From Bacteroidales bacterium (GTDB lineage Bacteria > Bacteroidota > Bacteroidia > Bacteroidales > UBA12077): DNA of 42,243 bases. The first letter of the stretch is position 1. Every line of letters starts with the position of its first letter. Location of the stretch: assembly GCA_030668615.1 (NCBI GenBank), contig DAOUTQ010000006.1, positions 1 through 42,243 of the forward strand. The letters are read 5' to 3'. Under the pieces are notes generated by a model. It did not search any database and had not been told where the DNA came from. It was given only the letters and a program-made list of their open reading frames with translations. Below, piece after piece: positions 1 through 42,243 of this stretch. The translations under genes were made by a program, and so were the position numbers.

Positions 1-793
1 CGAGACTTGTAAAATTAGCGGTTGTTCTTAAGTAGGTATATGCCAAATTAGCTTCGAAAGCTATAAAATCTTTATAAGTAGTACTCCCTAATACACCAAA
101 AGTTGGAGTGATCTTACCATTAAAATCAACATTTTTATATGGAATCTTATTATAAGATATTGTATTAGAAGTTATACCGACAAAAATTCCGAAACGATCG
201 ACAAAAGGAGATTTCTTAATTACATTTATATCTGAGGCTTTCCCTTTACATTTATTATAAGTTATTACAAGTTGTGCAAAAACGGATTCCTTATAAGTAT
301 AATTAGTGTATTCTGGGTCTATGTTTTCAGAATATTCAGATTTTAGTTTATTACAGTCACCCAATAGCACATTAATTGTTCCAATGTAATATTTAGTGGA
401 TATTTCAATTATAGAAGTGTCTTTTCCAATATAAAATAGCTCTACACCATTTTTATAACTTTTATATAAGGAAGCATATTTGCCAATTATTAACTTTTCT
501 GCAATGATATTTTCAAATCCAACAGAAGACTTTACGTTAACGGACACTATTTCTATTTTTTCAGATTTACCGGAAATAATATCTGCAGATTTAAAGCTTT
601 GTATTTTATTTGAATTTGAATTCACAATAAAATCAATGCTTTCAGAACTATAAAATTCAGTTTTATTAAGAAAATAACCCTTTACTGAATCCTGATTACT
701 TAATAATAAGTAACCATAATTTGACTTTTTAGTTTGAGAATATAATGATGAAATTATACTAAGAAATATGAGTATGACAGTTATTCTTTTCAT
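1..793 (-). CDS. Exported protein with probable outer-membrane beta-barrel, C-terminus cut by window edge
   Basis: Reading the minus strand from the ATG at 793 gives 264 uninterrupted codons that run off the left edge, so the C-terminus is missing. The first 20 residues form a signal peptide (MKRITVILIFLSIISSLYSQ) with an AQ/SQ-type cleavage context usual in Bacteroidota. Residues about 25-200 are a soluble Lys/Ser/Asn-rich domain with two Cys (in GDCNKL and YNKCKG). From about residue 205 the pattern changes to alternating aromatic/small residues (DRFGIFVGI, TFGVLGSTTY, FEANLAYTYLRTT), which looks like the first strands of an OmpA/PorT-type beta-barrel. That barrel call is inference from a fragment. 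A TATATTTG box at 827-834 lies upstream. Substrate and partner are unknown. Confidence 0.75.
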   Translation of the reverse strand, partial: MKRITVILIFLSIISSLYSQTKKSNYGYLLLSNQDSVKGYFLNKTEFYSSESIDFIVNSNSNKIQSFKSADIISGKSEKIEIVSVNVKSSVGFENIIAEKLIIGKYASLYKSYKNGVELFYIGKDTSIIEISTKYYIGTINVLLGDCNKLKSEYSENIDPEYTNYTYKESVFAQLVITYNKCKGKASDINVIKKSPFVDRFGIFVGITSNTISYNKIPYKNVDFNGKITPTFGVLGSTTYKDFIAFEANLAYTYLRTTANFTSL

Positions 794-826
794 TTGATTA
801 ATTTCCCTAATTAAATTTGAAAAAAG

Positions 827-834
827 CAAATATA
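827..834 (-). promoter_or_regulatory. Bacteroidota -7 promoter box (TATATTTG)
   Basis: On the minus strand this octamer matches the phylum's TAnnTTTG -7 consensus and lies 33 bp before the ATG at 793. No clear TTG -33 element sits at the right distance, so the call is moderate. Confidence 0.45.
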
Positions 835-905
835 GTAGCTTTATTTATAAAAGGAAGTACTGTTGGATATTTAAAATTGGATAATTAGATTACGCTATTT
901 GATAT

Positions 906-3900
906 TTATTCATCATCCTTTTCAATTTCCCGTCTTATTTCTTCTAGAATATTTTCAAGCTGTTTTTTCTTGTTAACCTCACGCAATTTTTGTGCTGTAT
1001 TTGTAAAATATTGGTGATTTTTAATGAATTTATGCTGCATTTGATTCCACTCCTGAATAGAATCTATTTTCTTTCTTTCGTGATATTCTTTATATAAATT
1101 AATTGAAACCGGAACAAAATCAGCTCTACCAAGGTAATCCAGATCAGCATCACACATAATTTCTTCGAGTAGATTTTTGGGTTGAGGAGGCATCTGAGTT
1201 ACCAGTATCAATTCGCAAATTTTTTCAATTTGTTTAGGCGTATAATGATATTCGGGGAGTATTTTTTTTGCAAGTTTCATACTTTCTTCTTCATGTGTAT
1301 CATAATTTACTAAATGACCCATATCATGAAACAAGGCTGCTGTTTTAAGAATTAACATTTCTTCATCTTTAATTCTTTCAGAACGACCAATGAGTTCAAC
1401 CTGAGTTACAACATCAATGGTATGTTTTACATTGTGATAATATAAATTGTCAGGCAATCCATCTTCAAGTTTACTAAGCACAAATTCCTCTACATCGTTT
1501 ATTCTTAATATTTGCAGCTGAGTAAAAAATTCTTCATTCGGGATCTGGCCTTTTATATCTGATGCCAGATGAGGCATAAATCCTTCAACAAAATACATAT
1601 CAATTTCTCCCTTATACTTAACAGGCATTTTCCCTCTGTACTGACAAATAAAGAAATCCTTAATTAACATATATGTATTTTCAGTAATATTTATTTTACC
1701 TGGCTTGCCCGACGCTTCCATTCTGCTTGCAGTATTAACCGTCCCTCCCCAAATATCATAAGATATTTTACTGCGACCTAAAACTCCTGCTACAACAGGG
1801 CCTGTGTCTATTCCAATTCTTAAATCCCAGATATGTTTTGAATCATCCTTTATCTGTGATTTTAATTCTTTCATGAAGTTTTGCATTTCAAGAGCGGCAA
1901 CAACAACTTCAACAGGATTGGTTCTGTTTTTTGCAGGTATTCCTCCGGCACACATATACGCATCACCAATCGTTTTTATTTTTTCAATATTGTATTTTTC
2001 AGCAACCGTGTCAAATTGTAAAAAGAACCTGTCAAGCTCATCAATCAGGAGTTCCGAATCCATTTGTTCTGATATTTTTGTAAATCCCTGTATATCAGAA
2101 AACAAAACTGTAACCATATTGTAGTGGTATGGACCAGCTTTTTTACCAGATTTTAGTTCTTTAGCTGTAGTTTTAGGAAGCACCCTTTCCAACAGATTAT
2201 CTGCCTTTTCTTTTTGAATTACAACTTCTTCTGTTCGTTCATGAATAATGTTTTCTAATCGGAATCGTTCACGTGCAAAATAGTAAGCTCTCCATTTTGC
2301 TATCAATATAAATAATAATATTGAAGTAATTATATAGATAAAAAAAGCAGAAGTTGTTCGGTAAAAAGGAGGCTTTATTGTAAACTCATATGTGTTAACA
2401 TCAGAAACAGAATTAAAAAGATTTTTTGCCCTAACTTTAAATTTATACTTACCTTCAAAAAGATTTGTATACTCTTTAAAGTTTAATTTTGACCACTCCA
2501 ACCAATTTTCATCAAATCCTTCCAGCATATATTGATATAATATTTGATTTTCACTTTCATAGTCGGTTGCACAAAATTCGAAGGCAATTGTATTTAGATC
2601 ATAACTAAAGTTTCTCGATATTTCTTCTTTTTCTATTGAACGCCCAAAAGGCTGTTTATAAACTACAGAATCTATTCCAATAGTTATTTTGTGAAGTTTA
2701 ACATTATAATTACTATTAACTGGCAACTCATTTTTCATATTTAAATGAATCAAACCCTCAAATCCACCAAACCATACTATACCATTAGAATCAGGATGTA
2801 TTGATGTTATAAAAAAATCTTCAGCTCTATTTAATGGTAATGGCTTTAAGGTTTTTAACGAATCGTCTTTATTATTCCTAAATAATGTTTTATTTGAATT
2901 ATTGTTTTTTCCTATTACATTCAGCCACAAATTCTTATTTTCATCTTCAATAATTGGGTAAACCCAACTATATTCAGATATAAAATCAATATCAAGCACA
3001 GTATCTTCGTAAAATAATTCTTTTTTATTATTAAATCTGTAAATGCCTCTTGAAGTTGAAAATAGCATCCCTGAACTAAGGTTATATAGATTAATCCATT
3101 CCAGATTTTTAGGTAATATATTATCTTTATTATATAATGAAAATTTTAAATTTTTTGAATAACTCTCAAAGGGATCAATTTTGTAGATACCGCTTCTGTT
3201 AGCCGACAGCCATAAAGTTCCATCAGGTTCTTCAACAATACTTGTTATTTTATGATTTATTCCATTAATTTTTTTCTCAATAATGAGCATTCCTCCTGTA
3301 AATCTAATTGCAGAAAATCCATCATTATAACCAAGATACAAATACTCAGGTTTTTTTGTTGATCGTAATACACTTGTTATTTGTCCGGCATCTCTATTAT
3401 AAAAAACAAAAGCATTCTTTCCTGTAATTTCGTATATTCCTTTAGAAGATGTAACAAAAAGCTGATTATTAAATTGGTGGAAATCGTGGCATCCGGATTT
3501 AATATCTGATATATGTTTAAAAATCTGACAACTTGGGCAATCTCTGTTATCTTCTGATAATTTTTCTAAATAATATACTCCAGCTGAAGTTGCCACATAT
3601 AGGGTGTTCCTGAATCTGATAACTGAAGTCACATTGCCTTTTAATCCATGATTTTTATTAAAATAACTGTAAGGAGACGGAATTTCAATTCTGCTAATTC
3701 CTTGATTATGCAAAGCCCACAGATTATTATTATTATCAGCAAACAGTTTGTTCACCTCAGAATTAAACAATCCGGCAGATTCATTAATTGTCGAAATTAT
3801 TTCCCCCTTTTTGTTAATTACTATTATTCCGGAAAGCTTGGTGCCAATAGCATAATTTCCGTTATTTAACACACAGGTTGCAGAATATAAATTATCAGAA

Positions 3901-4652
3901 ACAAACAGATCTGCTTCTGTTTTAAAATGTTCAACGGAGTAATTGCTATATAAATAAAATCCTTCTTCCTTTGCTGTTTTAATTAATAATTGTTCATTAA
4001 ACGGAAGCATATCTATAATATCCTTCTCAATAAAAAAATCACTTCCCGGGATAAATATGAATTGACTATTAACTAATTTAAATATTCCTTTTTCTTTTTT
4101 TTCAAGATAAATCTGATCGTTAACCTTGAATAAATCAAGCCTTTCTTGACTATTTTCAATAACGGAAATGTTATTACCGTCCCATTTGAAAAGGATCTTG
4201 TCTGAACAATAATACACATCTTCTTGGGTACAAGCCACATCGTTTATTTGTCCAAAGTTTTTCAGTTCAGGGCTTAATGAATCACTAAGCGAATAAAAAT
4301 AAGATTCTCCAGATGCTTTATTACCAACAAACCCAAAATCATTTTCTCCGCCAACATAAATTATTCCTTTATTATTAATATCCATAAAAGGAGTTCCGGG
4401 AACTTTTAATATTTCAAAGAAATATCCATCAAACTGTATGATCCCATTTGCATTGCCTATATAAATGACACCTTTAAAATCCTGTATTATTGAAAAATTG
4501 TTGTTATTAATACCATAATTGTTTAGAATTATTCGTTGTATATATGGGTTGCCAATATTCTCAGAAAAACCAGTATTTGAATAAAGGAATAAACAAATTG
4601 ATAGAATGAAGGAAAAAAGTGTATTTTTATGAAAATTTGCTTTAAAATACAT
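906..4652 (-). CDS. Membrane sensor: beta-propeller/Y_Y_Y, class III adenylyl cyclase and PDE-like HD domain
   Basis: 1248 residues. A signal peptide (about 1-30) is followed by repeated propeller blades of the two-component-regulator type (NLWALHNQGISRIEI, TLWLSANRSGIYKID, IVWFGGFEGLIHLN). A Y_Y_Y-like Ig domain spans about 660-762, one TM helix about 768-787, and a short helical linker follows. The class III cyclase domain (about 846-1025) keeps both metal Asp (D853 in FSDIQGF, D897 in GDAYM), the ATP-selecting Lys/Asp pair (K893 in IKTIGD, D966 in YDIWGG) and N973/R977 in TVNTASRM, so adenylyl cyclase activity is predicted. Residues about 1060-1190 form an HD domain whose YHNxxH (H1073, H1077), HDMGH (H1109/D1110) and DAD (near D1170) resemble cyclic-nucleotide phosphodiesterases. 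Such sensors usually end in a histidine kinase, so this output is unusual. Phosphodiesterase activity is inferred. Confidence 0.9.
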   Translation of the reverse strand: MYFKANFHKNTLFSFILSICLFLYSNTGFSENIGNPYIQRIILNNYGINNNNFSIIQDFKGVIYIGNANGIIQFDGYFFEILKVPGTPFMDINNKGIIYVGGENDFGFVGNKASGESYFYSLSDSLSPELKNFGQINDVACTQEDVYYCSDKILFKWDGNNISVIENSQERLDLFKVNDQIYLEKKEKGIFKLVNSQFIFIPGSDFFIEKDIIDMLPFNEQLLIKTAKEEGFYLYSNYSVEHFKTEADLFVSDNLYSATCVLNNGNYAIGTKLSGIIVINKKGEIISTINESAGLFNSEVNKLFADNNNNLWALHNQGISRIEIPSPYSYFNKNHGLKGNVTSVIRFRNTLYVATSAGVYYLEKLSEDNRDCPSCQIFKHISDIKSGCHDFHQFNNQLFVTSSKGIYEITGKNAFVFYNRDAGQITSVLRSTKKPEYLYLGYNDGFSAIRFTGGMLIIEKKINGINHKITSIVEEPDGTLWLSANRSGIYKIDPFESYSKNLKFSLYNKDNILPKNLEWINLYNLSSGMLFSTSRGIYRFNNKKELFYEDTVLDIDFISEYSWVYPIIEDENKNLWLNVIGKNNNSNKTLFRNNKDDSLKTLKPLPLNRAEDFFITSIHPDSNGIVWFGGFEGLIHLNMKNELPVNSNYNVKLHKITIGIDSVVYKQPFGRSIEKEEISRNFSYDLNTIAFEFCATDYESENQILYQYMLEGFDENWLEWSKLNFKEYTNLFEGKYKFKVRAKNLFNSVSDVNTYEFTIKPPFYRTTSAFFIYIITSILLFILIAKWRAYYFARERFRLENIIHERTEEVVIQKEKADNLLERVLPKTTAKELKSGKKAGPYHYNMVTVLFSDIQGFTKISEQMDSELLIDELDRFFLQFDTVAEKYNIEKIKTIGDAYMCAGGIPAKNRTNPVEVVVAALEMQNFMKELKSQIKDDSKHIWDLRIGIDTGPVVAGVLGRSKISYDIWGGTVNTASRMEASGKPGKINITENTYMLIKDFFICQYRGKMPVKYKGEIDMYFVEGFMPHLASDIKGQIPNEEFFTQLQILRINDVEEFVLSKLEDGLPDNLYYHNVKHTIDVVTQVELIGRSERIKDEEMLILKTAALFHDMGHLVNYDTHEEESMKLAKKILPEYHYTPKQIEKICELILVTQMPPQPKNLLEEIMCDADLDYLGRADFVPVSINLYKEYHERKKIDSIQEWNQMQHKFIKNHQYFTNTAQKLREVNKKKQLENILEEIRREIEKDDE

Positions 4653-4752
4653 AATTTGTTTTTTTGGATTTTAAAAGCCAAAAGTTTTAAGTTGTAATAT
4701 AAAGATTTTTTTTCTATTTAAGAACGTTGATTATAAATAAATCAGGGGTTTT

Positions 4753-5583
4753 ATGAAAAACGACAATCACATTATTTTAATTCCGTGGGATTTTACACCT
4801 GTTGCTGATTGCGCTTTATTGCATGCATATAAATTTGCTGAGAAAGCAGATAGTAAAAAAATTGTATTAGTTCATATTATTAAAAATGATAAAGAAGAAG
4901 CTGAAGCTCAGAAGAAACTAAACGAAGTTGCAGATAATAACAGAGGTAAGAATGGATTAGAAATTGAAGCAATAGTAAGAAAAGGAACTATTTTTACAAC
5001 AATTGGAGAAGTTGCTTCTGAAGTAGATTCTGAGTTAGTTATTATGGGAACTCATGGTCTTAAAGGAATGCAGAAACTTACTGGTAGCTGGGCTCTTAAA
5101 GTAATTGTAAGTTCAAAAGTGCCTTTTGTTGTTGTGCAAGAAAATCCTAACGAAACTGATTTAAGAGACATTGTATTACCGATTGATTTTAAGAAGGAAA
5201 GCAAGGAAATGCTTAACTGGGTGAATTATTTGCAAAAAAACTTCAATCCTAAATTTCATATTGTAAAACCAAATACAACTGATGTTGGTTTTATTAAAAG
5301 AATAAAAGCAAATATTGTTTTTGCTAGGAAAATAATGGATGCAAAAGGAATAGATTATGAAATTCATACTGCTGAAGGAAAAAAGAATTTTGGCATTGAA
5401 ATAATGGAGTTTGGAAAAAGCATTAATGCCGATTTAATTTTAATTCTTACTACCAAAAACATTGGATTAGCTGATTATGTTATTGGAGCTCAGGAGCAGT
5501 ATATTATTGCAAACAGCTCAAAAACACCAGTAATGGTAGTTAATCCGAGAGACGATTTAACTGTGTGGGAAGGATTTCATTAA
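4753..5583 (+). CDS. Universal stress protein, tandem UspA domains
   Basis: 276 residues made of two UspA-type domains (about 1-130 and 140-270). The first opens with IILIPWDFTPVADCAL and ends with the nucleotide-binding motif GTHGLKGMQKLTG, close to the family GxxGx9G(S/T) pattern, suggesting ATP binding. The second opens with DIVLPIDFKKES and has a poorer motif (LTTKNIGLADYVIGAQ), so it may not bind nucleotide. The protein is cytoplasmic with no signal peptide. Family members act in stress physiology without a single defined reaction. The gene is divergent from the cyclase receptor across 100 bp and is followed by a strong terminator, so it is probably monocistronic. A role linked to the neighbouring cyclic-nucleotide receptor is possible but not shown. 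Confidence 0.9.
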   Translation: MKNDNHIILIPWDFTPVADCALLHAYKFAEKADSKKIVLVHIIKNDKEEAEAQKKLNEVADNNRGKNGLEIEAIVRKGTIFTTIGEVASEVDSELVIMGTHGLKGMQKLTGSWALKVIVSSKVPFVVVQENPNETDLRDIVLPIDFKKESKEMLNWVNYLQKNFNPKFHIVKPNTTDVGFIKRIKANIVFARKIMDAKGIDYEIHTAEGKKNFGIEIMEFGKSINADLILILTTKNIGLADYVIGAQEQYIIANSSKTPVMVVNPRDDLTVWEGFH

Positions 5584-5611
5584 AAAAATTTGAAAACGAA
5601 TATATAATTAT

Positions 5612-5643
5612 GTGGATGACCAGAAATGTCATCCACTTTTTTT
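5612..5643 (+). terminator. Rho-independent terminator after the usp gene
   Basis: A perfect 9-bp stem GTGGATGAC/GTCATCCAC with a 7-nt loop is followed at once by a run of seven or eight T. It lies 28 bp after the stop at 5583. Confidence 0.85.
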
Positions 5644-5651
5644 AAAATATT

Positions 5652-6227
5652 ATGGAATTAGTATTTGCCACAAATAATCAGCATAAACTGAAGGAAGTTC
5701 AGTCTATGCTTGACGACAGAATCAAACTCCGAAGTTTAAAAGAAATAGGTTGTGTTGGGGAAATTCCTGAAGATTTCGAAACCCTTAAAGAAAATGCTGC
5801 ACAAAAAGCACATTATGTTTTTGATAAATACAAAATAAATTGTTTTGCTGACGATACAGGTCTTGAAATTGATGCTTTAAATGGAGAGCCAGGTGTTTAC
5901 TCAGCAAGATATGCAGGAGAATCTTGTTCATTTGTAGATAATATGAACAAAGTTCTTGAGAAACTACAGGGAGTAGAAAACAGAAAAGCGTGTTTTAAAA
6001 CTGTTATTGCTCTGATAATAGATGGGAAAGAGTACTATTTTGAGGGACAAGTAGATGGTGAAATTCTTACAGAGAAAACTGGTTTGGATGGTTTTGGATA
6101 CGATCCGATTTTCAAACCGGAATCTTATGATTTGTCTTTTGCACAAATGTCTTTGGATGAAAAAAATAAAATAAGCCATCGTGCAAGAGCTACCAAAAAA
6201 TTAGTAGAGTTTCTAAAAAATCGGTAA
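5652..6227 (+). CDS. rdgB: Non-canonical purine NTP pyrophosphatase, RdgB/HAM1 family
   Basis: 191 residues, the usual length for this family. It hydrolyses XTP, ITP and dITP to the monophosphate plus pyrophosphate, keeping deaminated purines out of DNA and RNA. Diagnostic motifs are all present: N-terminal FATNNQHKLKEV, the metal/substrate segment FADDTGLEIDAL followed by GEPGVYSARYAG, FGYDPIF near residue 155, and the C-terminal KNKISHRARA. The ATG at 5652 lies directly after the usp terminator. The gene ends 49 bp before the probable porZ start, so the two may be co-transcribed; the pairing is positional and no functional link is known to me. Confidence 0.95.
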   Translation: MELVFATNNQHKLKEVQSMLDDRIKLRSLKEIGCVGEIPEDFETLKENAAQKAHYVFDKYKINCFADDTGLEIDALNGEPGVYSARYAGESCSFVDNMNKVLEKLQGVENRKACFKTVIALIIDGKEYYFEGQVDGEILTEKTGLDGFGYDPIFKPESYDLSFAQMSLDEKNKISHRARATKKLVEFLKNR

Positions 6228-6276
6228 TGATGACAATATCTTGAAGAAAAAAGGGTTTTTGATAATAAATCAATTG

Positions 6277-8562
6277 ATGAAAAAACATTTTCTAATCCAA
6301 CTTTTTTTTATACTTACCGCTTACATTTCATATGCACAAATAGGCATTGGAGAGTGGCGTGATCATTTGCCATTTACATACTCAAGACATATTGCAGAAT
6401 CCCCAACAAAAATTTATGTTGCTTCTGAAAGCGGAATATTTTCGTACAGTAAATCAAACCAAAATGTAGAAAAGCTTACAAAAGTTAATTTGCTTTCAGA
6501 TATTGGTGTTTCGGCAATTGAATATTCCGATGAAAATAATTTATTAGTTGTCGGATATTCAAATGGGAACGTCGATTTAATTTTCGATAACGAAGTTTAT
6601 AATATCTCTGACATTAAAAGAGAAATGATAAGTGGTAGTAAATCAATTAATCACATTTTATTTATTGATGAATATGCTTATTTATCCTGCGGATTTGGGA
6701 TTGTAGTTGTAAATATCGAAAAAAGAGAAATAAAGGAAACCTATTTTATTGGTACTCTTGGAACGCAAGTTCATGTTAATCAGCTATTCTTAAGTAATAA
6801 TTTCTTATATGCGGCAACCAACCAAGGAGTTTATATTGCTGATTATTACAATCCTAATTTAGCTGATTACTCTAATTGGCAGATAATTACTGATATACCA
6901 TCATATACATCTAAATTTAATTCGATTTACGTAAACAATGGTGATATATTGGTGAATCAGGTAAATGAGGCTTCAAACGACAATGTTTATTTATATAAAG
7001 ACTATTCCTGGAGTATCTTTAATAATAGCTATAGTTCTGTTAGTAAGATACATTATGCTAATAATCGCATACATATAATTACTGACACTGATGTTTTGGT
7101 ATATGATTCTGAAATAAATCCAATAACCTCGGTTACCAATTCGGAAATTACAAACTTTCATCCATACGATGCAATTACAACAGAAAGTAATGTGTATTAT
7201 ATAGCCGATAACGGAAGAGGATTAATAAGATATCAAAATGGAACCGAGGAGACTATTGTGCCAAATGCACCCTATTTATCCAACGCCTTTACTATGGATA
7301 TAAAGAATGAACGTGTTTTGGTTGCTGCAGGAGGATTGAGTCCTTCTTTTGGTAATGTTTTCTTAAATGGCATCTTATTTTCGTTTCAAAATGAGAGATG
7401 GATATCGGTTGCCAATTATGATGCAGTAGATTATATCTCTGTAGAAATTGATCCATACAATTCAGATCATTATTTTGCCGCAAGTTGGGGGAACGGGTTG
7501 GTTGAATACAGAAATAATGAAATTATTGAAACCTATAATGAAACAAACAGTTCTTTACAATCTATGATACCAGGAGATAATTTTTGCCGTATTTATGGAT
7601 TAGCCTACGATAGTGAAAATAATTTGTGGATTACCAACTCTGAAGTAACCAATCCGGTATCTGTTTTAACAAGCGAAGGCGATTGGTTTAGCTTTAATTA
7701 CGACGAAGAAATTAGCAATTTAAGAACAGGAGATATTATTGTTACAGAAAGTGATCAAAAATGGCTTGTTTTACCTAATGGTGAGGGCTTATTTGTTTTT
7801 GATAACAATGGAACAATAAGTGATGAAGAAGATGATCAGTATAAAAAATTAGATATACTTGATGAAAATGGGAAAGTTATATCAAATGGTATATATTCAA
7901 TTGCTGAAGATTTAAATGGAGAAATTTGGGTGGGAACTGATCTGGGAATTGTAATTTATTCTAACCCTGAAAATGTTTTCGAAGATGGATTTTATGCACG
8001 AAGAATAATACTTACAATAGGAGAGATTACACAGTATTTGCTAAATACAGAATTAGTGACATCAATTGCTGTTGATGGTGCAAATCGAAAATGGATAGGA
8101 ACACAAAACTCTGGTGTATACTTAGTTTCAAAAGATGGGACAGAAGAGATAAATCATTTTACTTCTGAAAATAGCCCTTTATTATCTGATAGGATTAACA
8201 ATATTGCAATAAACCATGAAAGCGGTGAAGTGTTTTTTGCCACAGACAAAGGATTAATTTCGTATCGAGGTACTGCTACAATGGGTAGTGATGATTTCAG
8301 GGATGTTTATGTTTATCCAAATCCGGTTCGTGAGAATTATGAAGGCGATGTTACAATTCGTGGATTAGCTTCAGATGTAAATGTTAAAATTACAGATATA
8401 AGTGGCAATATCGTTTATGAAACGGATGCAGAAGGTGGTCAGGCCACATGGAACGGACGAAATTTCTCTGGAAGTAGAGTTAGTACTGGAGTATATCTTG
8501 TTTTTTGTACTAACGACGACGGATCAAAAACTCACATAACGAAACTTCTTTTTATAAAATAA
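6277..8562 (+). CDS. porZ: PorZ-like T9SS surface protein: beta-propellers plus type A sorting domain
   Basis: 761 residues from the ATG at 6277. A TTG at 6241 is in frame, but only the ATG puts a normal signal peptide (MKKHFLIQLFFILTAYISYA) at the N-terminus. The mature start IGIGEWRDHLPF and the segment SGIFSYSKSNQNVEKLTK...LLSDIGVSAIEY match my memory of PorZ, a Porphyromonas T9SS component of about 776 residues that delivers anionic LPS to the sortase machinery. Blade-like repeats (NLWITNSE, EIWVGTDLGIVIY, RKWIGTQNSGVYLV) continue to about residue 670. The last 85 or so residues (YVYPNPVRENY...ITDISGNIVYE...TGVYLV) form a T9SS type A sorting domain. It probably acts on the outer surface. 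PorZ is the most likely identity; a generic propeller T9SS cargo is the alternative. Confidence 0.85.
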   Translation: MKKHFLIQLFFILTAYISYAQIGIGEWRDHLPFTYSRHIAESPTKIYVASESGIFSYSKSNQNVEKLTKVNLLSDIGVSAIEYSDENNLLVVGYSNGNVDLIFDNEVYNISDIKREMISGSKSINHILFIDEYAYLSCGFGIVVVNIEKREIKETYFIGTLGTQVHVNQLFLSNNFLYAATNQGVYIADYYNPNLADYSNWQIITDIPSYTSKFNSIYVNNGDILVNQVNEASNDNVYLYKDYSWSIFNNSYSSVSKIHYANNRIHIITDTDVLVYDSEINPITSVTNSEITNFHPYDAITTESNVYYIADNGRGLIRYQNGTEETIVPNAPYLSNAFTMDIKNERVLVAAGGLSPSFGNVFLNGILFSFQNERWISVANYDAVDYISVEIDPYNSDHYFAASWGNGLVEYRNNEIIETYNETNSSLQSMIPGDNFCRIYGLAYDSENNLWITNSEVTNPVSVLTSEGDWFSFNYDEEISNLRTGDIIVTESDQKWLVLPNGEGLFVFDNNGTISDEEDDQYKKLDILDENGKVISNGIYSIAEDLNGEIWVGTDLGIVIYSNPENVFEDGFYARRIILTIGEITQYLLNTELVTSIAVDGANRKWIGTQNSGVYLVSKDGTEEINHFTSENSPLLSDRINNIAINHESGEVFFATDKGLISYRGTATMGSDDFRDVYVYPNPVRENYEGDVTIRGLASDVNVKITDISGNIVYETDAEGGQATWNGRNFSGSRVSTGVYLVFCTNDDGSKTHITKLLFIK

Positions 8563-8595
8563 TAAAAGCCACAAATGAAGCGGCTTTTTATTTAT
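8563..8595. terminator. Bidirectional terminator between convergent genes
   Basis: The stem AAAAGCC/GGCTTTT (8564-8570 with 8582-8588) has an 11-nt loop and T-rich flanks on both strands. It lies between the ends of porZ (8562) and the minus-strand gene ending at 8611. Confidence 0.7.
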
Positions 8596-8610
8596 TTTCA
8601 AGTATAGATT

Positions 8611-9831
8611 TTAATCAGTTACTTTTCTTATACAACGCACTTGTCGTCTTGCATTTGCTCCGGTATCATATCTTTTTCCATCTTCGAAATTTTTCTCAAA
8701 CATAGCGCTTGTTGATCCCTGTCTTTTTGGTGTTGAAGACCAGTACCAAGTTCCGATCATATTAAGAGCAATTCTATTATTATACATAAAATCAAGGATG
8801 TCAATTGTAGGTAATTCCCAATCATTATATCCATAGGCAGAAGAACTTTCGCATGCATTACGAGCTTCTTCCCATCTATATTCACCTGAAATATCTTCTG
8901 GCATTACTTGATAATCAGTACCATATATGCTAAATTGCCATACCCCATCAGCATCAACTAAATTAACTACTCCATTGCTATGTACACATCTAACAAAAGA
9001 TTTTGCTTTAGATGCTGCAGGAACTAATTTATCAGCATCAAATGCCTGACGAAAATAGACATTACTTTTTTCAGGAGAAGCAGACCAATACCAATAAGTT
9101 TGCATATTTCGTAACTGCGACTTATTAGCAAACATTCTTGATATCTCAAGTTTATTAGGTAATCTCCACTCTGTTAGTCCGTAAGCATTACTTTCTAAAC
9201 AAGCCTGATTAGCTTCTGGCCACGTTGTTTTTGTTGGAGTACCATCAATCGGCATAACCAATAAACTCAAGCCCATCATATTTAATTCAATTAAATCTTT
9301 TGAATCTGAATCATCAATTACATATTTTGGTTGACTTGAACTAGTTGATCGATTCCTAACTGATGCTCCTTGTTGTTGTAACATTGCCCTTGAAACAGTT
9401 GAGACAACGGTAAATAGATCATCTAATCCTGATTGTGTAATTCCAGTATTTTGTCTTTCAATTTTAGCTGTCATTACATCTACCATTTTACATGAAATAT
9501 AGTAGTTTCCTCCAACCGATGATATTGATGCATAACACACATAATTAGCTCCCATTTTCTTACCCAATTCACCAATCTGTCCATCATCAACATGACCAGT
9601 CATTTGGAATTTGTTTTCAGCTATTACTTTATTAATCAATTCACGCTCCAAAACCGTAAATCCTAAAGTATTTACAACAGCATTACTTAGCTCTTCACGG
9701 ATAATAATTTTTAGGTTGTCAGAGACTTCTCCTACAGGATCAAATACAGCTACTTTTTTATCTTCTTGACCATTCACCAAGCCAATTGCAGCAAAAACAA
9801 GAATAATGATTAATAGGTTTATTTTATTCAT
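8611..9831 (-). CDS. Exported CsgG/LpoB-like domain protein with two DUF1566 repeats
   Basis: 406 residues. A signal peptide (about 1-21, ending LVNGQ) precedes a CsgG/LpoB/TolB-N-like alpha/beta domain (about 25-155: KVAVFDPVGEVSDN, FTVLERELINKVIAENKFQMTG, LGKKMGANYVCYASI). Two DUF1566 (Lcl C-terminal) repeats follow, at about 186-285 and 296-402. Each has the pattern W..A...C, a YG..(D/E)W.LP segment, a YWYWS or WYWSS core and a final RC; the Cys pair in each may form a disulfide. It is probably a periplasmic or outer-membrane lipid-facing protein, though no lipobox Cys is evident. It lies 11 bp after an LPP20-like gene, and CsgG-like and LPP20-like proteins often occur together in envelope assembly. 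Function is not established. Confidence 0.8.
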   Translation of the reverse strand: MNKINLLIIILVFAAIGLVNGQEDKKVAVFDPVGEVSDNLKIIIREELSNAVVNTLGFTVLERELINKVIAENKFQMTGHVDDGQIGELGKKMGANYVCYASISSVGGNYYISCKMVDVMTAKIERQNTGITQSGLDDLFTVVSTVSRAMLQQQGASVRNRSTSSSQPKYVIDDSDSKDLIELNMMGLSLLVMPIDGTPTKTTWPEANQACLESNAYGLTEWRLPNKLEISRMFANKSQLRNMQTYWYWSASPEKSNVYFRQAFDADKLVPAASKAKSFVRCVHSNGVVNLVDADGVWQFSIYGTDYQVMPEDISGEYRWEEARNACESSSAYGYNDWELPTIDILDFMYNNRIALNMIGTWYWSSTPKRQGSTSAMFEKNFEDGKRYDTGANARRQVRCIRKVTD

Positions 9832-9842
9832 GACTATATTGT

Positions 9843-10913
9843 TTAATTATTTATCCAGGTTAATATTTTTTCTGATATAGGTTTACTAACTTCCATATAA
9901 GCTTTTCCTGCAGCAGCACTATACGATTTGTTATGTGCTCCTTTTTGAGTAAACTCATTTTGATACACATGCTTATCTAATGGAGCCTTAAAAAGTTCCA
10001 CTTGTGCATCCACGTAGCTAAAGTACACATTATTTGAATAGTTATATTCTCTTGAGTTTGCATTTATCTTAATTTTCCAATCAGCTGCATCTTCATCATT
10101 GGTGAAACTACAGCCATTTTCAGCTAAAATTGCTTTTAAATGATTTTCAATAGCAATAGTTTTTTCTCCAAAAACATCTTCGTTTGTAATAATATACACA
10201 TAAATGCCTTGCTCTAAACGTGCATTTGCCTGAATAACCTCGTTATAAAGCGTCATTGTTTTTTGCATTTTCAAATCATCCTCAGTAGCGTTCTTATCAA
10301 CAGCACTTAATATTCCTTGAGCCTTGGTAACTTCAGTAAAAACAGGTAGTGTTTTATTAAATTCTGCCTTAGCTTTGTTTTTTTCTCTTTTTTCCTCTAA
10401 TTCAGTGGCTGTGCTAATAAATCCCTCTATTTGTTGCACAAACATATTTAAGTTTGCTTTATAATATCCAATAATTTCGTATTTATTCGCATAAGCAAAC
10501 CCATATACTATATTGTCTTTTGTATAACTCTCTACTCGAATTCCATTTATTTCAAGATCGGTTGTTATTTGGGTTTCGTACTGAAATTTTTCTGTAAAAG
10601 TTTCGGAACCATCTTCTGTTACACTTTGAATATAATTGTCACTAACGCTTTTAACCGAAGCTAAAATACTTTCTGATAAATTTGTACGTGCTAAATCTTT
10701 TAAACGTTCAGTTGCTTCTGCTAAAGTCTCACTGCTATTTTTGTCATCTTGAGCAAATCCTGTAATAAATACATTTGATGGATATTGTTCTGTTCTCCAT
10801 GATTGCATCAACCAGGCAGGTTCTTTTTGTGCTTTTACTATATTTATAGAAGTTAAACACAGGATTAAAATAATAACTCGTTTAAGATTTTTACTGAGGA
10901 TTTCTATTTTCAT
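9843..10913 (-). CDS. LPP20-like exported protein
   Basis: 356 residues with a signal peptide (about 1-28, ending NIVKAQ). The mature N-terminus (EPAWLMQSWRTEQYPSN, VFITGFAQDD) followed by an alanine/leucine-rich helix (SETLAEATERLKDLARTNLSESI) resembles the LPP20 lipoprotein fold, in which a P-x-W..YP..Y..G strand precedes a helix over a beta-sheet. No lipobox Cys follows the signal peptide, so it is likely soluble in the periplasm. The C-terminal part (about 230-330) contains a second alpha/beta unit (EKTIAIENHLKAILAENGCSFTND) with a CsgG-like look. It is the upstream partner of the gene ending at 8611, with 11 bp between them. The role is unknown; envelope assembly or a secretion accessory function is inference. 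Confidence 0.7.
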   Translation of the reverse strand: MKIEILSKNLKRVIILILCLTSINIVKAQKEPAWLMQSWRTEQYPSNVFITGFAQDDKNSSETLAEATERLKDLARTNLSESILASVKSVSDNYIQSVTEDGSETFTEKFQYETQITTDLEINGIRVESYTKDNIVYGFAYANKYEIIGYYKANLNMFVQQIEGFISTATELEEKREKNKAKAEFNKTLPVFTEVTKAQGILSAVDKNATEDDLKMQKTMTLYNEVIQANARLEQGIYVYIITNEDVFGEKTIAIENHLKAILAENGCSFTNDEDAADWKIKINANSREYNYSNNVYFSYVDAQVELFKAPLDKHVYQNEFTQKGAHNKSYSAAAGKAYMEVSKPISEKILTWINN

Positions 10914-11100
10914 ACAACTTGCAATTTAATTTCGAAATATACATAAAATAGATTTGTTTCTACTAATGTGCAAATAGTATACCAATTTTGAAAAATGATG
11001 TCAAAAATATTTGATTAAATTTGATTATCAGGTAAAAGATGAGGCTTTAGGAGTTGCAAAAACAATTCTTTAAAATGATTCCTGATTAAAGAAGATTAGA

Positions 11101-11108
11101 TACTTTTG
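11101..11108 (+). promoter_or_regulatory. recO promoter -7 box (TACTTTTG)
   Basis: Exact match to TAnnTTTG, 21 bp before the recO ATG. The -33 element is weak. Confidence 0.55.
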
Positions 11109-11129
11109 TAAAGAATAATAAACTGATAA

Positions 11130-11855
11130 ATGCTTTATAAAACAAGGGGAATAGTTCTTCATTATATTAAATATTCTGAAACAAGCGTAATTGTTACAAT
11201 ATACACTGAAAGTTTTGGAAGACAATCATATATTATTAATGGAGTAAGAAGTAAAAAAGCGAAAATAAAGGCAAATATTCTTCAACCTTTGTTTTTACTT
11301 GATATGGAGGTTTATCATAAACCGAAAAGAGATTTGCAAAGGGTAAAAGAAATTCAAAATGCAGTTGTTTTTTCTTCATTGCCTTTTGATATTAGGAAAA
11401 GTACACTGGCCATTTTTATGGCAGAAATAATTTACAGAGCTATTCAAGAGCAGGAACCTAATACTGAATTATTTGAATATTTGTATAATTCGGTTCAGAT
11501 GCTTGACTTGAAAGAATCTGGTTTATCTGTTTTTCACATTTATTTTTTAATTCATTTATCAAAATACCTTGGATTTTTCCCCGATAATAATTATTCTGGA
11601 GAGAAATGTTTTTTTGATTTAAAAGCAGGGGCTTTTATGCAGATTAAGCCTTTTTACACTTCTTTCCTTGATAAAGACCTTAGCTTTATTTTCAGTCGGT
11701 TAATGAGTTTTTCAGGAGATCAACATGAGAGTTTAAAAATAAGTTATAAAAAAAGAACAGAGTTGCTTGAAAAAATAATTGAGTATTATAGGTTGCATAA
11801 TACAGGAATTTCGGAGATAAAGTCTATGAGCGTATTAAAGGAAGTTTTTCATTAA
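11130..11855 (+). CDS. recO: DNA repair protein RecO
   Basis: 241 residues, normal for RecO. It binds ssDNA and RecR and loads RecA on gapped DNA in the RecFOR pathway. The N-terminal OB-fold is clear: MLYKTRGIVLHYIKYSETS, then VTIYTESFGRQSYIINGVRS, a basic stretch, and LQPLFLLDMEVYHKP. The helical C-terminal domain contains FLIHLSKYLGFFPD and FFDLKAGAF. Many RecO proteins carry a four-Cys zinc site in this region; here only one Cys (GEKCFFD) is visible, so zinc is probably not bound. The gene has its own -7 box and a terminator-like palindrome behind it. Confidence 0.93.
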   Translation: MLYKTRGIVLHYIKYSETSVIVTIYTESFGRQSYIINGVRSKKAKIKANILQPLFLLDMEVYHKPKRDLQRVKEIQNAVVFSSLPFDIRKSTLAIFMAEIIYRAIQEQEPNTELFEYLYNSVQMLDLKESGLSVFHIYFLIHLSKYLGFFPDNNYSGEKCFFDLKAGAFMQIKPFYTSFLDKDLSFIFSRLMSFSGDQHESLKISYKKRTELLEKIIEYYRLHNTGISEIKSMSVLKEVFH

Positions 11856-11903
11856 AATTTCGGCATAAAAATTGAAAAGAGGAATAATAGTGTGAAAAAG
11901 CTT

Positions 11904-11930
11904 AAAAGCCTGCCATATGGCACTTTTTTA
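11904..11930 (+). terminator. Probable terminator after recO
   Basis: The perfect palindrome TGCCATATGGCA (11911-11922) is flanked by AAAAG and CTTTTTT, giving an A/T-closed stem with a small CC bulge and a T run. Moderate, because of the bulge. Confidence 0.5.
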
Positions 11931-11945
11931 GTTAAGATATTTTCA

Positions 11946-11953
11946 TACATTTG
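11946..11953 (+). promoter_or_regulatory. Promoter -7 box (TACATTTG)
   Basis: Exact TAnnTTTG match 27 bp before the ATG at 11981 and just after the recO terminator. No convincing TTG at -33. Confidence 0.55.
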
Positions 11954-11980
11954 CGTTCCGAATTTTAGAAACAATATTTT

Positions 11981-13129
11981 ATGATTAAAGAAAAGTTGTC
12001 GAGTATAGGAAAAGATATTTACACTGTTATCTCCGAATTAGTTCAGGATACAGATATAATAAATTTGGCAAAAGTATCGCCAGAAATACCATGTTCAGAT
12101 ACTCTTACTGAGCTTGCTGTAAAATATATAAAAGAAAAATCTGCTGAATACGCTCATCCTGACGGGCTTCTGGAGCTAAGAAAAGCAATTTCTTCATCAA
12201 TAAAGAAAAAGCACGGAGTAAGTTTTAATCCTCAGAGTGAAATTACAATATCGGCTGGAGCTACTCAGGCAATGTATACTGCAATTAGTACTTTTGTTAA
12301 TGAAGGTGATGAGGTTGTTTTATTTGAACCTGCATTTAATAGTTATGTTCCTGCAATTGTTAGTAATGGAGGAAGACCTGTATTTGTGCAAAGACAAGAG
12401 CCAGACTATCATATTGATTGGGAGGCAGTTCGAAAACTGATTAATACAAGAACAAAATTAATAATTGTAAATACTCCTCACAACCCTACTGGTGCTGTTT
12501 TTAGTGAAGAAGATATTGCTCAGCTAAAGAAAATTACTAACGGAACAAAAATAAACGTAATAAGTGACGAAGTTTTTGAGCATATTGTATTTGATCGACA
12601 AAAACATCAGAGTATATTGTCAAATGAGCAATTGGCCGAAAGAAGTATTGTTATTTCTTCTTTTGGAGTAACATTTAATGTTCCTGGATGGAAAATCGGA
12701 TATTGTATTGGTCCAGAAAAGTTAATGGCTCAGATTCGTAAAAAACATCTTTTTCAGATAAATACTATAAATACTCCATTGCAATATGCCTTAGCTGATT
12801 ATTTAAACCTGGGTGTTGATTTTGGTAGTATAAAAAAGAAATTTCAGGCAAATAGAGATTTCGTAATTGATTTACTCAAAGATTCAGGATTTGAAATAAT
12901 TCCGTCGAAAGGAACTTTTTATCAACTTTTAAATTATAGTAATTTAAGTGAAGAAAAAGACACAGAATTTGCCCGTAGAATAATGGATGAATATCATGTT
13001 GCATTATTCCCTTTATCAGTATTTTATCACGATTCTGTCGACAATAAGATTGTAGGATTCAGTTTTGCCCGAGAGGAAAAAGTATTGAAAGAAGCAGCAC
13101 TTAGATTATGTAAAATAAAGAAGCAATAA
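11981..13129 (+). CDS. Class I/II aminotransferase homologue lacking the PLP lysine
   Basis: 382 residues, closest by eye to methionine/kynurenine aminotransferases (YbdL-like, fold type I). Conserved elements include AGATQAMYTA (phosphate loop), NTPHNPTGAVF (N168), ISDEVFEHIVFD (D196) and NVPGWKIGYCIGP. The segment that should read SFGKT reads SFGVT, with Val230 (GTA at 12668-12670) where the Schiff-base lysine belongs. The carboxylate-binding Arg in the C-terminal (I)RFCFA motif is replaced by Gly (VGFSFA, about residue 359). The Tyr of SDEVY is Phe199. The reading frame is intact, so this is a maintained protein, but classical transamination is not expected. It has its own promoter box and terminator. 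It may be a binding or regulatory paralogue; this is inference. Confidence 0.85.
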   Translation: MIKEKLSSIGKDIYTVISELVQDTDIINLAKVSPEIPCSDTLTELAVKYIKEKSAEYAHPDGLLELRKAISSSIKKKHGVSFNPQSEITISAGATQAMYTAISTFVNEGDEVVLFEPAFNSYVPAIVSNGGRPVFVQRQEPDYHIDWEAVRKLINTRTKLIIVNTPHNPTGAVFSEEDIAQLKKITNGTKINVISDEVFEHIVFDRQKHQSILSNEQLAERSIVISSFGVTFNVPGWKIGYCIGPEKLMAQIRKKHLFQINTINTPLQYALADYLNLGVDFGSIKKKFQANRDFVIDLLKDSGFEIIPSKGTFYQLLNYSNLSEEKDTEFARRIMDEYHVALFPLSVFYHDSVDNKIVGFSFAREEKVLKEAALRLCKIKKQ

Positions 13130-13167
13130 GAAATGTTTTGATAAAACACTCATTATTCTTTTATGAT

Positions 13168-13203
13168 AAAGCCAAATATTAATTATATTTGGTTTTGTTT
13201 TTT
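13168..13203 (+). terminator. Rho-independent terminator after the aminotransferase-like gene
   Basis: The stem CCAAATA/TATTTGG (13172-13178 with 13186-13192) is extended by A-T pairs, has a 7-nt loop and is followed by TTTTGTTTTTT. It separates the aminotransferase-like gene from the GH3 operon. Confidence 0.7.
13184..13191 (+). promoter_or_regulatory. Possible GH3-operon promoter -7 box (TATATTTG)
   Basis: Matches TAnnTTTG 33 bp before the ATG at 13224 but overlaps the 3' arm of the preceding terminator. No -33 TTG is seen, so chance occurrence is possible. Confidence 0.35.
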
Positions 13204-13223
13204 CATCATTATCTAAAAAACTG

Positions 13224-14747
13224 ATGCAAATAATAAACTCCATAGTTACCTGGCTTAATTTTAAGCGATTGTATCAGATCGACTTATTCAAGAAATTTCC
13301 TTATGATGCACAGCGCGAGGTTTTGTTTAATTTAATAGATAAAGCAAAAGGAACCTGGTTTGGAGAAAAATATGATTTCAAATCGATTGATAGTATTGAA
13401 AAGTTTCAGGAAAGAGTTCCGGTTCAACCTTACGAAGAGATTAAACCGTATATTGACAGGTTGTTAAAAGGAGAACAGAATTTATTGTGGCCTACGGAAA
13501 TAAAGTGGTTTGCAAAATCTTCGGGAACAACTGATGATAAAAGCAAATTTATTCCTGTTTCGAGGGAAACCCTTGAAGATGCCCATTTTCGTGGAGGGAA
13601 AGATGTTCTCGCTTTGTATACAAACAATTATCCCGAAACAGAATTATTTAAAGGTAAAGGATTAACTCTTGGTGGAAGTCATCAAATAAATAAGATTAAT
13701 AACGAATCTTTTTATGGTGATTTATCTGCAATTTTGATTGAGAACCTTCCGTTCTGGACAAATTTTATTCGAACTCCACGACAAGAAATAGCCCTGATGA
13801 GCGAGTGGGAAGAAAAAATGGAAAAAATTGCAGATGCTACACTCAAAGAAAACGTTACAAGTTTAGCTGGAGTTCCTTCATGGATGCTGGTTTTAATTAG
13901 ATATATTCTTGATAAAACAGGCAAAAATAATCTTCTTGAAATATGGCCCAACCTCGAGCTCTTTACTCATGGCGGAGTAAGTTTTGAGCCATATCGCGAA
14001 CAATTTCGTAAGCTAATTCCTACACCAAATATGAATTATTTGGAAACATATAATGCTTCCGAAGGATTTTTTGCGATACAAGACAGACCTGAAGAAAAAG
14101 ATATGCTTCTGATGCTTGATTATGGAATTTTTTATGAATTTATTCGAGTTGATGATCTTGACAAACCAAATCCAAAAGTTTTGCATATTGATGATGTTGA
14201 GCGAAATGTGAATTATGCAATTATAATTACCACAAATTCAGGATTATGGCGTTACTTAATTGGCGACACAGTTACCTTTACTTCATTATATCCTCATAAA
14301 ATAAAAATAAGCGGACGAACCAAGCATTTTATGAATGCTTTTGGCGAAGAAATAATTATTGATAATGCAGAAAGTGCATTACAAGTGGCATGTAATAATA
14401 CAGGAGCGCTAATTAAGGATTATACAGCAGCACCGGTATTTATGGAAGAAGGGAAAAAAGGAACTCATCAATGGTTAATTGATTTTGAGAAAATGCCTGA
14501 TGACATAGAAAAATTTACACGTATTTTGGATATTTCGTTACAAAAAGTCAATTCCGATTATGAGGCAAAAAGATACAAAGATATTACACTTGATAAACCA
14601 TTAGTTACTATTGCAAATAAAAATCTATTTTATAAATGGCTAAAAGCGAAAGGTAAAATTGGTGGCCAAAATAAAGTTCCCAGACTTGTAAATGGCAGGC
14701 AATATATCGATGAACTTTTAGAGCTTAATGATCAAATTTCAAATTAA
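13224..14747 (+). CDS. GH3 family acyl-adenylating enzyme
   Basis: 507 residues. GH3 proteins are ANL-superfamily enzymes that activate an acyl acid with ATP and transfer it to an amine, usually an amino acid in plants; bacterial substrates are largely unknown. The three family motifs are readable: KSSGTTDDKSKFIP (about 98-111, phosphate loop), YNASEGFFAIQ (about 275-285, adenine/acyl site) and WRYLIGDTVTF (about 341-351), followed by the hinge ISGRTKHFMNAFGEE. It has no signal peptide. It is the first gene of a tight plus-strand operon: its TAA is directly followed by the ATG of the next gene. GH3-like genes are widespread in Bacteroidota. Confidence 0.92.
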   Translation: MQIINSIVTWLNFKRLYQIDLFKKFPYDAQREVLFNLIDKAKGTWFGEKYDFKSIDSIEKFQERVPVQPYEEIKPYIDRLLKGEQNLLWPTEIKWFAKSSGTTDDKSKFIPVSRETLEDAHFRGGKDVLALYTNNYPETELFKGKGLTLGGSHQINKINNESFYGDLSAILIENLPFWTNFIRTPRQEIALMSEWEEKMEKIADATLKENVTSLAGVPSWMLVLIRYILDKTGKNNLLEIWPNLELFTHGGVSFEPYREQFRKLIPTPNMNYLETYNASEGFFAIQDRPEEKDMLLMLDYGIFYEFIRVDDLDKPNPKVLHIDDVERNVNYAIIITTNSGLWRYLIGDTVTFTSLYPHKIKISGRTKHFMNAFGEEIIIDNAESALQVACNNTGALIKDYTAAPVFMEEGKKGTHQWLIDFEKMPDDIEKFTRILDISLQKVNSDYEAKRYKDITLDKPLVTIANKNLFYKWLKAKGKIGGQNKVPRLVNGRQYIDELLELNDQISN

Positions 14748-15557
14748 ATGATACTATCTTTTTGTATATCTTTATTATTAGGTATTTTTTCCTTTACTGT
14801 TTCAGACGGAATTATTCCTGAAAAAGAATACAATTATAAAGCGGATTTTTTTTCCACAGATGGTTTTGGGAATCTCTATATCGTTCAAAACTCAGAATTA
14901 ATAAAGATTAATACTGAAAGCAATAAAAAATGGATTTACAGTAATTTTTCTTCTGGCAAAATCAGCATAATTGATCCTTCAGATCCATTCAGAATACTCG
15001 TTTACTACAAAGACTTTAACAAAATATTATATCTCGACAAAAACCTGACTGAAATAATGAGCCCTATCTCTTTGGACGATAAGGGAATTTATAATGCAAT
15101 CTCAGTTTGTCAGTCTGTTAATGGAGGATTCTGGGTTCTTGATCAAAATTCAGCACAATTATTATATCTTGACAAATCTCTTAATATAGTAAAGAAGAGT
15201 GCTGTAATTCAGGAAATATACGATCAAAATACAGATACAAAACAGGCTTTTATGCTTGAAAAAAATGACTATATTTATGTGGGATTTGAAAATGCCGGAG
15301 TAATGCAATTTGATAGCTATGGAGTTTATATTAAAACGTTTCCATTAAGCAATTTTGCAAATTTTCATGTAATAGACAATGTTATAGTATATTATTCAGA
15401 AGGGAATTTAAATTATTATAATACTCAAAATTACCAAGAAAAAAGTTTAAAAATCCCAACAGAAAATGTAGTAAGAATAGCAGTGGAAGGAAACAAGCTG
15501 TTTGTGCAAACAGAGAAAAAGATTCTTGTGTATAATTTAAGTAAATTAAAAGAGTAG
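14748..15557 (+). CDS. Exported propeller-like protein of unknown function
   Basis: 269 residues starting immediately after the GH3 stop codon. The N-terminus (MILSFCISLLLGIFSFTVSDG) is a signal peptide or anchor. The rest consists of short repeated beta units with the pattern of a six-bladed propeller (DGFGNLYIVQNSELIKIN, GFWVLDQNSAQLLYLD, NDYIYVGFENAGVMQFDSYG, NKLFVQTEKKILVYNL). No catalytic residues or metal site can be named. The position between GH3 and the small RHH-like gene, with zero and minus 1 nt spacing, implies translational coupling. I do not recognise a named family. Confidence 0.75.
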   Translation: MILSFCISLLLGIFSFTVSDGIIPEKEYNYKADFFSTDGFGNLYIVQNSELIKINTESNKKWIYSNFSSGKISIIDPSDPFRILVYYKDFNKILYLDKNLTEIMSPISLDDKGIYNAISVCQSVNGGFWVLDQNSAQLLYLDKSLNIVKKSAVIQEIYDQNTDTKQAFMLEKNDYIYVGFENAGVMQFDSYGVYIKTFPLSNFANFHVIDNVIVYYSEGNLNYYNTQNYQEKSLKIPTENVVRIAVEGNKLFVQTEKKILVYNLSKLKE

Positions 15558-15805
15558 TGGTAAAAAAGAGGAAAGTTAAAAAGGATGACAGCTTAAAAAG
15601 AGTGCACCGGAAATCGATATTATTTAATAAGAGAGAAATACAAGCAATAGAGCATTATTGCAAAAAATATAAGATAACTAATAAATCGAAATTTATGCGA
15701 GAGATAATTATTACATCGGTTCTGAAAAAGTTCGATGAGGATTATCCTTCGTTATTTGAAAAAAAGCCAACCTTATTTAATCAGAATTTGAAAAAAAAGA
15801 TTTAA
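15557..15805 (+). CDS. Small basic protein, ribbon-helix-helix-like
   Basis: 82 residues from a GTG that overlaps the previous TAG by one base (TAGTG). The only internal Met is near residue 47, so GTG is the sensible start. The protein is very basic. The central part (RKSILFNKREIQAIEHYCKK, then YKITNKSKFMREIIITSVL) fits a strand-helix-turn-helix pattern like the RHH/MetJ-Arc fold, suggesting DNA binding or a small adaptor role; this is inference. It ends 3 bp before the deoxynucleoside kinase start, so it belongs to the same operon. It could autoregulate that operon, but no operator was identified. Confidence 0.65.
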   Translation: MVKKRKVKKDDSLKRVHRKSILFNKREIQAIEHYCKKYKITNKSKFMREIIITSVLKKFDEDYPSLFEKKPTLFNQNLKKKI

Positions 15806-15808
15806 GAT

Positions 15809-16450
15809 ATGACAAAAGATAACTCAAATGGAGCAATGCATATAGCTATTGCCGGTAATATCGGATCGGGCAAAACAACCTTAGCGGGCTTATTGTCAAA
15901 GCATTACAATTGGGATGCTCATTACGAAGATGTTGATGACAATCCGTATTTGAACGATTTTTATGAAGAAATGCAGCGATGGTCATTTAATCTTCAGGTG
16001 TATTTTTTAAATAGTCGTTTAAATCAAATTCTGAATATTAGAAAATCAGGTAAAACTGTAATTCAAGACAGAACAATTTACGAAGATGCATATATTTTTG
16101 CACCAAACCTTCATTCAATGGGTTTGATGTCTACGCGTGATTTTGAGAATTATTTTACTCTTTTCAATCTAATGACATCTTTAATTCAACCACCTGATTT
16201 ATTAATTTATTTGCGTGCGACCGTTCCTACTTTGGTTAATCAGATTCAGAAACGAGGAAGAGATTACGAAAATTCAATTCGTTTGGATTATTTAAAAAGA
16301 TTAAACGAGAGATACGAAGCCTGGGTTGGTTCATATAATCTTGGTAAATTATTAATTATTGATGTTGATAATTTGAACTTTACAGAAGTAAAAGAAGATT
16401 TAAGTAGTGTTATTAGTAAAATCGATGCTAATATTCACGGATTATTTTAG
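15809..16450 (+). CDS. Deoxynucleoside kinase (dGK/dAK type)
   Basis: 213 residues. It phosphorylates a deoxynucleoside with ATP in the salvage pathway. Motifs: P-loop AGNIGSGKTTLAG (about 15-27), EDVDDNPYL (substrate acid), QRWSFNLQVYFLNSR, the DRS-like QDRTIYEDAYIFA (about 88-100), and the LID segment KRGRDYENSIRLDYLKRLNERY. These match the bacterial dNK family related to Bacillus dGK/dCK. Which base is preferred cannot be read. Translation could also begin at Met10 (AMHIAIAGNIG), but the ATG at 15809 fits the 3-bp spacing to the previous gene. It is the last gene of the GH3 operon, closed by a strong hairpin. Confidence 0.92.
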   Translation: MTKDNSNGAMHIAIAGNIGSGKTTLAGLLSKHYNWDAHYEDVDDNPYLNDFYEEMQRWSFNLQVYFLNSRLNQILNIRKSGKTVIQDRTIYEDAYIFAPNLHSMGLMSTRDFENYFTLFNLMTSLIQPPDLLIYLRATVPTLVNQIQKRGRDYENSIRLDYLKRLNERYEAWVGSYNLGKLLIIDVDNLNFTEVKEDLSSVISKIDANIHGLF

Positions 16451-16471
16451 AATAAAAAAATTGATGCAATT

Positions 16472-16510
16472 AAAAAGGATCAGCAAATTTGCTGATCCTT
16501 TTTAATTTTT
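16472..16510. terminator. Bidirectional terminator between dNK and kbl
   Basis: A perfect palindrome covers 16472-16503, with stem AAAAAGGATCAGC, central AAATTT and GCTGATCCTTTTT, then AATTTTTTTT. It lies between convergent genes and is followed by the repeat at 16513. Confidence 0.9.
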
Positions 16511-16512
16511 TT

Positions 16513-16594
16513 TGTCATCTCCAACTTGATTGGAGATCTCATAAGTATTTGAATCGTGTTTTAGTATGAGATTCCCTTTTTCAAGGGAATGACA
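16513..16594. repeat. Palindromic intergenic repeat, two hairpins inside outer arms
   Basis: Outer arms TGTCAT and ATGACA enclose two hairpins (CTCCA..TGGAG at 16519-16535; ATTCCCTT..AAGGGAAT at 16571-16590) and inner arms CTCATA/TATGAG. The layout resembles small non-coding palindromic elements scattered between genes in many Bacteroidota genomes. No coding capacity; it lies downstream of both flanking genes. Confidence 0.6.
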
Positions 16595-16633
16595 TTTTTA
16601 TTGTTTTTGAGACAGACTTTATATTTATAGTGC

Positions 16634-17824
16634 CTATTTCAACACACCAAGTTCTTTTCCAATTTTAGTAAAAGCTTCAACAGCTTTATCTAAATGTTCT
16701 TTTTTATGACCAGCAGAAATCTGAACTCTGATTCTGGCCAGTTCTTTTGGAACAACAGGATAATAAAATCCAATTACATAAATACCTTCATCAAGTAATT
16801 TTGCTGCAAATTCCTGTGATAATTTAGCATCGTAAAGCATAACAGCGAGTATTGCTGATTTACTTGGTTTAATATCAAATCCGGCAGCAAGCATTTTTTC
16901 TTTAAAATACCCTGTGTTTTCTACCAACTGATCGTGTAATTCGTTTGTTTCTTCAAGCATTTTAAAAACTTCAATTCCAGAAGCTGCCATAGCAGGTGGA
17001 ATCGAATTTGAAAATAAATATGGCCGTGAACGTTGACGCAACATGTCTATAATTTCTTTTCTTCCTGTAGTAAAACCACCAATTGCACCACCAAATGCTT
17101 TTCCTAAAGTCCCAGTAATGATATCAATTTTTCCTTTTAGGTTAAATAACTCAGATACTCCTTTCCCGGTTTCTCCAACAACTCCTGCAGAATGACATTC
17201 ATCAACCATTACCATTGCATCGTATTGTTCTGCCAATTCGTGTATTCTATCAAGCGGGGCAACATGACCGTCCATTGAGAAAACACCATCGGTTACGATT
17301 AATCTGAAGCGATGTTTTTGAGCAACTTTTAGTTGATATTCCAGATCTTCCATATCAGCTGATTCGTAACGATATCGGTTTGCTTTGCAAAGGCGAACTC
17401 CGTCAATAATTGAAGCATGATTTAAAGTATCAGAAATTATTGCATCTTCACTGGTTAATAGTGGCTCAAACAATCCTCCATTTGCATCAAAAGCTGCTGC
17501 ATATAAAATTGTATCTTCAGTCCCAAAATAATCAGCAATACTTTTTTCAAGTTCTTTATGTAAATCTTGAGTTCCACAAATAAAACGTACCGACGACATT
17601 CCATATCCATGAGAGTCTAATGCATTTTTTGCAGCTTGAATAAGACGTGGATGATTTGATAGTCCAAGGTAATTATTGGCGCAAAAGTTTAATACATCCT
17701 GACCTGTATTAACTTTAATATCGGCTTTTTGAGGGCTGGTAATTATGCGTTCTTTTTTGTACAAGCCTGCGCTTTCAATTGCGTCAAGCTCTGCTCGTAA
17801 ATGGTCCTTAATTTTTCCGTACAT
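16634..17824 (-). CDS. kbl: Glycine C-acetyltransferase (2-amino-3-ketobutyrate CoA ligase)
   Basis: 396 residues, the usual Kbl length. It is a PLP-dependent alpha-oxoamine synthase that interconverts 2-amino-3-oxobutyrate plus CoA with glycine plus acetyl-CoA in threonine breakdown. It has canonical segments FCANNYLGLSNHP, GMSSVRFICGTQDLH, FDANGGLFE, LNHASIIDGVRLCKANRYRY, VDECHSAGVVGETG, the PLP lysine K242 in GTLGKAFGG, and RIRVQISAGH. A good -7 box lies at 17891-17898. Threonine dehydrogenase, its usual partner, is not in this window. A second, clearly paralogous synthase lies at 25986-27233. Confidence 0.95.
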   Translation of the reverse strand: MYGKIKDHLRAELDAIESAGLYKKERIITSPQKADIKVNTGQDVLNFCANNYLGLSNHPRLIQAAKNALDSHGYGMSSVRFICGTQDLHKELEKSIADYFGTEDTILYAAAFDANGGLFEPLLTSEDAIISDTLNHASIIDGVRLCKANRYRYESADMEDLEYQLKVAQKHRFRLIVTDGVFSMDGHVAPLDRIHELAEQYDAMVMVDECHSAGVVGETGKGVSELFNLKGKIDIITGTLGKAFGGAIGGFTTGRKEIIDMLRQRSRPYLFSNSIPPAMAASGIEVFKMLEETNELHDQLVENTGYFKEKMLAAGFDIKPSKSAILAVMLYDAKLSQEFAAKLLDEGIYVIGFYYPVVPKELARIRVQISAGHKKEHLDKAVEAFTKIGKELGVLK

Positions 17825-18163
17825 GATACCCTTAAATTTAAGTTTTTAACAGAGATAATATATTATTTGTTCTGTATGATCAATCCGGCGCAAAAGTAAT
17901 GTAAAAATCATCAATAAAAGACTATATTTTTCATGTTATAAATCATTAAGCAAATTGAATTTTTCAGTATAAGAAAACATTTTTTATCCCTATAATACAA
18001 ATATTTAAGTGTTTTGTTTAACAAGAAATGATTACTTCTTTTTTCACTTAAATTCAACCACAGCTATGGCGGGCAAGGTTAATCAGCTTTTAATGAAAAA
18101 TTTGTGATATATTTAAATACTTAGATTTTTATTATATTAGCACCGCACAAAAAAAATTAACCT
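17825..18163. other. 339-bp divergent intergenic region between kbl and mqo
   Basis: Holds the kbl -7 box on the minus strand (17891-17898) and, on the plus strand, a near-match TATATTAG at 18135-18142 that could serve mqo. The middle is AT-rich with no open reading frame of note and no clear hairpin or riboswitch. Confidence 0.6.
17891..17898 (-). promoter_or_regulatory. kbl promoter -7 box (TACTTTTG)
   Basis: Exact TAnnTTTG on the minus strand, 67 bp before the kbl ATG, implying a 5' leader of about 60 nt. The -33 element is not obvious. Confidence 0.5.
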
Positions 18164-19639
18164 ATGCAAAATCAAAATGACATTACCATTATAGGAGCAG
18201 GAATTATGGGTGCTACCTTAGGTATAATAATGAAAAAACTAATGCCCGAAGCAAAAATTACTATTTATGAAAAACTTGATAGTGTAGCTGCTGAAAGTTC
18301 TGATTCATGGAATAATGCGGGCACAGGTCATTCGGCTTTTTGCGAGTTAAATTATACTCCTGAGCAGGAAGACGGATCAATAAAAATCGAAAAAGCACTT
18401 GATATTGCTTCTTCGTTTGAAATTTCAAGGCAGTTTTGGGCTTACTTAAAAGAACAAAACATTTTATCGGAACCTTTTATTAAAACAGTTCCTCATATGA
18501 GTTTTGTTTGGGGTGAGAAAAACATTAACTTCCTTAAAAAGAGACATAAAGCAATGACTCCATTTGCTCTTTTCGAAGACATGAAATATTCTGAAGATTT
18601 CGATGAAGTAGAGTCATGGGTACCAATGATGATGAAAGACCGAGATCGAAGTGAAAAAATGGGTGTTACAAGAATGCAGGCTGGTACAGATGTTAATTTT
18701 GATATTATAACAAGAGGAGTTATGGCTTATCTAAAAAGCTGTGACGGTGTAGATGTTCTTGTGAATCACAAAGTAAAAAATTTAAGTAAACAAACTGATG
18801 GAAGCTGGAAGATAAAAGTTAAGGATACTAAAACAGGTAAAACAAAAACTTCAAACAGTAAATTTGTTTATATAAGTAGTGGTGGAGGTTCGTTGCCAAT
18901 GTTGCAAAAATCAGGCATTAAAGAGGGGAAAGGATACGGTGGTTTTCCGGTGAGTGGTAAGTTTATGAGATGCAAAAATCCTGAAATTATTAAAGAGCAT
19001 AACGCAAAAGTGTATGGTAAGGCTGCAGAAGGTTCACCGCCAATGTCGATGCCACACCTTGATGACAGAAGAATTGATGGTGAAGATTCATTGTTATTCG
19101 GACCATATGCAGGAATGTCGCTGAAATTCTTAAAGTCTGGTTCAGTTCTTGATTTGGTTGGTTCATTAAGATTTGATAATATCAAACCGATGCTTGCTGT
19201 AGCAAAGAATGAATTTGGGTTGATAAAATACTTAGTAGGACAAGTAATGCAATCGAAAAAAGACAGGTTTAAGTTTCTTAAACTGTATTTCCCTGTTGCA
19301 AGAGAAGAGGATTGGGAATTATATACTGCCGGTCAACGTGTTCAAATAATGAAGAAGGATAAAGAAAAAGGTGGTGTTTTAAAATTGGGAACAGAAATTA
19401 TCAATAGTGCTGATGGAAGTTTGGCTGCTTTATTAGGAGCATCTCCGGGAGCATCAACTGCTGTTACTACTACGTTTGAAATTCTTGAAAAATGTTTTGC
19501 AGAACAACTTAATTCTGAAGACTGGAAAAGTAGAATAACAGAAATGATCCCAACTTATGGTAAATCACTTATTAATGATCAGGAACTTTGTCGTGATACC
19601 AGAAAAGCGACAGCAAAAGAGCTTGATTTGGTAGAATAA
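18164..19639 (+). CDS. mqo: Malate:quinone oxidoreductase
   Basis: 491 residues, normal for Mqo. An FAD-dependent, membrane-associated enzyme that oxidises malate to oxaloacetate and passes electrons to the quinone pool, bypassing soluble malate dehydrogenase. The N-terminal FAD motif is ITIIGAGIMGATLGIIMKK, followed by the family-specific WNNAGTGHSAFCELNYTPE. Other Mqo marks are MSFVWGEKNINFLKKR, GYGGFPVSGKFMRCKNP, HLDDRRIDGEDSLLFGPYAG and DGSLAALLGASPGAST near the C-terminus. It is monocistronic with its own terminator and has no signal peptide, as expected for a peripheral inner-membrane protein. Confidence 0.96.
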   Translation: MQNQNDITIIGAGIMGATLGIIMKKLMPEAKITIYEKLDSVAAESSDSWNNAGTGHSAFCELNYTPEQEDGSIKIEKALDIASSFEISRQFWAYLKEQNILSEPFIKTVPHMSFVWGEKNINFLKKRHKAMTPFALFEDMKYSEDFDEVESWVPMMMKDRDRSEKMGVTRMQAGTDVNFDIITRGVMAYLKSCDGVDVLVNHKVKNLSKQTDGSWKIKVKDTKTGKTKTSNSKFVYISSGGGSLPMLQKSGIKEGKGYGGFPVSGKFMRCKNPEIIKEHNAKVYGKAAEGSPPMSMPHLDDRRIDGEDSLLFGPYAGMSLKFLKSGSVLDLVGSLRFDNIKPMLAVAKNEFGLIKYLVGQVMQSKKDRFKFLKLYFPVAREEDWELYTAGQRVQIMKKDKEKGGVLKLGTEIINSADGSLAALLGASPGASTAVTTTFEILEKCFAEQLNSEDWKSRITEMIPTYGKSLINDQELCRDTRKATAKELDLVE

Positions 19640-19656
19640 AAGAAAGATATATATTG

Positions 19657-19687
19657 AAAGCGCAACTAATTTAGTTGCGCTTTTTTT
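19657..19687 (+). terminator. Rho-independent terminator after mqo
   Basis: The stem AAAGCGCAAC/GTTGCGCTTT has a 7-nt loop and a run of T immediately after it. It lies 17 bp after the mqo stop. The minus-strand side lacks a T run. Confidence 0.88.
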
Positions 19688-19715
19688 GTAATATATGTTC
19701 AATTGATGAAAATAT

Positions 19716-20486
19716 TTATTTCTTTTTTAAGACATAACTGAAATAAACATATAATCTCGAATCAAATTGATTATAAGTTTCGGAACCAACTGTGCCTGCA
19801 AAGTTTAATGCAATTTTATGAAGAAATTTTGGTGCTAATTTTTTTATCAGGTTTCTTCTGCGTTCATCATCTAACTTCAATGAATTAACCACCTCTTGAG
19901 TAATAAATCGTTCTTTTAAAACGGTCATACCACTTGATTCAAGCTCTTTCTTCATATCTACAATTTCATAATCATAGCGAAAATCAGTAAAAAGGAAGTG
20001 TCCATCGGGACGAAGAATTCGAGAAACTTCGCCAAGAAATGCCTTCATATCAGGATAACGATGAGATGATTCAACATTAAAAACTACATCGTAGGAATTA
20101 TCTTTTAGACTTAAATTTTGTGCATCGCCTTGCAAAAAGGATATATTTTTGGCAGGATAATGATTGTTACAAAAAGAAACCGCTATTTTATCCAGATCAA
20201 CTCCTTTAGCTGAAGCGGGTAAAAAGTTCTCCGTTATGTAATTTAGTCCGCCACCGCGGCCACAACCAATCTCAAGAATATCTTTATTTTTTATATCAGT
20301 TTCACTTGCTAAGTGATGATATAACTGGATTGAATACCGGTTTGGTTCGTCTTGCTCACTCATTGGAATATTCTGATCTTTATCACTGAATCCATAATTC
20401 ATGAATAAAACCTGAGCATTTTTATCTACCTTATTCACATACCAATACCATATTCTGAATAAGCTTTCGCGAAAATTGAATTTCAT
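19716..20486 (-). CDS. Class I SAM-dependent methyltransferase
   Basis: 256 residues. Motif I LEIGCGRGGG (about 71-80), the acidic ribose-binding residue in GVDLDK (D97), QGDAQNLSL, NVESSHRYPD and SRILRPDGHFLFTDFR give a complete Rossmann methyltransferase core. N-terminal RIWYWYVNKVDKNAQVLFMNYG and the SHRYPD segment recall small-molecule or lipid methyltransferases (for example the phthiotriol type), but the substrate cannot be read. It starts 8 bp after the acyltransferase gene, so the two are probably co-transcribed, which favours a lipid or membrane-related substrate. That is inference from position. Confidence 0.85.
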   Translation of the reverse strand: MKFNFRESLFRIWYWYVNKVDKNAQVLFMNYGFSDKDQNIPMSEQDEPNRYSIQLYHHLASETDIKNKDILEIGCGRGGGLNYITENFLPASAKGVDLDKIAVSFCNNHYPAKNISFLQGDAQNLSLKDNSYDVVFNVESSHRYPDMKAFLGEVSRILRPDGHFLFTDFRYDYEIVDMKKELESSGMTVLKERFITQEVVNSLKLDDERRRNLIKKLAPKFLHKIALNFAGTVGSETYNQFDSRLYVYFSYVLKKK

Positions 20487-20494
20487 AGTTTAGT

Positions 20495-21352
20495 TTATTT
20501 TTTATTAATGAGAAGTTTATTTTTTTTACCCAGATCATATACGAGAGAACGCACTTTTTGAGCCCATTCATTATGCGACAATGATTTGTCGAACATACTA
20601 TATGGTATAGGTTTTCCTATTATTAATTTTATGGTTTTATTTCTTTTTTTGAACATTTCACGAGGAAGAAGAAGAAGTTCAATATTTAATTTAATCCCTA
20701 AAATTTGTCTGAGAACAAAAATCAGATAAAATAAACGTGTATTTTTTCCCAAAAAGTGAAAAGGGACAATATCTCTCTTGCATGAAATAGCTTTTGTAAT
20801 AAAACTTTTCTGCCATTCGGAATCCTGCACTTTTCCATTATATTTCCTGGACACTTCACCAGCAGGAAAATGTGTTATGGGAACGTTTGATTTATAGGTT
20901 TTTTCTAGTGCTTTTATATATTCTTTTGATGATCGTCCGAAAACATTTACAGTTGCAATTAAAGGACGTAATTGTGGTAAAAACATAAAAGCATCATTTC
21001 CAATTGCCTTTAAAGCGCCATATTTTTCTGATACGGTAAGTGTTAATATTAATCCGTCTAAAATACCGTATGGATGATTTGACGCAAAAAAGCATTTCCC
21101 ATTTTCAGGAAGGTTTTCTTTACCTTCTATTTCCAATTTGAGATTAAATTCTTCGATCATTTTTGGAAGAAAGTCAACACCTGTATAATCCTCGTATTTA
21201 GTAAGAATACGATTCATTTCATTCTCCCGGATTATTCTTGCAATTAATTTAATTATGAATTTGGGTAGTTTTTTGAGTACTCCCGCATCACGTTCTTCAA
21301 TTATTTTTGCAATGTCAATGTATTTTTTTTCAGGTCTTGTCATTTTTCTCAT
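20495..21352 (-). CDS. PlsC-type lysophospholipid acyltransferase family protein
   Basis: 285 residues. The acyltransferase block is NHPYGILDG (H93, D99), followed by VNVFGRSS, FPAGEVSRK (equivalent to the EGTRS motif) and DIVPFHFLGKNTRLF. The His-Asp spacing is HX5D instead of the textbook HX4D; I recall a related NHPLGGLDG form in Bacteroidota acyltransferases, so activity is likely. Family enzymes transfer acyl groups to glycerolipids or related lipids at the inner membrane; the exact acceptor is unknown. Translation may start at Met1 or Met4. The gene leads a two-gene unit with the methyltransferase. Confidence 0.85.
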   Translation of the reverse strand: MRKMTRPEKKYIDIAKIIEERDAGVLKKLPKFIIKLIARIIRENEMNRILTKYEDYTGVDFLPKMIEEFNLKLEIEGKENLPENGKCFFASNHPYGILDGLILTLTVSEKYGALKAIGNDAFMFLPQLRPLIATVNVFGRSSKEYIKALEKTYKSNVPITHFPAGEVSRKYNGKVQDSEWQKSFITKAISCKRDIVPFHFLGKNTRLFYLIFVLRQILGIKLNIELLLLPREMFKKRNKTIKLIIGKPIPYSMFDKSLSHNEWAQKVRSLVYDLGKKNKLLINKK

Positions 21353-21516
21353 TGATTAATAGTCTTATCAGGTAGCATTGAACGAAAAGAATATCAATCG
21401 TTTTCCGTATTAATAACGGTATAAATGTACATAATAATTGTACAAACGAAACTATAATTATTTTATTGAATCTTGCAACGCTATATTATTATTCATAATT
21501 ACAAAACAAGGATAAT

Positions 21517-21891
21517 CTAATTGATTATAGCAGTTGCCTCAACTTCAATTAGACATCCGAAGTGCAAATCTCTAGTTGGAATAACACTTCTTACGGGTTT
21601 GTGGTCTTTAAAAAAGACACTGTACCTTTCATTTACTTTATCCCAAAGAGAAATATCGGAAATATATATTCGCATTTGCAGCACTTTTTTAATTGAACTT
21701 CCTGCTTCATTTAAAATTAATCCGATATTTTTCAACGCTAAATCAGTTTGTTCTTCAATTGATTCCGGGATTGCTTTTGTGGCAGGATCAATTGGAAGTT
21801 GGCCTGAAAGATATAAAATGCCATTGTGCTGAATACACTGAGAATAATGACCATTACTTTTCGGCATATTTAATGTTTCAATAATTTCCAT
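21517..21891 (-). CDS. RidA/YjgF family protein
   Basis: 124 residues, typical for Rid proteins, which hydrolyse reactive enamine/imine intermediates made by PLP enzymes. Visible family segments are GHYSQCIQHNGILYLSGQLP, EEQTDLALKNIGLILNEAGS and the C-terminal RSVIPTRDLHFGCLIEVEA, where the first Arg aligns with the catalytic Arg105 of E. coli RidA and the Glu with its partner. It is the last gene of a minus-strand group with the racemase (36 bp upstream) and YhcH. The neighbouring racemase and several PLP enzymes fit an enamine-clearing role, but the true RidA subtype is not proven. Confidence 0.9.
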   Translation of the reverse strand: MEIIETLNMPKSNGHYSQCIQHNGILYLSGQLPIDPATKAIPESIEEQTDLALKNIGLILNEAGSSIKKVLQMRIYISDISLWDKVNERYSVFFKDHKPVRSVIPTRDLHFGCLIEVEATAIIN

Positions 21892-21927
21892 AATGATAAT
21901 GTTTTGTAGTTACTCTAAAAATAAATT

Positions 21928-22620
21928 CTATTTTATTGCTTCTAAAACTGCAAATTCAGCATGAATTGTTGTGGTATCGAAAACAGGAACAGTAACATCA
22001 TTCTGTTTAATCAATAAAGGGATTTCTGTACAGCCTAAAATAACTCCTTGTGCTCCTTGTTGAACAAGATTCTCAATTATTCTCACATATTCTTTTTTCG
22101 ATGAGTTTTTTATGTTTCCAAGACACAATTCGTCGTATATAATTTTATGAACTAACTCGCGATCTTCTTCGTTTGGAATTACAACATCGATATTATGTTT
22201 TTCTTGCAGGCGATCTTTATAAAATTCCTGTTCCATTGTAAATTTTGTTCCTAGCAATCCTATTTTATTCAGATTTTGTTTTTTTATTGATTCTGCAGTT
22301 GCATCGGCAATATGTAGTAAAGGTAAATTGATGCTATTTTCTACTTCATTTGCCATTTTATGCATGGTGTTTGTACAAATTACGACCAAGTCGGCACCTG
22401 CTTTTTCAAGTCGTTTGGCAGCATCTATCATAATATCAGTTAAATCATCCCATTTTCCTTCGTGTTGAAGAATTTTTATTTTCTCAAAATCAACAGAATA
22501 CATGACAGATTTTGCTGAGTGCAATCCGCCAAGCTCTTTCTTTACTTTTTCGTTAATAATTCGGTAATATTCAAGAGATGATTCCCAGCTCATTCCTCCA
22601 ATTAATCCTATTGTTTTCAT
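21928..22620 (-). CDS. Aspartate/glutamate racemase family protein
   Basis: 230 residues. Two-domain Asp/Glu racemase fold with both catalytic Cys: C82 in VVICTNTMHK and C197 in VILGCTEIPLL. N-terminal GLIGGMSWESSLEYYRIIN and C-terminal VFDTTTIHAEFAVLEAI are characteristic of the aspartate-racemase (YgeA-like) branch. It interconverts L- and D-amino acids by a two-base Cys mechanism without cofactor; substrate could be aspartate, glutamate or another amino acid. It lies 23 bp after yhcH and 36 bp before the rid gene, so it is probably part of a three-gene operon. Confidence 0.92.
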   Translation of the reverse strand: MKTIGLIGGMSWESSLEYYRIINEKVKKELGGLHSAKSVMYSVDFEKIKILQHEGKWDDLTDIMIDAAKRLEKAGADLVVICTNTMHKMANEVENSINLPLLHIADATAESIKKQNLNKIGLLGTKFTMEQEFYKDRLQEKHNIDVVIPNEEDRELVHKIIYDELCLGNIKNSSKKEYVRIIENLVQQGAQGVILGCTEIPLLIKQNDVTVPVFDTTTIHAEFAVLEAIK

Positions 22621-22643
22621 AATGGTTTTATATACAATTTATA

Positions 22644-23090
22644 CTACACGCTAACTTTAACAACTATTTTTTTGACTTTTGTTGATTGCTTAAGTTTAAT
22701 TCCTGGCATATGAAGATCATCAGGAAAAAAGACTGCAAACATTCCGGCTTCCAGTTTTATGAAAGATGTTTCGCTTTCGTAAAAAGCAAAGTCTTTTTCG
22801 GGCTCATCACTTACAGGAATCTGATTATTTAAAGTAGCAATCCCAACTAATTCAACTCCTGAATGAATATACTGAATATCGATATATTTGCGATGAGCTT
22901 CTGGCTTTGCTTCTGTTTTGTCTTTTGTATTATATTCCTGAACCATAGCAAATAATTTATCGTTTTCAATCTCATATTTACCATCAGCTAATTGCGAAAA
23001 ATCAGTTTTATGTATGTATTCAAAAGCTTTTGAGAATAAAGGATGAATGTTTTTGTAAAGTTTCGAATTTTCTAATTTGTCCAGTATCAT
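22644..23090 (-). CDS. YhcH/YjgK/YiaL family (DUF386) protein
   Basis: 148 residues, the standard length. Cupin-like family typified by E. coli YhcH, thought to act in sugar or sialic acid metabolism. Recognisable segments: ADGKYEIENDKLFAMVQEYNT, AEAHRKYIDIQYIHSGVE (with the His/Glu metal ligands of the family), and the C-terminal FFPDDLHMPGIK followed by KKIVVKV. First gene of the YhcH-racemase-Rid operon, with a well-placed promoter at 23160-23191. No sialic-acid genes are seen in the window, so the substrate is open. Confidence 0.9.
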   Translation of the reverse strand: MILDKLENSKLYKNIHPLFSKAFEYIHKTDFSQLADGKYEIENDKLFAMVQEYNTKDKTEAKPEAHRKYIDIQYIHSGVELVGIATLNNQIPVSDEPEKDFAFYESETSFIKLEAGMFAVFFPDDLHMPGIKLKQSTKVKKIVVKVSV

Positions 23091-23159
23091 TGTATTTGTT
23101 TTATGTAAACATAGTATAAACGGTTCAAAAATTTAAACAAACCTAAATTAAATCAAGAA

Positions 23160-23191
23160 CAAAAGTAAATTTAAACACTAAAAAAGCACAA
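23160..23191 (-). promoter_or_regulatory. Promoter of the yhcH-racemase-rid operon
   Basis: On the minus strand, TTG (23189-23191), 21 bp, then TACTTTTG (23160-23167). Both elements match the Bacteroidota consensus. The -33 element lies inside the terminator hairpin of the upstream gene. Confidence 0.6.
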
Positions 23192-23210
23192 ACATCATTG
23201 CTTGTGCTTT
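23178..23210 (-). terminator. Terminator of the EEP-family gene
   Basis: The stem AAAGCACAA/TTGTGCTTT, with a T run on the minus strand (GTGCTTTTTTAG), lies 22 bp beyond the stop of the gene ending at 23232. Confidence 0.75.
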
Positions 23211-23231
23211 AGTTTTCTTATATGCAGATTA

Positions 23232-24245
23232 TTAGTTAGTTATTTTTTCTTTAATTACAATTGAAACCGGTTTGTGGTCACTTGTATGAGCGTATTTTGG
23301 ATTTGATGCATTTATCAAATCATGAATTTCATGTTCAACATATCCTGATTTACTTTCAATTTTTACAGGTAATGAATTATTTACCAAACTTTGAGTAAAT
23401 AAAATATGATCGAGTAAAATATGTGGGTTTCTTTCTTTATCGATAAAATCTTTAAAATGGCAGGTCCACCTTAAGTCCTCATCAAAATCAAACAGTGCGT
23501 GATTTAAATACTTTTTAGCTGAAAAAACATCACCCTGAAGATTAGACAGCAAATCAAAAAACAGAAACTGTTTTTCGAAGAACTCTTTGCCAGGTCCATC
23601 GTTCAGGTCTCCCATAACAAAGATTGCAGGGTTTGAAACCTGATCGAACTTCTTGTCGATGTAGGCTCTTACATTAGCCACTTCGGTAGTCATTTTTATT
23701 CTGGCTTTAATAGCTTTCTTTATAAACTCCTCTTTTTTAGTCCCGCCTTTTTTCCATGCACTTTGTCCGCCCATTACAAACTTACTTTTGGTGTGTAAAC
23801 CAATAAATTCGAGTCTGGTATTGTTCCAATCCAAAACCAGAATTTGTGGGTGTCGGTAATGTGAGTGTTTGGTGCTTTCAAAATCGCCCCAATAATTTAC
23901 TTGCCAGCTTGCTCCTGCAAATTCATCATAAATTTTAGTTTGTAATAAAGAAGCGTTAGCAGACAAATTGTTTTTTACAATAAACCATATCCATTGACGG
24001 CCTTTCAGTTTATAATCGTTCGTTGCAGATTTTACAGCTACATATTTATTTTCTAAAATTTTAGAGCAAAAGCGATCAATCTTTTCCTCACCTTTTACAG
24101 CTTCTAAAAGGCAGAATACATCAGCATCAATTTCAAGAATTTCTTGCTTAATTGCTTCCAGTCTTTTTTGCTTTTTAATGTCAGTTGAGTCGATAATCTT
24201 ATCAAGCCATTCAATATTCCACGAAGTAATTTTTAGTTTTCCCAT
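23232..24245 (-). CDS. Endonuclease/exonuclease/phosphatase family protein
   Basis: 337 residues. The DNase I-like EEP fold shows in KITSWNIEWLD (active-site Asn), DADVFCLLEAVKG (metal Glu), FIGLHTKSKF (family His strand), VMGDLNDGPGKEF (catalytic Asp/Asn) and the final HTSDHKPVSIVI (catalytic Asp-His). Metal-dependent phosphodiester hydrolysis is expected; substrates in this superfamily range from nucleic acid to inositol phosphates and sphingomyelin, and none can be chosen here. There is no signal peptide, so it is cytoplasmic. A long insert with many Lys (MGGQSAWKKGGTKKEEF) could contact a polyanion. It has its own terminator. Confidence 0.9.
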   Translation of the reverse strand: MGKLKITSWNIEWLDKIIDSTDIKKQKRLEAIKQEILEIDADVFCLLEAVKGEEKIDRFCSKILENKYVAVKSATNDYKLKGRQWIWFIVKNNLSANASLLQTKIYDEFAGASWQVNYWGDFESTKHSHYRHPQILVLDWNNTRLEFIGLHTKSKFVMGGQSAWKKGGTKKEEFIKKAIKARIKMTTEVANVRAYIDKKFDQVSNPAIFVMGDLNDGPGKEFFEKQFLFFDLLSNLQGDVFSAKKYLNHALFDFDEDLRWTCHFKDFIDKERNPHILLDHILFTQSLVNNSLPVKIESKSGYVEHEIHDLINASNPKYAHTSDHKPVSIVIKEKITN

Positions 24246-24303
24246 AATAATTTATTATCTGGTTTCCGTTATTTTTTAGTTTTTGCATCAACTAATGTTT
24301 GTC

Positions 24304-24423
24304 TCATTTTCTTTCCACTCTTTTTATATACCATTCTTTAATCCATATCAAAACAATAGCAAATAAAAAGGGGATTACTAGTTTTAAAACATCAGTGTAT
24401 GTTAATAAGTCTTGGTTATTCAT
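24304..24423 (-). CDS. Possible 39-residue single-pass membrane peptide
   Basis: A short minus-strand reading frame from ATG (24423) to TGA encodes 39 residues: an acidic/polar N-terminus (MNNQDLLTYTD), a hydrophobic stretch of about 15 residues (VLKLVIPFLFAIVLIW) and a basic tail (KEWYIKRVERK). This is the layout of small N-out/C-in bacterial membrane peptides. It fills part of a 291-bp gap between the EEP gene and the DUF900 hydrolase. There is no Shine-Dalgarno site, but that is normal in this phylum. Length alone cannot prove coding, so confidence is limited. Confidence 0.4.
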   Translation of the reverse strand: MNNQDLLTYTDVLKLVIPFLFAIVLIWIKEWYIKRVERK

Positions 24424-24459
24424 ATTTTAATAAATTTAATTTTATCTAAATAAAAGCAT

Positions 24460-24505
24460 CTTCGTTGTTTTAAACGTAATTAAAGAGTACAACAAAACAG
24501 CGAAG
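24460..24505. other. Long imperfect hairpin downstream of the DUF900 gene
   Basis: CTTCGTTGTTTT (24460-24471) can pair with AAAACAGCGAAG (24494-24505) over 12 positions with one wobble or mismatch and a 22-nt loop. No T run follows directly on either strand, so it may be a weak terminator, an mRNA 3' stabiliser or chance. Confidence 0.3.
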
Positions 24506-24536
24506 ACCATATAATGATTTTTTATATTTCTTAGTA

Positions 24537-25595
24537 TTATTTCAAGTAGTAATAATTGTTTTCGCCATTTTTTTGCACTCTATTTTTAAATGCTATGTTA
24601 TCATTAACATCTGTTCCTTTAAGAACTTCTATAATATCATTGATTTCATGTGATCTTTCAATATATCCCCAATGATCCCAAAGTCTTTCTCTGAATGATT
24701 CAGCTGTCTTTAACTTAGTGACATCAACAATAAATGTTTCGTCATTGAGTATAGCTCTATTGGCAGGACCTTTCTTGCCAAGACGTTTATTGAAGTTCTT
24801 TGTAAACCTTGAAATCCACAATGCATCATCGCTATGGTGTATATACATATGAGTGCGTTCAGCGAGTTTTTCAAGCTTTGTAAACGGTTGGTTTTTTTCA
24901 AACACAGTGTCTTCAACGTCGGAATGCAATAAAAGTATTTCTCCTAAAAATGGATGTATATTACGTTCCGGAATACACTCAAGCATGTGTTTCAGAACCT
25001 GATTCCCCATTGAATGAGCCGCAAGGTGAATTTTATTATTGCAATTAGCTTTTTCATGTATCCGAAATAGTTCTTCAAAAAGATCACCAAGTTTTTCATA
25101 TATTCTGGCAAGGACCATTCCTGTAATTTTCGCGTCTTTTTGATCATCTTTATAAGTCCAGATTTTATGGTTCCGTGTTGGCCATGCAATATATAAAAGA
25201 TGTTTAACTGGAGAACCATTCTTAATGAATGTGTTTTTAAGTTTAACAATATGTTCCAGATTTTTCGAAAAAGAATTTGCAAAACCATGAATAAATACAA
25301 GCACATCAGATTTTTCTTTACTATTTAGCATCTGAGAGTATAAATCATAAAACATTTTACTTGTACCTTTAAGAGAAGAAGGTTTTTCTTTTTCGTTTAG
25401 TACATCTACAATATCAGAATAGGTAGCAGGATATTGATTGTCTAATATTTCATAGGTAGCCTTTACATTGTCATCTTCGACAATACAAGACGCTACTCTG
25501 AATTTTGGCAAAGCATGTTCTCTACCCTTTTCTTTAAATCGTTCTTTTCCATTAATCTTTTCGATTTCGCGATTACAAATTAAATAAATACTCAT
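24537..25595 (-). CDS. Alpha/beta hydrolase, DUF900 family
   Basis: 352 residues. The hydrolase core begins about residue 97: VLVFIHGFANSF (oxyanion strand, HG at 103-104), LLYIAWPTRNHK, YKDDQKDAKITGM, and the nucleophile elbow AAHSMGN with Ser195. A likely acid follows in LLLHSDVEDTVF and a His in MYIHHSDDALWISR. This order matches DUF900, esterase-like proteins of unknown physiological substrate. The N-terminal 95 residues and the C-terminal 60 are not recognised. No signal peptide. The upstream TTG-N20-TACTTTTA promoter (25762-25792) would give a leader of about 160 nt. Confidence 0.88.
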   Translation of the reverse strand: MSIYLICNREIEKINGKERFKEKGREHALPKFRVASCIVEDDNVKATYEILDNQYPATYSDIVDVLNEKEKPSSLKGTSKMFYDLYSQMLNSKEKSDVLVFIHGFANSFSKNLEHIVKLKNTFIKNGSPVKHLLYIAWPTRNHKIWTYKDDQKDAKITGMVLARIYEKLGDLFEELFRIHEKANCNNKIHLAAHSMGNQVLKHMLECIPERNIHPFLGEILLLHSDVEDTVFEKNQPFTKLEKLAERTHMYIHHSDDALWISRFTKNFNKRLGKKGPANRAILNDETFIVDVTKLKTAESFRERLWDHWGYIERSHEINDIIEVLKGTDVNDNIAFKNRVQKNGENNYYYLK

Positions 25596-25761
25596 AGCAG
25601 ATAATTTTTATTAAAATTTACATAAGCATTGAATCCCACATAGGAATTATGCAGGTAAATGAGAGAACGACTAAGTTTTTTGCAATACACATACTAAGTA
25701 TTAATGCAACATTAATACTCCTTTTCAGATTCCGACATGTACGTTCTTAAGGTAAGTTGTA

Positions 25762-25792
25762 TAAAAGTATGAATATTATTCTAAAATTGCAA
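25762..25792 (-). promoter_or_regulatory. Promoter for the DUF900 hydrolase gene
   Basis: Minus strand: TTG (25790-25792), 20 bp, TACTTTTA (25762-25769). One mismatch in the -7 box, and spacing matches the phylum consensus. Confidence 0.45.
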
Positions 25793-25870
25793 AACACTGT
25801 GTTTCAGGAAAATCGGACAACAGCGTCTTTTATTTAAGAAAGAACATTAAACACAATGTCTTCATGCATA

Positions 25871-25909
25871 GATTATTCGTCCCGATAGTTATCTGGACTC
25901 AGAATGACA
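25871..25909. repeat. Relic of a Bacteroidota intergenic repeat
   Basis: Reads GATTATTCGTCCCGATAG then TTATCTGGACTCAGAATGAC. It resembles a dispersed palindrome I recall from this phylum, in which CCCGATAGC/GCTATCGGG is followed by ACTCAGAATGACA. Here the palindrome is decayed (GTTATCTGG). Confidence 0.5.
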
Positions 25910-25928
25910 GCTTGTTTTATGCAAGCAA

Positions 25929-25962
25929 TAAAAAAAGCTGCCTGAATTAACAGACAGCTTTT
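25929..25962 (-). terminator. Terminator of the alpha-oxoamine synthase/ACP cluster
   Basis: Minus-strand hairpin AAAAGCTGTCTG/CAGGCAGCTTTT with one G-U pair and a T run (CAGCTTTTTTTATT). It lies 24 bp beyond the stop at 25986. Confidence 0.8.
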
Positions 25963-25985
25963 AGTTTTATTAGAATTGTTTAATG

Positions 25986-27233
25986 TTAGTTTCCGTACAT
26001 TTCGATTATTTCCTGTTTTGTTTTTCCAAGTATATCGTACTTTTTACCTACCTTAATAAATGCATCTAAAGCTTTCTCAAGATGATGCATTTCATGTCCG
26101 GCAGAAATCTGGGTTCTTATTCGAGCAGCACCTTGTGGAACAACAGGGAAAAAGAAACCAATAGCATAAATACCCAAATCGAAAAGATCTTTTGAGAAAT
26201 CCTGTGCTAATTTTGCATTAAACAGCATTACGGGAACAATAGGAGTATCTCCATCTTTCAAAACAAAACCGGCTTCGCTTAATCCTTTACGCCAGAATTC
26301 AGTATTTACTTCCAGCTTATCGCGGCGCTCGGTACTTTGAGAAAGGATATCCAATACGCGCAATACTCCGCTAACAACAACAGGAGCAATGGTGTTTGAG
26401 AATAAATACGGACGTGCTTTCTGACGACACATTTCAACAATTTCTTTACGACCTGAAACACAACCTCCGGATGCTCCGCCAAGAGCTTTACCAAATGTTG
26501 TAGTAATAATATCGATTTTACCCATTACGCCACATTTTTCATGTGTTCCACGTCCTGTTTTACCAATAAATCCTGATGAGTGCGATTCGTCAACAAATAA
26601 CAGTGCGTCGTATTTTTCACAAAGAGCAGCCATTTCGTCAAGTTTGGCAGTATCGCCATCCATTGAATACACACCATCGTTTATTACAACCTTTAACCTT
26701 TTATCGGCATGGAGTTGTAATTTCTTTTCGAGGTGAGCCATGTCGGAATGCTTGAACGTATCGTGTTGTGCTGCACATAAACGCATACCATCAATAATTG
26801 ATGCATGTACTAATCTGTCGGAAATCATTATATCTTCGCTGGTAAGTATAGCTTCGAAAACACCTGCATTTGCATCCATGCACGATGGAAACAAAATGGT
26901 ATCTTCTGTTCCTAAAAACTCAGAAACTTTGTTTTCCAACTCACGGTGAATATCCTGAGTACCGCATATAAAACGTACAGATGACATTCCGTATCCACGT
27001 GTATCAAGACCTTCGTGTGCAGCTTTAATTACTTCAGGATGACTTGAAAGTCCGAGGTAGTTATTTGCGCATACATTAATTACTTTTTTAGGAGCAGATC
27101 CGGTTGGAAATTCGACTTCGATTTCAGCATCCTGTGAAGAATGTATAAACCGCTCTTGTTTAAACAAACCTGCGTCCTGAATTCCTTTCAATTGATTCTG
27201 ATATAATTCTTTTATTTTATTTGAATATGCCAT
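25986..27233 (-). CDS. Kbl-like alpha-oxoamine synthase, acyl-carrier-linked paralogue
   Basis: 415 residues. PLP enzyme that condenses an acyl thioester with an amino acid with loss of CO2. Conserved parts: VCANNYLGLSSHP, GMSSVRFICGTQDIH, VHASIIDGMRLC (H144 stacks on PLP), VDESHSSGFIGKTGRG, PLP lysine K249 in TTTFGKALGGASGG, RIRTQISAGH. It is clearly related to the Kbl at 16634, but LNHASI is LVHASI, FDANGGLFE is MDANAGVFE, and there is an extra C-terminal tail of about 17 residues (KYDILGKTKQEIIEMYGN). It lies at the end of a group with AcpS, an acyl-CoA/ACP synthetase and an ACP, so a longer acyl-ACP or acyl-CoA substrate is likely. It does not resemble Bacteroides serine palmitoyltransferase as I recall it. 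Substrate unproven. Confidence 0.88.
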   Translation of the reverse strand: MAYSNKIKELYQNQLKGIQDAGLFKQERFIHSSQDAEIEVEFPTGSAPKKVINVCANNYLGLSSHPEVIKAAHEGLDTRGYGMSSVRFICGTQDIHRELENKVSEFLGTEDTILFPSCMDANAGVFEAILTSEDIMISDRLVHASIIDGMRLCAAQHDTFKHSDMAHLEKKLQLHADKRLKVVINDGVYSMDGDTAKLDEMAALCEKYDALLFVDESHSSGFIGKTGRGTHEKCGVMGKIDIITTTFGKALGGASGGCVSGRKEIVEMCRQKARPYLFSNTIAPVVVSGVLRVLDILSQSTERRDKLEVNTEFWRKGLSEAGFVLKDGDTPIVPVMLFNAKLAQDFSKDLFDLGIYAIGFFFPVVPQGAARIRTQISAGHEMHHLEKALDAFIKVGKKYDILGKTKQEIIEMYGN

Positions 27234-27264
27234 AATTGTTAGGGTTTAAATGAAACAAAAAGGT

Positions 27265-27387
27265 GATATCCAAAAAGTGTAAAAGTTGTCTGTATTTCGA
27301 TAAACTCAATATGACAACTTTTTATTTTAAGAATGTCACACTGAACTGGTCGAAGTGTGAATCTGAAATATTAACTTTTTGGACATC
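27265..27387. repeat. Composite inverted-repeat element between the ACP and synthase genes
   Basis: Outer arms of 14 bp (27265-27278 and 27374-27387, core TCCAAAAAGT/ACTTTTTGGA, one mismatch) enclose a 10-bp perfect inverted pair AAAAGTTGTC/GACAACTTTT (27281-27290, 27313-27322) and a hairpin CACACT..AGTGTG (27338-27358) inside TGTCACACTGAACTGGTCG. The last part matches the common Bacteroidota intergenic element (CACTGA..GTCGAAGTG). It is non-coding and splits the lipid-like cluster, so it may affect mRNA stability or attenuate the synthase gene. Confidence 0.65.
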
Positions 27388-27394
27388 TCTAATT

Positions 27395-27637
27395 TTATAG
27401 AAATCTTTTAACTAAAACTTCAATTTTATTCACGGTATCAAAAGCTTCAGGTGAAGCATCTGCATCAGGAATAGAAATTTTATACTTGTTTTCAAGAAAT
27501 CTTTTTAAAGAAACCATTGAAAATGAATCAACAATACCACCAGAAATTAGAGGAGTTTCAAATGTTACATCGTCATTTTCTTCGTCGCAGTATTCTTCAA
27601 TAACATATTCTAGAATAACTTCTTTCATGTCTTCCAT
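27395..27637 (-). CDS. Dedicated acyl carrier protein
   Basis: 80 residues, acidic, helical. The phosphopantetheine attachment Ser is S38 in GGIVDSFSMVSL, which is divergent from the DSL(D)xVEL of fatty-acid-synthase ACP, as expected for a specialised carrier. The Ile-Pro-Asp (KISIPDADASPEAFDTVNKI) loop and helix III are normal. It is encoded between the acyl-CoA/ACP synthetase (34 bp upstream) and the alpha-oxoamine synthase, and AcpS is in the same group, so it probably carries the acyl chain used by that synthase. Cytoplasmic. Confidence 0.9.
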   Translation of the reverse strand: MEDMKEVILEYVIEEYCDEENDDVTFETPLISGGIVDSFSMVSLKRFLENKYKISIPDADASPEAFDTVNKIEVLVKRFL

Positions 27638-27671
27638 AATTCGTATTTTTTAATTTTTAATTTATTTCTGT

Positions 27672-29375
27672 CTAATCGTCTTCTAAAGTTGAAATATCGC
27701 CAACTTCTTCGCCCCATTCCTGAGCATGAAGTACACGACGCATAATCTTACCACTTCGAGTTTTTGGAAGTGAATCTCTATACTCAATTTCCTGTGGCAT
27801 TGCCAGTGGTGATAATTTTTTACGAATAAAGTTCATAATTTTTAATTCAAGATCATCGTCGGCAACAAATCCCGGTTTTAAAGTTACAAAAGCTTTAACA
27901 ACTTCCATATTTACTTCGTCGGGTTTTGCAACAACTGCTGATTCGGCTACTGCTTCGTGTTCTAGTAATGCAGATTCAACCTCAAACGGACTAATAAGGT
28001 GTCCGCCGGTATTAATTACATCATCGTCGCGGCCAATGAACCAGTAATATCCGTCCTGGTCAATATAAGCACGGTCGCCCGGCAGATACCAGCCATTCTC
28101 GAATTTTTTCTGAAAAGTTTCTTCGTTTCTCCAGTAAGTTCTCATCATTGCAGGCCAGTCTGGTTTAAATCCTATTAATCCCGGCTTACCGGTTTCGTTT
28201 ATTGGCTCAAATGTTTTAGTATCGAGGATGGTTGCTGTAATACCAGGGAAAGGTTTCCCCATTGATCCGGGTTTAATTTTCATTCCCGGATAATTGGTAA
28301 GCATCATTGATCCTGTTTCTGTTTGCCAGTATGTATCCAAAAATGCTTTTCCGAAAACTTTTTCGGACCATATTACTGCTTCGGCGTTTAAAGGTTCGCC
28401 TACACTTGCTAGGTGTCGTAATGATGAAAGATCGTATTGTTTTATAATTTCATCGCCTGCTTTCATTAATGATCTGATAGCTGTTGGAGCAGAGTACCAC
28501 ATGGTAACTTTTCTTTTTTCGATGAATTTATACCACGATTCGGCAGAGAATCCAGTATCAAGCACACATTGTGTAATACCAAGGCTCCACGGTCCGATAA
28601 TTCCGTACGATGTTCCTGTAACCCATCCCGGATCGGCGGTACACCAGTAAATATCATTATCCTGTAAATCTAAAACCCATTTTGTTGTTAAATATTGGGA
28701 GATCAGAGAATAATGGACGTGTTTAACTCCTTTTGGTTGTCCGGTTGTTCCTGAAGTATAATGAAGAACAGATGGCGATTCAGCTTTTGTAGGGAATGAT
28801 TTAAAGTTTTCAACCTGTTCGGCTTCGTCCATATTAAAAGCAATTTCGCGTTCTCTTAATGGTTTGCTTCCATCGTAATCAACCAGAATAATGTGCTTAA
28901 CGTAAGGCATTTGATCCAATATTTTTCTTACTTTAGATACGTGCTTACGTTGAGTAATAATAGCAGTTGTTTGAGCATTATCGAGTCTTACATGTAATGA
29001 GTCATCACCAAACGCAGAAAAAAGAGGCTGAGCTACAGCACCTAATTTTAATATTCCCACGAAACCAATATATAATTCAGGAATTTTATCCATAAAAAGA
29101 CAAACCCTGTCTTCTGTCTTTACTCCTAAATCTTTTAGAAATGAAGCTATTGTATTGCTTCGTAAACGAACATCATTAAAAGTGTATTGTTTTTCAACAC
29201 CGCCTAATCCTTCCCAGATTAAGGCCGGTTTATCTGCTTTTCCCATTTCACAAATTCTATCGGAACAATACCATCCGATATTAATATCATCTCCGCTTTT
29301 ATAGTCAAGCTCTTTTTCAGCAATTGACCAATCGAAGTCTTCTAATCGTTTTTCGTAGGACCCAATGTTTGACAT
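27672..29375 (-). CDS. Acyl-CoA/acyl-ACP synthetase, acetyl-CoA-synthetase-like branch
   Basis: 567 residues, ANL superfamily. It activates a carboxylic acid as acyl-AMP and transfers it to a thiol. Motifs: HYTSGTTGQPKGVKH (about 206-220, phosphate loop), WCTADPGWVTGTSYG, YWQTETGSMM, GDRAYIDQDGYYWFIGRDDD (hinge) and the catalytic lysine in LPKTRSGKIMRR (about 540). The N-terminal GWYCSDRICEMG and length fit the AcsA/medium-chain branch. The gene follows acpS by 27 bp and precedes an ACP by 34 bp, so the acceptor may be that ACP instead of CoA; this is inference from context. The chain length accepted cannot be read. Confidence 0.9.
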   Translation of the reverse strand: MSNIGSYEKRLEDFDWSIAEKELDYKSGDDINIGWYCSDRICEMGKADKPALIWEGLGGVEKQYTFNDVRLRSNTIASFLKDLGVKTEDRVCLFMDKIPELYIGFVGILKLGAVAQPLFSAFGDDSLHVRLDNAQTTAIITQRKHVSKVRKILDQMPYVKHIILVDYDGSKPLREREIAFNMDEAEQVENFKSFPTKAESPSVLHYTSGTTGQPKGVKHVHYSLISQYLTTKWVLDLQDNDIYWCTADPGWVTGTSYGIIGPWSLGITQCVLDTGFSAESWYKFIEKRKVTMWYSAPTAIRSLMKAGDEIIKQYDLSSLRHLASVGEPLNAEAVIWSEKVFGKAFLDTYWQTETGSMMLTNYPGMKIKPGSMGKPFPGITATILDTKTFEPINETGKPGLIGFKPDWPAMMRTYWRNEETFQKKFENGWYLPGDRAYIDQDGYYWFIGRDDDVINTGGHLISPFEVESALLEHEAVAESAVVAKPDEVNMEVVKAFVTLKPGFVADDDLELKIMNFIRKKLSPLAMPQEIEYRDSLPKTRSGKIMRRVLHAQEWGEEVGDISTLEDD

Positions 29376-29402
29376 AAGATAAAAAAGTTTAATTTTTAGT
29401 AT

Positions 29403-29783
29403 TTAGTTATTATTATTAATAATTACGAATGCATTTGCCAGATCTTTAGTATGACTCATTGATAAATGTATGGCAGTTACGCCTAATTTATCTGCAATTT
29501 GTTTAGCCATACCTGATAATTTAATTTCAGGCTTCCCTAAATCATTATTTATTATATTAATATCTTTAAAAGTGATTCCGTCTCTCCAGCCGGTACCAAG
29601 CGCTTTTAAAAATGCTTCTTTTGCAGCATAACGTGCGGCAAATCTCTGAGCTTTATTTTTAAACTGATTACAGTAGCTAATTTCGTTATCGGTAAATATA
29701 CCTCCAATTAATGATGGTTGCTTTTCTATTTTAGTTTTCATCCTTTCAACTTCGAAGATATCTGTTCCTATTCCAATTATCAA
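29403..29783 (-). CDS. acpS: Holo-[acyl-carrier-protein] synthase
   Basis: 126 residues. It transfers 4'-phosphopantetheine from CoA to apo-ACP. Family motifs are present: GIGTDIFEVERM (metal Asp), QRFAARYAAKEAFLKALGTG (Glu of the KEA box) and SMSHTKDLANAFVI. The start is TTG at 29781-29783: no ATG exists before the in-frame TAA upstream, and the conserved IIGIGTD begins right after it. It is the first gene of the minus-strand group with the synthetase, ACP and alpha-oxoamine synthase. As no other AcpS is in view, it could also serve the primary fatty-acid ACP. Confidence 0.93.
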   Translation of the reverse strand: MIIGIGTDIFEVERMKTKIEKQPSLIGGIFTDNEISYCNQFKNKAQRFAARYAAKEAFLKALGTGWRDGITFKDINIINNDLGKPEIKLSGMAKQIADKLGVTAIHLSMSHTKDLANAFVIINNNN

Positions 29784-30148
29784 AACTGCAGTAATTTTAT
29801 GTCTGTAATCCTTTTATACCGGCTCTTTTTTCTGTTAAAAGCATGGTAAAGTAGGGTGTATTTTTGGCAATAAATATGTTTTATAACACATCGCTTAAAA
29901 TTTTGTGAAAGGAGTACTGTTATTCAGCTTCAGAAAAAATAACAATAGTAGTTTATAATGATTTTATAAAAAATTAAAGTGGTGTTTTGCTACGGTTGCA
30001 TTTAAGTAGAGCACAAGCTTTAGGTCAGTAAATCAGTGCAATATAGAATGCGCTCAAAAAAATGTTTATTTTTTTTATAGAACAGTTTGTTTATTCATAA
30101 AAAGCTTTTATTTTTGCCACTCAATTCACTATTTGTGTTTTTAAAAAT
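29784..30148. other. 365-bp intergenic region before tRNA-Asn
   Basis: AT-rich. It contains the tRNA promoter (30087-30116). I see no coding frame, repeat or clear promoter for acpS; a TACTTTAC on the minus strand is only a weak match. Confidence 0.6.
30087..30116 (+). promoter_or_regulatory. tRNA-Asn promoter, full Bacteroidota consensus
   Basis: TTG (30087-30089), 19 bp, TATTTTTG (30109-30116). Both elements and spacing match the phylum consensus. It lies 32 bp before the mature tRNA start and is the best promoter in the window. Confidence 0.75.
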
Positions 30149-30222
30149 TCCTCAGTAGCTCAGTTGGTTAGAGCACCTGACTGTTAATCAGGGGGTCGTA
30201 GGTTCAAGTCCTACCTGGGGAG
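30149..30222 (+). tRNA. tRNA-Asn (anticodon GTT)
   Basis: 74 nt. The acceptor stem TCCTCAG/CTGGGGA pairs with one G-T. The D arm (GCTC..GAGC), anticodon arm CCTGA-CTGTTAA-TCAGG (GTT at positions 34-36) and T arm (GTAGG-TTCAAGT-CCTAC) all fold. The discriminator base is G, as for Asn. CCA is not encoded in full. Confidence 0.97.
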
Positions 30223-30223
30223 C

Positions 30224-30260
30224 AAAAAACCTTCAGAATTTCTGAAGGTTTTTTTGTTTT
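30224..30260. terminator. Bidirectional terminator after tRNA-Asn and the SiaC operon
   Basis: The stem AAAAACCTTCAGA/TCTGAAGGTTTTT is followed by TTGTTTTT. It lies 2 nt after the tRNA and 26 bp past the end of the minus-strand siaC-like gene. Confidence 0.85.
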
Positions 30261-30286
30261 TATGAGTTTCTTGAAGATACTTTTAT

Positions 30287-30673
30287 TTAGTAGTCTTCGA
30301 TTATTTTATATTCAAAAGGAATTTTTATCATTTCTTCATATTCCTGACCAGTGTCTAGCATGTCATCATCTACTTCAAGGTAGTTCCAGAATATTTTCAC
30401 TTTTTTATTTTTTGCAGTAATAATTTGTTCGAGCATATAGAATATCTCTAGAAGTATGGTTGAGGTTGCAGAATTAAAATATTCAAAACGAAATTCAAAT
30501 ATAGATTCTTCATTTGGTTCTTTTATATATTCTTCAAGCCAGTAAATAACAGGATTGTAAAACTTTTTTACTTCTTCTGGAAACGATTTGCCAAATATTA
30601 AGAATTTACCATTTTCTTTATCGAAATTTATTCCTGGTGATTCTTCGGTAGCTGCTATTTGTAAAGGTTCCAT
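30287..30673 (-). CDS. SiaC-family (DUF1987) regulatory phosphoprotein, copy 1
   Basis: 128 residues. SiaC proteins are small STAS-like adaptors that are phosphorylated by a SiaB-type kinase and dephosphorylated by a PP2C phosphatase; in Pseudomonas the target is a diguanylate cyclase. Family marks here: SPGINFDKENGKFLIFGKSFPEE, FYNPVIYWLEEYI and FEYFNSATSTILLEI. The YFNSATS segment (S68) aligns with the phosphorylated Thr of Pseudomonas SiaC as I recall it. It is the last gene of a minus-strand operon with a paralogue (53 bp upstream) and a PP2C phosphatase-receiver protein. Its binding target is unknown. Confidence 0.88.
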   Translation of the reverse strand: MEPLQIAATEESPGINFDKENGKFLIFGKSFPEEVKKFYNPVIYWLEEYIKEPNEESIFEFRFEYFNSATSTILLEIFYMLEQIITAKNKKVKIFWNYLEVDDDMLDTGQEYEEMIKIPFEYKIIEDY

Positions 30674-30725
30674 AAATGAATTTTTTCGATGTTCTGTAAA
30701 TTATGATGCGAATTATAAATCTTTA

Positions 30726-31112
30726 TTAATCGAAATCTTCCAAAGCATTATATTCAAAAGGCAAGCTTACCAATTCAGAATATTCTTCTCCTGCTTCTAA
30801 CATGTCTTCATCTATTGTTAGATGATTCCATATTATTGTAATTTTTTTACCGTTTTTATAAATACTATCTAATATATTCAATATTTCCAGAATAATTAAA
30901 GAGGATGAAGAATTGAAATATTCCAATTTAAACTCAAAAAGAGTCTCTTCATTTGGATTTTGAGCATATTCCTCAAGCCATGCATATACCGGAGTATAAA
31001 AAACTCTACTTTCTTCAGGGAATGATCTTCCTGTAATTTCAAATTTGCCTGATTCTTTATTAAGATATATTTTTGGTGTAGAATCAGTTACTACAATATT
31101 TAGTGGATCCAT
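30726..31112 (-). CDS. SiaC-family (DUF1987) regulatory phosphoprotein, copy 2
   Basis: 128 residues, same length as copy 1 and clearly a tandem paralogue: STPKIYLNKESGKFEITGRS, FPEESRVFYTPVYAWLEEYA and EYFNSSSSLIILEILNIL, with S68 in the predicted phospho-loop. It begins 9 bp after the phosphatase gene stop, indicating co-transcription with it. Copy 1 carries SATS and this copy SSSS in the loop, and the last helix (EYNALEDFD against EYKIIEDY) also differs, so the two may have different partners. The signalling role follows from family knowledge and context only. Confidence 0.88.
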   Translation of the reverse strand: MDPLNIVVTDSTPKIYLNKESGKFEITGRSFPEESRVFYTPVYAWLEEYAQNPNEETLFEFKLEYFNSSSSLIILEILNILDSIYKNGKKITIIWNHLTIDEDMLEAGEEYSELVSLPFEYNALEDFD

Positions 31113-31121
31113 AGGTTTTGT

Positions 31122-33329
31122 TTAAGATTTTAAATATGAATCTAATTTAGATAAAAATAGTTTAAGTTGTATTGGTTTTAAAATAAAGTCATCGCAACCT
31201 ACTTCTTCTGATCGTTCTCTTGCATCTTCAAGGTTTAACGCAGTTTGGGCAATAATCGGGATATCTTTTTTAATTTCCTTTATTCGTTTAGTTGTTTCAA
31301 ATCCATCTAATTTAGGCATGTTTATATCCATTAATATCAAATCAATTTGATCATTATTATTGAAAAGTTCTAAAGCTTCTTCTCCGTCTTTTGCCCTGAT
31401 TATTTGAACTTCAGTAGGTCTTAATGCTTCAACAAGGAACAAATAATTCATTTCGGTATCTTCAGCAATTAAGATAGTCTTACTACTCCAATCGTATACC
31501 TGCTTTTGTGATATTCTTTTTTTAGCAACTTCCAGTTTTATTCCAATAACTAAAATATCATCTAACTGAATATTTTCTCCTTTCCAATCTTCTAATGTTT
31601 TATCCAGAATTTGCTGTTGTATTTCCATTGGTTTTTTATGAATATCCATTAAAAGAGTTTGGAAGTTTCTTGACATAAACTTTCGGTATTTAGGACCACC
31701 AATTTGATCATAATATCCATCAGAAAACATATATATAATATCATTTTCTTCAAAATCAATTTCATGATTCTCAAATGATTTATGTGCGTTTTGATGAATA
31801 CTAACAGGCATTCTGTCTCCTTTAATAATCTTAATTTCGTTGTTTTTAATAATATATAATGGATTGTGTGCTCCGGCAAATTGTAGTTTCTGTTTTTCAG
31901 AATCAATAATACATAATGCTATATCGATTCCATCCTTTGACTCATTTGCAGCTCCTGTTTGATGAAGAGATTTAATAATATAATCTCTTAATTGATTTAA
32001 TATTTCATTGGCTTGCAATGAATAAATATGTTTATTCTCTATAATTTTTGTAACAATTTCATTTAAAAATGCAGTACCAAGCATACTCATGAATGCTCCA
32101 GGTACACCATGACCAGTGCAATCTGCTGCAGCAATAATTATTTTATTATCTTTATTCATCATCCAGTAAAAATCGCCACTAACGATATCTCTGGGTTTAA
32201 ATAATATAAAATGCTCGGGTAAGTTTCGTCTAATAAAATTTAAAGGTGGTAATAATGCTGTTTGAATTCGTTTTGCGTATTCAATACTATCTGTGATATC
32301 CTTTTTTTGTTGATTTGCAAGATCCCTTTGAGATTCAATTTCAGATTTCTGTTTGCTTATTTGTTGATTTTGTTCAGCAAGTTTTTTATTTGCTGCTTTT
32401 TTGGCTCTGAACTGTTTGTAAATCAATAAAGAAAACAGTAGGATGACAATAAAAATTACAGATACTCCATAACGGATTAGCTTCTCATTTTTTAGTTGAG
32501 CTTCTTTTTCTTTTATTGCAAGCTCCTTTAAATCAAGTTCGAGCTTTTGTTGTTTTGTTTTTTCTTCTGATTCTTTAAGGGTTTGCTGTGTTTCGCTAAG
32601 TTGATTTGTTTTTTCGGAAAGTGCTTGTTCTGTTTGTACTTTTTCACTTTGTGCAATGCGTATTTGTTCGTTCGATTTTTCTTCTATTTCTTTTATTTCT
32701 TCCTTTTTTATATGCTTATCAATAGAAGCGAACATTTCAAAATACTTCATTGTATTTTCAGAATCACCTATAATCTCATAATTTTCGGCAAGCATTCCGT
32801 AACAAGTACGAATGAGTTTTTGGTTATTTAATTCTTGTGCATAACCTAATGCTTCTTTAATGTTGTTTATTGCTTCCTGATTTTTCAAAAGGCTTTTTAG
32901 TACGCTGGCCTTATTCATTAAACCTGTATAAATTCCTTCTTTTTGATTTAATTGGCGTGCTATTTTGACTCCTTCATTGAAGTTATTCAGGGCGTTTGAA
33001 TACTCTTCATTATCAGCATAAATAAGGCCGATATTGTATAACAAAGACTTAACTCCGTTAAAATTTTTATTGGTTTTATTTATTTCAAGCGATTGAGAAA
33101 AGGTTGTTATAGCGTTATCAAAATTTTCATTTTCCCAATACAAATAGGCAAGTTTATTTAATGATTCTGCTTGTCGTGTTGTATTTCCTTCTGCTTCATA
33201 CTTTTGTATTTCAGACTGTAATTCTATTATTTGATTTTGAATAGAAGAATTCGATTCCTGAGAAAACAGTTGATTGTTATTTACAGAAAACGAAATCAGA
33301 AATAGAAAAATGTAAATTTTTTTTATCAT
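31122..33329 (-). CDS. TPR-TM-PP2C (SpoIIE) phosphatase with C-terminal receiver domain
   Basis: 735 residues. A signal peptide or anchor (about 1-24) precedes TPR helices (about 40-205), a long coiled coil (about 208-285), one TM helix (about 286-304) and a second coiled coil (about 310-350). A SpoIIE/PP2C phosphatase (about 360-598) keeps metal ligands in DIVSGDFYWM, AADCTGHGVPGAFMSM (D403), SDGYYDQ (D537) and QLDDILV (D591). A receiver domain (about 617-735) has the acidic pair near 623, phospho-Asp D668 in LMDINMPKLDG, T696 and K718. TPRs are periplasmic and both output domains cytoplasmic. It resembles SiaA in partner-switch systems, but the C-terminal receiver is an extra input. It is followed by two siaC-like genes. 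Confidence 0.93.
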   Translation of the reverse strand: MIKKIYIFLFLISFSVNNNQLFSQESNSSIQNQIIELQSEIQKYEAEGNTTRQAESLNKLAYLYWENENFDNAITTFSQSLEINKTNKNFNGVKSLLYNIGLIYADNEEYSNALNNFNEGVKIARQLNQKEGIYTGLMNKASVLKSLLKNQEAINNIKEALGYAQELNNQKLIRTCYGMLAENYEIIGDSENTMKYFEMFASIDKHIKKEEIKEIEEKSNEQIRIAQSEKVQTEQALSEKTNQLSETQQTLKESEEKTKQQKLELDLKELAIKEKEAQLKNEKLIRYGVSVIFIVILLFSLLIYKQFRAKKAANKKLAEQNQQISKQKSEIESQRDLANQQKKDITDSIEYAKRIQTALLPPLNFIRRNLPEHFILFKPRDIVSGDFYWMMNKDNKIIIAAADCTGHGVPGAFMSMLGTAFLNEIVTKIIENKHIYSLQANEILNQLRDYIIKSLHQTGAANESKDGIDIALCIIDSEKQKLQFAGAHNPLYIIKNNEIKIIKGDRMPVSIHQNAHKSFENHEIDFEENDIIYMFSDGYYDQIGGPKYRKFMSRNFQTLLMDIHKKPMEIQQQILDKTLEDWKGENIQLDDILVIGIKLEVAKKRISQKQVYDWSSKTILIAEDTEMNYLFLVEALRPTEVQIIRAKDGEEALELFNNNDQIDLILMDINMPKLDGFETTKRIKEIKKDIPIIAQTALNLEDARERSEEVGCDDFILKPIQLKLFLSKLDSYLKS

Positions 33330-33349
33330 ACAAAAAATTATTTCATTAA

Positions 33350-35089
33350 TTACTCAATATAAAATTCAATAATTTTCTGACTTTTATTACCTAATTTATC
33401 GATAGATGTAACATTAATTGAATAAGCTTTTTCCTTTTGAAAACCTGTAATAAGGCTTGTATAAGCTTTATTAGGAGCTTTATTTACTGAATATAGCAGC
33501 TTGTCGAAACCAACAGAAGCATCTGTTGATGATAAAAACAGGACAACGTGATTAGGATAAATACTGTAATTTTTCGCATCAATAACTTTTGTTTTTTCTG
33601 AAGGGATGCTAAAACGGAAAAAGATTTCCGGTCCGATGTTATCTTCTACACATATGAATGTATTTGTACTTGAATTATCAACGTTATCATAACCTGTGTA
33701 TGTTATTGAATGTTCTCCTTCTTTGTTTATTCCAAAGGCACCTGTATATTCAATTATTTCGCCATTATCGATGCTGTATTCTTTTCTTTTGGATCCGGAA
33801 GCTTCATCTCTTGATGAGAGAGTAATTTTAGTATCTTTTGTTATGTACGCTGTATCTTTGGAGATAAAGTTAGCTCCTGTAAATCTATGTCCAAGAGTTG
33901 GTCCTGATAAATCTACATAAGAAATATTAGATTTGTTTGTTATAATAGTTTTAATAACCTGATTGTTAACCTTATCGGTTGCGAAAGCTTGAATTTTCAA
34001 TTTGCCTGATTTAGACAAGAAGAAAGGTTTTGTATATTCAAGAAATTCTCCATTGTTAATTGAGTAACGAATTTCATGAACACCTGCTTTATTATCCATT
34101 GCAGTAAGCTTTACTTTGCTTCTGCCAGAAGAGTATTCTTTTCCGTTTGCAATAAATGTGTTACCCATTAACTCATCTACAACCATTGGTGGACTTTTAT
34201 CAAGATAAAAAGTATAGGTTTTTTTTTGTTCTTCATTATTTGTATTATCAACGGAGTAATATGCAATTGTGTGCTCTCCTTCACTTAATCCTGAAATTAC
34301 AATTGGGTTTCGGTAATTATAAAAAGTGCCATTATTTATTGAGAATACAGTTTTTTTAATTTTAGAATTTTCATCACTGGCTTCAAGAATAATTTTTGAA
34401 CGCACAGAAATAATATCATTATATAAATCTGGTTCAACGGTTAATTTTGTTATGGGCTTTGTTAAATCAATTTTTATATTTATTGATTTAGGGGTTTCGG
34501 CATTACCAACAAAATCTACTGAATAGTATTTTATTTCATAAAGTTTTTCTACATTTAATTCAATATCTGAAATGAGTTCTTTATATGGTTGACCGTTAAT
34601 CGAAAAATAAGTTTTTTCAACACCTGAAGTGGCATCGGCAACACGGAATTTCACAAGAATTTTTTCACCAAAGTAAAAAGTGTTTTTACTCTTAAAATAT
34701 TTTTTATTATCAAACTCAAAGTGTGTAATTGGAGCTTTACTATCAGCAAATACTTCGAATTTTATGTCTTCAAGAGGATAAATTGTCTGTTTTGTTACAG
34801 TGTCGACCTTTGAAGGTGAACGGAAAGTGTTGTATCCTTCAGTATCAAGGTAGGCTGGATTAGCATATTTTTTCGAGTCTGGTGTTGGCATTAAAAGATG
34901 CGATTCTGCATTTTTGTTAGGAGATGTAGCCACACGGAAATAAAGGGGTAGATCTTTGTTAATATATAATTTGCCTTCAGGAGACAAATGCATTTTCTTT
35001 TTATGTACAAGAGGTTCTTGTGCTTGAATAGAAGTTGAAAGTAAAAACAAAAATGCAAACAGGAGTAGAGTAAATTTGGCTAATCTCAT
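33350..35089 (-). CDS. Exported OmpL47-type multi-domain protein
   Basis: 579 residues from the ATG at 35089. A further in-frame ATG at 35113 adds eight residues before the signal peptide, so the inner start (MRLAKFTLLLFAFLFLLSTS) is preferred. The mature protein has about five Ig-like OmpL47-type repeats of roughly 90 residues, recognisable by KTYFSINGQPY, KYYSVDFVGNAE, IAYYSVDNTNNEE, EIRYSINNGEFLEY and KEYSIDNGEIIEYTG with DKSPP or DLSGP linkers. There is no enzymatic motif and no sorting domain. It is probably a periplasmic or surface-exposed structural protein or ligand binder. The gene lies 20 bp before the phosphatase-receiver gene, so it likely heads the operon and could supply the signal sensed by its TPRs; that link is inference. 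Confidence 0.82.
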   Translation of the reverse strand: MRLAKFTLLLFAFLFLLSTSIQAQEPLVHKKKMHLSPEGKLYINKDLPLYFRVATSPNKNAESHLLMPTPDSKKYANPAYLDTEGYNTFRSPSKVDTVTKQTIYPLEDIKFEVFADSKAPITHFEFDNKKYFKSKNTFYFGEKILVKFRVADATSGVEKTYFSINGQPYKELISDIELNVEKLYEIKYYSVDFVGNAETPKSINIKIDLTKPITKLTVEPDLYNDIISVRSKIILEASDENSKIKKTVFSINNGTFYNYRNPIVISGLSEGEHTIAYYSVDNTNNEEQKKTYTFYLDKSPPMVVDELMGNTFIANGKEYSSGRSKVKLTAMDNKAGVHEIRYSINNGEFLEYTKPFFLSKSGKLKIQAFATDKVNNQVIKTIITNKSNISYVDLSGPTLGHRFTGANFISKDTAYITKDTKITLSSRDEASGSKRKEYSIDNGEIIEYTGAFGINKEGEHSITYTGYDNVDNSSTNTFICVEDNIGPEIFFRFSIPSEKTKVIDAKNYSIYPNHVVLFLSSTDASVGFDKLLYSVNKAPNKAYTSLITGFQKEKAYSINVTSIDKLGNKSQKIIEFYIE

Positions 35090-35222
35090 AATATAAAGGT
35101 TTATTATTAACAAATAGTCTTTTGTTTATACGGTTTAAATGAAAAAGGTTCTATAAATTTAAAAATAAAACTTAGATGTAACAATCATTTATATTTTAAA
35201 TATTAATTAAAACAATATCAAT

Positions 35223-38200
35223 TTATCTTAATAATGTAACTGTTCCCGAAATCCTACTTGTTCCGTTTCGTAAATAAATAATATAAAAATAGTTGTCCAT
35301 CGGGAGTTCTTTTCCATTATATTTTCCATCCCAGTATTGCGATTCCTCATATCCTCTTGAGTAAAATACTCTCTTTCCATCTCGGTCAAAAACTTCAATT
35401 TCTGCATAAGGATATAAATCATTTAATTCTATTTCCCATTTATCATTTACATAATCATTATTAGGGCTAAAAGCTGTTGGGATATCAAAACAGTAATCAT
35501 GAGCACTTCTGATAACAAAGGTTGTGTCAAATTCACACATATTGTAATCATTAATTTCCAGATCATAAATTCCTGATCTGATTTCATAAAGATTTGTATC
35601 GGAACTTCCGTTATCCCAGTAAATATTATAAGGTTTAATACCTCCTGTTAAATTTAACTCTATGTAACCATCTCTTATATCAGAACAAGTTGGTTTTTTT
35701 ATATTAGGGTTAATAGCAAGTTTATCTGGTTCAACAATTTCTAAAGTAGTATCAATTTTACAGTCATGAATATCTGAAATAACAATGTTGTATAATCCGT
35801 TTTCGAGCATATCGGCAGATGATTCTGAGAATCCGTTTGACCAGTTATATTTATATTCAGGTGTTCCTCCGAACATGCTTAATGAAATATAACCATCGCC
35901 CATTCCATAGCAACTTATATCGTTTTTTATTATAGTTGCCATAAGCGGATCCGGCTGTGTGATATCCGTGTTACTTATTCGTTGGCAATTGTTATCGTCA
36001 AGAACAGTGACTCTATAGTTTCCTGGCTCTAAATTCTCAGCTAAGTTTGCGGTTAATATTACATCATGACTCCAAAAATAGTTATAAGGTGTTATTCCTC
36101 CGGTTGGAGTTAACTCTATTTTTCCGTTATTTAAACCGAAACAGCGAATATTTTCTGATATCATATTATTATTAATTCTGTCGGGTTCTGTTATTTCAAC
36201 TGAGTTTGTAGATACACAACCTTTTGAATCAGTGACGGTAACTACATAAGTGTTAGCAGAAAGGTCAAATATTGAATCATTTGAAGATCCATTTGACCAA
36301 CTAATAATATAACCGCCGTTACCTCCTAATATCGTGATTTTAGCTGTTCCATTATCGTAATTATAACAAGTTGAGTGCGTTTCAGAAATAAATGTTTCTA
36401 ATAAATCAGGTTCAGTAATTATAGCTGTATCAAATATCTCACAACTAAGCGAATCGGTAATAGTAACATAATATTGATCTGCAAGCAGATTGTCAAGATA
36501 TGAGGTGTCCGCATAGGCTGTTCCACTCTCGCTATTCCATGTATAGATATAATCAGTTCCGTTACCTCCGGTTACCTCCAGTGTAATCCAACCATTATTG
36601 TCTCCATAACAAGTAACACTATCATAATCGATATTAGAAAGAAATGGTTGAGGTTCACCAATTATAGCCGTATCAAAAACCTGACAACCTCTTGGATCTG
36701 TAACTGTTACAAAATAGTTTCCCCCAGACAAGCTATTTTGATCTTCACTTGTTGGGTTTAATCCTGAACCATCGGGAGTTGACCATAAATATGTATAATC
36801 ATCGTAGACCCATCCTCCTGTAACATTGATGTCAATGGTTCCATTTGCATCTCCGGCACACCAAATATTTGTGCTTACATTTTCAGATTTTAGAGAGTCT
36901 GTCGGTTCTGGAATTTTAACAGAACCTTTTGCAGGACATGATGAGCCTGCATCAACAATAGTTACAAAATAGGTATCAGCTTTTAAACCTGAAATAGCCG
37001 CTGTAGTTTCTCCGGTTGACCATTCATAAGATGTTGCTGGAGTTGTTACAATAGCAGATCCATTGGATTCACCTTTGCAGCGAACAGGTGTATAATCTAT
37101 AGCAGCTGTTATGTAACCTGGCTCAACAATTTCAATTGTTGTGTCCTGAACGCAGCCTTTATGGTCATATACTGTTACCATATATGTGTTCCCGTTTAAG
37201 TTATCGATATATGCTGTTGTTGCCCCTGTATTCCATATGTATGAATACTGTCCATTACCTCCAATTGGAGCTACACTTGCATAACCATCTCCATACGCAA
37301 AACAGGAAACATTTCTTGTGCTATCGATATCTGGTATAATTCGGAATGGTTCTTCAATTAATACGGTGTCGCTCTTAGTACATCCTTGATTATCAGTTAC
37401 AGTTACAATATATTCCCCTTTAGACAATCCAGAAGCAGTTGAATCGGTTTGATTAAATGGATCGTTCCATTGATAGGTAAATACATTAATTGTGTTCACT
37501 GCTCGCATGGTTGCAGATCCATTTGATTCGAGATAACATCTAACACTATCGACATTAATAAAATAAGTATCTGGAGTAGGATGTACTGTAATTGAATCTG
37601 TTATTGATGGTCCATTTGCACATCCGGTTGATAAAGCTACAGGTGTTATTGTATATCTCACAACCAATGGGATAGCAGGAAAACTGGTTGCATTGTGTAA
37701 TGAGTCTTCTATAATATAACCATTAGTTAAACCGGATATTCCAGTTGTATTACCTGTTAATCCTAAATCAGCTAAAGAATTATATTCAAATGTTACAACG
37801 CCCGAGGTCAAAACTGTTGGTGTGTTTAAAGTAATCTTAGTTCGGGTATCGTTACAAATTGTATCTTTGAATACAGTTGTAACTAAAATAGGTGTAGGTT
37901 CCACCCATATATCTATTGTAATAACTTCTCCGGCATCAGTACATTCGTTATCATCGTTTGCATTGACTGTCCAAGGTGTAATAATGTATTGTACTAATTG
38001 TTTGGAGTTACTTGTGTTAGTTAAGATATGAATAATTGCTGAACCAATAATCTGTCCATTTCCAGTGCTATTAGTTTCTCCGTTAATATTTGGATTGTCA
38101 ATATAAGTCCAGGTGTATCTAATATCATTTGTTGAAGTATTTGGACTGGTAACTAAAATGTTTGTAGCATCTCCATCGCAAATAGTATCATTAACGGCGT

Positions 38201-40160
38201 TTATTTGAACAGTTGGTTCAACCCAGATATCAATTGTAATAACTTCTCCAGCATCAGTACATTCATTATTATCACTTGCATTAACAGTCCAGGGAGTAAT
38301 GGTATATGTTGCTTTTTGAGCAACTAATCCGCTGTTAGTAAGGATATCAATAATGGAGGTTCCAATATTCTGTCCATTACCTGAGCTATTATTAGCTCCT
38401 GATATATTAGGATCTTCAACTACCGTCCATGTAAATCTGATACCATTTGTTGTAGTATTCGGACTTGTTACCGTTATATTCGTTACATCTCCGTTACATA
38501 TTGTATCATTAACAGCATTAATTTCTACTGTTGGCTCAACCCAAACAACTACTGTATCAGCAGTTCCTCCACAATATGTTGAGAAAGGACCTGTTGGTGA
38601 AATTCTATAAATAACCGAATCGGGATTTAAAGTAGGATTATTTAATGGTTGTTTTATTGTATCTCCATCTAATACAATTGATGTGCCTAAAATACTACCT
38701 GAATACAATACTTCTAGTGTAAATGTTGTACCAGGAACATCGCTTGTTAATTCAATATGAGTAGTGCTTCCATTACAAATTGTATCCATTTGAGGTGTTG
38801 CAGTTGCAACTGGGTTCGGATTAACTGTTAATGTAGCAGAAGAAAGGCTGATTTTAAAATTACCATATGAATCGTATATAAACACTCTATAGCGATAACC
38901 ATCCATAGATAAATCAGTAGGATTTAAAATGAGAGTATCTGAATTTGCCCCAGAATAGATTCCTCCATTGAAGATATTGCTCCATCCAGAGCCATTATAT
39001 TCTTGCCATTGATATGTTAGTGGTTGAGGGCCACTGGCAACTACAGAAAACGCTGCACTTTCTCCATCACAAACAGCTGTGTCTTTAGGTTGTACTTGTA
39101 TTCTTGGTCGGCATCTACCTAGTCCGAAATGTGTTCCTAATGCAGAAATATCACTAGTCAAACTATTCCTGTATGCTACTGTTCCAATTGCATTGTTGTG
39201 ATTTCCATCAACTAACCAATCATTACCTGTTTGGCGCTTAATTACTCTGCTTATTTCCTGAAAAGGTAGAGTAAATCCTGATCCATCTACATTAATATCA
39301 AAATCACTACTTGAAAAAGTGTTAGCTGTTAAACTCCAGTAGCCATCATCAAAGGCTTGGTATATTTCAATACTATCGCCGGCAAGTGGAATTCCAGCAT
39401 CAGGTATTGGAAGACCTGAATCTCCTGGATCAGCTGCTATAAATTCTGAAAGAACTGATCCGGCAATTGGGACAGCATTTAACGTTAAATTTAAAGGATT
39501 ATAATTAGTATCTGAACCCACTGGGAAAAGGTAATTAGCAGCAGCATTAATTCCTCGTTCAAATTTACCGATAACACGGCTACCACTTACTGATGTATAA
39601 TTCAGAGATGCTGGTGACAGATTTGTTAAGTACATTGTATTGATTCCTGTTTCAACGTTACCTTGAGAAATCGTTAATGAACCCGATATATTTACATTAT
39701 TTAATAATATAATTCGATTGGTAGCAGACGAAGCTCCTGAGTTATTAATAGTTAGGTTGTTAAATACTTCTCCGCCTGTACTTGTAATTCTCTGATTATT
39801 ATTTCCTATTAAATTAACGGTACTATTTCCTGCAGTAAATGTACCTGTGTTGGTCCAGTTTCCTTGTAAATTATAAATACCATCACCTTGAGTTGTTCCT
39901 AAGATTAGGTTAATGTAATGCCCATTTAAATCAATGGAACCATCATTAATAATTGTACCTGCTGTATTTTCCAGTGTATCACCCTGTACAACAGTACCTG
40001 AGGTAACCGAAATTGCGGCTCCATTATTATTAATAACCTGTGCTTTTAATGAATCAGATTGAATAAACCATAAAATACAAACAAGAACAATTGAGATCTT
40101 GATCAAAGACCTGACTGTTTTATTATTACTTGATTTTATATGTATATTCTTCCTGTTCAC
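35223..40160 (-). CDS. Giant T9SS adhesin with PKD-like and SprB repeats and type B sorting domain
   Basis: 1645 residues. After a signal segment (about 1-41, LVCILWFIQSDSLKAQV) comes a beta-helix-like region (about 42-330) with repeated NNN/GTI turns. An Ig-like domain (about 355-445) and five Cys-rich PKD-like domains (about 445-860) follow; two are near-identical 106-residue copies. Nine SprB-type repeats of about 75 residues (about 865-1545) each carry a Cys pair, one in a CxxxxNG motif and one near GC. The C-terminus (AFSPNNDYVNDKWEIEL, VFDRDGKRVFYS, DGKYNGKELPMDNYFYII) is a CHU_C/type B T9SS sorting domain. It is an extracellular adhesin or gliding-type cell-surface protein; the ligand is unknown. 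It lies 34 bp before the FKBP gene end and may be co-expressed with it. Confidence 0.92.
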   Translation of the reverse strand: MNRKNIHIKSSNNKTVRSLIKISIVLVCILWFIQSDSLKAQVINNNGAAISVTSGTVVQGDTLENTAGTIINDGSIDLNGHYINLILGTTQGDGIYNLQGNWTNTGTFTAGNSTVNLIGNNNQRITSTGGEVFNNLTINNSGASSATNRIILLNNVNISGSLTISQGNVETGINTMYLTNLSPASLNYTSVSGSRVIGKFERGINAAANYLFPVGSDTNYNPLNLTLNAVPIAGSVLSEFIAADPGDSGLPIPDAGIPLAGDSIEIYQAFDDGYWSLTANTFSSSDFDINVDGSGFTLPFQEISRVIKRQTGNDWLVDGNHNNAIGTVAYRNSLTSDISALGTHFGLGRCRPRIQVQPKDTAVCDGESAAFSVVASGPQPLTYQWQEYNGSGWSNIFNGGIYSGANSDTLILNPTDLSMDGYRYRVFIYDSYGNFKISLSSATLTVNPNPVATATPQMDTICNGSTTHIELTSDVPGTTFTLEVLYSGSILGTSIVLDGDTIKQPLNNPTLNPDSVIYRISPTGPFSTYCGGTADTVVVWVEPTVEINAVNDTICNGDVTNITVTSPNTTTNGIRFTWTVVEDPNISGANNSSGNGQNIGTSIIDILTNSGLVAQKATYTITPWTVNASDNNECTDAGEVITIDIWVEPTVQINAVNDTICDGDATNILVTSPNTSTNDIRYTWTYIDNPNINGETNSTGNGQIIGSAIIHILTNTSNSKQLVQYIITPWTVNANDDNECTDAGEVITIDIWVEPTPILVTTVFKDTICNDTRTKITLNTPTVLTSGVVTFEYNSLADLGLTGNTTGISGLTNGYIIEDSLHNATSFPAIPLVVRYTITPVALSTGCANGPSITDSITVHPTPDTYFINVDSVRCYLESNGSATMRAVNTINVFTYQWNDPFNQTDSTASGLSKGEYIVTVTDNQGCTKSDTVLIEEPFRIIPDIDSTRNVSCFAYGDGYASVAPIGGNGQYSYIWNTGATTAYIDNLNGNTYMVTVYDHKGCVQDTTIEIVEPGYITAAIDYTPVRCKGESNGSAIVTTPATSYEWSTGETTAAISGLKADTYFVTIVDAGSSCPAKGSVKIPEPTDSLKSENVSTNIWCAGDANGTIDINVTGGWVYDDYTYLWSTPDGSGLNPTSEDQNSLSGGNYFVTVTDPRGCQVFDTAIIGEPQPFLSNIDYDSVTCYGDNNGWITLEVTGGNGTDYIYTWNSESGTAYADTSYLDNLLADQYYVTITDSLSCEIFDTAIITEPDLLETFISETHSTCYNYDNGTAKITILGGNGGYIISWSNGSSNDSIFDLSANTYVVTVTDSKGCVSTNSVEITEPDRINNNMISENIRCFGLNNGKIELTPTGGITPYNYFWSHDVILTANLAENLEPGNYRVTVLDDNNCQRISNTDITQPDPLMATIIKNDISCYGMGDGYISLSMFGGTPEYKYNWSNGFSESSADMLENGLYNIVISDIHDCKIDTTLEIVEPDKLAINPNIKKPTCSDIRDGYIELNLTGGIKPYNIYWDNGSSDTNLYEIRSGIYDLEINDYNMCEFDTTFVIRSAHDYCFDIPTAFSPNNDYVNDKWEIELNDLYPYAEIEVFDRDGKRVFYSRGYEESQYWDGKYNGKELPMDNYFYIIYLRNGTSRISGTVTLLR
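37908..38543 (-). repeat. Tandem 318-bp repeat within the adhesin gene
   Basis: Two adjacent 106-codon units (37908-38225 and 38226-38543) encode near-identical PKD-like domains. WVEPTVEINAVNDTIC and WVEPTVQINAVNDTIC start them, and NECTDAGEVITIDI ends both. The Trp at residues 540, 646 and 752 marks the exact period. Confidence 0.9.
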
Positions 40161-40194
40161 TTAAAAATTTATATAGTTGGTTTTACTTGTTTCA

Positions 40195-40875
40195 TTACTT
40201 TATTTCTAAAAGTGAAATTTCGAAAACTAAAGCCGTATATGGTGGAATTAGATTAGGTATTCCTATTGAACCATATGCAAATGTTGATGGTATAAAAATT
40301 CTCCAAATAGATCCAACAGGCATTAACTGAATTGCTTCATTTAATCCTGGTATAAGATTCGATATTATATTTGTAACAGGCTGATTTTTTTGATGGGTAT
40401 CTTCAAACAAGGTACCATTGGGAAAAACGCCCTTTGTATGAAAAACAACAGTATCTGATGTATTGGGACGATTCCCAGAACCATTTTCAATTACAATATA
40501 ATGAACGCCACTAGGCAATACGCCAACTCCTGCTTTGCCTTTTAGGGATGCAAATAATTGCTCCTCTAATAATTTACTTCGATCAATTTGTGCTGAAAGC
40601 TGATAAGCCGAAACAATAGGAGCAATGGTAGAATCGGATACTGCTAAAGGTTTGTTTTTCAAAACATCATCCATTCCTGTAAGAAACAAAGTGGCATTTG
40701 TTACTTCAAAGTTATTTTTTATCATCCATTGCCCAATAAATGCACCAACGGCATATTGCAAAGTATCGGCTGAAGAAGTTAATTTTACCTCTTTTAGTGT
40801 GGTATTAGCTTGTTCTTGTGCAAATACTCCAAAAGATATCAGGATTGCGAGTAGTACTAAGACTGTGTTTTTCAT
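40195..40875 (-). CDS. Exported FKBP-type peptidyl-prolyl isomerase
   Basis: 226 residues. A signal peptide (MKNTVLVLLAILISFGVFA) precedes an FkpA-like N-terminal helical domain (about 25-105: DTLQYAVGAFIGQWMIKN, VSAYQLSAQIDRSKL) and an FKBP domain (about 115-226). In the FKBP part GTLFEDTHQKN, VTNIISNLIPGLNEAIQLM, IWRIFIPSTFAYGS and PPYTALVFEISLLEI follow the family order, so isomerase activity is likely. Its place is the periplasm, where it could help fold the large surface proteins encoded on both sides of it (spacings 34 and 33 bp). That chaperone role is inference. Confidence 0.92.
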   Translation of the reverse strand: MKNTVLVLLAILISFGVFAQEQANTTLKEVKLTSSADTLQYAVGAFIGQWMIKNNFEVTNATLFLTGMDDVLKNKPLAVSDSTIAPIVSAYQLSAQIDRSKLLEEQLFASLKGKAGVGVLPSGVHYIVIENGSGNRPNTSDTVVFHTKGVFPNGTLFEDTHQKNQPVTNIISNLIPGLNEAIQLMPVGSIWRIFIPSTFAYGSIGIPNLIPPYTALVFEISLLEIK

Positions 40876-40908
40876 ATTATTTGTTATAGTTTAATTTCTA
40901 TTTAAATT

Positions 40909-42243
40909 TTATATTATCCCATATACTCTAAAACCTTTGATATACCAAGTGCCATCAACATTTATTTCAGAAATGTCAATTGATATAGTTGTTGCTGCTG
41001 TTTGTGTTCCTGAATACTTTGCAATACCACCTATTTGATGACCATCACTTGAGTGGCTACCTGAAGCCTGTAATGCGACTGTTTCGTTTGTTGTTCCTCC
41101 ATATTGAATTTCATAATACCATCCTGCAACACCACTCCCTGTGTGGAATAAGGAAATATCTACTTCAACCATGATTCTTGAATATGTATTTGCAGATAGT
41201 GCGTATGTCAACGCATCAGCTGTTGTTGTTGTCCCTGAAGTCCCAGTTTCATCAGCATATAATAAAATCATTGTTCCTGCCGGGAGATTAGCCTCAGGCA
41301 ATTTTGTGTTTAAGGAAGGAACACCTGTTCCGTTTGTTATTAATACAGCATTATTTACAGACGCCACTGAAGTCATATTATCAGCAGAACTTGTATAAAG
41401 TAGGGTGTTTGCACCACCAAACGTTGTTAATCCTGTACCTCCATTTGCAACAGGAATCACTGTTGTTCCAGATATTGTTCCATTTATTACAGGTGTAGTT
41501 AGTGTTTTATTTGTAAAGGTTTCAGTACCATCAAGAGTTGCTACAGTACCTGTTATTGCTGGTAATGTTAAGGTATAATCAGTTGCAGTAGCATTAGCTG
41601 AAGCCAATGTTGTAACTCCCGTTGAAGAACCTTTAATTTCAATTGTAGAATTATCAAAAGTCTTCACTCCTGTTACTGATTGTGCATCAGCCAAGATCAT
41701 ATCACCTGCACCGGCAGTTTGCCATTGTGGAGCTGTTCCTCCTGGATTCATGGCTAAAACAAATCCGCCTGTTCCGGCAGCTAATAAAGCAGTTGTATTT
41801 ACAGCTGTCTGATATGGAATTGATCCAGCAGCACCACCTGCGATATGAGTAGATGTTGTTGCAGTAGCGGCATTACCTCCAATGCTTAGATTTGCAACTG
41901 GAGTTGTAGATGTAACAATTAAAGGTGCTGTACCATCCGCAATTGTGGATATTAACTGATCCGCAGAAACATCTCCAGTTGTTGTTAGCGAAGTGCCTGT
42001 TGCAGCACCAATATCAGGAGTAGTTAATGTTGGACTTGACGCAAATACAGCTGAACCAGAACCTGTTTCATCCGAAATAATACTAAGAAGTTCAGCAGAA
42101 GTTGTTGTGGCAAATGCAGATAATTTATCAGAAGTAAGCGCAATAGTACCATCTGTACCAGCTAAATCAGGTACTATTAAGTTTGCAGCACCCACTGTTT
42201 GAGCAGTTAACTGCATGGTCACATCATTAGCACCATCATCTAA
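40909..42243 (-). CDS. Phage-tail-fibre-like low-complexity surface protein, N-terminus cut by window edge
   Basis: The frame runs without a stop to the right edge. A GTG at 42222 and an ATG at 42216 are in frame, but seven further codons (LDDGANDV...) continue beyond, so the 5' end is missing. About 445 residues are visible, dominated by Ala, Gly, Ser, Thr. Sequence such as NLIVPDLAGTDGTIALTSDK, SGSAVFASSPTLTTPDIGAA, ASIPYQ/GGFVLAMNPGGTAPQW and TETFTNKTLTTPVINGTISG matches the style of tail-fibre and cell-surface repeat proteins. The last 130 residues look like a globular lectin-like or fibre head domain. Base composition appears more GC-rich than its neighbours, consistent with acquisition; not calculated. 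No other phage gene is present. Confidence 0.75.
   Translation of the reverse strand, partial: LDDGANDVTMQLTAQTVGAANLIVPDLAGTDGTIALTSDKLSAFATTTSAELLSIISDETGSGSAVFASSPTLTTPDIGAATGTSLTTTGDVSADQLISTIADGTAPLIVTSTTPVANLSIGGNAATATTSTHIAGGAAGSIPYQTAVNTTALLAAGTGGFVLAMNPGGTAPQWQTAGAGDMILADAQSVTGVKTFDNSTIEIKGSSTGVTTLASANATATDYTLTLPAITGTVATLDGTETFTNKTLTTPVINGTISGTTVIPVANGGTGLTTFGGANTLLYTSSADNMTSVASVNNAVLITNGTGVPSLNTKLPEANLPAGTMILLYADETGTSGTTTTADALTYALSANTYSRIMVEVDISLFHTGSGVAGWYYEIQYGGTTNETVALQASGSHSSDGHQIGGIAKYSGTQTAATTISIDISEINVDGTWYIKGFRVYGII

Follow-up and report, generated by a model that had tools for sequence, protein, structure and literature searches.

In the window, by which we mean the whole stretch of 42,243 nucleotides analysed here, an open reading frame with an ATG start encodes P0001, a protein in which a propeller, a Y_Y_Y domain and a transmembrane helix are followed by a class III cyclase and an HD domain (Table 1). 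Pfam places Reg_prop at residues 614-630 of P0001 (38.2 bits, cut-off 20.4) and Y_Y_Y at residues 697-760 (45.9 bits, cut-off 26.6), and the periplasmic part resembles 3v9f and 4a2l, two sensor structures solved from hybrid two-component regulators of Bacteroidetes. The hydrophobic N-terminus fits a signal peptide by inspection, and the protein has a single strong transmembrane segment. P0001 thus shares with the Bacteroidota hybrid two-component and Y_Y_Y receptors a periplasmic propeller, a Y_Y_Y domain and one transmembrane helix ahead of a cytosolic output, but this output is a cyclase-HD pair, whereas theirs is made of histidine kinase, receiver and AraC domains; Pfam found no kinase family in P0001. 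The Usp-Ham1-PorZ block, transcribed divergently from the receptor gene, accompanies it in many Bacteroidales. PorZ is part of type IX secretion, and a protein with a CsgG-like N-terminus and Lcl_C domains (window 8611-9831) adjoins porZ.

Table 1. Position of the receptor gene, its domains and the divergent neighbours in the window
Feature	Position	Strand	Basis
Propeller-Y_Y_Y-TM-class III cyclase-HD protein P0001, 1248 aa	906..4652	-	ORF and Pfam
Periplasmic part, residues 1-766: putative signal peptide, Reg_prop propeller, Y_Y_Y (697-760)	2355..4652	-	Pfam, match to solved sensors; signal peptide by inspection
Transmembrane helix, residues ~766-788	2287..2357	-	Hydropathy 1.9-2.4
Putative signalling helix / cyclase-transducer segment, residues ~790-842 (...ADNLLERVLPKTTAKELKSG...)	2127..2286	-	Function predicted
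Class III nucleotidyl cyclase domain, residues 843-1024	1581..2126	-	Pfam, model
C-terminal HD region, residues 1026-1248, proposed cyclic-nucleotide phosphodiesterase	909..1577	-	Metal ligands H1077, H1109, D1110, D1170; H1073; Q1206
Divergent neighbours Usp, Ham1, PorZ	4753..8562	+	Context; marks conserved locus

The cyclase domain was identified by Guanylate_cyc (PF00211), which matches residues 843-1024 with 175.8 bits against a cut-off of 21.9 and covers profile positions 5-183 of 183. Consistent with this, the model of the domain aligns with class III cyclases at a Z score of 25.6. All six essential residues are present, namely D853 and D897 (metal), K891 and D966 (ATP selection), and N973 and R977 (transition state). 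The earlier note, made from the letters of the sequence, had reported both metal aspartates and the Lys/Asp pair for ATP selectivity, and these are indeed D853, D897, K891 and D966; the residues that it named for mutation (D897, H1077 and H1109) carry the right numbers. Judging from this domain and its residues, P0001 should make cAMP. The same six residues are kept in every propeller protein examined (12 of 12, P0001 and 11 others). The proposal of one transmembrane receptor that carries both a cyclase and an HD domain was borne out, as Pfam finds the domains, both sets of residues are present and the pair is conserved.

Fold and active site of the HD domain

Residues 1076-1170 of P0001 match the Pfam family HD (PF01966) with 30.7 bits against a cut-off of 22, the score ranging from 30.7 to 34.7 across searches. 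The match to PDEase_I (PF00233) reaches 17.8-20.4 bits, below the cut-off of 24.8, and involves the first 46 profile positions only. Because this cut-off was tested and missed, the HD domain of P0001 was kept out of PF00233, and its classification by Pfam as a class I phosphodiesterase (PDE) was rejected. Similarity to the PDE profile nevertheless runs through the family, with PDEase_I matches at E≤1 in 53 of 56 homologues (best 1.5e-4); a lack of any likeness to PDE profiles, which the earlier note had named as grounds for refutation, was thus not the outcome. The HMM search that the earlier note had suggested therefore supported PF00211 and HD, both over their cut-offs, and fell short for PDEase_I, at 17.8 bits.

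Comparison with solved structures gave a mixed picture. By sequence, the best PDB matches are 2pq7 (1.5e-5) and YedJ (7.6e-5), with PDE9A at 0.0076. The AlphaFold2 model of the domain is confident (mean pLDDT 92.6); Foldseek puts the HD hydrolases 2pq7 and YpgQ on top with PDE5 near behind, and VIA-align returns a tie between PDE10A (Z 17.4, 197 residues, 3.1 Å), 2pq7 (17.1), the choanoflagellate RhoPDE (16.8) and YpgQ (16.4). Structure prediction, also suggested beforehand, thus yielded a confident fold and placed PDE10A level with the HD hydrolases in VIA-align, while the first Foldseek places went to the hydrolases. Among more remote families, the closest is a separate group of HD hydrolases (L207-L213, E 7e-13), which we take to resemble COG4339. 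The statement that the domain is closer to class I PDEs than to plain HD hydrolases could not be maintained, as Pfam scores HD above PDEase_I and the leading sequence and Foldseek matches are 2pq7, YedJ and YpgQ. Because PDE10A and the HD hydrolases tie, and generic HD proteins come first by sequence, fold and family assignment alone leave the HD substrate undecided.

The bacterial hydrolases YpgQ, YedJ and 2pq7 are like the P0001 domain in fold size and in the H...HD...D motif, and we know of no cyclase linkage for them. Class I PDEs (PF00233; PDE2A, 4B, 5A, 9A, 10A and RhoPDE) share with it the HD fold, the HNxxH...HD...D pattern, a putatively equivalent glutamine and VIA-align Z scores of up to 17.4, but P0001 has about 200 residues in this domain against about 300, lacks the long PDE insertions and stays below the Pfam cut-off. 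The leading PDB matches, the Foldseek order and the nearest distant family would all suit an HD domain that is a phosphohydrolase of the YpgQ/YedJ kind, acting on another nucleotide (dNTP, NMP, ppGpp or a cyclase by-product) and merely helping or tuning the cyclase. We consider this unlikely, on account of the active site and of the gene linkages described below.

The detail that favours a phosphodiesterase is the predicted active site, with its HNxxH motif, the missing phosphatase Arg and a Gln1206 that hhalign places on the PDE glutamine. H1073, H1077, H1109, D1110, D1168 and D1170 are all present in P0001 and are invariant in 91 of 91 HD-intact family members (query included). Over the HD region, most of these members share about 50-65% identity with the query; because the ligands are kept throughout at such identities, the HD motifs are not a product of chance, and the YHNxxH, HDMGH and DAD-type motifs read in the earlier note are real. 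HD phosphatases have an Arg three residues ahead of the first metal His (PMC8177086). Position 1074 is Asn, Asp, Ser or Thr in 91 of 91 members, and the absence of the Arg expected under the rule for YfbR, SpoT and dGTPase-type enzymes argues against a phosphohydrolase of another nucleotide.

Class I PDEs bind the purine with a conserved glutamine (PMC8177086). We aligned by hhalign the HD clade that carries Gln at position 1206 (Q-clade) with PDE2A, 4B, 5A and 9A, whose sequences were checked against PDB entries. The match has P=6e-5 over 139 columns at a probability of only 65%, and it pairs H1077, H1109, D1110 and D1170 with the PDE ligands, E1189 with the conserved Glu, and the invariant Q1206 with the Gln of LQISF (PDE2A). 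The unrealigned match is just 41 columns around HNxxH...HD, and hhalign in global mode gave no meaningful alignment between the HD domain and the PDEs. D1168 as a metal ligand was dropped for D1170, which is favoured by hhalign and by the pattern of losses in group B (see below). Gln1206, an argument that was noticed post hoc, marks one strongly supported HD clade (SH-aLRT 100) holding all cyclase-fused and most cyclase-adjacent members, and HD relatives outside it have Asn, Thr, Ser or similar at this position. This specificity for the cyclase-linked clade is not what a hydrolase of some other nucleotide would lead one to expect. We file P0001 as a class III cyclase with an HD-superfamily domain that putatively acts like a class I PDE.

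Conservation of the cyclase-HD pair and its relatives

The cyclase-HD query matches 72 genomes in 98 relatives (some via the cyclase alone), and propeller-type orthologues occur across the whole genus at 79-96% identity. In a contig scan of GTDB genomes, 80 loci were fetched, among them loci of the cultured Perlabentimonas gracilis, Marinifilum breve and Thermophagus xiamenensis. The survey of domain order that had been proposed gave a clear answer, the cyclase-HD fusion being found in 80 of 80 of these related Bacteroidales loci, and the pairing of cyclase and HD domain is conserved across the order Bacteroidales. A chance fusion or an assembly error is ruled out by these 80 loci from independent genomes and by relatives at the level of genus, family and order, which show the fusion as well.

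Four forms of the protein were distinguished: propeller (about 1225-1290 aa), middle (about 630 aa), short (about 475 aa) and group B (about 620 aa). Group B keeps the cyclase residues in 20 of 20 proteins and has lost H1109 and D1170 in 20 of 20, and D1110 in all but one. Members such as L074:9579-11453, L080:9535-11421 and L121:9587-11470 (and 17 more) lie beside porZ, usually with ham1, and represent a natural knock-out of the HD catalytic site. PorZ genes adjoin group B in 20 of 20 loci and propeller forms in 7 of 11; because both sit beside porZ, group B corresponds to the window gene by position.

Since these paralogues with a dead HD site are retained, the HD domain may be non-catalytic in some members. 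This observation raises the question of whether the domain is mainly regulatory, binding a nucleotide or metal and setting cyclase activity with no need for hydrolysis, as a group that has lost its ligands still keeps the HD region next to an intact cyclase at the same locus. For P0001 this is quite improbable, as the ligands are strictly conserved in the 91 other proteins, every propeller one included, and mere binding would not require the full catalytic set in all groups but one.

At least one essential cyclase residue is missing in 28 of 91 HD-intact members, all of them short and middle forms, Thermophagus L126 and L146 being examples with an intact HD site. Such proteins could suggest that the cyclase-like domain, silent or weak as an enzyme, serves as an ATP/GTP sensor that gates a phosphodiesterase, a reading that we find very hard to credit given that every cyclase residue is intact in P0001 and in all propeller homologues examined (12 of 12). 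Loss of both sites occurs in 0 of 111 proteins (Fisher 0.0015, a count that is not independent, as group B is nearly one clade). A strict split of labour within a paralogue pair, one acting as the cyclase and the other as the HD enzyme, was not upheld: where a locus has a copy with a dead HD site, the short copy next to it nearly always keeps the checked cyclase residues (one is truncated there and one has Glu for D966), and degenerate cyclases are mostly in genomes other than those with an HD-dead copy.

Linkage to cyclases extends to stand-alone HD relatives. Of 40 such relatives from a phylum-wide sample, found with a P0001-derived query and having neighbours that share ancestry, 8 have a class III cyclase gene no more than 5 kb away (expected 0.36, P=8e-10). 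Adjacency to a cyclase is seen for 9 of 18 Q-clade members versus 3 of 36 others (P=0.001), and in a sample of the class Bacteroidia a class III cyclase is present in 15 of 15 genomes with an unfused Q-clade HD protein versus 19 of 53 (P=8e-6). Cyclase and HD neighbours are on the same strand in L148, L158 and L192, and in L148 two cyclases lie directly upstream of the HD gene. In the tree, the Bacteroidales cyclase-HD fusions form one supported clade; because the fusions L189 and L190 sit outside it, fusion to a cyclase probably arose more than once, repeatedly within the same HD clade. Repeated fusion and adjacency to class III cyclases again speak against a hydrolase of another nucleotide.

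Several relatives have other architectures. L189:3166-8763 encodes an 1866-aa protein with the order kinase-AAA-GAF-class III cyclase-HD, in the same HD clade and outside the Bacteroidales fusion clade. L187:4102-6741 (880 aa) has a C-terminal Q-clade HD domain and faces the gene of a class III cyclase in convergent orientation, and L188:2375-4963 (863 aa) combines a C-terminal Q-clade HD domain with TPR repeats by Pfam. L194:5267-6529 and L196:4132-5322 encode an HD domain joined to PycTM (PF18967), the effector domain of Pycsar, with intact ligands and Thr/Asn at the 1206 position.

Proposed working and comparison with known systems

We propose that P0001 is a transmembrane receptor in which an adenylyl cyclase is combined with an HD phosphodiesterase for a cyclic mononucleotide, most likely cAMP, and we regard this reading as probable, though some way from secure. 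The protein would act as a homodimer, in which the periplasmic propeller and Y_Y_Y domain would sense a ligand and pass the signal through the transmembrane helix and the short transducer helix to the class III cyclase, which would convert ATP to cAMP. The C-terminal HD domain, with a fold near class I PDEs, HNxxH...HD...D ligands and a Q1206 predicted to bind the purine, may work as a metal-dependent phosphodiesterase that turns the cyclic mononucleotide, most likely cAMP, into the 5'-NMP and thereby limits or resets the signal. Gene context, repeated fusion, Q1206, the fold and the missing Arg converge, by indirect argument, on cyclic mononucleotides as the predicted HD substrate. With both sites in one molecule, P0001 could provide a local, fast-resettable cAMP level for CRP-family receptors, and might in this sense be the autonomous switch imagined in the earlier note.

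Synthesis and breakdown of cAMP by a single protein is an idea already known from plants. CAPE, from Marchantia and other streptophytes, joins a class III cyclase to a class I PDE in one chain; both activities were shown on recombinant domains, and the protein was proposed to set cAMP locally (PMC5159850, PMC8115329). CAPE consists of an N-terminal PDE, two transmembrane helices and a C-terminal cyclase, whereas in P0001 the cyclase comes ahead of the HD domain; CAPE is a plant protein, whereas P0001 is bacterial and has a periplasmic sensor. We infer that the two are parallel inventions and not orthologues, P0001 being a putative bacterial version of the same idea. The literature searched gave no report of a bacterial cyclase-HD fusion, an absence that counts as weak evidence. 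According to a review of the HD superfamily, cAMP/cGMP phosphodiesterases of the HD type occur in mammals, flies, yeast and protozoa (PMC8177086).

The HD family described here is a candidate for a general bacterial family of cNMP phosphodiesterases. Tentatively, these proteins could be widespread, so far unnamed enzymes. Members with Gln at 1206 would form a purine branch, connected to class III cyclases through fusion or a shared operon, and a second set (Asn, Thr or Ser), partly fused to PycTM, might act as an off-switch for cyclic pyrimidines; this is a possibility that we put forward with considerable doubt. If it were true, P0001 would be the first known case of a bacterial receptor that both produces and degrades its own messenger. 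To our knowledge, the end of a cAMP signal in Bacteroidota is poorly understood, and the P0001 family, with its paralogues that have lost one site, offers a natural system for the coupling of messenger synthesis and breakdown.

P0001 also has points of likeness to Pycsar (PycC and PycTM), in that the PADLOC PycC models match its cyclase domain (55.6 bits) and PycTM fusions occur among more distant HD relatives, but its cyclase residues are of the ATP type. PycTM is absent from the divergent-side neighbours (Usp, Ham1 and PorZ), the opposite side being known by its ORF starts in L067, a close relative, and a Pycsar system was rejected for the window gene, as no PycTM effector is among the neighbours scanned. 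At the level of the genome, a search limited to class II PDEs found none. Five class III cyclases and seven cNMP-binding domains are encoded in the same 3.3 Mb draft, which also has, on another contig, a second protein of the cyclase-HD kind, 485 aa long.
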